Translations under genes and position numbers: made by a program
The notes under the pieces: model-generated
What the model saw: only the letters and a program-made list of their open reading frames with translations
What the model was told of the DNA's origin: nothing
Databases searched by the model: none
Source of the DNA: Candidatus Puniceispirillum sp.
GTDB lineage: Bacteria > Pseudomonadota > Alphaproteobacteria > Puniceispirillales > Puniceispirillaceae
Direction of reading: 5' to 3'
Assembly (NCBI GenBank): GCA_016778895.1
Contig: JADHOR010000007.1
Span: 1 to 64,000, forward strand
Length of the DNA: 64,000 nucleotides
In this document: one piece after another, positions 1 through 64,000 of the stretch
How positions within the stretch are numbered: the stretch's first letter is position 1
Layout: the number at the start of each line of letters is the position of its first letter

Positions 1-57
1 TAGCGCACTATACTGGGGGTGTAGGGGTCGTGGGTTCAAATCCCGCCGCTCCGACCA
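1..57 (+). tRNA. tRNA-Pro (anticodon GGG), 5' part cut by window start
   Basis: Anticodon arm CTATA-CTGGGGG-TGTAG (anticodon GGG), variable loop GGGTC, T-arm GTGGG-TTCAAAT-CCCGC, acceptor 3' strand CGCTCCG-A-CCA. Confidence 0.9.
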
Positions 58-196
58 TTTTTCATTTAAAAAATACAACAAAACCTGGCCAGCAAAAACC
101 GCCTAACAAGACACGCGTCCCCGGTGAATAATGGCGTAAAAATTATAGAGGAAGGGTGCCCATTATCCCACGCCTGGCGCGACTATGCCGGCCGGA

Positions 197-904
197 TTAA
201 TCCTCGATATTTACCCGGTTGATAAGGGCTTCGGCGGTTTCAACCCTCTCGCTATAACGGTTGGTTAGATAATCTGCGCATCCTCGCGTCAAAAGAGTGA
301 ATTTGACCAGTTCTTCCATCACATCGACCATCCGGTTGTAGAAGGCCGAAGGCTTCATGCGGTTATTTTCGTCAAATTGCTGAAACGCCTTTGGCACTGA
401 CGATTGATTAGGAATCGTCAAACAGCGCATCCAGCGACCTAGAATGCGCATCTGATTGACCGCATTGAAGCTTTGAGACCCGCCATTGACCTGCATCAGC
501 GCGAGGGTTTTGCCCTGCGTTGGGCGAACAGCGCCCAGTGACAGCGGGATCCAGTCAATTTGCGCTTTCATTATGCCAGTCATTGCACCATGTCGCTCTG
601 GCGAACACCAGACCATGGCCTCGCTCCAGCTAACAAGATCACGTAATTCAGCAACCTTTGGGTGGCTTGCCTCATCATCATCGGGTAGGGGCAGGCCGCT
701 TGGGTTAAAGCTTTTGGTTTCGGCGCCTAATTTTGTCAGCACAAGAGCGGCTTCTTCGCTTATTAGCCGACTGAATGAGCGCGCTCTTAATGATCCATAA
801 AGCAATAGGACACGCGGCCGGTGGGACAGCCGGACACGATCAAACATCTGGGCTTCGTCGGGACGTTGGAACTCTGCTTCATTTAGCTGAAATGGCTCAG
901 TCAT
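197..904 (-). CDS. arsH: ArsH-like NADPH-dependent FMN reductase
   Basis: [21 protein letters not shown]...[23 protein letters not shown]...RTMCLT-like ArsH signature over 235 aa. Confidence 0.85.
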
Positions 905-917
905 GGTTTAGGTTGCC

Positions 918-1079
918 TCATTTTGCGATAGCTTTGATTTGGATTGGTGATCTCGCCTCTGGCAGCATAGTGTGGTTTTCGGCGGGAAAAACAAAAAAAT
1001 CTCCGGGTGAAAAATCAATAGTGCATTCATCTGGCATCTGATTATCATTGCGCCAGTGATCAGGGTTTTTTGTGACCAT
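918..1079 (-). CDS. hypothetical small protein directly upstream of arsH (start uncertain; ORF open to 1166)
   Basis: ORF on the same strand, 13 nt upstream of arsH; MVTKNPDHWRNDNQMPDECTIDFSPGDFFVFPAEN... looks protein-like; no family recognised. Confidence 0.35.
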   Translation of the reverse strand: MVTKNPDHWRNDNQMPDECTIDFSPGDFFVFPAENHTMLPEARSPIQIKAIAK

Positions 1080-1133
1080 CAGACTGGTAACGGTGGCTGT
1101 GGGCGTGATTGGAGCATCATAAAATTGGCAGAA

Positions 1134-1595
1134 TTGAGTGATAATATTTGCGTACGTAAGGCGCAAAAGACAGATTTGGCGGCTATTTTACGACTTTTGG
1201 CCGATGATAGGCTCGGCCGCCACCGTGAAGATACTTCTGGCAGTCCTCATGCGGATTACCTGACTGCATTCGACGCGGTGAGCCGTGATCCAAACCAGTA
1301 TCTGGCAGTTTTTGAACAGGGCGATGAAATTATTGGCTGCCTGCAGATAACCTTTATTCCGGGTCTGTCACGCCGCGGTGCGTTGCGCGGCCAGATCGAG
1401 GGAGTGCGTGTGGCAGCAAATTTCCGTGGCAAGGGGTATGGCACCAAGATGTTGCGCTGGGCAATTGAAATATGCCGCGAGCAGGGGTGCAAACTGGTAC
1501 AATTAACCAGCGACAAAACCCGCCAGGATGCACAGCGTTTCTATAAAGACCTTGGTTTTGTCCAATCACATGAAGGATTTAAGTTAGAGATTTAG
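1134..1595 (+). CDS. GNAT family N-acetyltransferase
   Basis: VAANFRGKGYGTKMLRWAIEICREQGCKLVQLTSDKTRQDAQRFYKDLGF GNAT motif A/B; TTG start proposed, exact start uncertain. Confidence 0.8.
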   Translation: MSDNICVRKAQKTDLAAILRLLADDRLGRHREDTSGSPHADYLTAFDAVSRDPNQYLAVFEQGDEIIGCLQITFIPGLSRRGALRGQIEGVRVAANFRGKGYGTKMLRWAIEICREQGCKLVQLTSDKTRQDAQRFYKDLGFVQSHEGFKLEI

Positions 1596-1716
1596 GTCTT
1601 TGGTAACGTTTTTGGCACAAAATAGACCGCCAGCCGATTTGCAGATTGACCCCCGCCGCATCTTGTTCCATCGCGACAAAAGATCCTCTGAATTAATCTC
1701 AAAAAAGGCTGGGACG

Positions 1717-2145
1717 ATGAAAGTTACGGGAAGCTGCTACTGTGGTGCGATTACGATTGAAGGCAATATTTCCGCTGATAAAATCATGGCCTGTCATTGC
1801 ACGGATTGCCAGAAATTCAGTGGCGCACCGTTTCGCGCTGTTGCGGTAATGCCAGCCGCTGATGTAAATATTACCGGCGATATATCAGAATTCCGCAAAA
1901 CAGCTGAAAGCGGTAATGAGCGCTTGCAGGGATTTTGTGGCACTTGTGGCAGTCATATCTATGCCACTGATCCTGAAAAAACCCTTTTCATGATCCGTAC
2001 TGGCTGTCTTGACCAGAGGCAAGAGCTTGTCCCGGTAAAACATATTTTTGGCAAATCGGCGGTTGAATGGATTGCCGGTATCGGCGCGGCTGCGTGGGTT
2101 GTCGCTGGACCTGCCAGTGAAGAGGTGACGCCGTTTAAAAAATAG
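1717..2145 (+). CDS. GFA family (glutathione-dependent formaldehyde-activating enzyme-like, CENP-V/GFA fold)
   Basis: GSCYCGAITIEG...MACHCTDCQKFSGAPF...GFCGTCGSHIY zinc-binding Cys pattern; ATG at 1717. Confidence 0.85.
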   Translation: MKVTGSCYCGAITIEGNISADKIMACHCTDCQKFSGAPFRAVAVMPAADVNITGDISEFRKTAESGNERLQGFCGTCGSHIYATDPEKTLFMIRTGCLDQRQELVPVKHIFGKSAVEWIAGIGAAAWVVAGPASEEVTPFKK

Positions 2146-2172
2146 GCTGCTGTCTTTTATCGCGTGGGACGA

Positions 2173-2766
2173 TCACTTTAGTCCACGATGCGCAAGCACG
2201 CCGTTGATGAAATCATCGGCGGTTGTGTCTTTCAGTCGGCAATTATTGATATTTGAGAGGCGGCTATCAATCGTGATTTTTGGGAAGCCAACAACCGCCA
2301 TTGCACTTGCTAATGCCTGTGCCGCGTCATTTATGCGTGATGCCCCATTGTCGATTTCGTCGCGAATACGCAATGTCGCAATACAATCGGCAATGCTCTC
2401 ATTCATCATGTGAGCAGGACTGTTGCGCGGCGGGTGTGGCAGGTCGATATCACCGGTTTGATGATGGGCGCATTCATGCATATCAACAAACTTCTGCAAT
2501 GCGGCTGGCGATCGCTCATAACTGAAACGGTAAATAACCGGCTTGCCATTATCATCATTTTTCGCCATTCCAGCCGCGGATTTCGCCGTCTGTGACGTGC
2601 GGGTTTCAAATCGAACAATCTCGCCGCGGCTGTTTTGACAAATCGGCGGCGCAATCACCTCAAATATTTGCGGTGATGATTGCGCGTCCGCAGTTGATAT
2701 GGCCACCAGCATGATTAGCAGGATTTGAAAGCCAAAAAGAAACGAGCAGACTAATTTACGCGTCAT
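2173..2766 (-). CDS. putative secreted metallopeptidase-like protein (HExxH ... NESxAD)
   Basis: Signal peptide MTRKLVCSFLFGFQILLIMLVAISTADAQ; HECAHHQTGD and downstream NESIADC, a gluzincin-like arrangement. Confidence 0.55.
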   Translation of the reverse strand: MTRKLVCSFLFGFQILLIMLVAISTADAQSSPQIFEVIAPPICQNSRGEIVRFETRTSQTAKSAAGMAKNDDNGKPVIYRFSYERSPAALQKFVDMHECAHHQTGDIDLPHPPRNSPAHMMNESIADCIATLRIRDEIDNGASRINDAAQALASAMAVVGFPKITIDSRLSNINNCRLKDTTADDFINGVLAHRGLK

Positions 2767-2776
2767 GATTTGGCCC

Positions 2777-3163
2777 CTATGCTGCGGCAAAGCTGGAGCG
2801 GAACTGGGCTGCCCATTTACCATGTTTGTGCGTGATAACCCACAGCGAGTCAAAATCGGCAATCAGATTATCCGCGGCGTCAAACCTATTGATCCGTACC
2901 GCCAAATGAACCTTGTTATTGCTTGCCCGTTGGACAGTGATTGAGTGCCATGCGGTACGCGCCCAATTACCGCCAGCCCGCACCCTGAAATCCCCCAGAT
3001 ACCGATCTTTTGAGGGCCAAAAATCCAGATTGACGTCAACAAGCCGATAATGCGGAAAATGGAGCGTTGCGGCAAGCCCGTCCTCCTCAAGCGCATTCAG
3101 CGCATCTAGATGCTGTTGCATGATTGCTAATGCTGATGTTTCTGCAGATTTATCACTGTTCAT
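2777..3163 (-). CDS. SnoaL/NTF2-like hypothetical protein
   Basis: MNSDKSAETSALAIMQQHLDALNALEEDGLAATLHFPHYRL...GKWAAQFRSSFA; NTF2-like pattern, upstream of the 2173-2766 gene. Confidence 0.5.
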   Translation of the reverse strand: MNSDKSAETSALAIMQQHLDALNALEEDGLAATLHFPHYRLVDVNLDFWPSKDRYLGDFRVRAGGNWARTAWHSITVQRASNNKVHLAVRINRFDAADNLIADFDSLWVITHKHGKWAAQFRSSFAAA

Positions 3164-3419
3164 TGTCGGCTCCTTGAACGAAAAGCGAAAAACCGGCGTT
3201 ATAAGGCGGCTGGCTTCGGCACATGACAATGCCATAAATACGCTCCAACACAAAGCCAGCTGCCGCCCGGTTCAACGTTGCGTCGGTTTAACCTGCGTCA
3301 CTGGGTTCGGGTAAATACGATAAATTGCTTGCGATATGATAGTAAGCGGATCAGCATGAGTGGCCCATTACGGGCTGATTATCTTTTGGACTGGTAATTT
3401 CCTTTTGCTGTTTTGGGGC

Positions 3420-3455
3420 GTTTGCATTCGGGTGTTTGCATTCGGGTGTTTGCAT
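3420..3455. repeat. 14-bp direct tandem repeat (GTTTGCATTCGGGT), ~2.6 copies
   Basis: gtttgcattcgggt / gtttgcattcgggt / gtttgcat read directly in an intergenic region. Confidence 0.9.
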
Positions 3456-3514
3456 GTTGCGATGCGATGTCGATTTAATGATTTTGAACTATGGTTGTTG
3501 CGGGATCTTAAAGG

Positions 3515-4669
3515 ATGATTGACCGGCTGGTTATGCGTAATGTCTGGGTTTCGTCATGGGTTTTGTCGCTGTCACTTTTTGGCGATGCGCTGATTTATGT
3601 AATCTTGCCGGTTCATGCTGATGCGTTTGGTGTCAGTATGGTGATGGTTGGGTTTTTGCTGGCCGTCAACCGGATTATTCGCACCTTTGCCTATGGGCTG
3701 ATTGTGGATTTGGCCGAACGAATTGGCGTGAAAAATCTGTGTCTAATTGCGGCAATAACCGCCACCTTATCTACCCTGGGTTATGGTTTTCTCGATGGTG
3801 CGGTGTTGCTGACCTTGTCGCGAATGCTGTGGGGATTATCCTTTGCCGCATTGCTGCTTGTGACGTTGACCTATGCAGCGGTTAATCCGGCAAAGGCCGG
3901 CACGCGCATTGGTATCAGCCGCTCGGTTGAGCAGGTTGGGCCATTGTTGGCGATGACGGTGGGGGCATGGTTTGCAACCATTGTTGGGCCGCGCGATGTA
4001 TTTTTATATCTAGGGCTTGCTACTGCTGTTTGTGTCGGGCTGGCCTTCTGCCTTGATGGGTCGGCCCAGCCGGAACGGATTAAAAAGCAGCTATCGCGTG
4101 ACCGTATATTTCCATGGCCGGATAGTCTTGATATGATGATTTTTTGGATGGGGGCGGGGATTGACGGCGTTTTTACCGTGTCGATTTCGCTTATGTGGGC
4201 GCAATATGTATCCCTCGAGACTGCGATCTTGTTTGGTGGCAGTATTCTTGCGGCACGGCGGCTAAGCGAAATGCTGGTGGCGCCGTGTTCGGGGGTTATT
4301 GCCGATCGGTTTGGTATAAGGCTACCGCTGACACTGATGATCCTCTTGGCGGTTGCCGGATTTGTATTGCTCGGTGCAGGGCAGTTAATGGCTGGATCAG
4401 TGGCTCTGGTGCTGGCCCGCGGCGCTTTGGGCACCTTGTTTCCTGCCGCGGTGGCGCGGATTAATCCGGATAACACGGTAAAAGCACTGGCGCGAAACCA
4501 GACATGGCGCGATGTTGGCGCCGCCGCAGGGCCACTGGCCACCGGTGCCGGCCTCGCCTTTGTTGGGCCTGAAATCATGCATATGGCTGTTGCCGCGGCG
4601 TTTATTATCGCCTTTGCCGTGTTTGTTCTGTCACCTGGCTGGAAAACAGTAACGCGGCCGGTCATTTGA
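3515..4669 (+). CDS. MFS transporter
   Basis: 384 aa, multiple hydrophobic helices, MFS-like organisation. Confidence 0.8.
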   Translation: MIDRLVMRNVWVSSWVLSLSLFGDALIYVILPVHADAFGVSMVMVGFLLAVNRIIRTFAYGLIVDLAERIGVKNLCLIAAITATLSTLGYGFLDGAVLLTLSRMLWGLSFAALLLVTLTYAAVNPAKAGTRIGISRSVEQVGPLLAMTVGAWFATIVGPRDVFLYLGLATAVCVGLAFCLDGSAQPERIKKQLSRDRIFPWPDSLDMMIFWMGAGIDGVFTVSISLMWAQYVSLETAILFGGSILAARRLSEMLVAPCSGVIADRFGIRLPLTLMILLAVAGFVLLGAGQLMAGSVALVLARGALGTLFPAAVARINPDNTVKALARNQTWRDVGAAAGPLATGAGLAFVGPEIMHMAVAAAFIIAFAVFVLSPGWKTVTRPVI

Positions 4670-4800
4670 TGATGGTGATTACAGTCTTTAATCTTGTTTG
4701 GGCTGGTCGCTATGGTGGTATTGAAATGCGCTTGCCTGAATAAAAGATATTAGGCAAAACCATTGGCATCAGCGTCCAAGTGGGGCGTTACTCTCGAAAA

Positions 4801-6030
4801 ATGAAGGATAAAAGCCCCAATATGCCAGCGCCTCTCTCATCTTTTGCACATGATTTGTGGCTGACTGTCATCATATTATTCTGTGGCACGCTTAGCGGCA
4901 TTAACATTGCCAAACTAGCCCCGACGATTGCCGAATTATCGACAAGTTTTGGCCTCAGCCTGTCGCAGATTGGGCTGCTGGCGTCAGTCTTTACCATCAT
5001 TATGGTGATTGCCGGATCATTGATTGGCGGCATTGTGCGTGGTGCAGGAACCAAACGCATTTTGATTGCCGCCCTGGTTGTCGCCTGTATTGGCAATATT
5101 ATCAGCCTGTTCAGTGGTTCGGTGATTGGTCTTTTTATTGGCCGCGCGATTGAGGGGATTAGCCTGATTGCACTGACGCTAACCGCCCCCAGCCTGTTAA
5201 CCCAACATACAGATCCGTTGAATCGTGGCTGGGTCATGGGGGCATGGGGCGGGTTTATGCCGCTTGGCAACGGGATGGCGATCATTGCTGCGCCCTATCT
5301 TATTGAAAAGGGCGGCTGGCAGTTGGTCTGGCAAGTTGGGCTTGGGTTCTCGGTTCTGGTCTGTTTGCTGGGGTGGCTGTTTATTCCGGATGATAAGGCG
5401 CCGGTCAGACGTCAATTTGATCTTGCCGCATTAAAGCTGGCGGTCAAATTACCATTGCTTGCTTTTATCGGACTCAGCTTTGCGCTGCATTCACTGGTTT
5501 ATCAGACATTGATCCAGTTCATGCCATTGATATCACAGTCGCTTGGCGGGTTTAGTCTCATTCAGGGGGCGATGATCACTAGCTTGTTCTGCGTGTTTAA
5601 TTTTGCTGGCAATCTGATGACCGGACAGGCTTTGCAGCGCGGTATCGCGCCGTCACAAATCGTCAGACTGGTGTTTTCGACGGTGTCGATATTGCTGATT
5701 TTACTGGCTGTATTTAGCCAGTTTGCGGGGTTCCTGTTCCTGCTTTTGGTCCTGACCGGGCTGGTTACCGGAGGGTCAGCCCCGATTTTCTTCTATCTTG
5801 TCAGCCGGTCAAATGATGATCCGCAAAATTTACCGGTGTTTGTGGCGTGGGTGTTTCAGATTCAGGGTCTTGGTATACTTGTCGGGCCTGCTCTTATCAG
5901 CCTTGTGGTTGAAACCACGAATAGCTGGACTATTGGCCTGTTGTGCCTGATACCGGCCTGTCTTGCCATTGTTGCAATGTCGGGGCGGCTGGTGCTTCCG
6001 GTCACATCGGCCAAAAAGGCGTACCGGTGA
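4801..6030 (+). CDS. MFS transporter (CynX/NimT-like)
   Basis: ~410 aa, 12 predicted hydrophobic segments; SGINIAKLAPTIAELSTSFGLSLSQIGLLASVF. Confidence 0.8.
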   Translation: MKDKSPNMPAPLSSFAHDLWLTVIILFCGTLSGINIAKLAPTIAELSTSFGLSLSQIGLLASVFTIIMVIAGSLIGGIVRGAGTKRILIAALVVACIGNIISLFSGSVIGLFIGRAIEGISLIALTLTAPSLLTQHTDPLNRGWVMGAWGGFMPLGNGMAIIAAPYLIEKGGWQLVWQVGLGFSVLVCLLGWLFIPDDKAPVRRQFDLAALKLAVKLPLLAFIGLSFALHSLVYQTLIQFMPLISQSLGGFSLIQGAMITSLFCVFNFAGNLMTGQALQRGIAPSQIVRLVFSTVSILLILLAVFSQFAGFLFLLLVLTGLVTGGSAPIFFYLVSRSNDDPQNLPVFVAWVFQIQGLGILVGPALISLVVETTNSWTIGLLCLIPACLAIVAMSGRLVLPVTSAKKAYR

Positions 6031-6071
6031 CAGATAGCCCGCGATAAGCAGCGTTTCCTCGCCGCGCCGCT

Positions 6072-7190
6072 CTAGGTTTTCTTGCCGTCCCAGACTGAAG
6101 ATGGCACATAGGCTTCGCCGCGGGCCAGCATCCGCGTTGTACGAAGCAAGCCAGCCCGTTCGATCTGCATGTCACCATCTTGGGTTTCGTCATCTTCGAC
6201 TTTAAGGCTCAGTTGAACATCAAATTTGCCCGACGGATGCTCAATTTTGATGTCTTTCACCATGCCGTCAGGCAACGTGGCAAGATCATTGATTGCGCTA
6301 TCTTGGTAAAGCGCGGCACTGGCAACCGAAACCGCGCCAAGCACGCCGATGGCTTTATGGCAATGTTTCGGAATGAAAGTTCGGGTATTCACCGCACCCC
6401 CAGCCAGCGGCTTTGAGACAAGGCTCATTTTTGGCACTGCTTTGCTTGATACGTCGCCAAGCCCCATGGCCAACCCGGCCTGAAGCCGGATCGATTCGAG
6501 GCGTGATTTCAGCGTTTCATCAGCATTTAGCTGTTCTGGTGTTTCGTTTCCGGTAATATCAAAATCACTGGCGCGTAAACAGACAACCGGCATTCCATTA
6601 TCAATGCAAGTGACCTGCACGCCGTCAAATTCGTCCCGATGATTTCCGGTTGGAAACAGGCTACCGCAGGCTGATCCCTGAAGATCCTCATAATTGCACA
6701 TGACAGGCGCAGATGTGCCCATTACCCCATCAATACGAGCATCGCCATGATAGATTGGCAGGCCGTTTTTCAGCGGGAACTGTAACAGACAGCGATTGCC
6801 GCTATTGGTCATATAAACGCGGATATTGGCAAGCTCGCCAGCCGGTTTGATTAATCCGGTTTCAACAGCGAAGGCACCTATGCCCGACAGGATGTTGCCG
6901 CAATTTGGGGTGTCATCCAACCCATCCTCGCCGACAAGCGCCTGCACAAAGCTATAGTCGATATCACTGTCATCACGCTGTGAAATTGACACGATTGCGA
7001 TTTTTGAGGTGAGCGGGTCAGCCCCGCCAAGGCCATCTATCTGACGGCGGTCGCCATAGGCGCCCATTACCCATTTCAGTACATTATCACGGGTGGCTTT
7101 ATCTTGGGGTAGATCGGCAAGGTGAAAATAAATCCCTTTCGAACTACCGCCACGCATCTGGATGAACGGGATTGCTGTTTGGTTTGACAT
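6072..7190 (-). CDS. PrpF family protein / 4-oxalomesaconate tautomerase-like isomerase
   Basis: MRGGSSKGIYFHLADLPQD...GLGGADPLTSKIAIVS...DDTPNCGNILSGIGAFAVETGL; PrpF signatures. Confidence 0.85.
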   Translation of the reverse strand: MSNQTAIPFIQMRGGSSKGIYFHLADLPQDKATRDNVLKWVMGAYGDRRQIDGLGGADPLTSKIAIVSISQRDDSDIDYSFVQALVGEDGLDDTPNCGNILSGIGAFAVETGLIKPAGELANIRVYMTNSGNRCLLQFPLKNGLPIYHGDARIDGVMGTSAPVMCNYEDLQGSACGSLFPTGNHRDEFDGVQVTCIDNGMPVVCLRASDFDITGNETPEQLNADETLKSRLESIRLQAGLAMGLGDVSSKAVPKMSLVSKPLAGGAVNTRTFIPKHCHKAIGVLGAVSVASAALYQDSAINDLATLPDGMVKDIKIEHPSGKFDVQLSLKVEDDETQDGDMQIERAGLLRTTRMLARGEAYVPSSVWDGKKT

Positions 7191-7465
7191 GGTCTGCCCT
7201 ATGCTGGGATGAGGTCGAGCGCCCATCATATACATGATTTTGCCGGTGATATGCCTAAAAATATTGCTGGCCATGTCCGAGCGAAATAATTTTTATGATC
7301 GCGATGTTATGGTCGCCTTACCGGTCAATCAACCATTGGCATTTCTGCCGCCACATGCCTATAGTGGCTAAGGATTAGGTAACGCTAATAACAGCAGCAT
7401 CTTCCCGCTGCCTGTTGCCATAATCGAGTTACCACGATGCAACCCAATTTCAAAAAGAGATAAAA

Positions 7466-7999
7466 ATGGCTAGATTACCTGCGCTTGATCACGCCCAGAT
7501 GACTGCGAAGCAAAAAGAGATTTATCAGGAAATTGCGTCGGGGCCGCGCGGCAATGTGCGGGGGCCGCTCGCTGTATGGCTGCACCGGCCAGATCTTGCC
7601 GATAAGGCGCAGCAGCTGGGCCGATATTGCCGTTATGATTCGTCATTATCACCGCGCCTCTCGGAGCTGGCTATTTTAACAACAGCGAGGATTTGGGATG
7701 CCGCTTTTGAATGGCAAGCCCATGTGCCGCACGCACGCGCCGCCGGTGTTGACGAGGAAATTATTGATGCGCTGGCGAATGATCAAGCGCCTGAATTTGC
7801 TGCTGAGGACGAAGCGCTTGTTTATGAATTCACGCGTGAGCTAAATCTCGCACGCGGCGTCTCTGATGCGTTATACGCCCGCACTATTGCTGTCTTAGGC
7901 AAGGATAGAACGGTCGATCTTGTTGGGGTTCTGGGCTATTACAGCCTGATTTCGATGACCATCAAGGCATTTGATGTTGATCTGATTGGCGCCGTTTAG
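7466..7999 (+). CDS. carboxymuconolactone decarboxylase family protein
   Basis: RLSELAILTTARIWDAAFEWQAHVPHARAAGVDEEIIDAL; AhpD/CMD-like helix pattern. Confidence 0.8.
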   Translation: MARLPALDHAQMTAKQKEIYQEIASGPRGNVRGPLAVWLHRPDLADKAQQLGRYCRYDSSLSPRLSELAILTTARIWDAAFEWQAHVPHARAAGVDEEIIDALANDQAPEFAAEDEALVYEFTRELNLARGVSDALYARTIAVLGKDRTVDLVGVLGYYSLISMTIKAFDVDLIGAV

Positions 8000-8105
8000 G
8001 ATTTGCCGCTGAGACTAACATGATTGCCTGATTATGGGCGTTCTAACAGGGGTTGATCCGACCGCTTGGACATAGGTCAAAAGCGGTGCTATAAGGAATT
8101 TCTTT

Positions 8106-8987
8106 TTGACGCGAGCAATCCTAACTATCATTGCAGCAATATTTTCCTTCTCGTTAATGGGGGTTGCTGTCCGCATTCTGACCGCCGATTATTCGATCTT
8201 TCAGATTTCCTTTACACGCAATTTTTTCGGGTTTCTGCCGATACTGCTGTTGCTGGCCTACAGCAAACAATTGGCAGCACTCAAAACGCCATTCAGCCGC
8301 AATGAATGGATGATCTGTGCGATCCGAGGCGGCGTTGTGTCTTTGGCGCAGCTGTTTCTGTTTACCGCCTATAGCAAGCTGGAATTTGCCACTGTTTCGA
8401 CCTTGGCATTTTCTGGGCCATTTTTTGTTACAGCCTTATCTGTGCCGCTGCTTGAGGCAAAGGTTGGGTTCTGGCGTTGGTCGGCCGTCATACTAGGGTT
8501 CTCGGGTGTTGTAATGATCATGCAACCGGGTGCCAGTATCTTCTCATTATTTTCGATTTTGCCAGTGCTGGCGGCGCTATGCTATGCGACCTCCAGCACA
8601 ATTGTAAAAATCTTTTCTGCTGATCGTTTGTCTGGCGTGATCCAGTTCCGGTCGCAGATTTTTGCGGTGCTGTTTTCCCTCTTATTATGGCTTGGTTTCG
8701 GCGAATTTGTCCCCATTGCCACGGCGGGTGATCTGGGGTTGTTTATAGGGCTTGGGCTGTTGGGCGGTGCTGGCGTTCTTGGACTTGTCGTGGCGTATCG
8801 GATGTCACAGCCTAGCCTGCTGGCCCCTTTTGAATATTTCGGCATCCCGTTTTCGCTGTTTCTGGGCTGGTGGTTTTTTGCCGAGGCTCCGCTCGACCGG
8901 TTATTTCCGGGTGTTTTGGCGATTGTCACTGGTGGTTTGGTGATTATCTGGCGGCAGGCGCGGGCAAAACCTGGCGCGGGGTCCTAG
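8106..8987 (+). CDS. DMT family (EamA) transporter
   Basis: 293 aa, ten hydrophobic helices with EamA duplication; TTG start. Confidence 0.8.
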   Translation: MTRAILTIIAAIFSFSLMGVAVRILTADYSIFQISFTRNFFGFLPILLLLAYSKQLAALKTPFSRNEWMICAIRGGVVSLAQLFLFTAYSKLEFATVSTLAFSGPFFVTALSVPLLEAKVGFWRWSAVILGFSGVVMIMQPGASIFSLFSILPVLAALCYATSSTIVKIFSADRLSGVIQFRSQIFAVLFSLLLWLGFGEFVPIATAGDLGLFIGLGLLGGAGVLGLVVAYRMSQPSLLAPFEYFGIPFSLFLGWWFFAEAPLDRLFPGVLAIVTGGLVIIWRQARAKPGAGS

Positions 8988-10516
8988 TCCAGTTTCGGTG
9001 CGGTTGCAAGTTGTGTGCACCACAGATCATGAATTGGCCACTCGATTTCGGCTGGCAAGTTCTCTTCCCATGCCAGATAGTCATGCGCATCCGTTAGAAC
9101 GCCATGATGACGTCCTGCAAATAGCGCCGACTCATCCAGCGGTAGGTCTAGCCCGCCTGTCGCCAATCTTTGTGGCGCAATATCGCTGGCATTCCAGACA
9201 TAAAGGCCGGCGATTTGCCAACCATGCCGATCAAGACAATCTTGTATAATGCTACCAGTTTCAGGGCAGGCGGCAATGATTGCGACCGGCGTTGCGGCCG
9301 GCTTTTGGCCCAGAATGGCGCTGATATTCTGCCATTGGCTGTTTGCAATATGACCAGTCTTAAACGCGGTTGACGGCCGGAAATCATACAAAGGCACAGC
9401 GTCCTTTTGCCATTGATCAAGATCTGTTATCGCCGCCAAATGATGGGTTATGCCGCTATGGTTGATCGCCGGATTTACCGTGTCTACTGGCTTTAGCGGC
9501 GCGTCGAGATAAACAATACTGACGAAAAACCCCATCGCACGCAGCCAGAATGCGGCAAAGGCGGCGCGGCTTCCGGAACCCTGATCAAACAGCGTAACGG
9601 GAACATGGTAACGCGCAATTGACCGGTCGGTTTGCTGAATAAGGTTAGTGCCTGAAATTTTAATGATGCCGTGGGCGAGGGGCTGGCCGGTGGCGGCGTC
9701 ATCCGATACATCAAATAACAATCCGGACTGCTTTGTATCAGCATAGGCGGCTATCGCATCTGCAGAAACGCGTGCTGACGGGATTTGCCAACGGCGTAAA
9801 AATCCGGCAACCGCATCCGTTGCTTCATGGTCTGCGGCAAATAGTCGGTTGGCATTATGCTCGCGTTCATACCCGTCAAGCTGCCATGCCTGTGTGCCGC
9901 CGCGAAACACGGCAAACGGTCCGTCATAGCCCGATGCCATCAGGGTAAAGGCGCCAATGATTGATCTGGTGCGCCCCGCACAATGCAGCAACGATATTTT
10001 GCCGGTGCTTTTTAAAGCGCTAATATTTGCCAATAGCAGGCTGTTTGGCAGACTATAAGAGTTTGGCAGGGTGAAATCCTGATATTCGGCTGTTGGGCGG
10101 ACATCAAAAAGCTGGGCATCTTGATAATCGGCCAGATATTGCTGCGGGGTAACCTCAGGCAGGTCAATTTCATGCGCTACAACCTCGCCAAACGCCTTTG
10201 ACCAGACATATTCGCCTTTGACAAAACCGCGTCTCATTTCGGCCGGTTTCTCGGTTTTATGACAGGTAATATCGGTAAAGCCAAACGCCGTGAGCTGATG
10301 TATGGCTTCGGCGCTTTCCGCGTCTTGCCAATCAAGAAAATGTACAGGAAAATCAGGTGCTTTAAAGAGAAAGCGAAGACGTTGTGAGAACAGTGACAAT
10401 GGTATATTCGTACTGCCAAACCAATGACCGGCAACGTAATCGCGGCGCTCGCGGCAGTCAATTAGTGCAAAGGGGTTTCCAGCTTCATAAAGCGCGGTGA
10501 ATAATCCGTGGCTCAT
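8984..10516 (-). CDS. multidomain rhodanese-like sulfurtransferase (four rhodanese domains)
   Basis: Four DxR/DxS...GH repeats; only domain 2 has a canonical CAGRTR active-site loop. Confidence 0.85.
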   Translation of the reverse strand: MSHGLFTALYEAGNPFALIDCRERRDYVAGHWFGSTNIPLSLFSQRLRFLFKAPDFPVHFLDWQDAESAEAIHQLTAFGFTDITCHKTEKPAEMRRGFVKGEYVWSKAFGEVVAHEIDLPEVTPQQYLADYQDAQLFDVRPTAEYQDFTLPNSYSLPNSLLLANISALKSTGKISLLHCAGRTRSIIGAFTLMASGYDGPFAVFRGGTQAWQLDGYEREHNANRLFAADHEATDAVAGFLRRWQIPSARVSADAIAAYADTKQSGLLFDVSDDAATGQPLAHGIIKISGTNLIQQTDRSIARYHVPVTLFDQGSGSRAAFAAFWLRAMGFFVSIVYLDAPLKPVDTVNPAINHSGITHHLAAITDLDQWQKDAVPLYDFRPSTAFKTGHIANSQWQNISAILGQKPAATPVAIIAACPETGSIIQDCLDRHGWQIAGLYVWNASDIAPQRLATGGLDLPLDESALFAGRHHGVLTDAHDYLAWEENLPAEIEWPIHDLWCTQLATAPKLD

Positions 10517-10588
10517 CTCATTTTCCTGTTAGCGCTCGCAATCCCAAGGGCGCACCTATCGCGCCAACATTTGCGTTATGATCGGAGC

Positions 10589-10653
10589 GCCCAACCCGGA
10601 CGCCCAACCAAGATGCCCAACCTGGACGTCCAACCGGGATGTCCAACCAAGAT
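10589..10653. repeat. five tandem degenerate 13-bp repeats (consensus GYCCAACCNRGAY)
   Basis: gcccaacccggac/gcccaaccaagat/gcccaacctggac/gtccaaccgggat/gtccaaccaagat read directly. Confidence 0.9.
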
Positions 10654-10669
10654 GTATAATCGGTGGGGG

Positions 10670-11170
10670 CTAGGCTAACTCGTAACGAAAACGCTTCACC
10701 TTGCTCATGTCAGTGCCTTCAATTCGCACTAGGCTGGTTGGCCCATTGCTCGTTGGTGAATGCAGATCACCCTCATTATAAACATGGGCAACGCCCGGGG
10801 TAAGGCGATAGCTGCGCTTGACCTGAACCTTGCCCGGCTTGCTGGCGCTGGCATCTTCGATTTTATCATAGTCACGCATCTCGGTTTCACCGCGGGCTTG
10901 GGCGTAGATAGCCCAAGATGGCCCATGATCATGCGGCGGCGATGTCTTGGGACTGTCGTAATTATGCGCCAAGATGCAAAAACCAAGCTCGGGATCTTCG
11001 TAAAGCAGCTCGCGCTCGCCTGTTGATAATGGCACTAGAGCGTCTACATTGGCCGGATCAGCCAACAGGTTTTCTAGTAATTGGGCAATTTTACCGCGTC
11101 CCTCAGGGCCGGGCCTATCGGTTAGGATATGGCGGCAATCTTGCGCAAGGCTGGTCAGAATATCACTCAT
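10670..11170 (-). CDS. cupin-fold, cysteine dioxygenase-like protein
   Basis: HNYDSPKTSPPHDHGPSWAIYAQARGETEMRDY...GVAHVYNEGDLHSPTSNGPTSLVRIEG; cupin motifs. Confidence 0.75.
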   Translation of the reverse strand: MSDILTSLAQDCRHILTDRPGPEGRGKIAQLLENLLADPANVDALVPLSTGERELLYEDPELGFCILAHNYDSPKTSPPHDHGPSWAIYAQARGETEMRDYDKIEDASASKPGKVQVKRSYRLTPGVAHVYNEGDLHSPTSNGPTSLVRIEGTDMSKVKRFRYELA

Positions 11171-11313
11171 GAAACAGGCTCCCAAAATAAAAGGACATTG
11201 CCATAATCAAGCATTAATCACCTAACCATACTACTGATAATGAGAGTGATTTCCAATGGTTATAGGCTTGTTTTGGGATAAAATCAAGCTTCTTTCATGC
11301 CATCTGGGGGCCG

Positions 11314-12270
11314 TCAAGCGATCTTCCGGCGTTGCTCTCGCCATGCCGTCACCATTCCGGCAAAGACGATCAGCCCCATGCCAAGCAGGGATTTTTGCGG
11401 CGGCCAGACGTCAAAGATAACGCGTCCCCAAATGGTGGCAAACAGCAAATATGAAAAATCAATGGGCGCGAGCCAACTACTGTCCGCTGTCTGGTAGGCG
11501 CGGGCAACACAGATATTTCCGGATAGGTTAAGCAACGAACAAAATAATACAAAGCCCAGCACCGCGAGGGTTAGCTCTGGCCAGCCATGCGCAACGAAAG
11601 GCATCGCTGCGATGATGTCTTGTGGTGGCGGCATCAGGCTGAGCAAGATGACCCCAACAAGGCCAGTGACGAAAAACAAAACTGCAACAGCCAGCGTCAG
11701 CGATAGCGGGTTTTCATGGCGGCAATCGCGCCGTAGGATAATGATATTGCAGGCGTAGAAAAAACCTGCTGCCACCGGCAACAGCTGGATAAGTGAAAAT
11801 TCAGCACTGGACGGATCAAGGATTAACCCCGCGCCAACTGCCCCGATCACTAGCGCAGCAATCCGCCACGGCCCGACTGTCTCACCAAGAACCGGCCCCG
11901 CCAATAGTGAAACGAACAGCGGGTAGGTATATAATCCTGCGGCCATTTGCGCGATGGTTAAAAACGGGGCGCCGGAGAAAAAGCAGAACATACAGATGCT
12001 GAGCATCACGCCGCGCAGATAAACCGGCCGCCAGTTTTTTGGCACCAGCAGGCTGAAGCCGCCGCTCATCATTGCCAGCGTGATAATCAGCAGTGCATTG
12101 CCCACTGCGCGTAATGTCTGGAACTGCCAGAATGAGGTTTCGGGTGCGATTAGTTTGACTGTCGCGTCCTGCAAGGCCAGCACAAATACCCCAAACAGCA
12201 ATAGCACCATCGCCAAAAATGGCCGATCACATGTTGGTGAATGGGAAAATAGCAATCGTTGCCGTGTCAT
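11314..12270 (-). CDS. DMT family (EamA) transporter
   Basis: 318 aa, ten hydrophobic helices with EamA-type duplication. Confidence 0.8.
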   Translation of the reverse strand: MTRQRLLFSHSPTCDRPFLAMVLLLFGVFVLALQDATVKLIAPETSFWQFQTLRAVGNALLIITLAMMSGGFSLLVPKNWRPVYLRGVMLSICMFCFFSGAPFLTIAQMAAGLYTYPLFVSLLAGPVLGETVGPWRIAALVIGAVGAGLILDPSSAEFSLIQLLPVAAGFFYACNIIILRRDCRHENPLSLTLAVAVLFFVTGLVGVILLSLMPPPQDIIAAMPFVAHGWPELTLAVLGFVLFCSLLNLSGNICVARAYQTADSSWLAPIDFSYLLFATIWGRVIFDVWPPQKSLLGMGLIVFAGMVTAWREQRRKIA

Positions 12271-12278
12271 TGATGATC

Positions 12279-14708
12279 CTAGCTGCGCATCCGCCCTGCA
12301 TTGGCATCAAACAATGGCTCCGGAAGGCGGGTAGCGTCAAGGGTCTGGCCTAACAGCTCGATTTGCCATCCCTTATCAAGTGTTGCCAACGCCTTTGGTA
12401 CCATCGCCAGCGCAACCGATGTTTGCGACGCATGGGCATAGCCACCAGAGGTAACCCAGCCGACCACCGCGCCATCAATCGACACCGGCTCATCACCGAT
12501 AACATCCGCATCAACCGCAGCCACGGCAAGGCTGATTAGGCGTTTGCTGCCACCGGTTTCACGCTCGGTTAACGCCGCGCTTTTGCCAATGAAATCGGCT
12601 GGCTTGTCATAGGCGACAAACCGCTCAAGCCCCAATTCTACCGGGCCATATAGCGGACGATATTCACGCCCCCATGAACCATAATTCTTTTCCAGTCGAA
12701 GGGCGTTTAACGCACGCGCACCAAAGGGGCGAATGTCAAACTCATCACCTGCCGCCATTAAATCATCGTAAAGCCGGACAAGATGCGCCGGTTTCACCCA
12801 GATTTCATAGCCGAGATCACCGGTATAGCTGACCCTGCCAACAATCGCCGGCGCCATGCCAACATCCATCTTACGAACCGCCATAAAGCGCATCGCGTCA
12901 TGTGATAGATCGGCCCTGCAGCATTTTTGCAAGACGTCGCGGGCTTTTGGCCCGGCAAGCGTAAGTCCGACAAGATCGAGGTCAAGGCTTTTAACAGTCA
13001 CCGCGCCATCGGCCGGGAGATGTGATAGGAACCAACGCATATGATAGCTCTCGGCAAGGCCTGATCCGATAATTAGAAAATGCGTCTCGCCCAACCGTGC
13101 CAGCGAGAAATCACCAATGATTTTGCCGTCCTGCTTTAACATGGGCGAAAGCGTCATGCGGCCGATTGCCGGAATTTTTGCGGCAAGGAGGCGGTCGAGC
13201 CATTCGGCAGCACCGTCGCCGCTGACTTCATATTTGGCAAAGCCCGAAATATCGCCAAGCCCCACCGAATTACGTACCGCTCGCGCTTCATCGCCAACAT
13301 GTTCGAAATCCACGGATCGCCGCCATGAAAACACATCGCTTGTGCCATCAGGTGCAAACCATTGCGGAACCTCTAGCCCATAGACCGCGCCAAATTGTGC
13401 CCCTAACTGTTTTTGCCGATCATAGATGCTGGTGGTTAGGAGGGGGCGCGCCGCCTGTAATTCCTCATTCGGATAGCGGATTGAGAATCGCCGCGAATAG
13501 TTTTCGCGTACGCGTTCATTGGTATACGCCATGCTGGCATAATCGCCAAAGCGCGAGATATCCATTGCCCAGACATCAAAGCCCGGATCACCATCGACAA
13601 TCCAGTTTGCAAGTGCCAGCCCGACACCGCCGCCTTGGCTAAAGCCAGCCATCACCCCACAGGCCGACCAGAAATTGGTCATGCCCTTAACCGGTCCCAC
13701 CAGGGGGTTTCCATCCGGTGCAAAGGTGAAGGGGCCGTTGATTATCTGCTTTATACCGGCATGCTCAAACGCCGGAAAATGCCGAAAGCCAACCTCAAGT
13801 GATGGTGCGATCCGATCGATATCAGGCTCCAGCAATTGGTGACCAAAATCCCATGATGTTTCGACTTCGGACCATGGTTTGCAGGCACGTTCATAGGTGC
13901 CCATTAACATCCCGCCGCGCTCTTGGCGGAGGTAGATTTCACCATCAAAGTCAACCGCATGAAGGACTTCGGCCCCAGTTGCCCTGTTGATATCTGCAAC
14001 TTCGGGCATGTCTTCGGTCAACAGATACATATGTTCCATTGCCAGAACTGGTAGTTCCAGCCCAACCATTCGGCCAACCTCGCGCGCCCACAGACCTGCA
14101 GCATTTACCACATGCTCGGCGGTAATAACGCCTTTATTGGTTGTAACAAGCCAGCTGCCATCAGCTTTCTGGCGAAGCGCTTCGACCTTCACATGGGTTT
14201 CAAAATGCGCCCCATTTTTGCGGGCGGCCTTGGCATAGGCATGTGTGACGCCGTAAGGGTCACAATGCCCCTCAATCGGGTCATACATTGCCCCAACAAA
14301 CTGCGCCGGATCAATCAGTGGCATCAGCTCATGCGCACGCTCTGGGGTAATGATTTCGAGATCGTCCATGCCTAGATACTTGCCCTTTGCATAGATCGAT
14401 TTCAGCCAGTCAAAACGCTCATTTGTTGCCGCCAGCATGATGCCGCCAGTCATATGAAGGCCAATATCCTGACCGGATAGCTCTTCGATCTCTTGGTAGA
14501 GTTTAATCGTATATTGCTGGAGTTTTGCAACATTTGGATCGCCATTGATCGTATGCATTCCGCCGGCTGCGTGCCAGGTTGATCCAGAGGTTAGCTCGGA
14601 TCGCTCCAGCAGTATCGCATCACTGCATCCGCGCTTGCTGAGATGGTAAAAAATTGAAGCGCCAACCACGCCGCCTCCAATGACAACAACCTTTGCTTGA
14701 TCTTTCAT
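12279..14708 (-). CDS. FAD-dependent oxidoreductase with C-terminal GcvT domain (dimethylglycine/sarcosine dehydrogenase-like)
   Basis: N-term VVVIGGGVVGASIFYHLSKRG (FAD), C-term GcvT-like LTLAGPKARDVLQ...GYEIWVKPAHLVRLYDDLMAAG. Confidence 0.85.
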   Translation of the reverse strand: MKDQAKVVVIGGGVVGASIFYHLSKRGCSDAILLERSELTSGSTWHAAGGMHTINGDPNVAKLQQYTIKLYQEIEELSGQDIGLHMTGGIMLAATNERFDWLKSIYAKGKYLGMDDLEIITPERAHELMPLIDPAQFVGAMYDPIEGHCDPYGVTHAYAKAARKNGAHFETHVKVEALRQKADGSWLVTTNKGVITAEHVVNAAGLWAREVGRMVGLELPVLAMEHMYLLTEDMPEVADINRATGAEVLHAVDFDGEIYLRQERGGMLMGTYERACKPWSEVETSWDFGHQLLEPDIDRIAPSLEVGFRHFPAFEHAGIKQIINGPFTFAPDGNPLVGPVKGMTNFWSACGVMAGFSQGGGVGLALANWIVDGDPGFDVWAMDISRFGDYASMAYTNERVRENYSRRFSIRYPNEELQAARPLLTTSIYDRQKQLGAQFGAVYGLEVPQWFAPDGTSDVFSWRRSVDFEHVGDEARAVRNSVGLGDISGFAKYEVSGDGAAEWLDRLLAAKIPAIGRMTLSPMLKQDGKIIGDFSLARLGETHFLIIGSGLAESYHMRWFLSHLPADGAVTVKSLDLDLVGLTLAGPKARDVLQKCCRADLSHDAMRFMAVRKMDVGMAPAIVGRVSYTGDLGYEIWVKPAHLVRLYDDLMAAGDEFDIRPFGARALNALRLEKNYGSWGREYRPLYGPVELGLERFVAYDKPADFIGKSAALTERETGGSKRLISLAVAAVDADVIGDEPVSIDGAVVGWVTSGGYAHASQTSVALAMVPKALATLDKGWQIELLGQTLDATRLPEPLFDANAGRMRS

Positions 14709-14743
14709 TCTGGCCTCGTCTGGCGCATTGTAAAAATCTCTCA

Positions 14744-14768
14744 GGCTAATAGCTAACGCCGGTTAGCC
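14744..14768. promoter_or_regulatory. inverted repeat GCTAAC-GCCG-GTTAGC nested in GGCTAA...TTAGCC; candidate operator
   Basis: Perfect 6/6 palindrome ~44 nt upstream of the 14708 start codon. Confidence 0.35.
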
Positions 14769-14953
14769 AATTTACATTGTTCCGAATACGGCTGAAACAT
14801 AGCCAATCGCGAACAGCAGCAGCAAAAAAACTTGATCTAACCGCTGCTTGGCTGTGCTTGCTGAAAATTATACTAGCAGCTTGAATTCTGCTAATCCCTG
14901 CCGTTAACCTAGACGGTGATAGGTAGTTTTTTGATGATGTTTGAAAGGGGAAC

Positions 14954-15184
14954 ATGATGGCCTATGATGAGCAGGAAAAAAATCTGTTGGCAGCGTTGGA
15001 GACCTTGGTCGCCGGATTTGACAATTATGATCCGCCCCGACTGCGAAAAGATGGTGATATCGTAATTCCACTCGATGCGGTGTTAAAAAAGAACCGCGCC
15101 GCCAATCAAAGCTTTGCCGATGCTTTCAGCCAGATGATGCGCGATGATTTAGGCCCGAAACGCAGCTCGACATGGGTGAAATAA
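14954..15184 (+). CDS. hypothetical small protein
   Basis: 76 aa, MMAYDEQEKNLLAALETLVAGFDNYDPPRLRKDGDIVIPLDAVLKKNR...; ribosome-binding-like aaagggg upstream. Confidence 0.55.
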   Translation: MMAYDEQEKNLLAALETLVAGFDNYDPPRLRKDGDIVIPLDAVLKKNRAANQSFADAFSQMMRDDLGPKRSSTWVK

Positions 15185-15198
15185 TCCGCCCTTAAATG

Positions 15199-15229
15199 TG
15201 ATGCCCACGAATGTTAAGATGGGCGTCAC
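15199..15229. terminator. candidate hairpin between convergent genes (GTGATGCCCA...TGGGCGTCAC)
   Basis: 10-bp stem with one G:U and a 12-nt loop; no strong U-tract. Confidence 0.35.
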
Positions 15230-17010
15230 CGGCGGGTGTAAAGCGCGTCCAGCCGATCTTGATACTGCGCCCTTACCATATGACGACGTACTTTCAATGT
15301 GGCTGTTAATTGACTGTTTTCAGTTGTAAATTCTTCATCTGATATAATAAATCTTCGAACCCGCTCGATCTGTGACAGGCGGCTATTTGCGCGGTCAACC
15401 GTCTCGGCAATCAGCAGTTTTAAAGCATCATCAGATCCGGCTTTGATACGGGCTTCATCGCTTGGGACAATAACGGCCGCCAGCCATGGCCGCCGGTCAC
15501 CGTCAACCATTGCCTGCTCGATTTCCGGTTCGATTGTCAGCAGGGCCTCAACCCGGCTAGGAACGATATTTTCGCCACCAGAATTAACAATGATTTCCTT
15601 TTTGCGGCCGGTGATGGTGATATAGCCATCCTCGTCCGCACTGCCAATGTCGCCCGTATAAAGCCAGCCATCACGGATTGTTGCGGCGGTGCTGTGATCA
15701 TCGCGCCAATAGCCTTTCATCAGCAGATCGCCGCGCACCAGAATTTCACCATCATCGGCAAACCGAACCTCAACACCAGCAACTGGCGGGCCGACAGTTT
15801 CGATTTTGATTTTGCCCGGGCGGTTTGCCGAAATTACCGGCGAGGCTTCGGTTTGGCCATATCCCTGCAATAGCTTGACGCCCAGAGCCATGAAAAAGCT
15901 GCCAATTTCGGGGTTTAAAGCAGCGCCACCCGAGATAAAATATTTCAGCCTGCCGCCCAGTCGCGCTTGGATCTTTTGACGCACCAATTTTTCAAGAAAC
16001 AGGTTCAGTATAAATTCATGCGGCAACAGGGTTTTGCCTTCAAGGCGTTTACGGCCAAGACGGATTGTTTCCATAAACATTTTCTCGGACAGGCCGCCCT
16101 TGGTGCGGATGCTACGCATGATACGTTCGTGCAACACGTCATAAAGCCGCGGCACAGCGGTCATCAGGCTTGGCGATACTTCCTGCAAATTGGCGCCAAT
16201 CTGTTCGGCTGATTCGCAGTACCAGACTTCTGATTTGGTCTGAATAGGCAAATGCATTCCGGCTGTATGTTCGTATGAATGTGACAGTGGCAAAAGAGAT
16301 AAAAAGCGCTGGTTTTCTGCAACACCGCCTTCATGCAGAATTTCGATTGACGCCTTGATACAGGCCTGGATTGACCGGTGGGTCAGCATCACGCCCTTGG
16401 GACGTCCGCCTGTGCCGGATGTATAGACAAAACAACAGGTATCATCGCTGTTCTGCTGGGCAATCCGGTCGTCGATATCGGTCAATGGCTCATTATTTTC
16501 CAGCAGGCTTTGCCAATCATGGCAAGGGCGGTTGCCAAGATTAGGCATTTTTATGCCGGCATCCATCGTTATCAGCATTCGGACATGTTGAACGCGCGAT
16601 GCTGCCAGCGCGACCCGGCTGGCGAGGGCACCGCCGGACGTAATGGCAATGACTGCACCAGAATGTTCCATAATATAGACATGGTCATCTTCGGTGTTTG
16701 TGGTATAGGCCGGAACCACAATGGCGCCAATTGACATCACGGCAAGATCAGCAATTGCCCATTCGGGCCGGTTTTCAGCACTGATCACAATCCGGTCACG
16801 CGGTTTAATGCCAGCCGCAACCAAAGCTGCTGCCAGACGCCGAACGGCATCAGCAACCTCGTTCCAGTTACGTCCGACCCATTTCCCCTGATTTTTATGA
16901 AATAAAAGCGGTTTATCACCAAGAACAGCGGCATTTTCGAAAAAGGCTGCGGCAAGATTGGCCTTGGTGACGTAGGGAGACGTCTCGGCCTTTTGTGTGG
17001 TCGCGTTCAT
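15226..17010 (-). CDS. AMP-dependent long-chain acyl-CoA synthetase
   Basis: CCFVYTSGTGGRPKGVMLTHRS, GYGQTEASPVIS, YTGDIG...ITGRKKEIIVNSGGENIVP. Confidence 0.9.
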   Translation of the reverse strand: MNATTQKAETSPYVTKANLAAAFFENAAVLGDKPLLFHKNQGKWVGRNWNEVADAVRRLAAALVAAGIKPRDRIVISAENRPEWAIADLAVMSIGAIVVPAYTTNTEDDHVYIMEHSGAVIAITSGGALASRVALAASRVQHVRMLITMDAGIKMPNLGNRPCHDWQSLLENNEPLTDIDDRIAQQNSDDTCCFVYTSGTGGRPKGVMLTHRSIQACIKASIEILHEGGVAENQRFLSLLPLSHSYEHTAGMHLPIQTKSEVWYCESAEQIGANLQEVSPSLMTAVPRLYDVLHERIMRSIRTKGGLSEKMFMETIRLGRKRLEGKTLLPHEFILNLFLEKLVRQKIQARLGGRLKYFISGGAALNPEIGSFFMALGVKLLQGYGQTEASPVISANRPGKIKIETVGPPVAGVEVRFADDGEILVRGDLLMKGYWRDDHSTAATIRDGWLYTGDIGSADEDGYITITGRKKEIIVNSGGENIVPSRVEALLTIEPEIEQAMVDGDRRPWLAAVIVPSDEARIKAGSDDALKLLIAETVDRANSRLSQIERVRRFIISDEEFTTENSQLTATLKVRRHMVRAQYQDRLDALYTRR

Positions 17011-17172
17011 GCTTTGCCGTCTTTTGGATGGTTTTTGTTCCCTCTCAGCCTATCCGAATTTTCTTTATTTGCAAACGTGATTGATCGGCCTGCGGCAGGG
17101 TAGCGGTTTTGGCTGATGGTGGCAGGATTATCGGGTCAAGGCGCCATCAAAGGCGGGGGCATTTCGCCCGAG

Positions 17173-17796
17173 CTAGCTTAGCAGCGCTGGTAAAAGGCTG
17201 GCGATCAACAGACCCGCCATGATGATGTTGAAACCGCGTAGCCGTGCTGGGGTGCCCAGAAACCGACCAATCACGATTCCAAATAATGTCCATGTGCAGG
17301 TTGATCCGATGGTTGTGATCGCAAAGACAATGAACATCACCAAAACCTCGTTTGCCAGATCGGACGCGCTGCTGGTATAGGCGGTGACTGACGAGATGAT
17401 AACGGTGATGCCTTTCGGGTTAACCAGTTGAAACATAGCGGCCTGCCAGAACCGCAAGGGCCGGTCCCGCTGCCGATTCTCGGCGCGGCCGGCGCTGGCA
17501 ATTTTCCATGCGAGAGAGATCAGGAAAATAATGCTGATAATCTTTAGAATTTCATAAAGCGCCGGAAATTTATTAAATAATCCGGCAAGCCCAAAGCCGG
17601 CGGCGAGAAGCAGCAGGATAAAGCCGATAAAGACGCCAAAAATATGTGGCAAGCTGGCGCGAAAGCCAAAATTTGCACCAGATGCGGCCAGCATCACATT
17701 ATTCGGCCCGGGGGTAAAAGCGGTGACAAAGGCGAATAGCGTAAATGACAGGGCGGTCGATAAATCCATTACGCTCGCATTCAGATCAGAGCTCAA
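17173..17796 (-). CDS. LysE family translocator
   Basis: FTLFAFVTAFTPGPNNVMLAASGANFGFRASLPHIFGV LysE/RhtB signature. Confidence 0.85.
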   Translation of the reverse strand: MSSDLNASVMDLSTALSFTLFAFVTAFTPGPNNVMLAASGANFGFRASLPHIFGVFIGFILLLLAAGFGLAGLFNKFPALYEILKIISIIFLISLAWKIASAGRAENRQRDRPLRFWQAAMFQLVNPKGITVIISSVTAYTSSASDLANEVLVMFIVFAITTIGSTCTWTLFGIVIGRFLGTPARLRGFNIIMAGLLIASLLPALLS

Positions 17797-17808
17797 CCGG
17801 CCGCGGCA

Positions 17809-18835
17809 TTATTGCCGTAACCGTGCGACCTCATTAAGGCAAAGCCGTGATGAAATGGCAAGGCCGGAGGCGGTGCAGTTTCCCGAAATGCCGCAAGTGC
17901 AAGGTATTTCACCAGTGGGCCGCGCATCACCCGATATAGACTCTGCGGTAATCACCGCGGTTTCAGTACGCAAGCCTGGCGCAGTGACTATGCGGGGGCG
18001 CATAGTTTTTTGTCATATCAGGGCCAATGCTGTCACTATGCAGACGCAAACGGGCGCGACCATCAACGGTAACTGGCGTGATGTTTGGCCATAAATTCAC
18101 GCCGTTTTTGCGGAATTGCTGTTGCATTTGGTCCGATGCACGAGGGGCGGCGCTAGCGTTGCGGAAAGTGCTAAGGTCAACAATAAAAACGGTTTTTGCC
18201 GATTTTGCGCGGATCGGTGATCACGGTTGTTCCCGTCTTAAATGTCGATTCAGGCGTAATAACGCCGTTTTGCTGCTTTACGGCAATCTTTGCTGGTGGA
18301 ATGGGTTTTGCCAAGGTTTGCATTATCGCAGAACTGTGGCGTTGTGCTGATAAACCGGCCTGTCGATAGGATTTTGCGCATTTTTTGCCAATGATTTGCG
18401 CAGTTGTGGCGTAAGGATCGGTGCCTGGATCAAACCGGGGCTTATTGCCAATATCAGCGCCATGTTCTGATCTGTTTTGGGTAACCGCCAGGCGTCCCAG
18501 CAGCCAGACGCTATACTGGCTAAGGATCAGATCCATATCATGCGGGTCGATACCTTGCCGCTCATTGAGAATCGCCAGCGATCGTAACCGATCAGCGGCA
18601 AAGCCCAAGCGGTTAAATCATTTTTTGCAGCTTTGGGATAAAGCTCGATCTGTAGCTCCCTAACCTTGGCAAAGGCGGCGCAAATTGTCGCATTTTCGGC
18701 TGCCTTGACCGGTGTGTCTTGCGGCGATGCCGGTTGGGCTGCGGCTGCAACCGGCAAGATAACGGTAAAACAAGCAATTAGTATTCTACGACAAATATAA
18801 GGCACCCTGCCTCCTCCAGCGCAGTGGTCGATCAT
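17809..18835 (-). pseudogene. frameshifted secreted hypothetical protein (three frame changes)
   Basis: Consecutive same-strand ORF pieces (18527-18835, 18177-18608, unannotated frame ~18003-18193, 17809-18003) join into one ~340-aa protein after 1-bp homopolymer corrections near 18615-18617, 18193-18197 and 17994-17998. Confidence 0.65.
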
Positions 18836-18969
18836 GAGGATAGGTTAGAAATATCTAATATTTCGGCAGTATAGGGGGCGTTTAGAATTGAAGCAGCGCT
18901 TATTTAACCGCATATGGTGAAGCCAGACGGGAGGAAGCCAGACGGGATCATGACTTCGTGCCGCCAGTT

Positions 18970-20466
18970 CTAGCGGGTAAAACGTAATGCCTCGCCCGCT
19001 GCCCGAATTAGGGCGCGCGCTTTGTTTCGGGTTTCTTCATATTCAGAGTCGGGATCACTGTCATAGACGATACCCGCGCCAGCCTGAACATACATTTTCT
19101 GGTCCTTTACCACAGCAGTTCGAAGCGCGATACAGGTATCAAGATCACCCGCGACTGAAATATAACCAATTGCGCCAGAATAGGCGCCTCGACGATCAGG
19201 CTCTAATTCATCAATCAATTCCATCGCACGGATCTTTGGCGCACCGGAAACAGTACCAGCAGGAAAACCGGCAATCAGCGCATCAATCGCATCCAGATCA
19301 TCGCGGATTTTGCCCTCAACCTGCGAGGCGATATGCATTACATGGCTATAATATTCGACGTCATAGTTTGATTTGACCCGCACCGTTCCGGGTTTTGAAA
19401 CACGGCCAACGTCATTACGACCAAGGTCAAGCAACATCAGATGTTCGGCGCGTTCTTTAATATCGGCCATCAGATCAGCCGCGTTTGCTGCATCTTCATC
19501 GGGCGTCTCGCCACGTTTTCTGGTACCCGCCACCGGCCTGATGGTAACATCCTTGCCGCGAAGCCGAACCAGAATTTCAGGGCTGGAACCGACAATCGCC
19601 ATTTTCCCAAAATCGAAATGAAACAGAAATGGCGAGGGGTTCAATCGCCTGAGTGATCGGTACAGATTGATCGATGGCAGGTGGAATGGAATGCTGAACC
19701 GTTGCGACAGCACAATCTGGAAAACGTCGCCGGCACGGATATAATCTTTTGCTTTGGCAACCATGTCCAAAAAGGCCGATTTTTCCATGTTGGTGTCGGG
19801 CTCGGGAAGCGGGGTGTTTGCATCGCCGATTTCAGTATGAGGCAATGGCTTATCCAGATCATCAATTGCCGCATCCAGCCGCGCCACTGTGTCATCCCAC
19901 GCCGTCTTGGCGCTATCCCACTCATCGGGGCGAATCTGCGTCACTAGGGTGATGCTATCCTTTAACCGGTCGAAAATGGCAATCAATGATGGCCGTAACA
20001 ACAGCGAGTCATCCATTTCGACTGCGGTTTTATTCACATTCGGGATGGCCTCGATAAGCCGGATCATATCGTAACCGAAATAGCCGAATAACCCCGCGGC
20101 CATCGGTGGCAGATCGCCGGTATCTGGCATTTCAGACTGGCTCATCAAATGCCGGAGCGAGTCCAGCGGGGCCCGCGTTTCTGCGGCAAAACCACGATCA
20201 TCTTGCGGTGTTCGGTTAATTTCGGCGCGCCCGTCACGACATCGCCAGATCAGATCGGGGGTCAGGCCGATCACAGAGAACCGTCCGCGAACTTCACCGC
20301 CCTCAACCGACTCGAGCAGGAAACAATGTGGCTTGTCAGCGGCAAGCTTCAGATATGCTGAAACGGGGGTCTGTGTATCGGCAACAAGAACCCGATGCAC
20401 CAGCTGGCGGTTGCCGGCGTTGAAACGGGCAGCAAACCGGTCGAAATTTTCACCGCTGGCGAGCAT
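18970..20466 (-). CDS. trpE: anthranilate synthase component I
   Basis: DVFQIVLSQRFSIPF...PSPFLFHFDFG...GTRKRGETPDEDAANAADLMADIKERAEHLMLLDLGRNDVGRVS. Confidence 0.95.
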   Translation of the reverse strand: MLASGENFDRFAARFNAGNRQLVHRVLVADTQTPVSAYLKLAADKPHCFLLESVEGGEVRGRFSVIGLTPDLIWRCRDGRAEINRTPQDDRGFAAETRAPLDSLRHLMSQSEMPDTGDLPPMAAGLFGYFGYDMIRLIEAIPNVNKTAVEMDDSLLLRPSLIAIFDRLKDSITLVTQIRPDEWDSAKTAWDDTVARLDAAIDDLDKPLPHTEIGDANTPLPEPDTNMEKSAFLDMVAKAKDYIRAGDVFQIVLSQRFSIPFHLPSINLYRSLRRLNPSPFLFHFDFGKMAIVGSSPEILVRLRGKDVTIRPVAGTRKRGETPDEDAANAADLMADIKERAEHLMLLDLGRNDVGRVSKPGTVRVKSNYDVEYYSHVMHIASQVEGKIRDDLDAIDALIAGFPAGTVSGAPKIRAMELIDELEPDRRGAYSGAIGYISVAGDLDTCIALRTAVVKDQKMYVQAGAGIVYDSDPDSEYEETRNKARALIRAAGEALRFTR

Positions 20467-22325
20467 TATTGCTGGCTTCCGACCAAAATCTGTTCGACCG
20501 GCGCAACATTGAGCTGGAGGTCATGTTTTTCTGAAAGCGATAACAGCACCATATTCAGCATATCTTCACGCAATGCGTTATTCATGACCTCGACAACAAC
20601 CTGGCTTGTTTCGTCGATGTCGGCATCTTTTGCCGCGACAATATCAACTGTCTTGACGGCAATCGCCTCATTACCGGTTTCGATGACACTGCTTTTACCA
20701 ACTGGCTGATCAAACGCGCTTTTCGCAATTAGCCCAGCGGCCTGATGGTCAAGGCCAAGACCATTGCGGCGGAATGGGTCGCTGATCTCGCCAGTGTCAT
20801 TATTGGCTTTTGCCGCAGCATCAGCGCTTGCTTTGGCTTGTTTTATGGCTTGCACCAATTTCCAGTCGGCAATTGCTCGGTTGCGAACTTCATCAAGGCT
20901 GCGTTCCTTTTGCGGGGTTTGTGCGGTTACTCTGACCGCAAAGAACATATCGTCGCCGCCCTCCTGAATAACGCTGGTTTCGTTCAGCTCACTGCTCCAG
21001 ATCAGGTCAAGAACGGCACTATCCTGAATGAGGTCAGCATCGTCACTTGCTACCGGATTGCCGTCAATATCGAGACCATTGCGGCTGACGTTGTTGATTT
21101 CGACAATGCTGCCGCCGACCTTGGCTACAGCTTCACCAAGCGTTGCCCCCGACCCAAGCGCGTCCTCAAACTCGTTCGCCTTATCATATAGCAGGTTGAT
21201 CGATTCTTCGGTGCGCAACGTCTGGATAATTTTTTCCTTTACGTCAGCCAGCTCGGCAGCACCGCCTTCGATAATTTTATCGACGATCAAAATATGATGG
21301 CCGAAAGCGGTTTCAACCGGCCCCGCAGGAGTGCCGGTAGCGACGGTAAAGGCAACATCGGCCAGCACAGGATCAAGCGCCGATTTTGTCACCGTGCCAA
21401 GATCGGTATCAGCCTCGGTCCATTGCAGCATATCAGCGGCAACAGCGGCGAAATCGTCACCGGCCGCGACACGGGAAAGGGCGGTTTCAGCGGCAGCTTT
21501 ATCATCGAAAACCATTTGCCGGATATTGCGTGTTTCCGGCGTGCTGAATTCATCGATGCGGCTTTCGAATGCGGCGGCAATCTTGATATCATCAATCTCG
21601 AGGTTGCTCGCGATCATATCGGCAGAAATGCTGGCGATTGTTGCGCTGCGCAGTTCGGGCGCATCATAGGCCGATTTATTTTCGACAAAATATGCATCCA
21701 GTTCGGCAGCGGTTGGTGCCGCGATTGACTCTGGTAGCACCGGAAAGCTGGTCAGGCGCACCCGGCGGCGTTCCTGATCATAGGCTGCAACAATGCGCGC
21801 ACTTGCCGCATCAAAGCGGGCGCCAACGGCCATAGCGCCGGTCAGTTGTTCGCGCATCAGCACACCATCGACCCGGCGCAGGTAATCTACCTCAGACATT
21901 CCGGCATTAGCCAGGGTTTGCATAAACCGGCCTTCGGAGAAATTGCCAAGCTCGTCCTTGAACGAGCCTTCATTGACAATTGCATCGCGCTGCATTTCGC
22001 GCGTTACGGTAAGCCCAAGCGACGCATTTTCGGCGCGGAACAGCACGTCCCGTGACATTGCCCCCATAATTTCGTTCAGCAACCCACCCTGAAGGGCCTC
22101 ACCAACGGTGCTGTTTGGCAGGTAATTTCGGCGGGTGCGCTCAAACTCCATGGCGACGTCGCGCGGCGAAACGGATTCATCACTGGCTGAAATTGCTTTG
22201 TCGCTGCCACCGATAAGACCTGTTGTGACATCGCCAACGCCCCAGAGCGCAAATCCGCCTGCCAAAAACAGCAAGAAAAACTTCATGATCGGGGATTTGG
22301 TGCCGCTGCGCATCGCCTGTAGCAT
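20466..22325 (-). CDS. ppiD: peptidylprolyl isomerase PpiD-like (SurA_N, PPIC domain)
   Basis: N-terminal TM anchor MRSGTKSPIMKFFLLFLAGGFALWGVGDV; parvulin-like central domain; 619 aa; adjacent to trpE. Confidence 0.85.
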   Translation of the reverse strand: MLQAMRSGTKSPIMKFFLLFLAGGFALWGVGDVTTGLIGGSDKAISASDESVSPRDVAMEFERTRRNYLPNSTVGEALQGGLLNEIMGAMSRDVLFRAENASLGLTVTREMQRDAIVNEGSFKDELGNFSEGRFMQTLANAGMSEVDYLRRVDGVLMREQLTGAMAVGARFDAASARIVAAYDQERRRVRLTSFPVLPESIAAPTAAELDAYFVENKSAYDAPELRSATIASISADMIASNLEIDDIKIAAAFESRIDEFSTPETRNIRQMVFDDKAAAETALSRVAAGDDFAAVAADMLQWTEADTDLGTVTKSALDPVLADVAFTVATGTPAGPVETAFGHHILIVDKIIEGGAAELADVKEKIIQTLRTEESINLLYDKANEFEDALGSGATLGEAVAKVGGSIVEINNVSRNGLDIDGNPVASDDADLIQDSAVLDLIWSSELNETSVIQEGGDDMFFAVRVTAQTPQKERSLDEVRNRAIADWKLVQAIKQAKASADAAAKANNDTGEISDPFRRNGLGLDHQAAGLIAKSAFDQPVGKSSVIETGNEAIAVKTVDIVAAKDADIDETSQVVVEVMNNALREDMLNMVLLSLSEKHDLQLNVAPVEQILVGSQQ

Positions 22326-22681
22326 TTTTCAGTCGTCCATTTCTTAATTTGGTGAGCATGGTTGCCCAGAGTTCAAAACCTTTACCATTGGTAATAAAGA
22401 TTGCCGACAGGCGGGGCAACTTCAATATCGGTAAATATTGAGTTTCAAGCCCAAAAAAGCCGGGTTTTTTAGCTTATCGATGGATCGCAATGATCAGAGG
22501 GCTGGCAAGATGGCGAGCGTGGGGGTAGTGTTGAGCAGTTTTTCAAACTGTATCATCACGTGTTTGAAGCAGTACATCATGCGGCTGTCGGCGGTCATCT
22601 GCCGGCGACGATAAGTGATCAAACGGTGATCGGCGATGGCTGGATAAGACGATAGCGGGGCAGGCAAATGGGGCAGAGCGA

Positions 22682-23431
22682 ATGATTATTGCGGCGAATT
22701 GGAAGATGAACCCAACTTTGGATGTGGCTGGCGGTTTGGCGTTGGCATTGACTGCGCGACACTTTGCGCCGGTGACGCGCCTGCTGTTTGCCCCGCACCC
22801 CTATTTGGTACCTATGTCGGTGAGGCTTGGCGGCAGTGATGTGCGCCTTGGTGGTCAGGATTGCCATCAAGATACGGTTGGTGCGCATACCGGTGACGTG
22901 TCGGCGGCCATGCTACGGGATTGCGGCGCGTCTGTAGTGCTGTTGGGCCATTCCGAGCGCCGCGCCGATCATGGCGAAAGCAGTGCCTTGGTGGCAGCAA
23001 AGGCGGCGCAGGCTCTGGCGCATGACCTTGATGTGGTGATCTGCCTTGGTGAGAGCCTTGATGAGCGCCGCACTGGACGCGCTGAGCAGATTGTTATCGA
23101 CCAGCTGCACGCCTCCTTGCCAAAAGAGTTTCCCGAAGGCCGGGTCATGATCGCCTATGAGCCGGTCTGGGCAATCGGTACGGGAGAGGTGGCGTCCGTG
23201 ACTGATATTGCGGCAATGCACGCAGCTATCACCAGTGAGCTGCCAAAAAGCAAGAACGGTCATATGCCGCCGCCAATCCTATATGGGGGTTCGGTTAATG
23301 CCGAAAACGCAGCATCAATATTCTCCGTCGATCATGTTGGCGGGGCGCTTGTTGGGGGCGCAAGTCTTGATGCAGCAGCGTTTGACTCGATTTGCGACTC
23401 GGCGCGATTGCAAATGTTGAAATCTGGTTAA
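22682..23431 (+). CDS. tpiA: triosephosphate isomerase
   Basis: IIAANWKMN, VLLGHSERR, AYEPVWAIGTG, ILYGGSVNAENAASI. Confidence 0.97.
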   Translation: MIIAANWKMNPTLDVAGGLALALTARHFAPVTRLLFAPHPYLVPMSVRLGGSDVRLGGQDCHQDTVGAHTGDVSAAMLRDCGASVVLLGHSERRADHGESSALVAAKAAQALAHDLDVVICLGESLDERRTGRAEQIVIDQLHASLPKEFPEGRVMIAYEPVWAIGTGEVASVTDIAAMHAAITSELPKSKNGHMPPPILYGGSVNAENAASIFSVDHVGGALVGGASLDAAAFDSICDSARLQMLKSG

Positions 23432-23586
23432 TCTGGAAAAATTTTCCAGAAAAACCTGCCAGTTCACGCCGAAGACGGCTCGCTAGATCAACCGCCATGG
23501 GCTTATTTGCAGCATTTTGGTTGAAAATCGGCCGAAGAAACCATATAAGCGGCGCAACCACCTTATTTGCGGGAATATAAAACACT

Positions 23587-23901
23587 ATGGAAACGCTGGT
23601 TCTGACCATACATATACTGATCGCGCTTGCGCTGGTCATCACTGTTTTGCTGCAGCGCAGTGAAGGTGGCGGTCTTGGTATCGGTGGCGGCGGTGGTGGC
23701 GGCGGCGGCTTTATGACAGCCCGCGGAACGGCTAATTTGCTGACCCGCATGACGGCAATTTTGGCGGTTGGGTTTTTTGCCACAACGATAATCCTCGCAG
23801 TTATGGCGGGTGCAGGTAAAACGCCGGTTTCAATTGTTGATGATGTGATTAGAGAAGCGCCAGCCAAGCCTGTTGGTCCGGTCGTGCCAACAGGGCAGTG
23901 A
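23587..23901 (+). CDS. secG: preprotein translocase subunit SecG
   Basis: METLVLTIHILIALALVITVLLQRSEGGGLGIGGGGGGGGGFMTARGTANLLTRMTA. Confidence 0.93.
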   Translation: METLVLTIHILIALALVITVLLQRSEGGGLGIGGGGGGGGGFMTARGTANLLTRMTAILAVGFFATTIILAVMAGAGKTPVSIVDDVIREAPAKPVGPVVPTGQ

Positions 23902-23948
23902 CGGCTGGTTGATCTTTGGCCGTTTGTCAATCCTAAGAATTTTTGTAA

Positions 23949-25640
<1,692 letters not shown>

Positions 25641-25685
25641 GTGGGGCTAGCCGCAAAAATTAGCCCTGCGGTGATTGGGGGTATT

Positions 25686-26504
25686 ATGCAAGACGTCACT
25701 ATTGGGAACGTTATTTGTGGCCCTGAGGCGCCGCTGGTTTTGATTGCTGGACCTTGTCAGATTGAGGGGCTTGATCACGCGCTATCCTGTGCGACAAGCC
25801 TGGCTAAAATGGCAGCAGATGCCGGCATGGGTTTTGTCTATAAATCATCCTACGATAAGGCCAACCGCACCTCTGCCAATGCACAGCGCGGCGTCGGCAT
25901 GGATGAGGGGCTGGAAATTCTGGCGAAGGTTAAGGCTGAAATCGGCGTTCCGGTTCTAAGTGATGTGCATCTTCCAGAGCAATGTTCGGCAGCAGCCGAT
26001 GTTCTGGACGTTATCCAGATTCCAGCTTTTTTGTGCCGGCAGACTGATTTACTGGTCGCTGCGGCAAAAACAGGCCGTGTCATTAATATCAAAAAAGGCC
26101 AGTTTCTGGCTCCATGGGATATGCGGCACGTTGCCGAGAAGGTGACTGGCGCTGGCAACCAGCAAGTGCTGCTTACCGAACGCGGTACATCATTCGGCTA
26201 TAATACACTGGTATCAGATATGCGCGCTTTGCCAACCATGGCGGGCTTTGGCCATCCAGTGATTTTTGATGCAACCCATTCGGTGCAACAGCCCGGTGGC
26301 CTCGGCGGCAGTTCAGGTGGGCAGCGCGAGTTCGTAACTGTGCTGGCGCGGGCGGCGGTCGCTGTTGGCGTGCAGGGGATATTCATGGAGTCGCACGAAA
26401 ATCCAGATCGGGCGCCATCTGACGGGCCGAATATGGTGCCGTTGTTGGAAATGCCGTCAATACTGGCAAAACTGGTGCAAATTGATCAGGCTCGCCGCGG
26501 GTAA
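25686..26504 (+). CDS. kdsA: 3-deoxy-8-phosphooctulonate synthase
   Basis: LIAGPCQIEGLDHAL...YKSSYDKANRTSANAQRGVGMDEGLEIL...FDATHSVQQPGG. Confidence 0.95.
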   Translation: MQDVTIGNVICGPEAPLVLIAGPCQIEGLDHALSCATSLAKMAADAGMGFVYKSSYDKANRTSANAQRGVGMDEGLEILAKVKAEIGVPVLSDVHLPEQCSAAADVLDVIQIPAFLCRQTDLLVAAAKTGRVINIKKGQFLAPWDMRHVAEKVTGAGNQQVLLTERGTSFGYNTLVSDMRALPTMAGFGHPVIFDATHSVQQPGGLGGSSGGQREFVTVLARAAVAVGVQGIFMESHENPDRAPSDGPNMVPLLEMPSILAKLVQIDQARRG

Positions 26505-26528
26505 ACCGGCGCATAGACTGTAGCTTAA

Positions 26529-27926
<1,398 letters not shown>

Positions 27927-28058
27927 CCAAAATATTATAAGAATCAGCGCCATCTCTGTTTTCGCTTTTTGCTTGACGTGTCGAATCGTCTTTGATTCAC
28001 TAGGGCAATAGTCATGCGGTACTGTGCCTTGATGGCCGGCTGATAAAGCGTTAGTGGG

Positions 28059-28388
28059 GTGGGGTCTATGTATGTTATCCGAAAAACTCTGGCGTTTGCC
28101 GGCAGCTTTGTGCTGTTGGGAACGATGATCGTTTTCTTCGGCGTCCATACCGTTACCGGCGAGCGGGGTATTCTTGCCCGCCCACAACTTGAGCGTAAAA
28201 TAATGCTTGCTGAAGAACAATTGGCTTTATTGGAAAAACATCAGCAGTTTTTAAACCACCGGATCGCGTTAATGCATAAGGGTGGCGTTGATGCTGATAT
28301 TTTAGCCGAAACAGCGCGCGCCGAACTTGGACTTTACGCGCCGAATGATGTGATTGTTTCAATTGATCTGTCAGATTTGAAATTTTAA
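28059..28388 (+). CDS. ftsB: septum formation initiator (FtsB/DivIC family)
   Basis: Short single-TM coiled-coil protein; GERGILARPQLERKIMLAEEQLALLEKHQQFLNHRIALM...ELGLYAPNDVIV; located between eno and pdhA. Confidence 0.8.
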   Translation: MGSMYVIRKTLAFAGSFVLLGTMIVFFGVHTVTGERGILARPQLERKIMLAEEQLALLEKHQQFLNHRIALMHKGGVDADILAETARAELGLYAPNDVIVSIDLSDLKF

Positions 28389-28656
28389 TACCAGCCACAA
28401 CTGGTAGTAAGTTAACTGTATTTCAGTTTATATTAAAAAAACGTAATAAATACAAAATAATAAAATTGTTGCAAAAATTCAAAATCCGCTGAATCCTCAT
28501 CTGGTCATCTTGTCATGCGCGGCTGTCACTGCCATGGCCTGATGCCGTAAACGGGGTTCAGGGATTATACAGCGATCGCTGCTATTCACCTGATTTATCC
28601 GCTGTAAACCGACCATGGGCGGGCCAATGCCTGTCGTGGTCAAAAGGGTGGGACGA

Positions 28657-29733
28657 ATGAGTGCGAAAGCAGAAACTAAACGCAAGCGGGGGCCGGGGCG
28701 GCCGCCAAAAACACCAACAACAATGGTGTCGGGCGTGAATGATATGCCGCCGACTGAAGATCTGGTCTCCATGTATAAGGATATGCTGTTGATCCGCCGC
28801 TTTGAGGAAAAAGCCGGCCAGCTATACGGCATGGGCCAGATTGGTGGATTTTGTCACCTCTATATCGGCCAGGAAGCCGTTGTCGTTGGCTTGCAATCAG
28901 CCTCAGCACTCGGCGACACGGTTGTCACATCCTATCGTGACCATGGTCATATGCTGGCCTGCGGGATGGACTCTGATGGGGTTATGGCCGAATTAACTGG
29001 GCGCGCTGGTGGTTATTCTCGCGGCAAGGGTGGCTCGATGCATATGTTCAGCCGTGAAAAGAATTTTTTTGGTGGTCACGGTATTGTTGGCGCGCAGGTG
29101 CCAATCGGTGTCGGACTTGCCTTTTCTCACAAATATAAAAACGAGCCAAATGTCTGCATGACCTATCTTGGTGACGGTGCGGTCAATCAGGGGCAGGTTT
29201 ACGAGAGCTTTAACATGGCTGCTCTGTGGCACCTTCCAGTCGTTTTTGTCATTGAAAACAATCAATATGGCATGGGCACCAAGGTTACCCGCGCCGCAGC
29301 CGGCCGGGCGCTAGCAGATCGCGGCATGGCCTATGGTATTCCGGGTAAGCAGGTCGATGGGATGAATGTGCTGGCTGTGAGAACAGCGGCATTAGAGGCG
29401 CTGGCACATTGCCGTGAGGGCAATGGCCCGTTCATTCTGGAAATGAAAACCTATCGTTACCGCGGGCATTCAATGTCCGATCCGGCAAAATACCGTACCC
29501 GAGAAGAGGTTGATGCGATGCGCAAGCAGCATGATCCGATTGATCAAATCCGCGATATTTTGAAAGATCAGAATGTTGATGATGCGCGGCTCAAGGAAAT
29601 TGACTCTGACATCAAGGCGATCGTCACCAAAGCAACCGAATTTGCCCAGACCAGCCCCGAGCCGGACCCATCCGAACTCTTCACCGATATTTTGCTGCCG
29701 CTAACCGACAGCAAGCTTATTGCAAAGGGGTAA
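28657..29733 (+). CDS. pdhA: pyruvate dehydrogenase E1 component alpha subunit
   Basis: MLLIRRFEEKAGQLYGMGQIGGFCHLYIGQEA...GGSMHMFSREKNFFGGHGIVGAQ...TYRYRGHSMSDPAKYR. Confidence 0.95.
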   Translation: MSAKAETKRKRGPGRPPKTPTTMVSGVNDMPPTEDLVSMYKDMLLIRRFEEKAGQLYGMGQIGGFCHLYIGQEAVVVGLQSASALGDTVVTSYRDHGHMLACGMDSDGVMAELTGRAGGYSRGKGGSMHMFSREKNFFGGHGIVGAQVPIGVGLAFSHKYKNEPNVCMTYLGDGAVNQGQVYESFNMAALWHLPVVFVIENNQYGMGTKVTRAAAGRALADRGMAYGIPGKQVDGMNVLAVRTAALEALAHCREGNGPFILEMKTYRYRGHSMSDPAKYRTREEVDAMRKQHDPIDQIRDILKDQNVDDARLKEIDSDIKAIVTKATEFAQTSPEPDPSELFTDILLPLTDSKLIAKG

Positions 29734-29736
29734 ATC

Positions 29737-31113
29737 ATGGCCATTGAGATCAAAATGCCGGCTTTATCGCCAACCATGGAAGAGGGCACGCTTGCCAAAT
29801 GGCTTGTCGCCGAGGGGGATGATGTGCGTTCGGGCGACGTGATTGCCGAGATCGAAACTGATAAGGCCACAATGGAGGTTGAAGCCATTGAGGATGGAAA
29901 GGTTGGGAAGATTCTGGTGCCAGCCGGAACTGAAAATGTGAAGGTCAATGCGGCCATTGCGGTGCTGCTGGAAGATGGCGAAATAAGCAGTGATATCAAT
30001 GCTGTATCGCCGGAAGCCCCCGCAACTACGCCCGCAAATTCCCCTGCAACTGTCCCTGCAACTGCGCCCACCACGATCTTTGCCGAGCCGGTCGCCGCTG
30101 CTGATGACAGCTGGACCGGGGCGTCAACAACGCTAACCGTTCGCGAATCTCTCCGTGATGCGATGGCCGAAGAAATGCGCCGCGATGAAAATGTTTTCAT
30201 CATGGGCGAGGAGGTGGCTGAATATCAGGGTGCCTATAAGGTCACCCAGGGGTTGCTTGACGAATTTGGTGCCAAGCGGGTGATTGATACGCCGATTACC
30301 GAGCAGGGTTTTGCTGGTCTTGGTGTTGGCGCCGCCTTTGGTGAATTGCGCCCGATTGTGGAGTTTATGACGTTCAATTTTGCCATGCAGGCGATTGATC
30401 AAATCATTAATTCCGCGGCAAAAACTCTCTATATGTCGGGTGGGCAGATGGGCTGTCCGATTGTGTTCCGGGGGCCAAATGGCGCTGCTAGCCGCGTTGC
30501 TGCCCAGCATTCGCAATGTTTTGCCAGCTGGTATGCCCACTGTCCGGGGTTAAAGGTCGTTGCACCATATTCGGCAGCGGATGCGAAAGGGCTGTTAAAA
30601 GCTGCAATCCGCGATCCGAATCCGGTAATTTTTCTTGAGCATGAAGTGCTTTATGGACAAAGCTTCGAGGTGCCTGACGACGATGACTGGATTGTGCCGA
30701 TTGGCAAGGCGAATATTTTGCGTAGCGGCACTGATGTGACGATTGTTGCGTTTTCGATCATGGTTGGGCGTGCCCTCGAGGCGGCAAATCGTCTGGCCGA
30801 GCAGGGTATAAGTGCCGAAGTCATTGATTTGCGGTCGATCCGCCCGCTCGATACCGACACAATCGTGGCGTCGGTTAAAAAGACGTCGCGGCTTGTTACC
30901 TGCGAGGAGGGCTTTCCTTTTGCCGGTATTGGCGCCGAAATCGCCATGCAGGTCATGGAGCAGGCTTTTGACTGGCTGGACGCACCAATCGCGCGGGTCA
31001 CCGGCAAAGATGTGCCGATGCCCTATGCTGCGAATCTCGAAGCGTTGGCCTTGCCACAGGTCGACGATATTGTCGCAACCGCCATGGCCACTTGTGATGG
31101 ATTTAAGGGGTAA
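29737..31113 (+). CDS. pdhB: pyruvate dehydrogenase E1 beta subunit with N-terminal lipoyl domain
   Basis: Lipoyl motif [17 protein letters not shown], then E1-beta ([42 protein letters not shown]). Confidence 0.95.
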
Positions 31114-31118
31114 ACGAA

Positions 31119-32381
31119 ATGGCAATCGAAATCAAAATGCCGGCTTTGTCGCCAACCATGACCAGTGGAACTTTGGCAAAATGGCTGGTTGGTGAGGGCG
31201 ATCAGGTGAATTCAGGCGACGTGATTGCCGAGATCGAAACCGATAAGGCCACGATGGAGGTCGAGTCGGTTGATGATGGGGTGATGGCAAAGATTCTGAT
31301 CGCGGCTGGCAACGAAAATGTTGCGGTAGGGGCCGTGATCGCGATGCTCGCAACAGATGGTGAGAGCGTCGACGATGTTGCCACTATAACTCCGCAGTCA
31401 GGCCCGGCTGCGCCTCAATCACCAGCCCCAGCCTCAGCTGCGCCTCAAACACCAGCTGCGCCGGCACCATCGCAGCCGGCTGCTGACAAAACCCGGCTTT
31501 TTGCTAGCCCGCTTGCACGCAGGATTGCGGCAGATCGGGGCATTTCGCTTGACGGGATTGCCGGCAGTGGACCTTACGGCCGGATTTTGCTGCGTGATGT
31601 CGAGGCTGCGCCAACGCAACCAGCATCATCTCATCATGCACTGATAGAACCGGCCATTGGACAGACCATTGGGCAGCCAGCAGGTGACCTGCGGGGCGGC
31701 AGCGATCTGCTGGCAAATAGTCAGATGCGCAAAGTCATTGCGGGCAGGCTTCAGGAATCGAAACAGCAGGCACCGCATTTCTACCTGACCGTTGATTGCA
31801 AGATTGATGCCTTGCTAGCGGCGCGCACGGCGCTGAATGCACGGGCAGCTGATGGCGTAAAGATTTCTGTTAATGACATGATTATCCGCGCTGCAGCGAT
31901 GGCACTGATGGCGGTTCCCGAGGCAAATACATCATGGGAGGGTGAGTATACCCGCCGTTACCATCACGCAGATATTGCGATGGCAGTTGCAATTGATGGT
32001 GGTCTGATTACGCCGATTGTCTGGGCGGCCGAGCAAAAGGGTCTGGCGGCCCTGTCGATGGTTACATCCGATCTGGCGGCGCGGGCGCGTGATGGTGCGC
32101 TGGCACCAAATGAATATACCGGTGGCAGCTTTACCATTTCCAATCTTGGAATGTATGGCGTGCGTGAGTTCGCCGCTGTCATCAATCCGCCGCATGGCGC
32201 AATTCTGGCCGTTGGTGCCGGCGAACAGCGCCCGGTTGTTATCGATGGCAATCTGTCTGTTGCAACAGTGATGAGTGTAACCCTATCGGCCGATCACCGC
32301 GCCGTTGATGGGGCTGTTGGGGCTCAATGGCTGAAGGCATTCAAAGGGTTTGTTGAAGATCCCGTTACCATGTTGCTGTAA
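31119..32381 (+). CDS. pdhC: dihydrolipoamide acetyltransferase (E2)
   Basis: Lipoyl domain [18 protein letters not shown]3-binding domain, catalytic [19 protein letters not shown]. Confidence 0.95.
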
Positions 32382-32466
32382 CCCGCTATTCATGGCCCGC
32401 CGCTATAATTTGCCGCTGGAGTTTAGTCATTGATTGGCCGCGCGCTACGCTGATGAGGAGAGAATA

Positions 32467-33861
32467 ATGACCGATACGCAATTTGATATCGCCGTGATTG
32501 GTGGCGGGCCGGGCGGCTATGTCGCGGCCATTCGTGCTGCTCAGCTTGGGCTGAAACCGGTGGTGATAGAGCGTGAGCATCTTGGGGGTATCTGCCTGAA
32601 TTGGGGGTGTATTCCGACCAAGGCATTGCTGCGTGCAGCCGAACTGCGCCACTCGATTGATGAAATGGCTGCATTCGGCATCACCGTCGGTGAGGTAAAA
32701 ATTGACCATGGTGCCGTCGTGAAAAGGTCGCGCAAGGTTGCTGGCCGCCTGTCGATGGGGGTTAGGCATCTGTTAAAAAAGAACAAAGTGACTGTGATTG
32801 AAGCCGAGGCTAAAATTGGCAGCGCGCAGGGCGGTCTGCGGCAAATCACCCTATCGTCGGGCGATGCGGTGCTGGCAAAACATATCATTATTGCCACTGG
32901 TGCTCGCGCCCGCGCGCTGCCGAATATTGCGGCAGATGGCAAAACCGTTCTGACCTATCGTGAAGCTATGATTCCCGAAACCATGCCAGAGTCACTAATC
33001 ATTGTTGGGTCGGGGGCAATCGGCAGTGAATTTGCTTCATTCTATCATGATATGGGAGTCGCCGTAACTTTGGTCGAGGCGATGGATCGTATGCTGCCCG
33101 TTGAAGATGCTGAAGTTTCTGACTTTGTGCAGAAATCCTTTGAAAAGCGCGGTATCAACGTGATGACCGGGGTGAAATTGCAGTCCGTGACCAGTGATGC
33201 AAACGGCGTGACGGCAGTCCTTGAGGGGCATGATAAACCGCTGCAGGCCAGCCGGATGATTCTGGCGGTCGGGATTACCGGAAACACCGAAAATCTTGGC
33301 CTCGAAGGCACCAAGATTAGGGTTGATCGCGGGCATATCACCACTGATGAATGGGGCGCAACCGGTGAGGCTGGCATTTACGCCATTGGCGATGTTACCG
33401 GGCCACCATGGTTGGCGCATAAGGCCAGCCATGAGGGAATTATTTGTGTGGAAAAAATCGCTGGAATGAGTGATGTTCACGCGATCGGCGTTGGGGCGGT
33501 GCCGGGCTGTACCTACTGCCGCCCGCAGGTGGCATCGGTTGGCATGACCGAAGTGGCGGCAAAACAGGCGGGCCATGATTTGAAAGTTGGCCGGTTTCCG
33601 TTTGCCGGAAACGGCAAAGCCATTGCGCTTGGCGATGATGGCGGCTTTGTTAAGACGATTTTTGATGCCAAGACCGGCGAGTTGCTCGGCGCGCATATGG
33701 TTGGTCCCGAGGTAACTGAATTGATCCAAGGCTATGCGATTGCGCGCACGCTTGAGGCCACCGAGGCTGAATTAATGGCGACAATCTTTCCGCACCCAAC
33801 CCTGTCTGAAGCGATGCATGAGTCTGTTCTTGACGCCTATGGTCGGGCGATCCATTTTTAA
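32467..33861 (+). CDS. lpd: dihydrolipoyl dehydrogenase (E3)
   Basis: FDIAVIGGGPGGYVAAIRAAQLG...GGICLNWGCIPTKALL...HPTLSEAMHESVLDA. Confidence 0.95.
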   Translation: MTDTQFDIAVIGGGPGGYVAAIRAAQLGLKPVVIEREHLGGICLNWGCIPTKALLRAAELRHSIDEMAAFGITVGEVKIDHGAVVKRSRKVAGRLSMGVRHLLKKNKVTVIEAEAKIGSAQGGLRQITLSSGDAVLAKHIIIATGARARALPNIAADGKTVLTYREAMIPETMPESLIIVGSGAIGSEFASFYHDMGVAVTLVEAMDRMLPVEDAEVSDFVQKSFEKRGINVMTGVKLQSVTSDANGVTAVLEGHDKPLQASRMILAVGITGNTENLGLEGTKIRVDRGHITTDEWGATGEAGIYAIGDVTGPPWLAHKASHEGIICVEKIAGMSDVHAIGVGAVPGCTYCRPQVASVGMTEVAAKQAGHDLKVGRFPFAGNGKAIALGDDGGFVKTIFDAKTGELLGAHMVGPEVTELIQGYAIARTLEATEAELMATIFPHPTLSEAMHESVLDAYGRAIHF

Positions 33862-33935
33862 CAGCCGGAGTAAAAGCCTTTACCGTAACCGTTAATCGGT
33901 TGGTCTTTCCGAGGTTAGTCTGCTAAGAAAAAATC

Positions 33936-34889
33936 ATGCCGCAAGTAAACACAAGCAAAGGGGCGGCGCGCCACCCCGAAAAGCGAAAAAATCCGGATAG
34001 GCCGCAGCCCCGCCGACCAGAATGGTTGCGTGTGAAGGCGCCGGTTTCGGCGGCCTATGCAGAAACCAAATCACTGATTCGTGAGCATAATCTGGTAACA
34101 GTTTGCGAAGAGGCTGCCTGTCCAAATATCGGTGAATGCTGGGCGCAAAAACACGCCACCATGATGATTCTGGGGTCGGTTTGCACGCGCGCCTGTGCGT
34201 TTTGCAATGTGGCGACCGGCCGGCCTGATCTGCTGGATCCGCATGAGCCAGAAAATGTTGGCAAGGCCGTTGCAAAGCTGGGGCTGCGTCATGTGGTGAT
34301 CACCTCGGTTGATCGTGATGATCTGGATGATGGCGGTGCGCAGCATTTTGCCGAGGTTATTCTGGCCATTCGCCGCTTGTCACCGGAGACGACTATCGAG
34401 GTTCTAACACCTGATTTCCTGCGTAAAGATGGCGCGGTTGAAATTGTTGTCGCGGCGCGACCTGATGTGTTTAACCATAATATGGAAACCGTGCCGCGCC
34501 TCTATCCGTCAATTCGGCCCGGTGCGCGGTATTTTCATTCGCTGTCGATCCTGCAAAAGGTCAAATTGCTCGATCCGAAAATCTTCACCAAATCTGGAAT
34601 CATGGTAGGGCTTGGCGAAACTGATGGCGAGGTGGGGCAATTGATGGATGATTTGCGCAGTGCCGGTGTTGATTTTATGACGATTGGCCAATATCTGCAG
34701 CCAACGCCAAAACACGCGGTAGTTGAACGGTTTGTCGAGCCTCAAATATTCGCCCAATACGCAAAATTGGGCGCTGGTAAAGGGTTTTTGCTGATGTCTT
34801 CAACGCCGTTGACACGATCCAGCTATCATGCCGATGCTGACTTTGCCGCATTGCAGGCGGCACGAAACGCAGCGCATCAGAGCGTTTAA
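33936..34889 (+). CDS. lipA: lipoyl synthase
   Basis: [39 protein letters not shown] radical-SAM cluster. Confidence 0.96.
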
Positions 34890-34908
34890 CCATCGGAGTT
34901 CGCAGCAT

Positions 34909-35349
34909 ATGACCGTTCACAGCGAAAAACGGGTGATCCGTCACCGGCCCGAAGATCTGTATGTGCTGGTTGCCAATGTGCGCGCCTATCCCGAGTTCTT
35001 GCCATGGTGTCTGGCGTCGCGGATCAGGCATGAATCGCCTGACGCGCTTACCGCAGATTTGATCATTGGCTTTAATATGTTCCGTGAGCGTTTTACATCC
35101 TATGTAGAACTTGATGCGGAAAACTTGGAAATCACCGTAAAATATGCCGAAGGGCCATTTAAGCATCTGACCAATCATTGGCGCTTTCTTGATCATCCGG
35201 ATGGCTGTGAGATCGATTTCTATGTTGATTTTGAGTTTAATTCGCGGCTGTTACAGACGGTAATCGAGACCTTGTTTACCGAGGCGGTCAAGCGGATGGT
35301 GCGTGCGTTCGAAACTCGCGCTGATGCGCTATATAGAAAAAATAAATAA
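34909..35349 (+). CDS. COQ10/RatA-like START-domain protein
   Basis: VHSEKRVIRHRPEDLYVLVANVRAYPEFLPWC...YVELDAENLEITVKYAEGPFKHLTNHWRF. Confidence 0.85.
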   Translation: MTVHSEKRVIRHRPEDLYVLVANVRAYPEFLPWCLASRIRHESPDALTADLIIGFNMFRERFTSYVELDAENLEITVKYAEGPFKHLTNHWRFLDHPDGCEIDFYVDFEFNSRLLQTVIETLFTEAVKRMVRAFETRADALYRKNK

Positions 35350-35358
35350 AATTATAAA

Positions 35359-35877
35359 TTATTTCAATTCATTATAAATCATTGTTAAAGCGTTTAGCAA
35401 TGATTTTTTTCTTACTGTTTCGCGGTCGCCTGTAAAGATATGACGCTCATGCTGCGCCGCTTTTCCACGCCTCTGACAGCTAAAATGCACAAGTCCAACA
35501 GGCTTGTCCGGGCTGCCCCCGCCGGGTCCAGCGATGCCAGTAACCGATGCCGCCAATGTGGCGCGCGGGGTTGCGGCTAAGACGCCGGCGGTCATGGCGA
35601 TAGCCGTTTCGGCTGATACCGCACCATACGCGACAAGCGTTTCATTACTTATGCCGAGAAGGTCAATCTTTGCTTCGTTGCTGTATGTCACAAGTCCACG
35701 ATCAACCACCGCCGATGATCCCGGGATGTCGGTCAGGGCAGATGCGATCAAGCCGCCGGTGCAGGATTCGGCAAGGACAATGACGATATTCTGCTTACCG
35801 GCGAGCTCAATGATCGCCGTTGCCAACGCCATCGGGCTCATTTTTGCCGCTGTTGCCATCTCTGTTTCGGCTGTCAT
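35359..35877 (-). CDS. CinA C-terminal (nicotinamide-nucleotide amidase) family protein
   Basis: VLAESCTGGLIASALTDIPGSSAVVDRGLVTYSNEAKIDLLG...GIAGPGGGSPDKPVGLVHF. Confidence 0.92.
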   Translation of the reverse strand: MTAETEMATAAKMSPMALATAIIELAGKQNIVIVLAESCTGGLIASALTDIPGSSAVVDRGLVTYSNEAKIDLLGISNETLVAYGAVSAETAIAMTAGVLAATPRATLAASVTGIAGPGGGSPDKPVGLVHFSCQRRGKAAQHERHIFTGDRETVRKKSLLNALTMIYNELK

Positions 35878-35897
35878 TCTCGTGCCCCGCCTTAAGT

Positions 35898-36377
35898 TTA
35901 GATGGCAAACCCACCAAGCATTAGCCCCGCGCTCCAGAGACAGATTGCCGCCAGTAATCCAGCGATAATATCGTCGGCCATCACACCAACCCCGCCCGCA
36001 AGCGACTCGGCCATGCCAACAGGCCCGATCTTGGTAATATCAAAAAACCGGAAAAGAATAAACGCCGCGGCAAACCACCACGGATCAAGCGGCAGGATAA
36101 TCAGCGGAAGCCATTGCCCGGCCACCTCATCTATAATCACCTCGGCTGCGTCTTTTCGGCCGGTTTGCTGGCTATAGGCATCGGCAGCAAAGACTCCAAT
36201 GACAGTTACCAGTAATGTTGCAGCGGCCAGCAATCCGGCGCCATGGCTGGCCAAAAAATAGCCGCTAAAAACAGCAATGGCTGAGCCGATCGTCCCCGGG
36301 GCCGGTCGCAGATGCCCAAGCGGCCCAAGCGTCGCTAAACAGGCAAGCGGCGGACAAAATGCGCTACTAATCTTCAT
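35898..36377 (-). CDS. pgpA: phosphatidylglycerophosphatase A
   Basis: HLRPAPGTIGSAIAV...DAAEVIIDEVAGQWLPL...FRFFDITKIGPVG. Confidence 0.92.
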   Translation of the reverse strand: MKISSAFCPPLACLATLGPLGHLRPAPGTIGSAIAVFSGYFLASHGAGLLAAATLLVTVIGVFAADAYSQQTGRKDAAEVIIDEVAGQWLPLIILPLDPWWFAAAFILFRFFDITKIGPVGMAESLAGGVGVMADDIIAGLLAAICLWSAGLMLGGFAI

Positions 36378-37834
36378 CAGCAGTTCGTGCCTGATGTGAC
36401 GGTCGCAGACGGGCCTGTGGGCGCAGATTGCCCTTTGGGAAGAGCTATGCTGGCGCTGGCTTGGGCAGCGATACCTTCACCTCGACCGGTGAAGCCAAGC
36501 CCCTCCGACGTCGTGGCTTTAACGCCAACCCGGTCAATCGGCAGGCCGCAGATTTCGGCAATGCGCTGGCGCATCAGATTGCGGTGAGGACCAATTGTTG
36601 GCGTCTCGCATATGATTGTCAGGTCAAGGTTAATGATGCTGCCACCGCGGGCCGCAACACGGTCAACCGCAAACTGAAGAAATTTTGCGCTGTCCGCGTT
36701 TTTCCATTTCGGGTTGGATGGTGGAAAATGCGCGCCAATATCGCCATCGGCAAGCGCGCCAAAGATCGCGTCGCATAATGCGTGTAGCCCAACGTCACCA
36801 TCTGAATGCGCAAGCATTTTCCGGTCGCTATCCAATTCTATGCCGGCAAGCCATATCGACCCGGCTTCATCACTGAATCTGTGCACATCAAAGCCGGTAC
36901 CCAGGCGGGTTTCTGTTATCATGTCCTGATCCGTCGTCTGCAGTCTGTTTGACGCTGTCAGCATCGTCTTGGCAAGCTGCGTTAGCATAGCAAAATCATC
37001 GGCGTCGGTCAGCTTCATAAGTTGCTTTGCGCCGCTAATACCGATGATCTGGAAACCGGCTGCCTCGGCAAGGCTGCAATCATCGGTAAACCCGTTGTTA
37101 GCAGCATGCTCATTATGCAGTTTGATAATTGCCTGACGACGAAATAATTGCGGCGTCTGTGCGGCACCAAGAAAGCTGCGATCAATGCCGCCGGTGATAA
37201 GGTGGCCGACTAATTTTTGCGGTGCTGGAGGTGCGGGAGTTAACGTCTTGACGCTATCGGCAATCGGCACGATCGGAACTGCGCCAATGATTTTGCCGTT
37301 ACTAATAGCCGCATCGCCGGCCATATTGGTGGCGGCGATTAATTGATCTAGTAATCCAACGGGGATGAGCGGACGTGCGGCATCATGGATTGCGACATAA
37401 TCAATGCCTTCGGCATCTGGCAGGGTCCCAAGCTTGGCAAGGCCGGCACGAACTGAATGCTGGCGTGTGGCGCCCCCACTTACAATGTAAACCGGTGTTT
37501 TAGCTGTTGATAAAAGCCCCGCCATACTGTTGATAAAGCGGTCTGCCACGACGACAATGATCGCGGAAATGCTTGGCTGTTCGTCAAAATAATCCAGCGA
37601 ATGCGCAATCACTGACTTTGTCCCTAGCGGCCAGAATTGTTTCGGCAAATCCTTGGGCAATCTGGCCAGTGAATTGTTCGATAAATCAGGGGCAGGGTTG
37701 TTTCGCTGATCCAGCGTCGCCGCAGCGCGCAATCCCGATCCTGCAGCGACAATAATTGCTGCGCAGCGCGGGGTGCCGGAGTGGTCGGGGCGTGCTCTAG
37801 AGTTCTTTAGCATGACAGTCACTCTTATCCCCAA
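36377..37834 (-). CDS. ispDF: bifunctional IspD/IspF (MEP cytidylyltransferase / MEcPP synthase)
   Basis: N-term CAAIIVAAGSGLR...VAIHDAARPLI; C-term RLGTGFDVHRF...MLAHSDGDVGLHALCDAIFGAL...KATTSEGLGFTGRGEGI. Confidence 0.94.
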   Translation of the reverse strand: MGIRVTVMLKNSRARPDHSGTPRCAAIIVAAGSGLRAAATLDQRNNPAPDLSNNSLARLPKDLPKQFWPLGTKSVIAHSLDYFDEQPSISAIIVVVADRFINSMAGLLSTAKTPVYIVSGGATRQHSVRAGLAKLGTLPDAEGIDYVAIHDAARPLIPVGLLDQLIAATNMAGDAAISNGKIIGAVPIVPIADSVKTLTPAPPAPQKLVGHLITGGIDRSFLGAAQTPQLFRRQAIIKLHNEHAANNGFTDDCSLAEAAGFQIIGISGAKQLMKLTDADDFAMLTQLAKTMLTASNRLQTTDQDMITETRLGTGFDVHRFSDEAGSIWLAGIELDSDRKMLAHSDGDVGLHALCDAIFGALADGDIGAHFPPSNPKWKNADSAKFLQFAVDRVAARGGSIINLDLTIICETPTIGPHRNLMRQRIAEICGLPIDRVGVKATTSEGLGFTGRGEGIAAQASASIALPKGQSAPTGPSATVTSGTNC

Positions 37835-38073
37835 TGTGTGCGGCTTTGTCCAATGGATATTCCATCGCCAGAATCACCGACTATCCAAGCTTGGCGGCGC
37901 GATTAATGCAGCTCTAGCAGATGCGGCTGCTGCTTGCCTCAGGCTTGGCGGCTGCTAACATCACCCGCGAAACGTTAAGTGATGGATTTTTGAGCATTAA
38001 TTGCCTATTATCTAGGCGTTTTTAGGGTTTCTAGTCATTTTTCGTCTAGCCAGGGTCTTTTTCGGGGGCTTCC

Positions 38074-39063
38074 ATGTCTCTTGTCATTGCTGGAAATGTT
38101 CTGCCGCACGCGGCCATTCTTGCGCCGATGTCAGGTGTTACTGATTGGCCGTTCCGCCGTGCTGTGCGCCGTTGTGGTGGCGGCTTGGTGGTAACCGAGA
38201 TGATTGCCAGCGCTGCCGTTCTGCGTGATGTGCGAACCGAAATGCGGAAATTAAGGACTGAGGCGAAGTCTGAGGCGCCATTATCGATTCAGCTGGCCGG
38301 TTGGGAACCGCTGGTAATGGCCGAAGCGGCTAAAATTTGCGCTGATCTTGGCGCCACCTTCATTGATATCAACATGGGCTGTCCGGCGAAAAAGGTAACT
38401 GGTAAATTATCCGGCTCGGCGCTGATGCGCGATCCGCATCTGGCTGGTGCGATTATGGCGGCTGTCGTCAATGCGGTTGATGTGCCGGTGACGCTAAAAA
38501 TGCGGCTTGGCTGGGATGATAAAAGTTTGAACGCGCCAATTTTTGCAAAAATGGCCGAAAATAATGGGATTAAAATGCTGGCGGTGCATGGCCGAACCCG
38601 ATGCCAGATGTATAATGGCGCCGCGGATTGGGGAAAAATCGCCGATGTTGTGAATGCGGTTGACATTCCGGTTGTGGCTAATGGTGATATTACGTGTCTT
38701 GACAGGGTGCGGCGCGCGCTTGCTGCTAGCGGTGCTGCGGGTGTTATGATTGGCCGCGGCGCGCAGGGCAGGCCGTGGCTTTTGGCACAGGCCGGTGATT
38801 TGCTTGCCGGTAAGGCGGTTCGTCCGCCCCCTTCAATTGCGATGCGGCATCAAATGATGCGAGCGCATTTGGATGATATGCTTAGCCATTACGGAACGGC
38901 CGCGATGCGTCTGGCTCGCAAACATATAGCCTGGTATGCGTATGGCTTGCCGGGTGCCGCCCAATTGCGCGATATAGCCAATAATACCACTGATGCGGCG
39001 ATGGTTTTTGCCGCGGTTGATCAGTTTTTCGCGTCACTCAACCCAAAAGAAGTGGCGGCATGA
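38074..39063 (+). CDS. dusB: tRNA-dihydrouridine synthase B
   Basis: ILAPMSGVTDWPFRRAVRRCGGGLVVTEMIAS...IDINMGCPAKKVTGK...VHGRTRCQMYNGAADW. Confidence 0.94.
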   Translation: MSLVIAGNVLPHAAILAPMSGVTDWPFRRAVRRCGGGLVVTEMIASAAVLRDVRTEMRKLRTEAKSEAPLSIQLAGWEPLVMAEAAKICADLGATFIDINMGCPAKKVTGKLSGSALMRDPHLAGAIMAAVVNAVDVPVTLKMRLGWDDKSLNAPIFAKMAENNGIKMLAVHGRTRCQMYNGAADWGKIADVVNAVDIPVVANGDITCLDRVRRALAASGAAGVMIGRGAQGRPWLLAQAGDLLAGKAVRPPPSIAMRHQMMRAHLDDMLSHYGTAAMRLARKHIAWYAYGLPGAAQLRDIANNTTDAAMVFAAVDQFFASLNPKEVAA

Positions 39064-40289
39064 TGCGTGTGCCAAAATCAATAGAAATGGCCCAGGCTGA
39101 CAAGCATGAGGCTGCCGGATTTGAGCGTTATGCTGATGGTTCTGGCTACGATGCCGGTCAGGCGTCAGGCTTTAACGCGGCACAAATTCTGGCGAGTCTG
39201 CCTAATCCGATTTTTGTTTTGGATGCTGAAAACCGCTTTGTGTATCTTAATCAGGCTGCTGAGATGTTTTTCCAGTCAAGCCAGATGATCCTTGCCGGGC
39301 AATCGCTTGAGGGATTTATTCCAACCGATGCCAGTCTGTTTTCAATGTTGCAGCGGGCACGTGATCAGCATGTATCGGTTGGTGATCAAGGGTTAGAACT
39401 TGCCGGCCCAAAGCTTGGGCTAAAGCTGGTAAATGTGCAAATCACCCCATTTGGCGAAATGCCGCCACGGCTCTTGGTGTCGATACAAGAACGCGCACTT
39501 GCCGAACGGTTGCGGGGGCAATCATTGTTTCGCGGGGCAGCGCGTTCAATTTCCGCAATGGCGGCCCTGCTAGCGCATGAGGTGAAAAACCCGCTTGCCG
39601 GCATTAAGGGTGCGGCCCAGCTCTTGGAGTCCAGCCTTGGTGAGGAAGACCGCGCGCTGAGCAGGATGATTGTCGAGGAAAGTGATCGAGTGGCGGCGCT
39701 GCTGGATCGGATGGAAGGATTTGCCGGTGGTGCGCGGCTGGTTTTAAGTCCGGTGAATATTCATGAAATTCTAGACCATTGTCTTGGGCTGGCGGCGGCG
39801 TCTTATGGTGCTCATCTGGTAGTCCGACGGCAGTATGATCCCTCATTACCATTGGTGAACGGGCATCGGGATCTGCTTATTCAGTCTTTTATTAACATTA
39901 TTAAAAATGCTTCAGAAGCAACTGATAATAATGCAGAATTAGTAATTAAAACATCATACTCCCGAGGTCGCCGCTTGTCATTGGCGGCCAGTGATGGCGG
40001 ATCTCTCGTGCCGGTTCAGGTCGATATTATTGACAATGGGCCCGGCATTCCTGAAGACATCCGCAACCATATTTTTGATCCGTTTGTCTCGGGTCGCAGT
40101 GGCGGAAGCGGACTGGGGCTGACGATGGTAGCAAGTATTGTTGCCGATCATGGCGGTATGATCGACGTTGATACGACCCCGGGCCGGACTGTGTTTCGGA
40201 TGAATTTTCCGGTGGTAGAAAAGGGTCAAACGGCTGCAAAGTCAAAACCTCATAAAGTGGCGGCAAAACAGAAAGACGCGGTAAAATGA
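39060..40289 (+). CDS. ntrB: nitrogen regulation sensor histidine kinase NtrB
   Basis: PAS domain, LLAHEVKNPLAGIKGAAQLLE H-box, NIIKNASEA N-box; overlaps ntrC by 4 nt. Confidence 0.92.
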   Translation: MMRVPKSIEMAQADKHEAAGFERYADGSGYDAGQASGFNAAQILASLPNPIFVLDAENRFVYLNQAAEMFFQSSQMILAGQSLEGFIPTDASLFSMLQRARDQHVSVGDQGLELAGPKLGLKLVNVQITPFGEMPPRLLVSIQERALAERLRGQSLFRGAARSISAMAALLAHEVKNPLAGIKGAAQLLESSLGEEDRALSRMIVEESDRVAALLDRMEGFAGGARLVLSPVNIHEILDHCLGLAAASYGAHLVVRRQYDPSLPLVNGHRDLLIQSFINIIKNASEATDNNAELVIKTSYSRGRRLSLAASDGGSLVPVQVDIIDNGPGIPEDIRNHIFDPFVSGRSGGSGLGLTMVASIVADHGGMIDVDTTPGRTVFRMNFPVVEKGQTAAKSKPHKVAAKQKDAVK

Positions 40290-41716
40290 ATGAAAAACTG
40301 CCGATAGTTCTGGTTGCAGAAGATGATAAATCGGTCAGGCTCGTTGTGCAGCAGGCGCTTGCAAGACAGGGCTACGCGGTGCAGTCAAGCGGCACCGCCG
40401 CAGGTCTATGGAAGCTGATCGAGTCAGGCAAAGGCGATGTGCTGATCACTGATGTGGCGCTACCCGATGGTGATGCGCTGGATTTATTGCCCCGAATTCA
40501 GGATCGCCGTCCAGACTTGCCAGTGATTGTGATGAGTGCGCGGTCAACATTGCTAACCGCGGTTAAGGCACAGCAGGTTGGGGTGTTTGAATATCTGCCA
40601 AAGCCGTTCGAATTGCGCAATCTTATTGAAGTTACCCAGCGTGCGGTTGAGACGATTGGCGCGCCGAGTCGGACCGCTGCAAAATCAAATTCGATTGAGG
40701 AAGGCGGTCCGTTAATCGGACGGTCACGCCCAATGCAGGATATTTTCAAGGCAATGGCGCGGGTTGTAAGTACTGATCTGACTGTTCTTGTGACCGGTGA
40801 AAGTGGAACTGGCAAGGAGCTGGTTGCGCGCGCTTTGCATGATCTTGGCAGTCGGCGGGCAGGGCCGTTTGTTGCAATCAATCTTGCTGCAATACCGCGT
40901 GATCTGGTTGAGGCGGATTTGTTTGGGCGCGGCGAGGATAGCCTTGATACGCCGGCAAAGCATCATCAGGGCCGGTTTGCCCAGGCCGAGGGTGGCACGC
41001 TGTTTCTTGACGAGGTTGGCGATATGCCTCCAGAAGCTCAAACCCGTCTTGTGCGGGTATTGCAGGATGGTGAGTATCTGCCGGTTGCCGCCCAGAGCCC
41101 GATCAAAACTAACATCCGTATTGTCGCAGCGACAAACCAGAATCTGCATCATTTGATGCATCAGGGACTGTTTCGCGAGGATTTATTCTACCGGTTGAAT
41201 GTGGTGCCACTGCGTCTGCCACCATTGCGTGAACGGATCGAGGATATTGGCCCACTAGTTAATCACTTTCAGTTGCAGGCAGTAAAGGAAGGGCTGCCGT
41301 CCAAAACTTTTTCGTCAGAGGCTTTGCGCGCGCTGAAATCATGGCATTGGCCGGGCAATGTGCGCGAACTGGAGAATCTGGTAAGGCGAATGTTGGTGCT
41401 GCACGCCGATAACAGCATTGATGCAAGCGCGGTTGAGCGCGAATTTCCAGTAAGTCAGGCTGAAATAAACGATGATAGCGAAAGCCTGTCAGAATCAGTT
41501 GAAACCCACATAAAGCGTTATTTCGAAGCCTTGAAAGGTGGGATGCCTGCGCCTGGCCTCTATGGACGTATCCTTCGCGAGGTAGAGCACCCGCTTATTC
41601 TGGCAACTTTGGAAGTAACCCGGGGCAATCAGGTTCGGGCTGCAGATATTTTGGGACTGAACCGTAATACCTTGCGAAAAAAGATCAAAGATTTGAACAT
41701 TAAGGCAGGTCGTTAA
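40286..41716 (+). CDS. ntrC: NtrC-family response regulator (AAA+), GAFTGA loop not recognisable
   Basis: Receiver VLVAEDDKSVRLVV, Walker A VTGESGTGKELVARAL, Walker B GGTLFLDEVGDMP, C-terminal Fis-type HTH. Confidence 0.9.
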   Translation: MNEKLPIVLVAEDDKSVRLVVQQALARQGYAVQSSGTAAGLWKLIESGKGDVLITDVALPDGDALDLLPRIQDRRPDLPVIVMSARSTLLTAVKAQQVGVFEYLPKPFELRNLIEVTQRAVETIGAPSRTAAKSNSIEEGGPLIGRSRPMQDIFKAMARVVSTDLTVLVTGESGTGKELVARALHDLGSRRAGPFVAINLAAIPRDLVEADLFGRGEDSLDTPAKHHQGRFAQAEGGTLFLDEVGDMPPEAQTRLVRVLQDGEYLPVAAQSPIKTNIRIVAATNQNLHHLMHQGLFREDLFYRLNVVPLRLPPLRERIEDIGPLVNHFQLQAVKEGLPSKTFSSEALRALKSWHWPGNVRELENLVRRMLVLHADNSIDASAVEREFPVSQAEINDDSESLSESVETHIKRYFEALKGGMPAPGLYGRILREVEHPLILATLEVTRGNQVRAADILGLNRNTLRKKIKDLNIKAGR

Positions 41717-41717
41717 T

Positions 41718-43913
41718 ATGTTGAAATCAAATGATAAAATTATGTCAAAATCGGGTAACCAAGTATGGTTCAGCGAAGATCGGCTTGCCTATATCTCGAT
41801 CCTGTTTACGCTTGCAATGGGGGCGGTAACCGCCTATGCCCTGACCCGGGTTGATTATCTTTCGAATGACACTGACACGCTGATTTGGCTGGTTGTGATC
41901 GATGCGCTGGCACTATTAGTGCTTGGCACGCTCGTGGGCCGGCAAATATGGCGACTTTGGTCAGAGCGTCGCCAACGGCTTGCGGGTCATCAGCTGCATT
42001 GGCGCATGGCGGTTCTGTTTGGTGGGGTCACGACTTTTCCAGCGTTGATTGTCACGCTGTTTGCGCTTTTTATTGTTGATTACTCGTTGCGTGGTTGGTT
42101 TGCTGAGCGCATTTCGACCGCAGTCAATGAGTCAGTTCGGGTTGCCGAGTCCTATTTTGATGAGCATGCGCGCTCGATCTCGGGCGAAGTGCTGACGATG
42201 GCAAATGATATCAACCGCGAGGCCTATCGACTGGTTGGTAAAGGCAATCTGATGGGCCGGTATCTTAGTGACCAGGCCGCGCTTCGTAATATGGCGGATG
42301 CAATTATCTTTGATGGTACCGGGCAGGTTCTTGCCAAATCGCAGTTTGCCTTTGCGATTACCTTTGCCAATCTCAATTCCAGCTGGGTTGAGCAAGCGCG
42401 CAAAGGCGAGGTGGTGATCTTGCGCGCTGACGAGACCAATAAATTACGCGCTGTGGTAAAGTTAAATGGCTATGTCGATGCCTATTTGCTGGTTGGGCGG
42501 TTTATTGACTCAAAAGTTCTGCGGGCGATGGATCAAACACGGCTTGCCGCATCAGATTACCAACAGCTCGGCTTCCAGCAGCTTGACCTGCAGATCAGCT
42601 TTGCTGTGCTTTTTGGTATTGTTCTGCTGTTGATCCTGATTGCATCGCTATGGATTGGGCTAAATCTGGCGACGGCTATTGTCGGGCCACTAGGCTCGGT
42701 TATTCATGTCGCCGAGCAGGTACGCAGGGGAAACCTGTCGCAACGGGTGCCAGATGATTTGCAATTAGAAGAGGTTTCACGGCTTGGCTCGGCATTTAAC
42801 CGGATGCTGGACGAACTGGCACGCAGCCGCGAGCAACTCGTTCAGGCAAACACCCAGATTGATCAACGCCGTGAATTTACCGAAGCAGTGCTTGGCGGCG
42901 TATCGTCGGGGGTGATCGGTCTTGATCGCTATGGTAAGGTAACGCTTCCAAATGCGACGGCGCGAAGCCTATTGGCGAAGAGTGACACCGATCTGATGGG
43001 GAAAAAGCTGGTGGAAGTCATTCCTGAATTCAGAGGGTTACTGGGAATTATTAATCAGAAAAGGCGGCGTTTTGGTGAAGAGCAGATTATCTTGCAACGC
43101 CAAAACAGTCATCTGATCCTGCGCGCACGGATTGTCAGCGAGGTGATCGAAGGGCGGGTGATAGGCTATGTCGTGACGTTTGACGATGTTACTGGCCTTT
43201 TGAGCGCGCAGCGCAAGGCTGCCTGGTCAGATATTGCGCGCCGCATCGCCCATGAGATTAAGAATCCATTGACGCCAATTCAGCTGGCCTCCGACCGTTT
43301 GCTGAAAAAATACCGTCCGGATGATAAAAAGGCGGCTGATCAATTTGAGGAATATGTGCAGATTATCACCCGCCAGGTCGATGATATAGGCCGGATGGTT
43401 GATGAGTTTTCAGCCTTTGCGCGGATGCCCCAGCCCGAAATGGATCGCCATTCGCTGCTTGGCATCGTGAATGGGCAGATTTCGCTTTTTGCGGGCAGGG
43501 ATCTGTCACTTGATGTCGAGATTGACGATGCAAATAATGACTATGCGACGATTTGTGATGCGGGGTTGGTGCGGCAAGCGCTAACCAACTTGCTGCAAAA
43601 TGCTAAAGACAGTATGGACGAACATCGCATAGCCAGCCCAACGATTCGAATTAGGCTTCAAAGTGAGGATGATATGATTGCCATAATCGTAACCGATAAT
43701 GGCCCGGGGTTCCCCGACATGGACTTTGAAAAGCTGCTAGAGCCTTATGTCACAACGCGGCAAAAGGGGACTGGTCTGGGGCTTGCGATTGTGAGCAAGA
43801 TCATGGAAGACCACGGGGGAGCAATACACCTTGGCAATGCTGAAAATGGCGGCGCACTGGTTTGTTTGAAATTTCCGATGTATGCAGCGACGCATGCCGA
43901 AAAGGTCAGATAG
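41718..43913 (+). CDS. ntrY: sensor histidine kinase NtrY
   Basis: TM segments, HAMP, PAS, DIARRIAHEIKNPLTPIQLASDRLLKKY; between ntrC and ntrX. Confidence 0.93.
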   Translation: MLKSNDKIMSKSGNQVWFSEDRLAYISILFTLAMGAVTAYALTRVDYLSNDTDTLIWLVVIDALALLVLGTLVGRQIWRLWSERRQRLAGHQLHWRMAVLFGGVTTFPALIVTLFALFIVDYSLRGWFAERISTAVNESVRVAESYFDEHARSISGEVLTMANDINREAYRLVGKGNLMGRYLSDQAALRNMADAIIFDGTGQVLAKSQFAFAITFANLNSSWVEQARKGEVVILRADETNKLRAVVKLNGYVDAYLLVGRFIDSKVLRAMDQTRLAASDYQQLGFQQLDLQISFAVLFGIVLLLILIASLWIGLNLATAIVGPLGSVIHVAEQVRRGNLSQRVPDDLQLEEVSRLGSAFNRMLDELARSREQLVQANTQIDQRREFTEAVLGGVSSGVIGLDRYGKVTLPNATARSLLAKSDTDLMGKKLVEVIPEFRGLLGIINQKRRRFGEEQIILQRQNSHLILRARIVSEVIEGRVIGYVVTFDDVTGLLSAQRKAAWSDIARRIAHEIKNPLTPIQLASDRLLKKYRPDDKKAADQFEEYVQIITRQVDDIGRMVDEFSAFARMPQPEMDRHSLLGIVNGQISLFAGRDLSLDVEIDDANNDYATICDAGLVRQALTNLLQNAKDSMDEHRIASPTIRIRLQSEDDMIAIIVTDNGPGFPDMDFEKLLEPYVTTRQKGTGLGLAIVSKIMEDHGGAIHLGNAENGGALVCLKFPMYAATHAEKVR

Positions 43914-45314
43914 ATGGCTGATGATATTCTGATTGTTGATGATGAGAAGGATATTCGCTCGCTTCTGTGCTTGATGCTTGAGGATGAAGGCTATAATACC
44001 ATTGAGGCGGCAAATGCTGACGATGCGCGCACAGCATTGTTGGCGCAACCGCCAAAGCTGGCTATTCTGGATATCTGGATGCGTGAGTCCGATATGGACG
44101 GCATTGAATTGCTGGAATGGGTAAAATCAATCTATCCTGGTTTGCCGGTTCTGATGATTTCTGGTCATGGCACAATCGAAACTGCCGTACAGGCGATAAG
44201 ACTTGGTGCCTATGATTTTATCGAAAAACCGTTCAAGGAAGCGCGGTTGCTGATGACGGTCGAGCGCGCGCTTGATAATGCGCGGCTGGCGCGTGAAAAT
44301 ACAGAGCTGCGGGCGCGGGTAAATGCCGGTGAAAAACCTGAATTAGTTGGTAACTCGGTGCTAATGCGTGGCATTCGCCAATCGATTGAAAAGGTTGCCC
44401 CAACCGCAAGCCGTGTTTTAATCAATGGACCAAGTGGCAGTGGGAAAGAACTGGCCGCGCGCGTGATACATAACCAGTCAGACCGCGCCAACGAGCTTTT
44501 TGTTGTTGCCAATTGCGCGCGGTTATCAAGCGACCGGGTTGATGCCGAACTGTTTGGCGCTGAGAGCCTGCAAAGCCATCGGCGGGTCGTTGGCCTGTTC
44601 GAACAGGCGCATCGCGGTACGCTGTATTTTGACGAAATCTGTGATTTGCCGCTGGAAACACAGCGCAAAATTGTCCGGGCGGTTAATGAACAGCGATTTC
44701 GGCGCGTTGGCGGCAACAGCGAGGTCGCCGTTGATGTGCGGATGATTTCAGCGTCAAGTCGTGATTTGCCGGTTGAGATCAGCGAAGGCCGGCTTCGCGA
44801 AGATTTATATTACCGACTTGGTGTGGTGCCGTTGTCAATGCCATCATTGGCAGATCGGCGCGAGGATATTCCGCTTCTGGCAAAATATTTTACCAACCGG
44901 ATTGCCAAAATGATTGGGGTTAAACCGATCCAGCTCAGCGAAGAGATATTTGCCGCCATGCAAGGCTATGATTGGCCGGGTAATGTGAGGCAAATGCACA
45001 ACGTAATTGAAACTTTGTTGATTATGGCGCCAGATGATCGCAGTAAATCGGTTGGCCTTGATTTACTGCCTGCTGAAATCCAGAATATGTCGCGTCATAG
45101 TGCCAGATCTGATATGGAACAGTTGCTGGCCTTGCCATTGCGAGGCGCACGAGAAGAGTTTGAGCGCGAATATCTGGAAACGCAATTGCATAGGTTTAAT
45201 GGTAATATCTCACGGATGGCGGCTTTTATCGGCATGGAGCGATCTGCATTACATCGAAAAATGAAATCGCTTGGGATCGGAACCGATCTTCAAGAAGAGG
45301 GTAACAAGACATGA
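43914..45314 (+). CDS. ntrX: NtrX-family response regulator (AAA+), GAFTGA loop not recognisable
   Basis: Receiver ILIVDDEKDIRSLLCLMLEDEGY, Walker A INGPSGSGKELAARV, GTLYFDEICDLP, C-terminal HTH. Confidence 0.92.
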   Translation: MADDILIVDDEKDIRSLLCLMLEDEGYNTIEAANADDARTALLAQPPKLAILDIWMRESDMDGIELLEWVKSIYPGLPVLMISGHGTIETAVQAIRLGAYDFIEKPFKEARLLMTVERALDNARLARENTELRARVNAGEKPELVGNSVLMRGIRQSIEKVAPTASRVLINGPSGSGKELAARVIHNQSDRANELFVVANCARLSSDRVDAELFGAESLQSHRRVVGLFEQAHRGTLYFDEICDLPLETQRKIVRAVNEQRFRRVGGNSEVAVDVRMISASSRDLPVEISEGRLREDLYYRLGVVPLSMPSLADRREDIPLLAKYFTNRIAKMIGVKPIQLSEEIFAAMQGYDWPGNVRQMHNVIETLLIMAPDDRSKSVGLDLLPAEIQNMSRHSARSDMEQLLALPLRGAREEFEREYLETQLHRFNGNISRMAAFIGMERSALHRKMKSLGIGTDLQEEGNKT

Positions 45315-46690
45315 AAATTGTCATCTGTGGCGCCGGACTTGTGGGTAGCGCCATCGCCAGGCATCTTTCCCAGGAACAGAATGACGTTACCGTCATTGAC
45401 GCATCGCCGGAAAATATCCAGCGTATAACTGATCAGTATGATGTGCGAGGGGTCGTTGGGGTTGCATCGCATCCTGACCGGCTTGCTGAGGCCGGGGGTC
45501 GCGATGCTGAGCTGCTAATTGCGGTGACCGAGTCAGATGAGATTAACATGGTTGCCTGTCAGGTTGCCCATACGATTTTCAATACACCGGTTAAGATTGC
45601 GCGTATTCGCGCCAATGCCTATCTCGATCCGTCCTTTTCGAGCCTTTACAGCCCTGAAAACCTGCCTATCGATCATATCATTTCGCCTGAGGCCGAAGTA
45701 TCGTCGGCAATCAGCAACCAGCTTCGTGTGCCCGGGGCATTTGATGTGCAAAACCTGTGTGGTGGCAAGATGAATCTTGTTGGTGTCCAATGTACGGAAA
45801 ACAGCCCCATTCTGGGAACATCACTTCGCCACCTTACCAGTCTGTTCCCTGATCTAAGCCTAACGATTCTCGCGATTATCCGAGATGGTAACGTGATTTT
45901 ACCACGGTCCGGGATTGAGGCAATGCAAACTGGTGACCGCGTTTATTTTGTTTGTGACAGCAAGCATCTGGATCGAGCAATGGCCAGCTTTGGGCATGAG
46001 GAAGGGGAGGCGCGCTCGGTTGTTATCGCAGGTGGCGGCAGTATCGGTCTGACGCTCTCACGGGAGATTGAGGCAAATTTCCAGAATACGAATAACCAGA
46101 TTATTGAGCTTGATAACAGCCGGGCCAAATCGTTGGCCGAGGAATTGCAGGGTACCAGCATCATAAATGGTGATGCGCTTGACGGGGCCATCCTGCGCGA
46201 GGCTGGTGTGCACATGACCGAAACCTTTGTTGCCGTGACCGAAGATGACGAGGTGAATATTCTATCGGCGCTGCTGGCGAAAAGAACGGGTGCAAAACAC
46301 GCGGTTGCCTTGGTAAATATACCGGGGTTTATTCCGCTTGTTGGCACTTTGGGCGTCGATGCAGTGATTAACCCCTCGCAGATTACGGTATCGTCAATTC
46401 TTGAGCATGTACGCCGTGGGCGTATCCGCGATGTGCACCCGATTGTTGAAGATCTGGGTGAAGTGCTTGAGGCCGAAGCCCTGCCATCATCATTGCTTGT
46501 TGGTAAACCGTTGCGCGCTGCAAAAATCCCGAAGGGTATCTCGATTGGCGGCGTTTACCGTGATGAAAAGGCGATGGCGGTTCGCGGTGATACGATAATC
46601 GAAGCCGGCGACACAGTAATTATTTTCGTTGTCCGTGGCAAGATCGCTCAAGTTGAAAAGCTATTATCAGTCAGGCTGGATTTCTTCTAG
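45311..46690 (+). CDS. trkA: Trk system potassium uptake regulator TrkA
   Basis: KIVICGAGLVGSAIARHLSQEQNDVTVID; two RCK_N/RCK_C repeats. Confidence 0.94.
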   Translation: MKIVICGAGLVGSAIARHLSQEQNDVTVIDASPENIQRITDQYDVRGVVGVASHPDRLAEAGGRDAELLIAVTESDEINMVACQVAHTIFNTPVKIARIRANAYLDPSFSSLYSPENLPIDHIISPEAEVSSAISNQLRVPGAFDVQNLCGGKMNLVGVQCTENSPILGTSLRHLTSLFPDLSLTILAIIRDGNVILPRSGIEAMQTGDRVYFVCDSKHLDRAMASFGHEEGEARSVVIAGGGSIGLTLSREIEANFQNTNNQIIELDNSRAKSLAEELQGTSIINGDALDGAILREAGVHMTETFVAVTEDDEVNILSALLAKRTGAKHAVALVNIPGFIPLVGTLGVDAVINPSQITVSSILEHVRRGRIRDVHPIVEDLGEVLEAEALPSSLLVGKPLRAAKIPKGISIGGVYRDEKAMAVRGDTIIEAGDTVIIFVVRGKIAQVEKLLSVRLDFF

Positions 46691-46753
46691 GGCTTATAGC
46701 GTGAATTTAACGCTCGATCGGGTGCTTGCCAAAAAGGCGGGATCGGGCATTGT

Positions 46754-46769
46754 TTAATTTTTAAATTAA
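46754..46769. promoter_or_regulatory. AT-rich perfect inverted repeat TTAATTT-TT-AAATTAA upstream of hfq
   Basis: 7/7 palindrome with 2-nt spacer read directly, in the trkA-hfq intergenic region. Confidence 0.35.
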
Positions 46770-46804
46770 CGCTAAGGTTTTCAGCTAGTAGGGGAGATAA
46801 TAAG

Positions 46805-47065
46805 ATGGCCAGTGAAAAGAGCCGCAATTTGCAAGAGGTATTCCTAAATAACGTCCGAAAATCTCATGCCGCTGTCACCGTTTTTCTGGTTAACGGTGTC
46901 AAGCTGCAGGGCATTATCACATGGTTTGATAATTTTTCGATCCTGTTAAAGCGCGATCAACACGTGCAGCTGGTCTATAAACATGCGATCTCGACAATTA
47001 TGCCTGTAGCACCTTTGCAGTTGCAGGAATTTGATGGCAAGGACATGGAATCTGACAGTGAATGA
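46805..47065 (+). CDS. hfq: RNA chaperone Hfq
   Basis: [60 protein letters not shown]. Confidence 0.97.
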
Positions 47066-47072
47066 CGCCGCG

Positions 47073-47915
47073 ATGGTGCCGGCGGTAACGCGGCCACCAG
47101 TTAATCCAGCGTTGAAATCTATCATCGCTGCACTTCTACGCGAAGCATCAGACCGGTTTATTCTGCCACGATTTCAGAATTTGCAATCGCAAGACATTAC
47201 CACGAAAACCAGCGATACCGATTTTGTGACCATCGCCGATCAGCAGGCTGAGGCATGGTTAACCCCAAGATTGTTAATCGAACAGCCTGGCTTTGTGGTC
47301 GGTGAGGAGGCGTCTGCGCTAGAACCGGCAATTCGCAACAGTATTCCATCAGGCTATGGCTGGACCATTGATCCGTTGGACGGCACAAAGAATTTTGTCA
47401 AAGGCAAGCCAGCCTTTTGCAGCATGGTGGCTTTGCTTTGGGACGGCCAGCCTGTTGCCAGCTGGATTTGGCAACCGCTTACCGAAACGTTGTTTTATGC
47501 GGCTGAAGGCGAGGGGGTTATCCGCATCAACGCGCATGACGAAACCCGGCTGGTGCTGGCAAACCGGCCTGTCGAAATTGATCAGATGTACGGATCGGGC
47601 AACAGCCTTGGGTTAAAAGAGCCGCAGAAAAGCGCGTTTCAAGCGCGTTTGCGGTCACTTGCCGGTCGCCGCTTTACGGGCAGCTCCGGAATCCAAGCTT
47701 GCCTTATTGCGAATGGTGAAGAAGATTTCCTGATCCATGGTGACTCAACGCCTTGGGATCACGCGCCGGTCGATCTCATTTGCCGAGAGGCCGGCGGTCA
47801 TGCGGCAATGCTGCATGATGAGAGCCGGTTTCATGTAGCGATGAAAGCACCCTTCATGGCGGTGTCGAGTGCAACGGGCTGGCGTAAATTGCGCAGTGCG
47901 GTCTGGTGCGATTAA
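47073..47915 (+). CDS. inositol monophosphatase family protein (histidinol-phosphatase-like)
   Basis: TDFVTIADQQAEAWL...FVVGEEA...GWTIDPLDGTKNFVKGKPAFCSMVALLWDG...WDHAPVDLICREAGGHA. Confidence 0.88.
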   Translation: MVPAVTRPPVNPALKSIIAALLREASDRFILPRFQNLQSQDITTKTSDTDFVTIADQQAEAWLTPRLLIEQPGFVVGEEASALEPAIRNSIPSGYGWTIDPLDGTKNFVKGKPAFCSMVALLWDGQPVASWIWQPLTETLFYAAEGEGVIRINAHDETRLVLANRPVEIDQMYGSGNSLGLKEPQKSAFQARLRSLAGRRFTGSSGIQACLIANGEEDFLIHGDSTPWDHAPVDLICREAGGHAAMLHDESRFHVAMKAPFMAVSSATGWRKLRSAVWCD

Positions 47916-48745
47916 TTCTGGGTTGATCCGGCCTCGAGGTCTTTTGATTTATGCTCAAGAACCTTGGCGTCCTGCCAATAGCGTTCCATCAACTCCAGTG
48001 ATGCGTCTTTTAATGAGTTTTGATTTAATTCAACCTGTTCTTCAATGTAGTTAAATCTTTTTTCAAACTTAAGATTGCAGGATTGCAACGCTGTTTCAGG
48101 GTCAATGCCAGCTTTTCGTGCTAGGTTGACAGCCACAAAAAGCAAATCGCCAACTTCATCTTTTATGCGATCCTGATCGCGGTCGGCACGGGCGAGCTCT
48201 TCACGTAACTCGGCGGCTTCTTCGTTCACCTTTTGCAGAACCTGATCGATATCTGGCCAGTCAAAACCAACACGCGCCGCACGTTTCTGCAGCTTCAAGG
48301 CGCGCAACATCGGCGGCAACCCGCGAGCGATACCGTCGAGAACGCGGGTTTCGCCCTTTTTGGCACGCTCGTGTGACTTGATGTCCTCCCACAACCCGTT
48401 TTGGGCTTCCGCTGACGGGCGGTCCTCGCTGCCAAAGACATGCGGGTGGCGCGCAATCATTTTATTGCTGATGCTTTTGGCAACGTCGGCCAGTGTGAAG
48501 CTGCCCTCTTCCTCGGCGATACGGGCATGAAAAATGACTTGAAGCAGCAGATCACCCAGCTCGTCACGGATCGCGTCGTGATCGCCATTTTGAATAGCGT
48601 CTGCCACCTCATAGGCTTCTTCGATAGTATAGGGGGCGATGCTGGCAAAATTCTGTGCAACGTCCCATGGGCATCCAGTGTCCGGATCGCGGAGACGGAT
48701 CATTATCTGATACAGTCGATCAAGTTCATCTAAATGTTTTTCCAT
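47912..48745 (-). CDS. mazG: nucleoside triphosphate pyrophosphohydrolase MazG
   Basis: LRDPDTGCPWDVAQNFASIAPYTIEEAYEVADAIQNGD...ELGDLLLQVIFHARIAEE. Confidence 0.94.
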   Translation of the reverse strand: MEKHLDELDRLYQIMIRLRDPDTGCPWDVAQNFASIAPYTIEEAYEVADAIQNGDHDAIRDELGDLLLQVIFHARIAEEEGSFTLADVAKSISNKMIARHPHVFGSEDRPSAEAQNGLWEDIKSHERAKKGETRVLDGIARGLPPMLRALKLQKRAARVGFDWPDIDQVLQKVNEEAAELREELARADRDQDRIKDEVGDLLFVAVNLARKAGIDPETALQSCNLKFEKRFNYIEEQVELNQNSLKDASLELMERYWQDAKVLEHKSKDLEAGSTQN

Positions 48746-49016
48746 ATGCAAACCGTAACAAACCTGTGGATAGATGAACAATGAAAAGCGGTATTTAAGC
48801 GGCAGATTTTTGGGCAGAGCCTCGTTTGTCTGATCGAGCTGCGCGATGCCGGTTAGACCACCCCATCTTAGTGTTTGGGGCTGACTAATCACTGCAGCAT
48901 TGAAAGCAGTTGCTAATTAAGTGTAAAAAGCGCAGACAGAAACCAGTCAGGATTCAAATTTAGACTAGGTGGAAGTTTGTCAGGCATTTTGATATGTTTT
49001 TAACGGGAATCACGCG

Positions 49017-49784
49017 ATGATGATAAATGACAATGAGCCAGAATTGGTAAAGCGGGGCTTGCTTGCGCGACTGCGTGGATGGTTTTTCACTGGTCTGTTG
49101 GTAACAGCGCCTGTGTTGTTGACGGTCTATATCACATGGGCAGCGATCGAGCTTATTGATGGACAGGCGAACAAGCTGATCCCGGCTTTTTCAACATGGA
49201 GCCTTGGTGATATCCCGGGTGCAGGACTGCTGGTCGGTGCGGTGCTGATCACCCTTATCGGAGCAGTTGCCGCTGGATTTTTAGGGCGCTGGATTATCCG
49301 TCTCGGTGAATCGCTGCTAAACCGGATGCCGGTGGTGCGCACGATCTATGGAGCAACCAAACAGATCCTCGAAACCGTTATCTCGGCGCAATCTGATGCG
49401 TTTCGCGAGGTTGTTCTTGTTGAATATCCGCGGCGCGGTCTTTGGGTAATCGGTTTTGTGACCGGTGCAACCAAGGGTGAGGTGGCGCGGATGGTCCCGG
49501 GGTCGAATGTGAATGTGTTTATCCCGACAACGCCAAACCCGACATCGGGCTTTTTGCTGTTCTGTCCGGTTAAAGATATCATCTATCTTGATATGACGAA
49601 TGAAGAAGCGGTCAAACTTGTGGTCTCGGGCGGTATTGTTTCACCGCCAGATCGCGGCAATGTTGCGGCAAAAAACGTCAAAAAAGCTGCTGCCAAAAAA
49701 GTGGCTACCAAAAAGTCAGCAGCCAAAAAACCAGCAGCCAAAAAAGCGGCTACCAAAAAGCCAGCAGCTAAAAAAGCGCGGTAA
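49017..49784 (+). CDS. DUF502 family membrane protein with Lys/Ala-rich C-terminal tail
   Basis: FFTGLLVTAPVLLTVYITWAAIELID...RMPVVRTIYGATKQILETV...VVLVEYPRRGLWVIGFVTG; tail KKAAAKKVATKKSAAKKPAAKKAATKKPAAKKAR. Confidence 0.9.
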   Translation: MMINDNEPELVKRGLLARLRGWFFTGLLVTAPVLLTVYITWAAIELIDGQANKLIPAFSTWSLGDIPGAGLLVGAVLITLIGAVAAGFLGRWIIRLGESLLNRMPVVRTIYGATKQILETVISAQSDAFREVVLVEYPRRGLWVIGFVTGATKGEVARMVPGSNVNVFIPTTPNPTSGFLLFCPVKDIIYLDMTNEEAVKLVVSGGIVSPPDRGNVAAKNVKKAAAKKVATKKSAAKKPAAKKAATKKPAAKKAR

Positions 49785-49786
49785 AT

Positions 49787-51916
49787 CTAGCCAGAGGCCA
49801 AAAACTTTACCGCGCTATCGCGCTCAAAAAGGCTAAGCAGCAAATTCATATGCGGCTGGTCATTATTGTCTAATGCGCGGCTAGCTTCGGCTCTTGCGAT
49901 GCCTAGCAGGTCACGATGCACCGCTAGGTCAGCCAGCACAAATTCCGGCATTCCAGATTGTCGTTGTCCCAGAAACTCGCCCGGACCGCGTAATTCCAAA
50001 TCCTCTTCGGCAATCAAGAAACCGTCATTCGTGTCTCGCATAACGGCAAGGCGTTTTGACGCTGTGTCGCTCAATGGGCCCTGATAGATCAAAAGACAGC
50101 TGCTTTGCTGGCTGCTTCGCCCCACACGGCCGCGCAATTGGTGCAATTGGGCAAGGCCAAACCTTTCGGCATGTTCGATAATGATGATGCTGGCTTGGGG
50201 AACATCCACCCCAACCTCGACAACAGTGGTTGCGACCAGTAATTGAGCTGTGCCATCACGAAATGCCTGCATCGCGTGATCGCGTTCGCCAGCTTTCATT
50301 TTGCCATGTGCCAGCTGAACCGTGACACCGGGCAACGCCCGCACCAAGGCGGCGAAACGGTCTTCAGCTGCGGCAATATCTAATTTGTCCGACTCCTCGA
50401 CAAGTGGGCAAATCCAATAGGCGCGCTTGCCATCGCCAAGAGCGCGCCCGAGGTTGGATATCACATCGCCAAGCCGGTCAGACGGCAGTACACGCGTATC
50501 AATGGGCAGGCGGCCAACTGGCTTTTCGTCGATGCGCGAATGATCAAGGTCACCATAGGCAGTCATTGCAAGGCTACGCGGAATTGGTGTTGCGGTCATC
50601 ACCATTACATCGACATGCGCGCCCTTTTCGCCGAGCAGAATGCGCTGGCGCACACCAAAGCGGTGCTGCTCGTCAACCACGGCGAGACCAAGGTCATGAA
50701 AGGCAACCGTTTCCGATAAAAGCGCGTGCGTGCCAACCACCAGTGGCAAACTGCCATCGGCAAGCCGTGTCAGCGTTTCCTTGCGGCTAAGAGTGCGGGC
50801 AGTTCCATTCGCCGTCCCATTTTCACGCGCCGTTCCAGTGCCGCGGCCTTGGCCCAATAACAGCCCTATTTCAATGCCAAGCGGTGCCAGCATGGCCTGA
50901 ATACTGGAATGATGCTGACGTGCGAGAACTTCGGTCGGTGCCAGCAACGCCGCCTGCACTCCGGCTTCCATCGTGGTGAGCATCGCCCATAGCGCAACAA
51001 GCGTCTTGCCCGATCCCACATCCCCCTGAAGCATGCGAAGCATACGCTTCGGCTTGGCCTGATCGGCGGTAATTTCCGCAATGGCGCGGCGTTGTGCGCC
51101 GGTCATTTCATACGGCAGGCTGGCTAACAGCTGGTTTGTAATGTGACCATTGCCGCAATAGGCGCGCCCCGGCGTTGTCTCGGCGGCGCTGTGCCGTACC
51201 ATCATCATGGCAAGCTGGTTTGCCAGTAACTCATCAAAGGCAAGGCGCGCGCGTGCCGGGCTGTTGGGCAAAAGGTCAGACGCATTTTTTGGCGCGTGAG
51301 CAATGCGCATTGCCGTGGCAAAATCGGGCCAGCCATGCTGCTTAACGAGTGCAGGGGGGATCCATTCAGGCAAATCTGGAATGCGGGTCAGCGCATCATC
51401 AATTGTCCGGCGAAGAATTTTGGGCGTCAGGCCAGCGGTTAAGGGATAGACCGGCTCGAAGACAGGCATTTTATCTGCCTGCGTTGGGGCAAGAATATGA
51501 TCGGGGTGCGCCATCTGCACACGGCCTTGAAATAATTCGACACGGCCACTTACAAGGCGGCGCTCGCCAACGGGCAATTGTTTGGCGACATAGTCATCAT
51601 GTGCATGGAAAAAAACCAGTTCCAGTGCGCCAGTTTCATTCTCACAAAAAACCCGGTAAGGACGCCGTACGCCGCGGGGCGGGCGGTCATGCTTTACCAC
51701 CAGAACGTCAAAGGTCGCGACACTGCCATCGGTTACGTCAGCGAGGGCGGGGCGCTGGCTGCGGTCAACCAGGCCGACAGGTAAATGCCGTAAAACGTCG
51801 ATAACGTAATGCCCCACACGCTTTTCCAGCACTGACGCCAGCTTTGCGCCAACGCCAGAAAGACTGGTTGTGGCGGCAAAAAGCTGAAAAATTTCAGGTG
51901 GACGCTTTGGATGCAC
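49787..51916 (-). CDS. recG: ATP-dependent DNA helicase RecG
   Basis: MLQGDVGSGKTLVALWAML...VVDEQHRFGVRQR...VMTATPIPRSLAMTAYGDLDHSRIDEKPVGR. Confidence 0.96.
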   Translation of the reverse strand: MHPKRPPEIFQLFAATTSLSGVGAKLASVLEKRVGHYVIDVLRHLPVGLVDRSQRPALADVTDGSVATFDVLVVKHDRPPRGVRRPYRVFCENETGALELVFFHAHDDYVAKQLPVGERRLVSGRVELFQGRVQMAHPDHILAPTQADKMPVFEPVYPLTAGLTPKILRRTIDDALTRIPDLPEWIPPALVKQHGWPDFATAMRIAHAPKNASDLLPNSPARARLAFDELLANQLAMMMVRHSAAETTPGRAYCGNGHITNQLLASLPYEMTGAQRRAIAEITADQAKPKRMLRMLQGDVGSGKTLVALWAMLTTMEAGVQAALLAPTEVLARQHHSSIQAMLAPLGIEIGLLLGQGRGTGTARENGTANGTARTLSRKETLTRLADGSLPLVVGTHALLSETVAFHDLGLAVVDEQHRFGVRQRILLGEKGAHVDVMVMTATPIPRSLAMTAYGDLDHSRIDEKPVGRLPIDTRVLPSDRLGDVISNLGRALGDGKRAYWICPLVEESDKLDIAAAEDRFAALVRALPGVTVQLAHGKMKAGERDHAMQAFRDGTAQLLVATTVVEVGVDVPQASIIIIEHAERFGLAQLHQLRGRVGRSSQQSSCLLIYQGPLSDTASKRLAVMRDTNDGFLIAEEDLELRGPGEFLGQRQSGMPEFVLADLAVHRDLLGIARAEASRALDNNDQPHMNLLLSLFERDSAVKFLASG

Positions 51917-52082
51917 TGCGCTGTTCTCCTGTTAAAACGGTGTATGATCAAAACTGGCAATCAGTTAAATGACATCGCGCCGCCACGCTTGTCTCTAGGC
52001 ATTATCGCTCATATCTGTTATCCCATGCCAGCCATTTGTTGCCCCGATCAAAACGCGCAACGGGTTGAAAAGGAATTCTACC

Positions 52083-52370
52083 ATGTCAGCATCACCCAAT
52101 TCACCAGTCCAGCCTGATCTCTCAAACCGTGTTCGGCGGCTAATCTATCAGGCGAGCTATACAGGCATGAAGGAAACTGACCTGCTGCTTGGACATTTTG
52201 CCAAGATGCATTTGCCGCATCTAGGTGAGGCTGATTTGACCAATTTTGAAAATCTACTGGCGGCGGGTGATCCGGCAATCTATGCGTGGGTAATGGGCAA
52301 TGCACCGTTGCCAGACGAATTTGACACACCAGTTTTTCATTTAATTAAAGAGTTTAAAAAAGAACAATAA
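52083..52370 (+). CDS. sdhE: succinate dehydrogenase assembly factor SdhE (DUF339)
   Basis: VRRLIYQASYTGMKETDLLLGHFAKMHLPHLGEADLTNFENLL; between recG and mfd. Confidence 0.9.
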   Translation: MSASPNSPVQPDLSNRVRRLIYQASYTGMKETDLLLGHFAKMHLPHLGEADLTNFENLLAAGDPAIYAWVMGNAPLPDEFDTPVFHLIKEFKKEQ

Positions 52371-52374
52371 TTAA

Positions 52375-55300
52375 ATGAAATTTATAAATAAAGTTAATTT
52401 ATCAAGTGACATATGGGGCGCGCCTGATGGGGTGGCGTCGTTGGCTTTGTTGCAGGTGGCACAGGCCGGCAAATCCTTTGTGTATGTGGCGCGTGATGAC
52501 GTGCGCATGAATTTGATGGGCGATAGTTTAGCGCGGTTGTCGCCCGATTTGCGCCTGCTTGATTTTCCGGCGTGGGACTGCTTGCCATTTGACCGGCTGT
52601 CGCCGCAAGGTGGGCTGGTCGGGCGCCGGATTGAAACCCTTGCCCAGCTTGCCGCCGGTCAAGAAACCGTGCCAACGATCTTGCTAACAACGACCAATGC
52701 GATCTTGCAGCGGGTACCACCAAAATCTTATTTCACCGATAGCAGTTTGGTGATTGCTGCCGGTCAGGCGACGCGCGAAGGTGAAACCGGACAGGCATTG
52801 GGGCCTGCGGCCTTGGCCGATTATCTGGCGGGGCAGGCCTATTTGCGAACCGATACGGTGCGGGAAACCGGGGAATTTGCCGTTCGCGGCGGTATCCTTG
52901 ATGTGTTCCCACCGGGGCAGCTATCACCTGCGCGGCTTGATTTCTTTGGTGATGATGTTGAAACCATCCGCAGTTTTGATCCAGCGACCCAGCGCAGTAC
53001 GGGTGCAATCGACCAGTTAATCCTGCGGCCGGTTGCGGAATTTATGATGAACGAGGCAACGATTGCCCGCTTTCGCACCGGCTATCTGGCGTTGTTTGGC
53101 GCCACCGCTAGTCGTGACGCGCTGTATGAGTCAGTTTCAGCCGGTCGCAGCCACCCCGGGATTGAGCATTGGTTGCCGCTGTTTCATGGCAAAATGGCAA
53201 GCCTGACCGATTATTGCGCTGGCTGGCCGGTGGTTCTGGATCACGAAGCTGACGCCGCAATAGCCGCACGCTATGCGCAGATTAATGATTTTCACGCGGC
53301 GCGGCTGGCGCATGGTAATGATGATGCGGCCAGCCCATACCGGCCATTGGCGGTTGACAAGCTTTATCTTGCTGAGGCGGAAACCGAACAGGTTTTTGCA
53401 AATGGAAAAGCGTGCCGGCTATTTGCCTTTGCCCCACTGTCGGACAAGGCTGATGGGCCAAGCCAAGCCAAAGACCGAGCGAGCGCTCCGCAGGGGCAGG
53501 ATGCAGGAGGGCGCGCCGCCAACCGGTTGGGAAAGGTCGAGGGCAATAGCGCGGTTCCCGAACTGGCTGGTCTGGTAACAGCCGAGCGCAATGCCCGCAA
53601 GCGCCCGATCATTGTCGGGTGCAGTTCACCAGGTGCGGCAAGCCGCCTAGCGGATCTATTGGCTGCATATCTGGGCGCGGCCGCACTGCAGCCGATTACC
53701 GCGATGGACGAGCTGGTGCCGGGCGGCTTTTATGTGATGCAATGGCCGCTGGAAACCGGTTTTCAAACCGATCATTTAATCGTCGTGTCCGAGCCGGATA
53801 TTTTTGGCCAACGGCTATCGCGTCCGCAATCCAAACGCGCCAAGGGTGATGATTTCCTGCGTGAGGTTAGCGCGCTTGAAACCGGCGATCTGGTGGTCCA
53901 TGCCGAACATGGTATTGGCCGCTATGAGGGGCTGACCATTATCAACAGCGCCGGCGGTGATCATGATTGTTTGCATCTGGTTTATGCTGGCGGTGACAAG
54001 CTGTATTTGCCTGTTGAGAACATCGAGTTGCTATCGCGCTATGGCAGTGCTGGCGGCGAGTCGCAGCTTGACCGGCTGGGGGGTGCCGCATGGCAGGCGC
54101 GGGTTGCGCGGATCAAGGGTCGTGTTCGGATTATGGCCGAACAGCTGATCAAGATTGCCGCAACGCGTTATAAGGCACAAGCCGAGCCGTTAATTGCCGA
54201 AGATGGCAGTTTTGGTGAGTTTTGCGCGCGGTTCGCCTTTACCGAAACCGAAGACCAGTTGAACGCCATTAATGATGTTGTGACCGATCTTGCCTCGGGC
54301 AAGGCAAGTGACCGGCTGATTTGCGGTGATGTCGGGTTTGGCAAGACAGAAGTCGCGCTCCGCGCCGCCTTTATTGCGGCGATGGCGGGTTATCAGGTGG
54401 CATTGGTGGCGCCGACGACGTTGCTGGCGCGCCAGCATGGCAAGGTGTTTGTCGAACGGTTTGCCGGATTTCCGGTCAAGATTGGCGTATTGTCGCGAAT
54501 GACGTCCAGTGCAGATGCACAGGCTATTCGAGAGGGGATTGCCACTGGTGAGATTCAGATTGCCATTGGAACGCACGCATTATTGGCGAAATCAATCGAG
54601 TTTAATCACCTCGGACTTTTGATTATTGACGAAGAACAGCATTTTGGTGTCGGACAAAAGGAACGTTTAAAAGAGCTTCGTGGCGACATTCACGTTTTAA
54701 CGCTGTCGGCAACGCCGATCCCACGGACCTTGCAAATGGCACTGTCCGGGGTTCGGGAGATGTCGCTGATTGCAACGCCGCCGGTGGACCGTCTGGCGGT
54801 CCGTACCTTTGTTGGGCCGTGGGATGGGGTTGTGCTTCGTGAGGCGGTACAGCGGGAAATGTTTCGTGGGGGACAGGTCTTTGTTGTGTGTCCGCGCATT
54901 GATGGTATGCAGCGGGTCTATGACCGGCTTACCACGCTGGCACCTGAAGCCCGCATTATTTCTGCGCATGGGCGGATGCCGGCAAATGAGCTGGATCAGG
55001 TGATGACGCGCTTTGCCGATGGCGAGGCTGATATTCTGCTTTCAACCAACATTGTTGAGTCCGGCATTGATATTCCATCAGCTAATACGATGATTATCCA
55101 CCGCGCTGATATGTTTGGCTTGTCCCAGCTTTATCAGCTTCGTGGACGCGTTGGACGGGGTCGTCAGCGTGCCTACGCCTATCTGACGTCTGATCCCAAG
55201 CGTCTGTTGAGCCCGCAGGCGCGTCGCCGTCTTGAGGTGATGCAGACGCTGGATACGCTTGGTGCCGGATTCACCCTTGCATCTTACGATATGGATATTC

Positions 55301-55890
55301 GTGGGGCCGGTAATTTGCTTGGTGATGAGCAATCGGGTCATGTGCGTGAGGTTGGGGTCGAACTATATCAGGAAATGCTGCGCCAGGCGGTTGATGCAGC
55401 CAAGTCTGGCCGCGGCTATGCGACAGATGATGATGCCAAGCCTGCATGGACGCCGCAAATTAATCTTGGGCTGGAAATTCGCCTGCCAGAGGCCTATGTG
55501 CCAGATCTGACCGTGCGGCTGTCACTTTATCGCCGGATTGCTGATCTGGCCGATCCGCAGGCAACTGATATTTTGATTGCCGAACTGGTCGACCGGTTTG
55601 GCGGTCTGCCCGATCCGGTAAAAAACCTTTTTTCGGTGATTGAATTGAAACAATTATGTCGGTTGGCAAATGTTGAAAAAATTGACGCCGGGCCCAAAGG
55701 TCTTTCGCTGTCTTTTCGCGATAATCATTTTGCCCGTCCTGATGCACTAATCGGCTGGATTGCCGGCCAGAGTGGGCGGGTTCAGCTTCGCGCCGATCAC
55801 CGTCTAGTAGTGGTAACGCCGTTACCAAAGCCGGAAATGCAGCCTGATGCGTGCAAACAGACTCTGCAAGAACTGGTCGCCCTTTTGTAG
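52375..55890 (+). CDS. mfd: transcription-repair coupling factor Mfd
   Basis: GDLVVHAEHGIGRYEGL, LICGDVGFGKTEVALRAAF, SATPIPRTLQMALSGVREMSLI. Confidence 0.97.
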   Translation: MKFINKVNLSSDIWGAPDGVASLALLQVAQAGKSFVYVARDDVRMNLMGDSLARLSPDLRLLDFPAWDCLPFDRLSPQGGLVGRRIETLAQLAAGQETVPTILLTTTNAILQRVPPKSYFTDSSLVIAAGQATREGETGQALGPAALADYLAGQAYLRTDTVRETGEFAVRGGILDVFPPGQLSPARLDFFGDDVETIRSFDPATQRSTGAIDQLILRPVAEFMMNEATIARFRTGYLALFGATASRDALYESVSAGRSHPGIEHWLPLFHGKMASLTDYCAGWPVVLDHEADAAIAARYAQINDFHAARLAHGNDDAASPYRPLAVDKLYLAEAETEQVFANGKACRLFAFAPLSDKADGPSQAKDRASAPQGQDAGGRAANRLGKVEGNSAVPELAGLVTAERNARKRPIIVGCSSPGAASRLADLLAAYLGAAALQPITAMDELVPGGFYVMQWPLETGFQTDHLIVVSEPDIFGQRLSRPQSKRAKGDDFLREVSALETGDLVVHAEHGIGRYEGLTIINSAGGDHDCLHLVYAGGDKLYLPVENIELLSRYGSAGGESQLDRLGGAAWQARVARIKGRVRIMAEQLIKIAATRYKAQAEPLIAEDGSFGEFCARFAFTETEDQLNAINDVVTDLASGKASDRLICGDVGFGKTEVALRAAFIAAMAGYQVALVAPTTLLARQHGKVFVERFAGFPVKIGVLSRMTSSADAQAIREGIATGEIQIAIGTHALLAKSIEFNHLGLLIIDEEQHFGVGQKERLKELRGDIHVLTLSATPIPRTLQMALSGVREMSLIATPPVDRLAVRTFVGPWDGVVLREAVQREMFRGGQVFVVCPRIDGMQRVYDRLTTLAPEARIISAHGRMPANELDQVMTRFADGEADILLSTNIVESGIDIPSANTMIIHRADMFGLSQLYQLRGRVGRGRQRAYAYLTSDPKRLLSPQARRRLEVMQTLDTLGAGFTLASYDMDIRGAGNLLGDEQSGHVREVGVELYQEMLRQAVDAAKSGRGYATDDDAKPAWTPQINLGLEIRLPEAYVPDLTVRLSLYRRIADLADPQATDILIAELVDRFGGLPDPVKNLFSVIELKQLCRLANVEKIDAGPKGLSLSFRDNHFARPDALIGWIAGQSGRVQLRADHRLVVVTPLPKPEMQPDACKQTLQELVALL

Positions 55891-55944
55891 ATTAAAATGT
55901 TGTCGCGGCTGTTTCTGACCGGCAATTTGGGAGGCTGTTTCGGC

Positions 55945-56574
55945 CTAGGTTGTCGGTTTCACCAGACAGGCATCAATGGCCGGGATCAGATGTTCGGGCA
56001 TATGCGCACCAGCGATGGCATACTGACCCGCAAACACCATAAAGGGAACGCCATCAACCCGCAATTGACGCGCCATCTCGATATCATTGGTGATCTGCCG
56101 GTCAAGGGCCGGATCGGCAAGGTGATCAGGGTTAATCTCGACGCCCCGTTCGCCAGCAATTCTGGCCAGTTCCTGATCATCGCCAATATCGCGGCCATCA
56201 AGAAAATAGGCCTGGAAGAAGGCGTCGCTTAAATCATGCCCCGCTGCCGCCGCGGCCAGAAGATAGCGATGTGTCTTGCGGCTGTCAGGGGTACGCTTGA
56301 TCGCGTCAAAATTAAAATTGATACCGCTTTCAAGGCCTGCTGTGACGATTCTGCCATAAACCGCCTGCGCGGCATTGCCAAATTTTCCAAGCAGGTAGGC
56401 GCCGCGGTCCATGCCATCTGCGGGCATCGATGGGTTAAGCAGAAAACAGCGCCAGATATAGCGAGGGGTGACTTGCGGGCGGGCGGCAAAGGCGGCATCT
56501 AGGCGCTTTTTCCCGACATAGCACCATGGGCAAATGATATCTGCATAAATTTCAACATCAACAAATTGGCTCAT
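55945..56574 (-). CDS. DsbA family oxidoreductase (FrnE-like)
   Basis: VEIYADIICPWCYVGKKRLDAAFA; GVPFMVFAGQYAIAGAHMPEHL. Confidence 0.9.
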   Translation of the reverse strand: MSQFVDVEIYADIICPWCYVGKKRLDAAFAARPQVTPRYIWRCFLLNPSMPADGMDRGAYLLGKFGNAAQAVYGRIVTAGLESGINFNFDAIKRTPDSRKTHRYLLAAAAAGHDLSDAFFQAYFLDGRDIGDDQELARIAGERGVEINPDHLADPALDRQITNDIEMARQLRVDGVPFMVFAGQYAIAGAHMPEHLIPAIDACLVKPTT

Positions 56575-56824
56575 CTTTGCTATCCTTCACCGCGGTTTGA
56601 CCCTATCGAAACCTATTTGCGGTGGGCTTGGCAAGCAAAGAGATCAGCGTGATGCACAGGCGGCACCTTTGTCCGGTGCTGAAATCATGCTAGATAAGGA
56701 ACATAGCCATTGCGAAGCCATCTTGGAAAATCGCATGCCGTTTAAACGCAGTATGGTTCGTAACTAATTGTTTCAGGATTATTGTTTTGAATATCTTTTT
56801 CGTTGATTGTTTGGGATAGCACCG

Positions 56825-57343
56825 ATGCAGGAAAATACCGCTTTTGAAGAATCGTCCGGAATGCAGCGGGAAAAGATCGAGGCGGCACGCGATGGTCTGT
56901 TGCAGCTTCGCACCCTGCAGTTGGCCGTCAACAGCCAGCAGGGCAGTCCTGAAATGGGCGTGTCGCCATTTATCCGGCGCGATGATGGATTATATATTTT
57001 TACCAGCCACCTGTCGCAGCATGTTCGTGACCTGATGGCTTCTGGCACGGCCACTTGTATGCTGTGTGCGGATGAGTTGAAAAGCCAGAATATCTGGGCG
57101 CGTAATCGGATGAAATTCACCGTCGATGCTATCGAAATCATGCGCGATGATGCAAGATTTGACGGGCTTTGTGATGATTTCGCCAGTGCCCATGGCCCGA
57201 CCATGGATCTGATCCGTAATTTTGGTGATTTTCATATGTTCCAGCTAACGCCGCGTGATGGGGTTTTGGTTCTCGGCTTTGCCAAGGCCTTTACGGTGAC
57301 CGGCGCTGGCTTTGATATTGCCGCACATATAAGCAAGGCCTAG
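56825..57343 (+). CDS. pyridoxamine 5'-phosphate oxidase-like / HugZ family protein
   Basis: MGVSPFIRRDDGLYIFTSHLSQHVRDLMASGTATCMLCADE...FGDFHMFQLTPRDGVLVLGFAKAFTV. Confidence 0.75.
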   Translation: MQENTAFEESSGMQREKIEAARDGLLQLRTLQLAVNSQQGSPEMGVSPFIRRDDGLYIFTSHLSQHVRDLMASGTATCMLCADELKSQNIWARNRMKFTVDAIEIMRDDARFDGLCDDFASAHGPTMDLIRNFGDFHMFQLTPRDGVLVLGFAKAFTVTGAGFDIAAHISKA

Positions 57344-57347
57344 GGCC

Positions 57348-58013
57348 GTGGTGGATGAGGGCCAGCTGCCCACTTTTTGGAGTTTTCGGCGTTGCCCCTA
57401 TGCGATGCGGGCGCGCCTTGCGATCGCGGCAAGCGGGGAGGTGGTTCGTCTGCGTGAGATTTTGCTTCGGAACAAACCAGAGGCGTTTCTCTCGGCATCT
57501 CCCAAAGGCACAGTACCGGTATTAGTGCTTGCGGATGGAACAGTCATTGATGAAAGCCGTGATGTCATGTTTTGGGTGCTTGGCCGCAACGATCCAGACG
57601 GCTGGCTAACGATCTGGCGGCAAGATCCGCAGAGGGTCACAGCATTTCTTGATCGGCTGGATGGTCCGTTTAAAGATGACCTCGATCGGTATAAATATGC
57701 CAGCCGCTATGCTGGTGCCGATGCAAAGGCGCATCAGGCCAGCGGTGCCGGATTTCTGCATGAATTGGACAAGGCGCTGGAACAGACAGGTGCGCTGTCG
57801 GGGACAAATCTGGGAATTCTGGATTTTGCCAGCCTGCCGTTTGTCCGCCAATTTCGAATAGCCAACCCGGATTGGTTTGATGCCCAGCCATGGCCGCATC
57901 TTTCTGTATGGCTTCAGGCATTTTTAGACTCAGCAAGGTTTCAGCAAATCATGGAAAAATATCCGCAATGGAACGAGGGCGCATCGCCAATAATTTTTCC
58001 AACACCGGGCTGA
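57348..58013 (+). CDS. glutathione S-transferase-like protein
   Basis: FWSFRRCPYAMRARLAIAASGEVVRLREILLRNKPEAFLSASPKGTVPVLVLADGTVIDESRDVMFW; GTG start. Confidence 0.85.
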   Translation: MVDEGQLPTFWSFRRCPYAMRARLAIAASGEVVRLREILLRNKPEAFLSASPKGTVPVLVLADGTVIDESRDVMFWVLGRNDPDGWLTIWRQDPQRVTAFLDRLDGPFKDDLDRYKYASRYAGADAKAHQASGAGFLHELDKALEQTGALSGTNLGILDFASLPFVRQFRIANPDWFDAQPWPHLSVWLQAFLDSARFQQIMEKYPQWNEGASPIIFPTPG

Positions 58014-58261
58014 AAATTCAGACTTTGTTCAAGCAGTATGCCGATGTTTGTGACGCTGGTAGTGTGCGGTTTTGCCGCTTTAGCATTGATTAGGCATTTA
58101 ATCATTGTATTGATGGTTTGACGCTGGTTGATATACGTCAGCTGAAGCCAAAAAAACGTTAAAGTTATATTGGCGGTCAATTAATGGCGGCGTCTTAGCA
58201 GCAGTCTGGCACAAAATTTGCGTCTATTGGTGGCTTCAGCAAACCATGGGAGGTAGGCGTT

Positions 58262-58528
58262 ATGGCACCAAAATTGGACTCGGACTTAATTGTTGATGTA
58301 ATTGAGGCAACCATCCGCGTATTGATTGAAACTGGCCTCAGCAGGGAGGAGGCGTTGCAGGTAATGCTTAGTCAGGTCGCTTCGCAAGTGTCGCCTGAGG
58401 TGATGAAAATCGCCACCGATCTGAACCAAAAATATCATCAGGATTTCTGTTATGCTGAATGGGATGAGGTAGCATCAAAACAGGACAAACCGGTAGGCTC
58501 GGCAGAATTTGCCTTTGGCCCGCTCTAG
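58262..58528 (+). CDS. hypothetical small protein
   Basis: 88 aa; gggaggt SD-like motif just upstream; no family recognised. Confidence 0.6.
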   Translation: MAPKLDSDLIVDVIEATIRVLIETGLSREEALQVMLSQVASQVSPEVMKIATDLNQKYHQDFCYAEWDEVASKQDKPVGSAEFAFGPL

Positions 58529-58600
58529 GGCTGCATTGGCATTTGCACTGGCATAACCTGCCAGCTGGCTTTGTCGCAATCTCGAAGCCAAAATTTTGGT

Positions 58601-59008
58601 CTAACCAAGGATTCTAACCTCACCGACCGCAGGGTCAATCTCGACGGTTTGGCCGGTTTTGATAAGGCAGGTCACATCACCATCTTCGAACCGGTCGCAC
58701 ATGGTCATGTTGGCAAGGGCTGCACCCTGCACCAAAATGGAGTTTGCCTGATTGAACAATATCGCTTTTGGGGTGATGCCCCGCGCGGTCATTTCATGCA
58801 GCATCCATGCGGTAGCGACGCCACCCTTTGCCGTATTAAACACCAGAATCTTCTGATCATAGGACTGACTGGCAAGCTTATGCTGCGGTCGTGAAAAAAT
58901 TCCCTTGATCCGGTCGAGATCATAACGTGCGGAAAAATTATCATCGGCGACAAGCGCTTCGCCAATAACTTTTGGGCCAACGCCCTTGTGGCATTTTAAC
59001 AGCTTCAT
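58601..59008 (-). CDS. aconitase X small subunit / swivel domain (DUF126)
   Basis: GEALVADDNFSARYDLDRIKGIF...GKILVFNTAKGG-type; overlaps the large-subunit gene by 4 nt. Confidence 0.85.
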   Translation of the reverse strand: MKLLKCHKGVGPKVIGEALVADDNFSARYDLDRIKGIFSRPQHKLASQSYDQKILVFNTAKGGVATAWMLHEMTARGITPKAILFNQANSILVQGAALANMTMCDRFEDGDVTCLIKTGQTVEIDPAVGEVRILG

Positions 59009-60234
59009 TTGACAATCTCTCCATGGATAGCTGCAGTGACACAATCGGCCATGCTGGCAAGCACTGGCTGATAGCCATAACCGCCAAGAATATTAACAAT
59101 TTTGGCCGAGTTACTTAGCAAACGAACCCAGCCATTTGCCTCGCCAATCTCGCGCGCATATTGTTGGTAAAAGCAGGTGCCCTCAAGAACCGTGCCACCA
59201 GCTGACTCGATCTTATCGATAAAACCCATCCGGAGGGCATCGCCATAGACCTGCGGTGAGGTGCATACAATCATTGGTAATTTCAGTTTTTGTCCATTAA
59301 CGAAGCTAGCTACCTGATCCATCTCGACAATTGATAATTGTGGCGCGGCAAACACCACCACATCAGGCTTTTCACCTTTGTCGGCAAAATTGCCAGCCAG
59401 TGCGGCAAGATCAGCATCGGTGATTTTGGTAACCGGCAGGTCATTGGCTCCAACCGCTGCCAGATTTGGTGCTTCGGGTGTAATGCCGATCATATGAAAT
59501 AGCGGTATTGACCCATAGCTTGCCATGGCGGCGCCAAAATGTTTGATTTCATCCGATGTTGGGACGCGCTCGATCCCCTCGATAACAGGGACTTCCCAAT
59601 AGGATCCTGCCATCCGGCCAATCACCGCGCCAAGAATCCCCCAATCGGTTAGCTCTTTTGGCTGGCATGTCACCCGAAAGCGGCGGGTTGCCGCGCGGTT
59701 TTGGTCGAGATGCAGGCCGTATCGCGGGGTTCGGCCGGTTAAGCCGGCGGCGAGTGCCGAGGGGCCGCCCTCAAAGTTTGAGCGGGCACCGCAAACGCTG
59801 TTGGAATAGATCACGACACCGGTATCACCATAGGCAACATGATCGCCAAGCAATGGCGGCATTATTGTCTGATAATTGACGCAAGTATTCGTCATCATGA
59901 TGCCAATCGCCTCACAGGCTGCAATAAAGCGGCGCTCAATATTGGCCATCTCTTCGGTCTGGCCAAGCGGCCGGTAATGTTTCAAATCAACCCCACGCGG
60001 ATCGGTAATCATTGGGATCGCTACGCGGCCACCATCATTGGCAATCGACTCCATGAAATCGACACCGGCATTTCCCACCGATTCCGGGTCAGCCATCATA
60101 TGGGCCTGACTTACCGCCACCATGTCTTTGGCGTCAAAGAACTCGCCTACCTTAATTTGATGATCGATTGCCCATTGTTTGGCTTTACCAAATTCGCCAT
60201 TGAGCATGGCCTTTTCTTCGTCGCTCAGATGCAT
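59005..60234 (-). CDS. aconitase X catalytic domain (DUF521)
   Basis: HLSDEEKAMLNGEFGKAKQWAID...TCVNYQTIMPPLLGDHVAYGDTGVVIYSNSVCGARSNFEGGPSALAAGLTGRTPRYGLH. Confidence 0.9.
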   Translation of the reverse strand: MHLSDEEKAMLNGEFGKAKQWAIDHQIKVGEFFDAKDMVAVSQAHMMADPESVGNAGVDFMESIANDGGRVAIPMITDPRGVDLKHYRPLGQTEEMANIERRFIAACEAIGIMMTNTCVNYQTIMPPLLGDHVAYGDTGVVIYSNSVCGARSNFEGGPSALAAGLTGRTPRYGLHLDQNRAATRRFRVTCQPKELTDWGILGAVIGRMAGSYWEVPVIEGIERVPTSDEIKHFGAAMASYGSIPLFHMIGITPEAPNLAAVGANDLPVTKITDADLAALAGNFADKGEKPDVVVFAAPQLSIVEMDQVASFVNGQKLKLPMIVCTSPQVYGDALRMGFIDKIESAGGTVLEGTCFYQQYAREIGEANGWVRLLSNSAKIVNILGGYGYQPVLASMADCVTAAIHGEIVK

Positions 60235-60386
60235 CAGCGGAGCTCTTGTTTTGGTTGCTGCTGGGGGTTAAGGATACTCATATTGATTGGAGCTCGCCAA
60301 GGGTAAAATAGCGTGGCCTTGTTAAAGAAGGTTTTCATGCCCATTTAGCAGTGTAGGGGCAGAGCATTAGCAATGGATGTTGTTCG

Positions 60387-60788
60387 ATGATTGAAGTGTT
60401 TTTTGACGGTAAATGCGGACTTTGCAGTAAAGAAATTGCTTATTACCGGCGTATCGCCCCAATCGGCACTTTTTCGTGGATGGATATTGCCGCTGATGCG
60501 TCCCCACTGGCCGCGCACGGAATTACCCAGGCTGCAGCGCTTCGTTATCTTCACGTTCGTGATGCAGCCGGCCACTGGCATATTGGCGCGCCAGGCTTTG
60601 CTGTCATCTGGCAACAGCTAGCCTATTGGCGATTATTGGCGGTATTAATGCGCCTGCCGTTGATTAGGCAGGTCGTAAACGCCGTTTATATAAGGTTTGC
60701 AGATTATAGATTTGCTAAGCTGGATCATTGCCAATTAGCCCAAAGCCAGATCGTCCAAAATCAGCACCCGAAGAATCAGGTCAATTGA
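60387..60788 (+). CDS. thiol-disulfide oxidoreductase DCC family protein
   Basis: EVFFDGKCGLCSKEIAYYRRIAPIG DxxCxxC motif. Confidence 0.85.
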   Translation: MIEVFFDGKCGLCSKEIAYYRRIAPIGTFSWMDIAADASPLAAHGITQAAALRYLHVRDAAGHWHIGAPGFAVIWQQLAYWRLLAVLMRLPLIRQVVNAVYIRFADYRFAKLDHCQLAQSQIVQNQHPKNQVN

Positions 60789-60812
60789 ATTCTAGGCAAA
60801 TTGATGAACCGA

Positions 60813-61115
60813 CTAAATGCCCTCAAGAACAATCAAGGAAGCAGATGAGTTTGCCAGCCTTATTGCCTTGATCGGCGCATATTCGGGGTTGTCCAGAAAA
60901 GCATGGGCGGCGGTGCGTGACGGGAATTTAATTAGCACGATGCGGGTCGGCTCCCATAACTCATTCTGCACGATATCCATGGCGCTGCCGCGGGTAAGAT
61001 AAACCCCGCCAAAGCTCTCGACAATCGGCGCTGCTGCTGCCTTGTAATCTTCATAGGCGACCGGATCAGTTATTTTCGTATCTAACAGGATATACGCGGG
61101 TTTCTCGGCGCTCAT
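60813..61115 (-). CDS. DUF1330 domain-containing protein
   Basis: KPAYILLDTKITDPVAYEDYKAAAAPIVESFGGVYLTRG...VLIKFPSRTAAHAFLDNPEYAPIKAIR. Confidence 0.88.
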   Translation of the reverse strand: MSAEKPAYILLDTKITDPVAYEDYKAAAAPIVESFGGVYLTRGSAMDIVQNELWEPTRIVLIKFPSRTAAHAFLDNPEYAPIKAIRLANSSASLIVLEGI

Positions 61116-61152
61116 CGGATGATCCCCATAAATTGACAATTAAACTGTTGTC

Positions 61153-61866
61153 TCAGATCGTCGGGCAATCCAGACCATCTGCAACGCCCTCGACACTATC
61201 GGCGATAATGTCCCAGTCGCTTGTGGCCTCGAAATCAACGATCTGATCGACTCCGTATTCGTATGGTCGGTTGATATATGCAGTGCGCATACCTTCCTTG
61301 CGTGCCGCCTCAAGATCGTCATTATGGGCAGCGGTCATCATAATTTCATCGGGTCGCATGCCCAAAAGGCGAATGGCATTTTGATAGACTGCAGGATTAC
61401 GTTTGAAAGCGCGGTGCATATCGCTAGAGAAAATGAAATCCCAAGGGATGCCGGCGCGCTTAGCCATCGTCGAAAGTAACACAACCGATCCATTTGAAAG
61501 TGGCGAGATCAGATATTTGGATTTGATTCGTTTAAGTCCCGGAACACTGTCCGGCCAAGGAGTCAGACGATGCCAGGCGCGGTTCAAATGGTCGCGCTCA
61601 ACTTCATCAAGCATCGGCAGGCCGAATTCTGGCAGAATTTCGTCAAGCCGTTCACGGTAAATCATATCAATCGAAACAAACGAGCGCTCACCGGCGGTAA
61701 CTCTGGCCATGCCCGGCCGATATCCGGCGCGCCATGCGCGGGCAAATCCATCACCATCAAAGTCTTTGACGCCGTTGCGCGTTGCAACCGCTTGGCCTTC
61801 ACGGGCGATCGATGAACGCCAGTCAACAATAGTGCCAAAAGTATCGAACAGAACAGCTTTAATCAT
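61153..61866 (-). CDS. haloacid dehalogenase, type II
   Basis: KAVLFDTFGTIVDWRSSIAREG...YLISPLSNGSVVLLSTMAKRAGIPWDFIFSSDMHRAFKRNPAVYQNAIRLLG...MTAAHNDDLEAARKEGMRTAYINRPYEYG. Confidence 0.9.
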   Translation of the reverse strand: MIKAVLFDTFGTIVDWRSSIAREGQAVATRNGVKDFDGDGFARAWRAGYRPGMARVTAGERSFVSIDMIYRERLDEILPEFGLPMLDEVERDHLNRAWHRLTPWPDSVPGLKRIKSKYLISPLSNGSVVLLSTMAKRAGIPWDFIFSSDMHRAFKRNPAVYQNAIRLLGMRPDEIMMTAAHNDDLEAARKEGMRTAYINRPYEYGVDQIVDFEATSDWDIIADSVEGVADGLDCPTI

Positions 61867-61954
61867 ACGAGGTCTCAATTTTCAGGTTGGTGTTATCTGG
61901 TTAGTGCCGGCAGTAATTCGCGGCCGCAGACTATCCCGGGGCCTGACGACCCAA

Positions 61955-63076
61955 TTAAACACGGCTTACGGCGGCATCAGCGTCTAGAAAGCCACTAATA
62001 AAGGATAAGCGCAATGACAAATTGCCAAGACCGAAACCAACAAAGGCAATAAGCACCCCGCCATTCAGCACGCTGCCACCGGTTAACAGCCATCCAACTG
62101 TGCAGCCACCGGCAATAACGCCGCCAAAGGCCATGCAGAATGCACCAAGAATATAGCGTAGCGGATGCGGTGCGTTGTTAAAGCCCTCAATCACGATGCG
62201 GCCAGATAGTTTGGCTGATAAAACCGCCCCGATTAACGTGCCACCAACAAGGCCAAGCCCAAATTTAGGCGCAAGCGCAGTCGAATAGACGAAATACCCA
62301 AGACTATCAGCAACCGGCAGAATGAAACGCAGGCCCTCAACTGGAACCGGATCAAACTCATCTGCGCCGATAACCGCTGTAATAAAAAAACAGACCGGCA
62401 CCAAAAGGCCAATCAAACCAGCCATGATGGCACGCTTTAGCGGCTGGTCAGCCCCGCCGCGCCGTAATATGGTCACGATCGGGGCCAGTAAGAACATGAC
62501 CCAGATTGCAACGAGACTGTTGGATAGCAATGGCGCGTACTCAAATTGAAAAAGACTGGCAAGTGTAATCCTTGGCACCGCTAAAACGCCGCTGATCGCC
62601 GACCATGAAAATAGCGACAAGAAGATAAGGGTAATGAATGCGCGGACATTACCGCGGCCGGAAAGGATGATTAGGCGTGAAACACAGCCACGGCTTAGCC
62701 CCATCCCGACGCCAAATAACAGCGTTCCAAAAAACAGACCGAATAGGTTTAGTGGTGCCTGATGCTGGCGCGCGCCGTCGATTGAAATCAGATCCATCTG
62801 TGCTGCAAGGCTGACCGCGATGATGGCTGATAGGGCGGCGATCGACACCTGCCACAGCTGATTAAAGTGACCGCGTCTTTCTGGTGCGGCGTTTATCGCT
62901 GCAAAATTGGAGTTCGCCCGGTTGGATGTCGCCAAAAATAATTCATCATAGGCCGAGCGCGCACAATAATCGCTGCGCTCTGCGAGCCAGCCGAACAGGC
63001 CGCCAGCAAGTAATCCTGCCGCCAGAACAATTGTTGTCACACCATAAATGTCACGCCATTCGATAATTGTTTCCAT
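61955..63076 (-). CDS. YeeE/YedE family (sulfur-compound) transporter
   Basis: SDYCARSAYDELF, GMGLSRGCVSRLIILSGRGNVRAF, GGVIAGGCTVGWLLTGGSVLNGG. Confidence 0.88.
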   Translation of the reverse strand: METIIEWRDIYGVTTIVLAAGLLAGGLFGWLAERSDYCARSAYDELFLATSNRANSNFAAINAAPERRGHFNQLWQVSIAALSAIIAVSLAAQMDLISIDGARQHQAPLNLFGLFFGTLLFGVGMGLSRGCVSRLIILSGRGNVRAFITLIFLSLFSWSAISGVLAVPRITLASLFQFEYAPLLSNSLVAIWVMFLLAPIVTILRRGGADQPLKRAIMAGLIGLLVPVCFFITAVIGADEFDPVPVEGLRFILPVADSLGYFVYSTALAPKFGLGLVGGTLIGAVLSAKLSGRIVIEGFNNAPHPLRYILGAFCMAFGGVIAGGCTVGWLLTGGSVLNGGVLIAFVGFGLGNLSLRLSFISGFLDADAAVSRV

Positions 63077-63293
63077 AACCCACTCCAGAACGCCATAGCT
63101 CTCACGCCATCTGATAGCATTTTTTTATCTTTTTAAAATATTAACATCGGACAAAAAGAAATTTAATCCTCAATTATAAAATTATATGGTAATAATTTGC
63201 AAAATTTTGGTTTTTTGTAAAAAGGCCAAGATTGCCGTTAATTGCTGCGTGATCTTCCCGCTTGAAATTGCGCTGGAGCCTAGCTAGGGTATC

Positions 63294-63405
63294 TGTTCTG
63301 TTGGGGTGCTTTGGCACTGTCCGTATGGGCGGGGTTGGGGCTGAGAAGCAAGGGCTAACCCATAGAACCTGATCCAGTTAATACTGGCGTAGGGAACGGA
63401 GACCT
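63294..63405 (+). promoter_or_regulatory. TPP (THI-box) riboswitch
   Basis: GGGGCTGAGAAG...AACCCATAGAACCTGATCCAGTTAATACTGGCGTAGGGAACGG matches the TPP aptamer core (CTGAGA, ACC, GAACCTGATC-GG-TAATAC-GCGTAGGGA). Confidence 0.95.
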
Positions 63406-63480
63406 TTCCAGATCGGAACCCTATCCAGATCAAAATGTCTCATCGATCCATGCGTCAATTTATTGCGTGTAGGATTTTTG

Positions 63481-64000
63481 ATGGGAAAGACAAATTTGCA
63501 AGGCAAGGTTGCAACGGCGCTAACTATTGCCGGATCTGACAGCGGTGGTGGTGCTGGTATTCAGGCTGATTTAAAAAGCTTTTCTGCGCATGGTGTATAT
63601 GGCGCTAGTGTCATCACCGCCATCACTGCACAAAATACGCGATTGGTCAGTGGCATTGAGGCGGTATCGCCAGGGATGATCGGCGCGCAAATTGATGCTG
63701 TTCTGTCTGATATCCGAATTGACGCAATCAAAATCGGGATGCTGGCAACGCCGGCGGTGATTAAGGCGGTGGCCGTTGCTTTGGCGCGCTATAACGGGCC
63801 GATTGTGCTTGATCCGGTCATGGTGGCAAAATCGGGTGACGCGCTGTTACGAGATGACGCGGTATCATGTTTGACCGAGATGCTATTGCCCCGTGCTAGC
63901 CTGCTCACGCCCAATATTCCCGAAGCAGCGCGCCTGTTAGAGGGACAGCACGATATAAGCCCTGAAGAGCAGGCCAAGGCGTTGCTGGCATTGGGGCCGG
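63481..64000 (+). CDS. thiD: hydroxymethylpyrimidine/phosphomethylpyrimidine kinase ThiD (truncated by window end)
   Basis: ALTIAGSDSGGGAGIQADLKSFSAHGVYGASVITAITAQNT...VLDPVMVAKSGDALL...TPNIPEAARLL; absent from the ORF track because no stop lies within the window. Confidence 0.95.
   Translation, partial: MGKTNLQGKVATALTIAGSDSGGGAGIQADLKSFSAHGVYGASVITAITAQNTRLVSGIEAVSPGMIGAQIDAVLSDIRIDAIKIGMLATPAVIKAVAVALARYNGPIVLDPVMVAKSGDALLRDDAVSCLTEMLLPRASLLTPNIPEAARLLEGQHDISPEEQAKALLALGP

Follow-up and report, generated by a model that had tools for sequence, protein, structure and literature searches.

A very probable pseudogene of a secreted SPOR-domain protein between trpE and lysE in a SAR116 bacterium

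At the division septum, SPOR domains (Pfam accession PF05036) bind glycan strands whose stem peptides have been removed, and every SPOR protein known so far has a role in division or morphogenesis (PMC6895207). The protein family examined here resembles RlpA, DamX, DedD, and FtsN in that its intact members carry an N-terminal export signal and end in a SPOR domain preceded by a low-complexity linker. Unlike RlpA, the intact family has no lytic transglycosylase (DPBB) domain, and unlike FtsN, it has no cytoplasmic part or transmembrane anchor. It further differs from known SPOR proteins by a conserved, SAR116-specific N-terminal domain and by the broken state of the copy that is the subject of this study. 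SAR116, and its low-GC subclade in particular, has been presented as a model of genome streamlining (PMC8547437). As in SAR116 gene erosion, full deletion is the end state in several lineages at the present locus; in contrast to low-GC streamlining, the sequence analyzed here is of approximately 50% GC, and decay was caught at intermediate stages. In the literature searched, neither a description of decay of a SPOR gene between trpE and lysE nor a mention of SPOR domains together with SAR116 was found.

The analyzed stretch of DNA, hereafter the window, covers 64,000 nucleotides of a SAR116 (Puniceispirillales) genome. Between trpE and a LysE-type exporter gene, its minus strand contains no intact ORF. 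Instead, protein-like pieces in different frames follow one another with no other gene between them, and these pieces jointly match one intact gene in relatives. The initial annotation had described a minus-strand frame that begins with a signal peptide and is split into pieces, and the comparison with relatives bears this out as one broken secreted protein. We are confident that it is a genuine, fairly recent pseudogene of a secreted, accessory SPOR-domain protein, decayed under relaxed constraint. The features of the locus are as follows.

17173..17796, minus strand: LysE-type exporter gene, intact, downstream neighbor marking the locus (PF01810)
17809..17951, minus strand: intergenic stretch (the G004 stop codon aligns at 17952-17954)
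17952..18805, minus strand: very probable pseudogene of the SPOR-protein gene between trpE and lysE (codon alignment to the 303-aa orthologue of G004)
17952..18205, minus strand: remains of the C-terminal SPOR-like domain (family profile match at 18005-18229)
17988..17990, minus strand: TAG replacing a nearly invariant Trp codon of the family (alignments)
18006..18011, minus strand: third frame break, a run of 6 A against 7 in G004 (codon alignment)
18221..18223, minus strand: TGA in the homologous frame, where G004 has CAA (codon alignment)
18238..18243 (about), minus strand: second frame break, a single additional base in the linker, ambiguous as to its exact position (codon alignment)
18345..18805, minus strand: what is left of the signal peptide and of the SAR116-specific N-terminal domain, limits approximate (family profile matches)
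18618..18620, minus strand: TGA at a Trp codon that all 19 intact family members share (alignments)
18621..18626, minus strand: first frame break, an A-run one base shorter than the homologous codons (codon alignment)
18806..18890, minus strand: conserved 5' flank (TTCAATTCTAAACGCCCCCTATACTGCC...) with ribosome-binding site GGAGGAGG, still present (comparison with relatives)
18970..20466, minus strand: trpE, intact, upstream neighbor marking the locus (PF00425/PF04715)

Lesions were defined by a codon alignment of the window copy with the intact gene of G004, a related one-contig genome. Three single-base frame breaks and three in-frame nonsense codons were identified, where each frame break is followed by a nearby nonsense codon in the homologous frame. 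The pseudogene starts at a GTG (18803-18805) and ends at a TGA (17952-17954) that is homologous to the stop codon of G004. Its N-terminal part was matched by the family profile at 18620-18799 and 18219-18635 in one search, and at 18623-18799 and 18294-18614 in another. The initial annotation had proposed three homopolymer indels, the right kind of lesion for two of the three frame breaks, which lie in runs of six A; two of its sites, however, were wrong. The first had been placed roughly correctly, in or beside the A-run at 18621-18626; however, correcting one homopolymer there is not enough to recover the ancestral reading, because a TGA replaces the invariant Trp codon right after it. At the sites given for the second (18193-18197) and the third (17994-17998), the window and the intact orthologue align gap-free. 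The actual second break is located at about 18238-18243 and is followed by the TGA at 18221-18223, and the third is a missing base in 18006-18011, followed by the TAG at 17988-17990. A fourth piece ("RIVTAPGLRTETAVI...") that had been joined to the product is out of frame and mostly intergenic; the gene ends at the conserved stop codon, and its product would be about 285 aa long rather than the approximately 340 aa first estimated.

Both flanks of the pseudogene include conserved sequence. The block at 18806-18890 (TTCAATTCTAAACGCCCCCTATACTGCC...) is nearly identical in the window genome (G000), G004, G003, G007, and G012, and it is possibly a promoter or the end of the trpE transcript. The same block is cut after TTCAATTCTAAACG by a deletion in G010. 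On the other side, positions 17820-17880 before lysE (CTTGCCATTTCATCACGGCTTTGCCTTAATGA) are non-coding yet conserved with G004, possibly as a control region of lysE.

The middle piece served as query against 60 related genomes, and the nearest copy was identified in G004, where a single intact ORF of 303 aa occupies the same locus and shares 65% identity over the middle piece. Weaker intact matches were found in G003 and G007. A search with the family profile added an open frame of 350 aa in G002, as well as longer open frames, mostly of 340-544 aa, in other genera. Intact orthologues were thus found at the same position between trpE and lysE in these four genus mates, and many members of other genera encode intact copies with trpE directly upstream. 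Another family of the order also has members of this gene family, including two (L100 and L101) with trpE adjacent. In intact relatives the gene is a single ORF, and none of the shifts or stops of the window copy was present in any intact orthologue. The search for an intact full-length homologue, which the initial annotation had set as a check, therefore returned intact copies at the same locus, and these syntenic homologues support its suggestion of a recent pseudogene. Two further candidates were rejected: an ABC-transporter binding protein (L007), the sole result of a scan of the genome's own contigs, was a chance match through the common peptide EHGADIGNNP, and at a weak match in G022 (L006) the opposite strand carries an overlapping gene for an unrelated membrane protein.

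The domain layout of the intact family was derived from an alignment of 19 members. It comprises a signal-peptide-like segment, a conserved N-terminal domain, a variable linker, and a C-terminal SPOR domain (PF05036). The N-terminal domain spans approximately 130 residues with the consensus AEQGAICAxFAxLMExQ...LWxERRK...C...QAD, which includes two invariant Cys residues. No match to this domain was found in Pfam, NCBIfam, or the PDB, and among 289 Alphaproteobacteria searched across the class it occurred only in the window's own family. The linker is almost missing in some members and forms a long coiled coil or a Pro/Ala-rich stretch in others.

The C-terminal domain follows the consensus FVAQLGxF...A...RLxT...LCxxLW...C, and its assignment to SPOR varied in strength among members. 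Of ten members scanned, L034 (27.8 bits), L025 (22.8 bits), and L033 (22.2 bits) scored above the PF05036 cut-off of 21; L014, L015, L029, and L030 scored 15.9-18.4 bits, under the cut-off; and three had no SPOR match listed in Pfam. The short genus-level copies L002, L003, and L004 had no SPOR match in Pfam, and they are linked to SPOR only through the family alignment. The family profile aligned with L039, a PF05036 protein of the window genome, over 85 columns (hhalign 96%, E 3e-9), compared with 1.6% when the three short genus-level copies were aligned alone. Profile searches of the PDB yielded nothing significant, with the SPOR entry of CwlC (1x60) only at E 0.41. A single-sequence fold of the SPOR piece of the window alone gave an E-H-E-E order at low confidence (pLDDT 47), where a SPOR fold would run beta-alpha-beta-beta-alpha-beta. 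The third piece also matched Pyr_redox weakly, at E 0.006 and under that family's cut-off, which was taken as chance. Since a signal peptide is combined with a C-terminal domain of a kind that binds septal denuded glycan, the intact protein is most likely a periplasmic binder of septal peptidoglycan, or an adaptor, as predicted by analogy with known SPOR proteins.

Alternatively, the gene could be uninterrupted in the living cell, with the breaks stemming from sequencing or assembly errors concentrated at this locus, as the initial annotation had also allowed. Runs of six A, where two of the three frame breaks are located, are typical places for indel errors. In contrast, the three nonsense codons arose by substitution, one near each frame break, and other changes are of a kind that points to decay. 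For example, G004, G003, and G007 agree at 123 residues, and 24 of these were changed in the window copy, including M65R, D167G, and L259P. This corresponds to 20% of invariant residues, as opposed to 1-4% in the neighbors TrpE (3 of 287) and LysE (6 of 142). Three of the changed residues (M65, W79, and D167) are invariant in all 19 aligned family members. Differences from G004 were spread over the codon positions, with 53/41/78 at positions 1/2/3 in the pseudogene compared to 17/10/73% in other genes; the third-position share was hence 0.45 in the pseudogene and 0.73 in the other genes. Such a substitution pattern is not of the kind that sequencing errors make.

The rest of the window also argues against error. 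Approximately 57 other ORFs are common to G004 and the window, and none was internally frameshifted; those wholly inside the window were covered at essentially full length. Two single-base gaps in bona fide genes were both at extreme ORF ends. The only other ORF not spanned was one of 89 aa (G004 319564-319833), which is probably not a gene, because it overlaps an opposite-strand ORF of the window and its differences are mostly at second positions. One stop was counted in a 431-aa gene and was taken to lie within a 5' extension, because the window has an intact 400-aa ORF there. Sequencing error is accordingly unlikely as the cause of the breaks, and an intact gene in the living cell was judged very improbable.

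Under the favored reading as a pseudogene, the sequence comparison indicates that selection on this gene is relaxed relative to neighboring genes. The dN/dS ratio against G004 was 0.37, compared to 0.06 for trpE of the same genome pair and 0.21 between the intact copies of G003 and G007. Values for lysE involving G004 were excluded from this comparison, as that sequence had been cut incorrectly. Because 0.37 is below 1, either the gene was still under constraint for some of the time after the lineages of the window genome and G004 split, or the decay is recent. With the 5' flank and ribosome-binding site also still conserved, the loss looks recent relative to that split.

Two other observations concern the window and G004. 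The adjoining genes at 49790-52367 (G004:C1:282025-284608) are 98% identical in DNA, when most of the window is 84-96% identical, which suggests recent recombination or very strong constraint. In addition, two genes that adjoin each other in the window (about 58010-58262) are separated in G004 by a 521-aa ORF (C1:274671-276236), of which tblastn found no counterpart in the window.

Another reading takes the pieces as separate small genes, of which at least one is retained and functional, for example as an exported N-terminal fragment. The N-terminal ORF at 18527-18835, which retains a start codon, a ribosome-binding site, and a signal peptide, would be the natural candidate. However, the gene of intact relatives is a single ORF, the positions at which the fragments end are not conserved, and the locus is entirely deleted in related genomes, leaving this reading with a very slight chance. 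Programmed frameshifting or stop readthrough in a functional gene was rejected as practically negligible in probability: the pieces are still long and recognizable behind a conserved 5' flank and ribosome-binding site, but expression would take three shifts in differing directions, or stop readthrough in addition, no intact orthologue has any such shift or stop, and family-invariant residues have been lost.

Beyond the window genome, the trpE-lysE junction in its family (f1) includes intact, nonsense-only, frameshifted, remnant, and deleted states. For example, in the G012 copy, which has two TAA codons, neither of the N-terminal Cys residues nor the invariant Trp remains, and the part of the gene present has no frameshifts. 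In G066, five nonsense codons were found relative to an intact relative of 90% identity (G022), and the differences amounted to 35/35/36 by codon position. The G067 copy has many stops and indels, only short remnants persist in G026 and G035, and G010 shows one clean deletion. No trace of the gene was detectable at the junction in the clade of G009, G006, G013, and G014, in G011 and G016, or in nine of nine testable genomes of the genus g7, where several of these absences rest on incomplete MAGs. At least ten independent losses were placed on a TrpE tree of 48 genomes, and this holds with weak nodes collapsed, although the count of about ten is an estimate, as TrpE alone is a modest marker and many of the genomes are incomplete MAGs. 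Most other genera of the family keep the gene. The window copy is one recent loss among these.

The window genome encodes two other SPOR proteins, a bitopic FtsN-like protein (L039, G000:C42) and an RlpA-type lytic transglycosylase (L038, G000:C27). They share their C-terminal domain with the intact family, and L039 also has the same pattern of a C-terminal Cys pair. Since both are intact on other contigs, SPOR function has not been lost from the cell, and their retention may explain why the loss is tolerated. In the proposed course of events, the ancestral gene would have encoded a secreted periplasmic protein with a signal peptide, the SAR116-specific N-terminal domain, a variable linker, and a C-terminal SPOR domain. 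By analogy, this protein would dock at the division septum and help or tune septal wall processing. It would be accessory, given the retained RlpA-type and FtsN-like proteins and the repeated independent losses in the family, and the window copy would have decayed through frameshifts, nonsense codons, and missense changes under relaxed constraint. A more speculative and rather doubtful extension is that loss was selectively favored and not just tolerated, for example through altered cell separation or phage exploitation; if true, it would account for ten or more parallel losses when most other genera keep the gene.

A stretch of suspicious frameshifts has thus become a well-supported pseudogene, and an uncharacterized SAR116-specific family of SPOR proteins has been brought to light. 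The locus provides a compact natural series for measuring the loss of an accessory cell-division gene in abundant marine bacteria.
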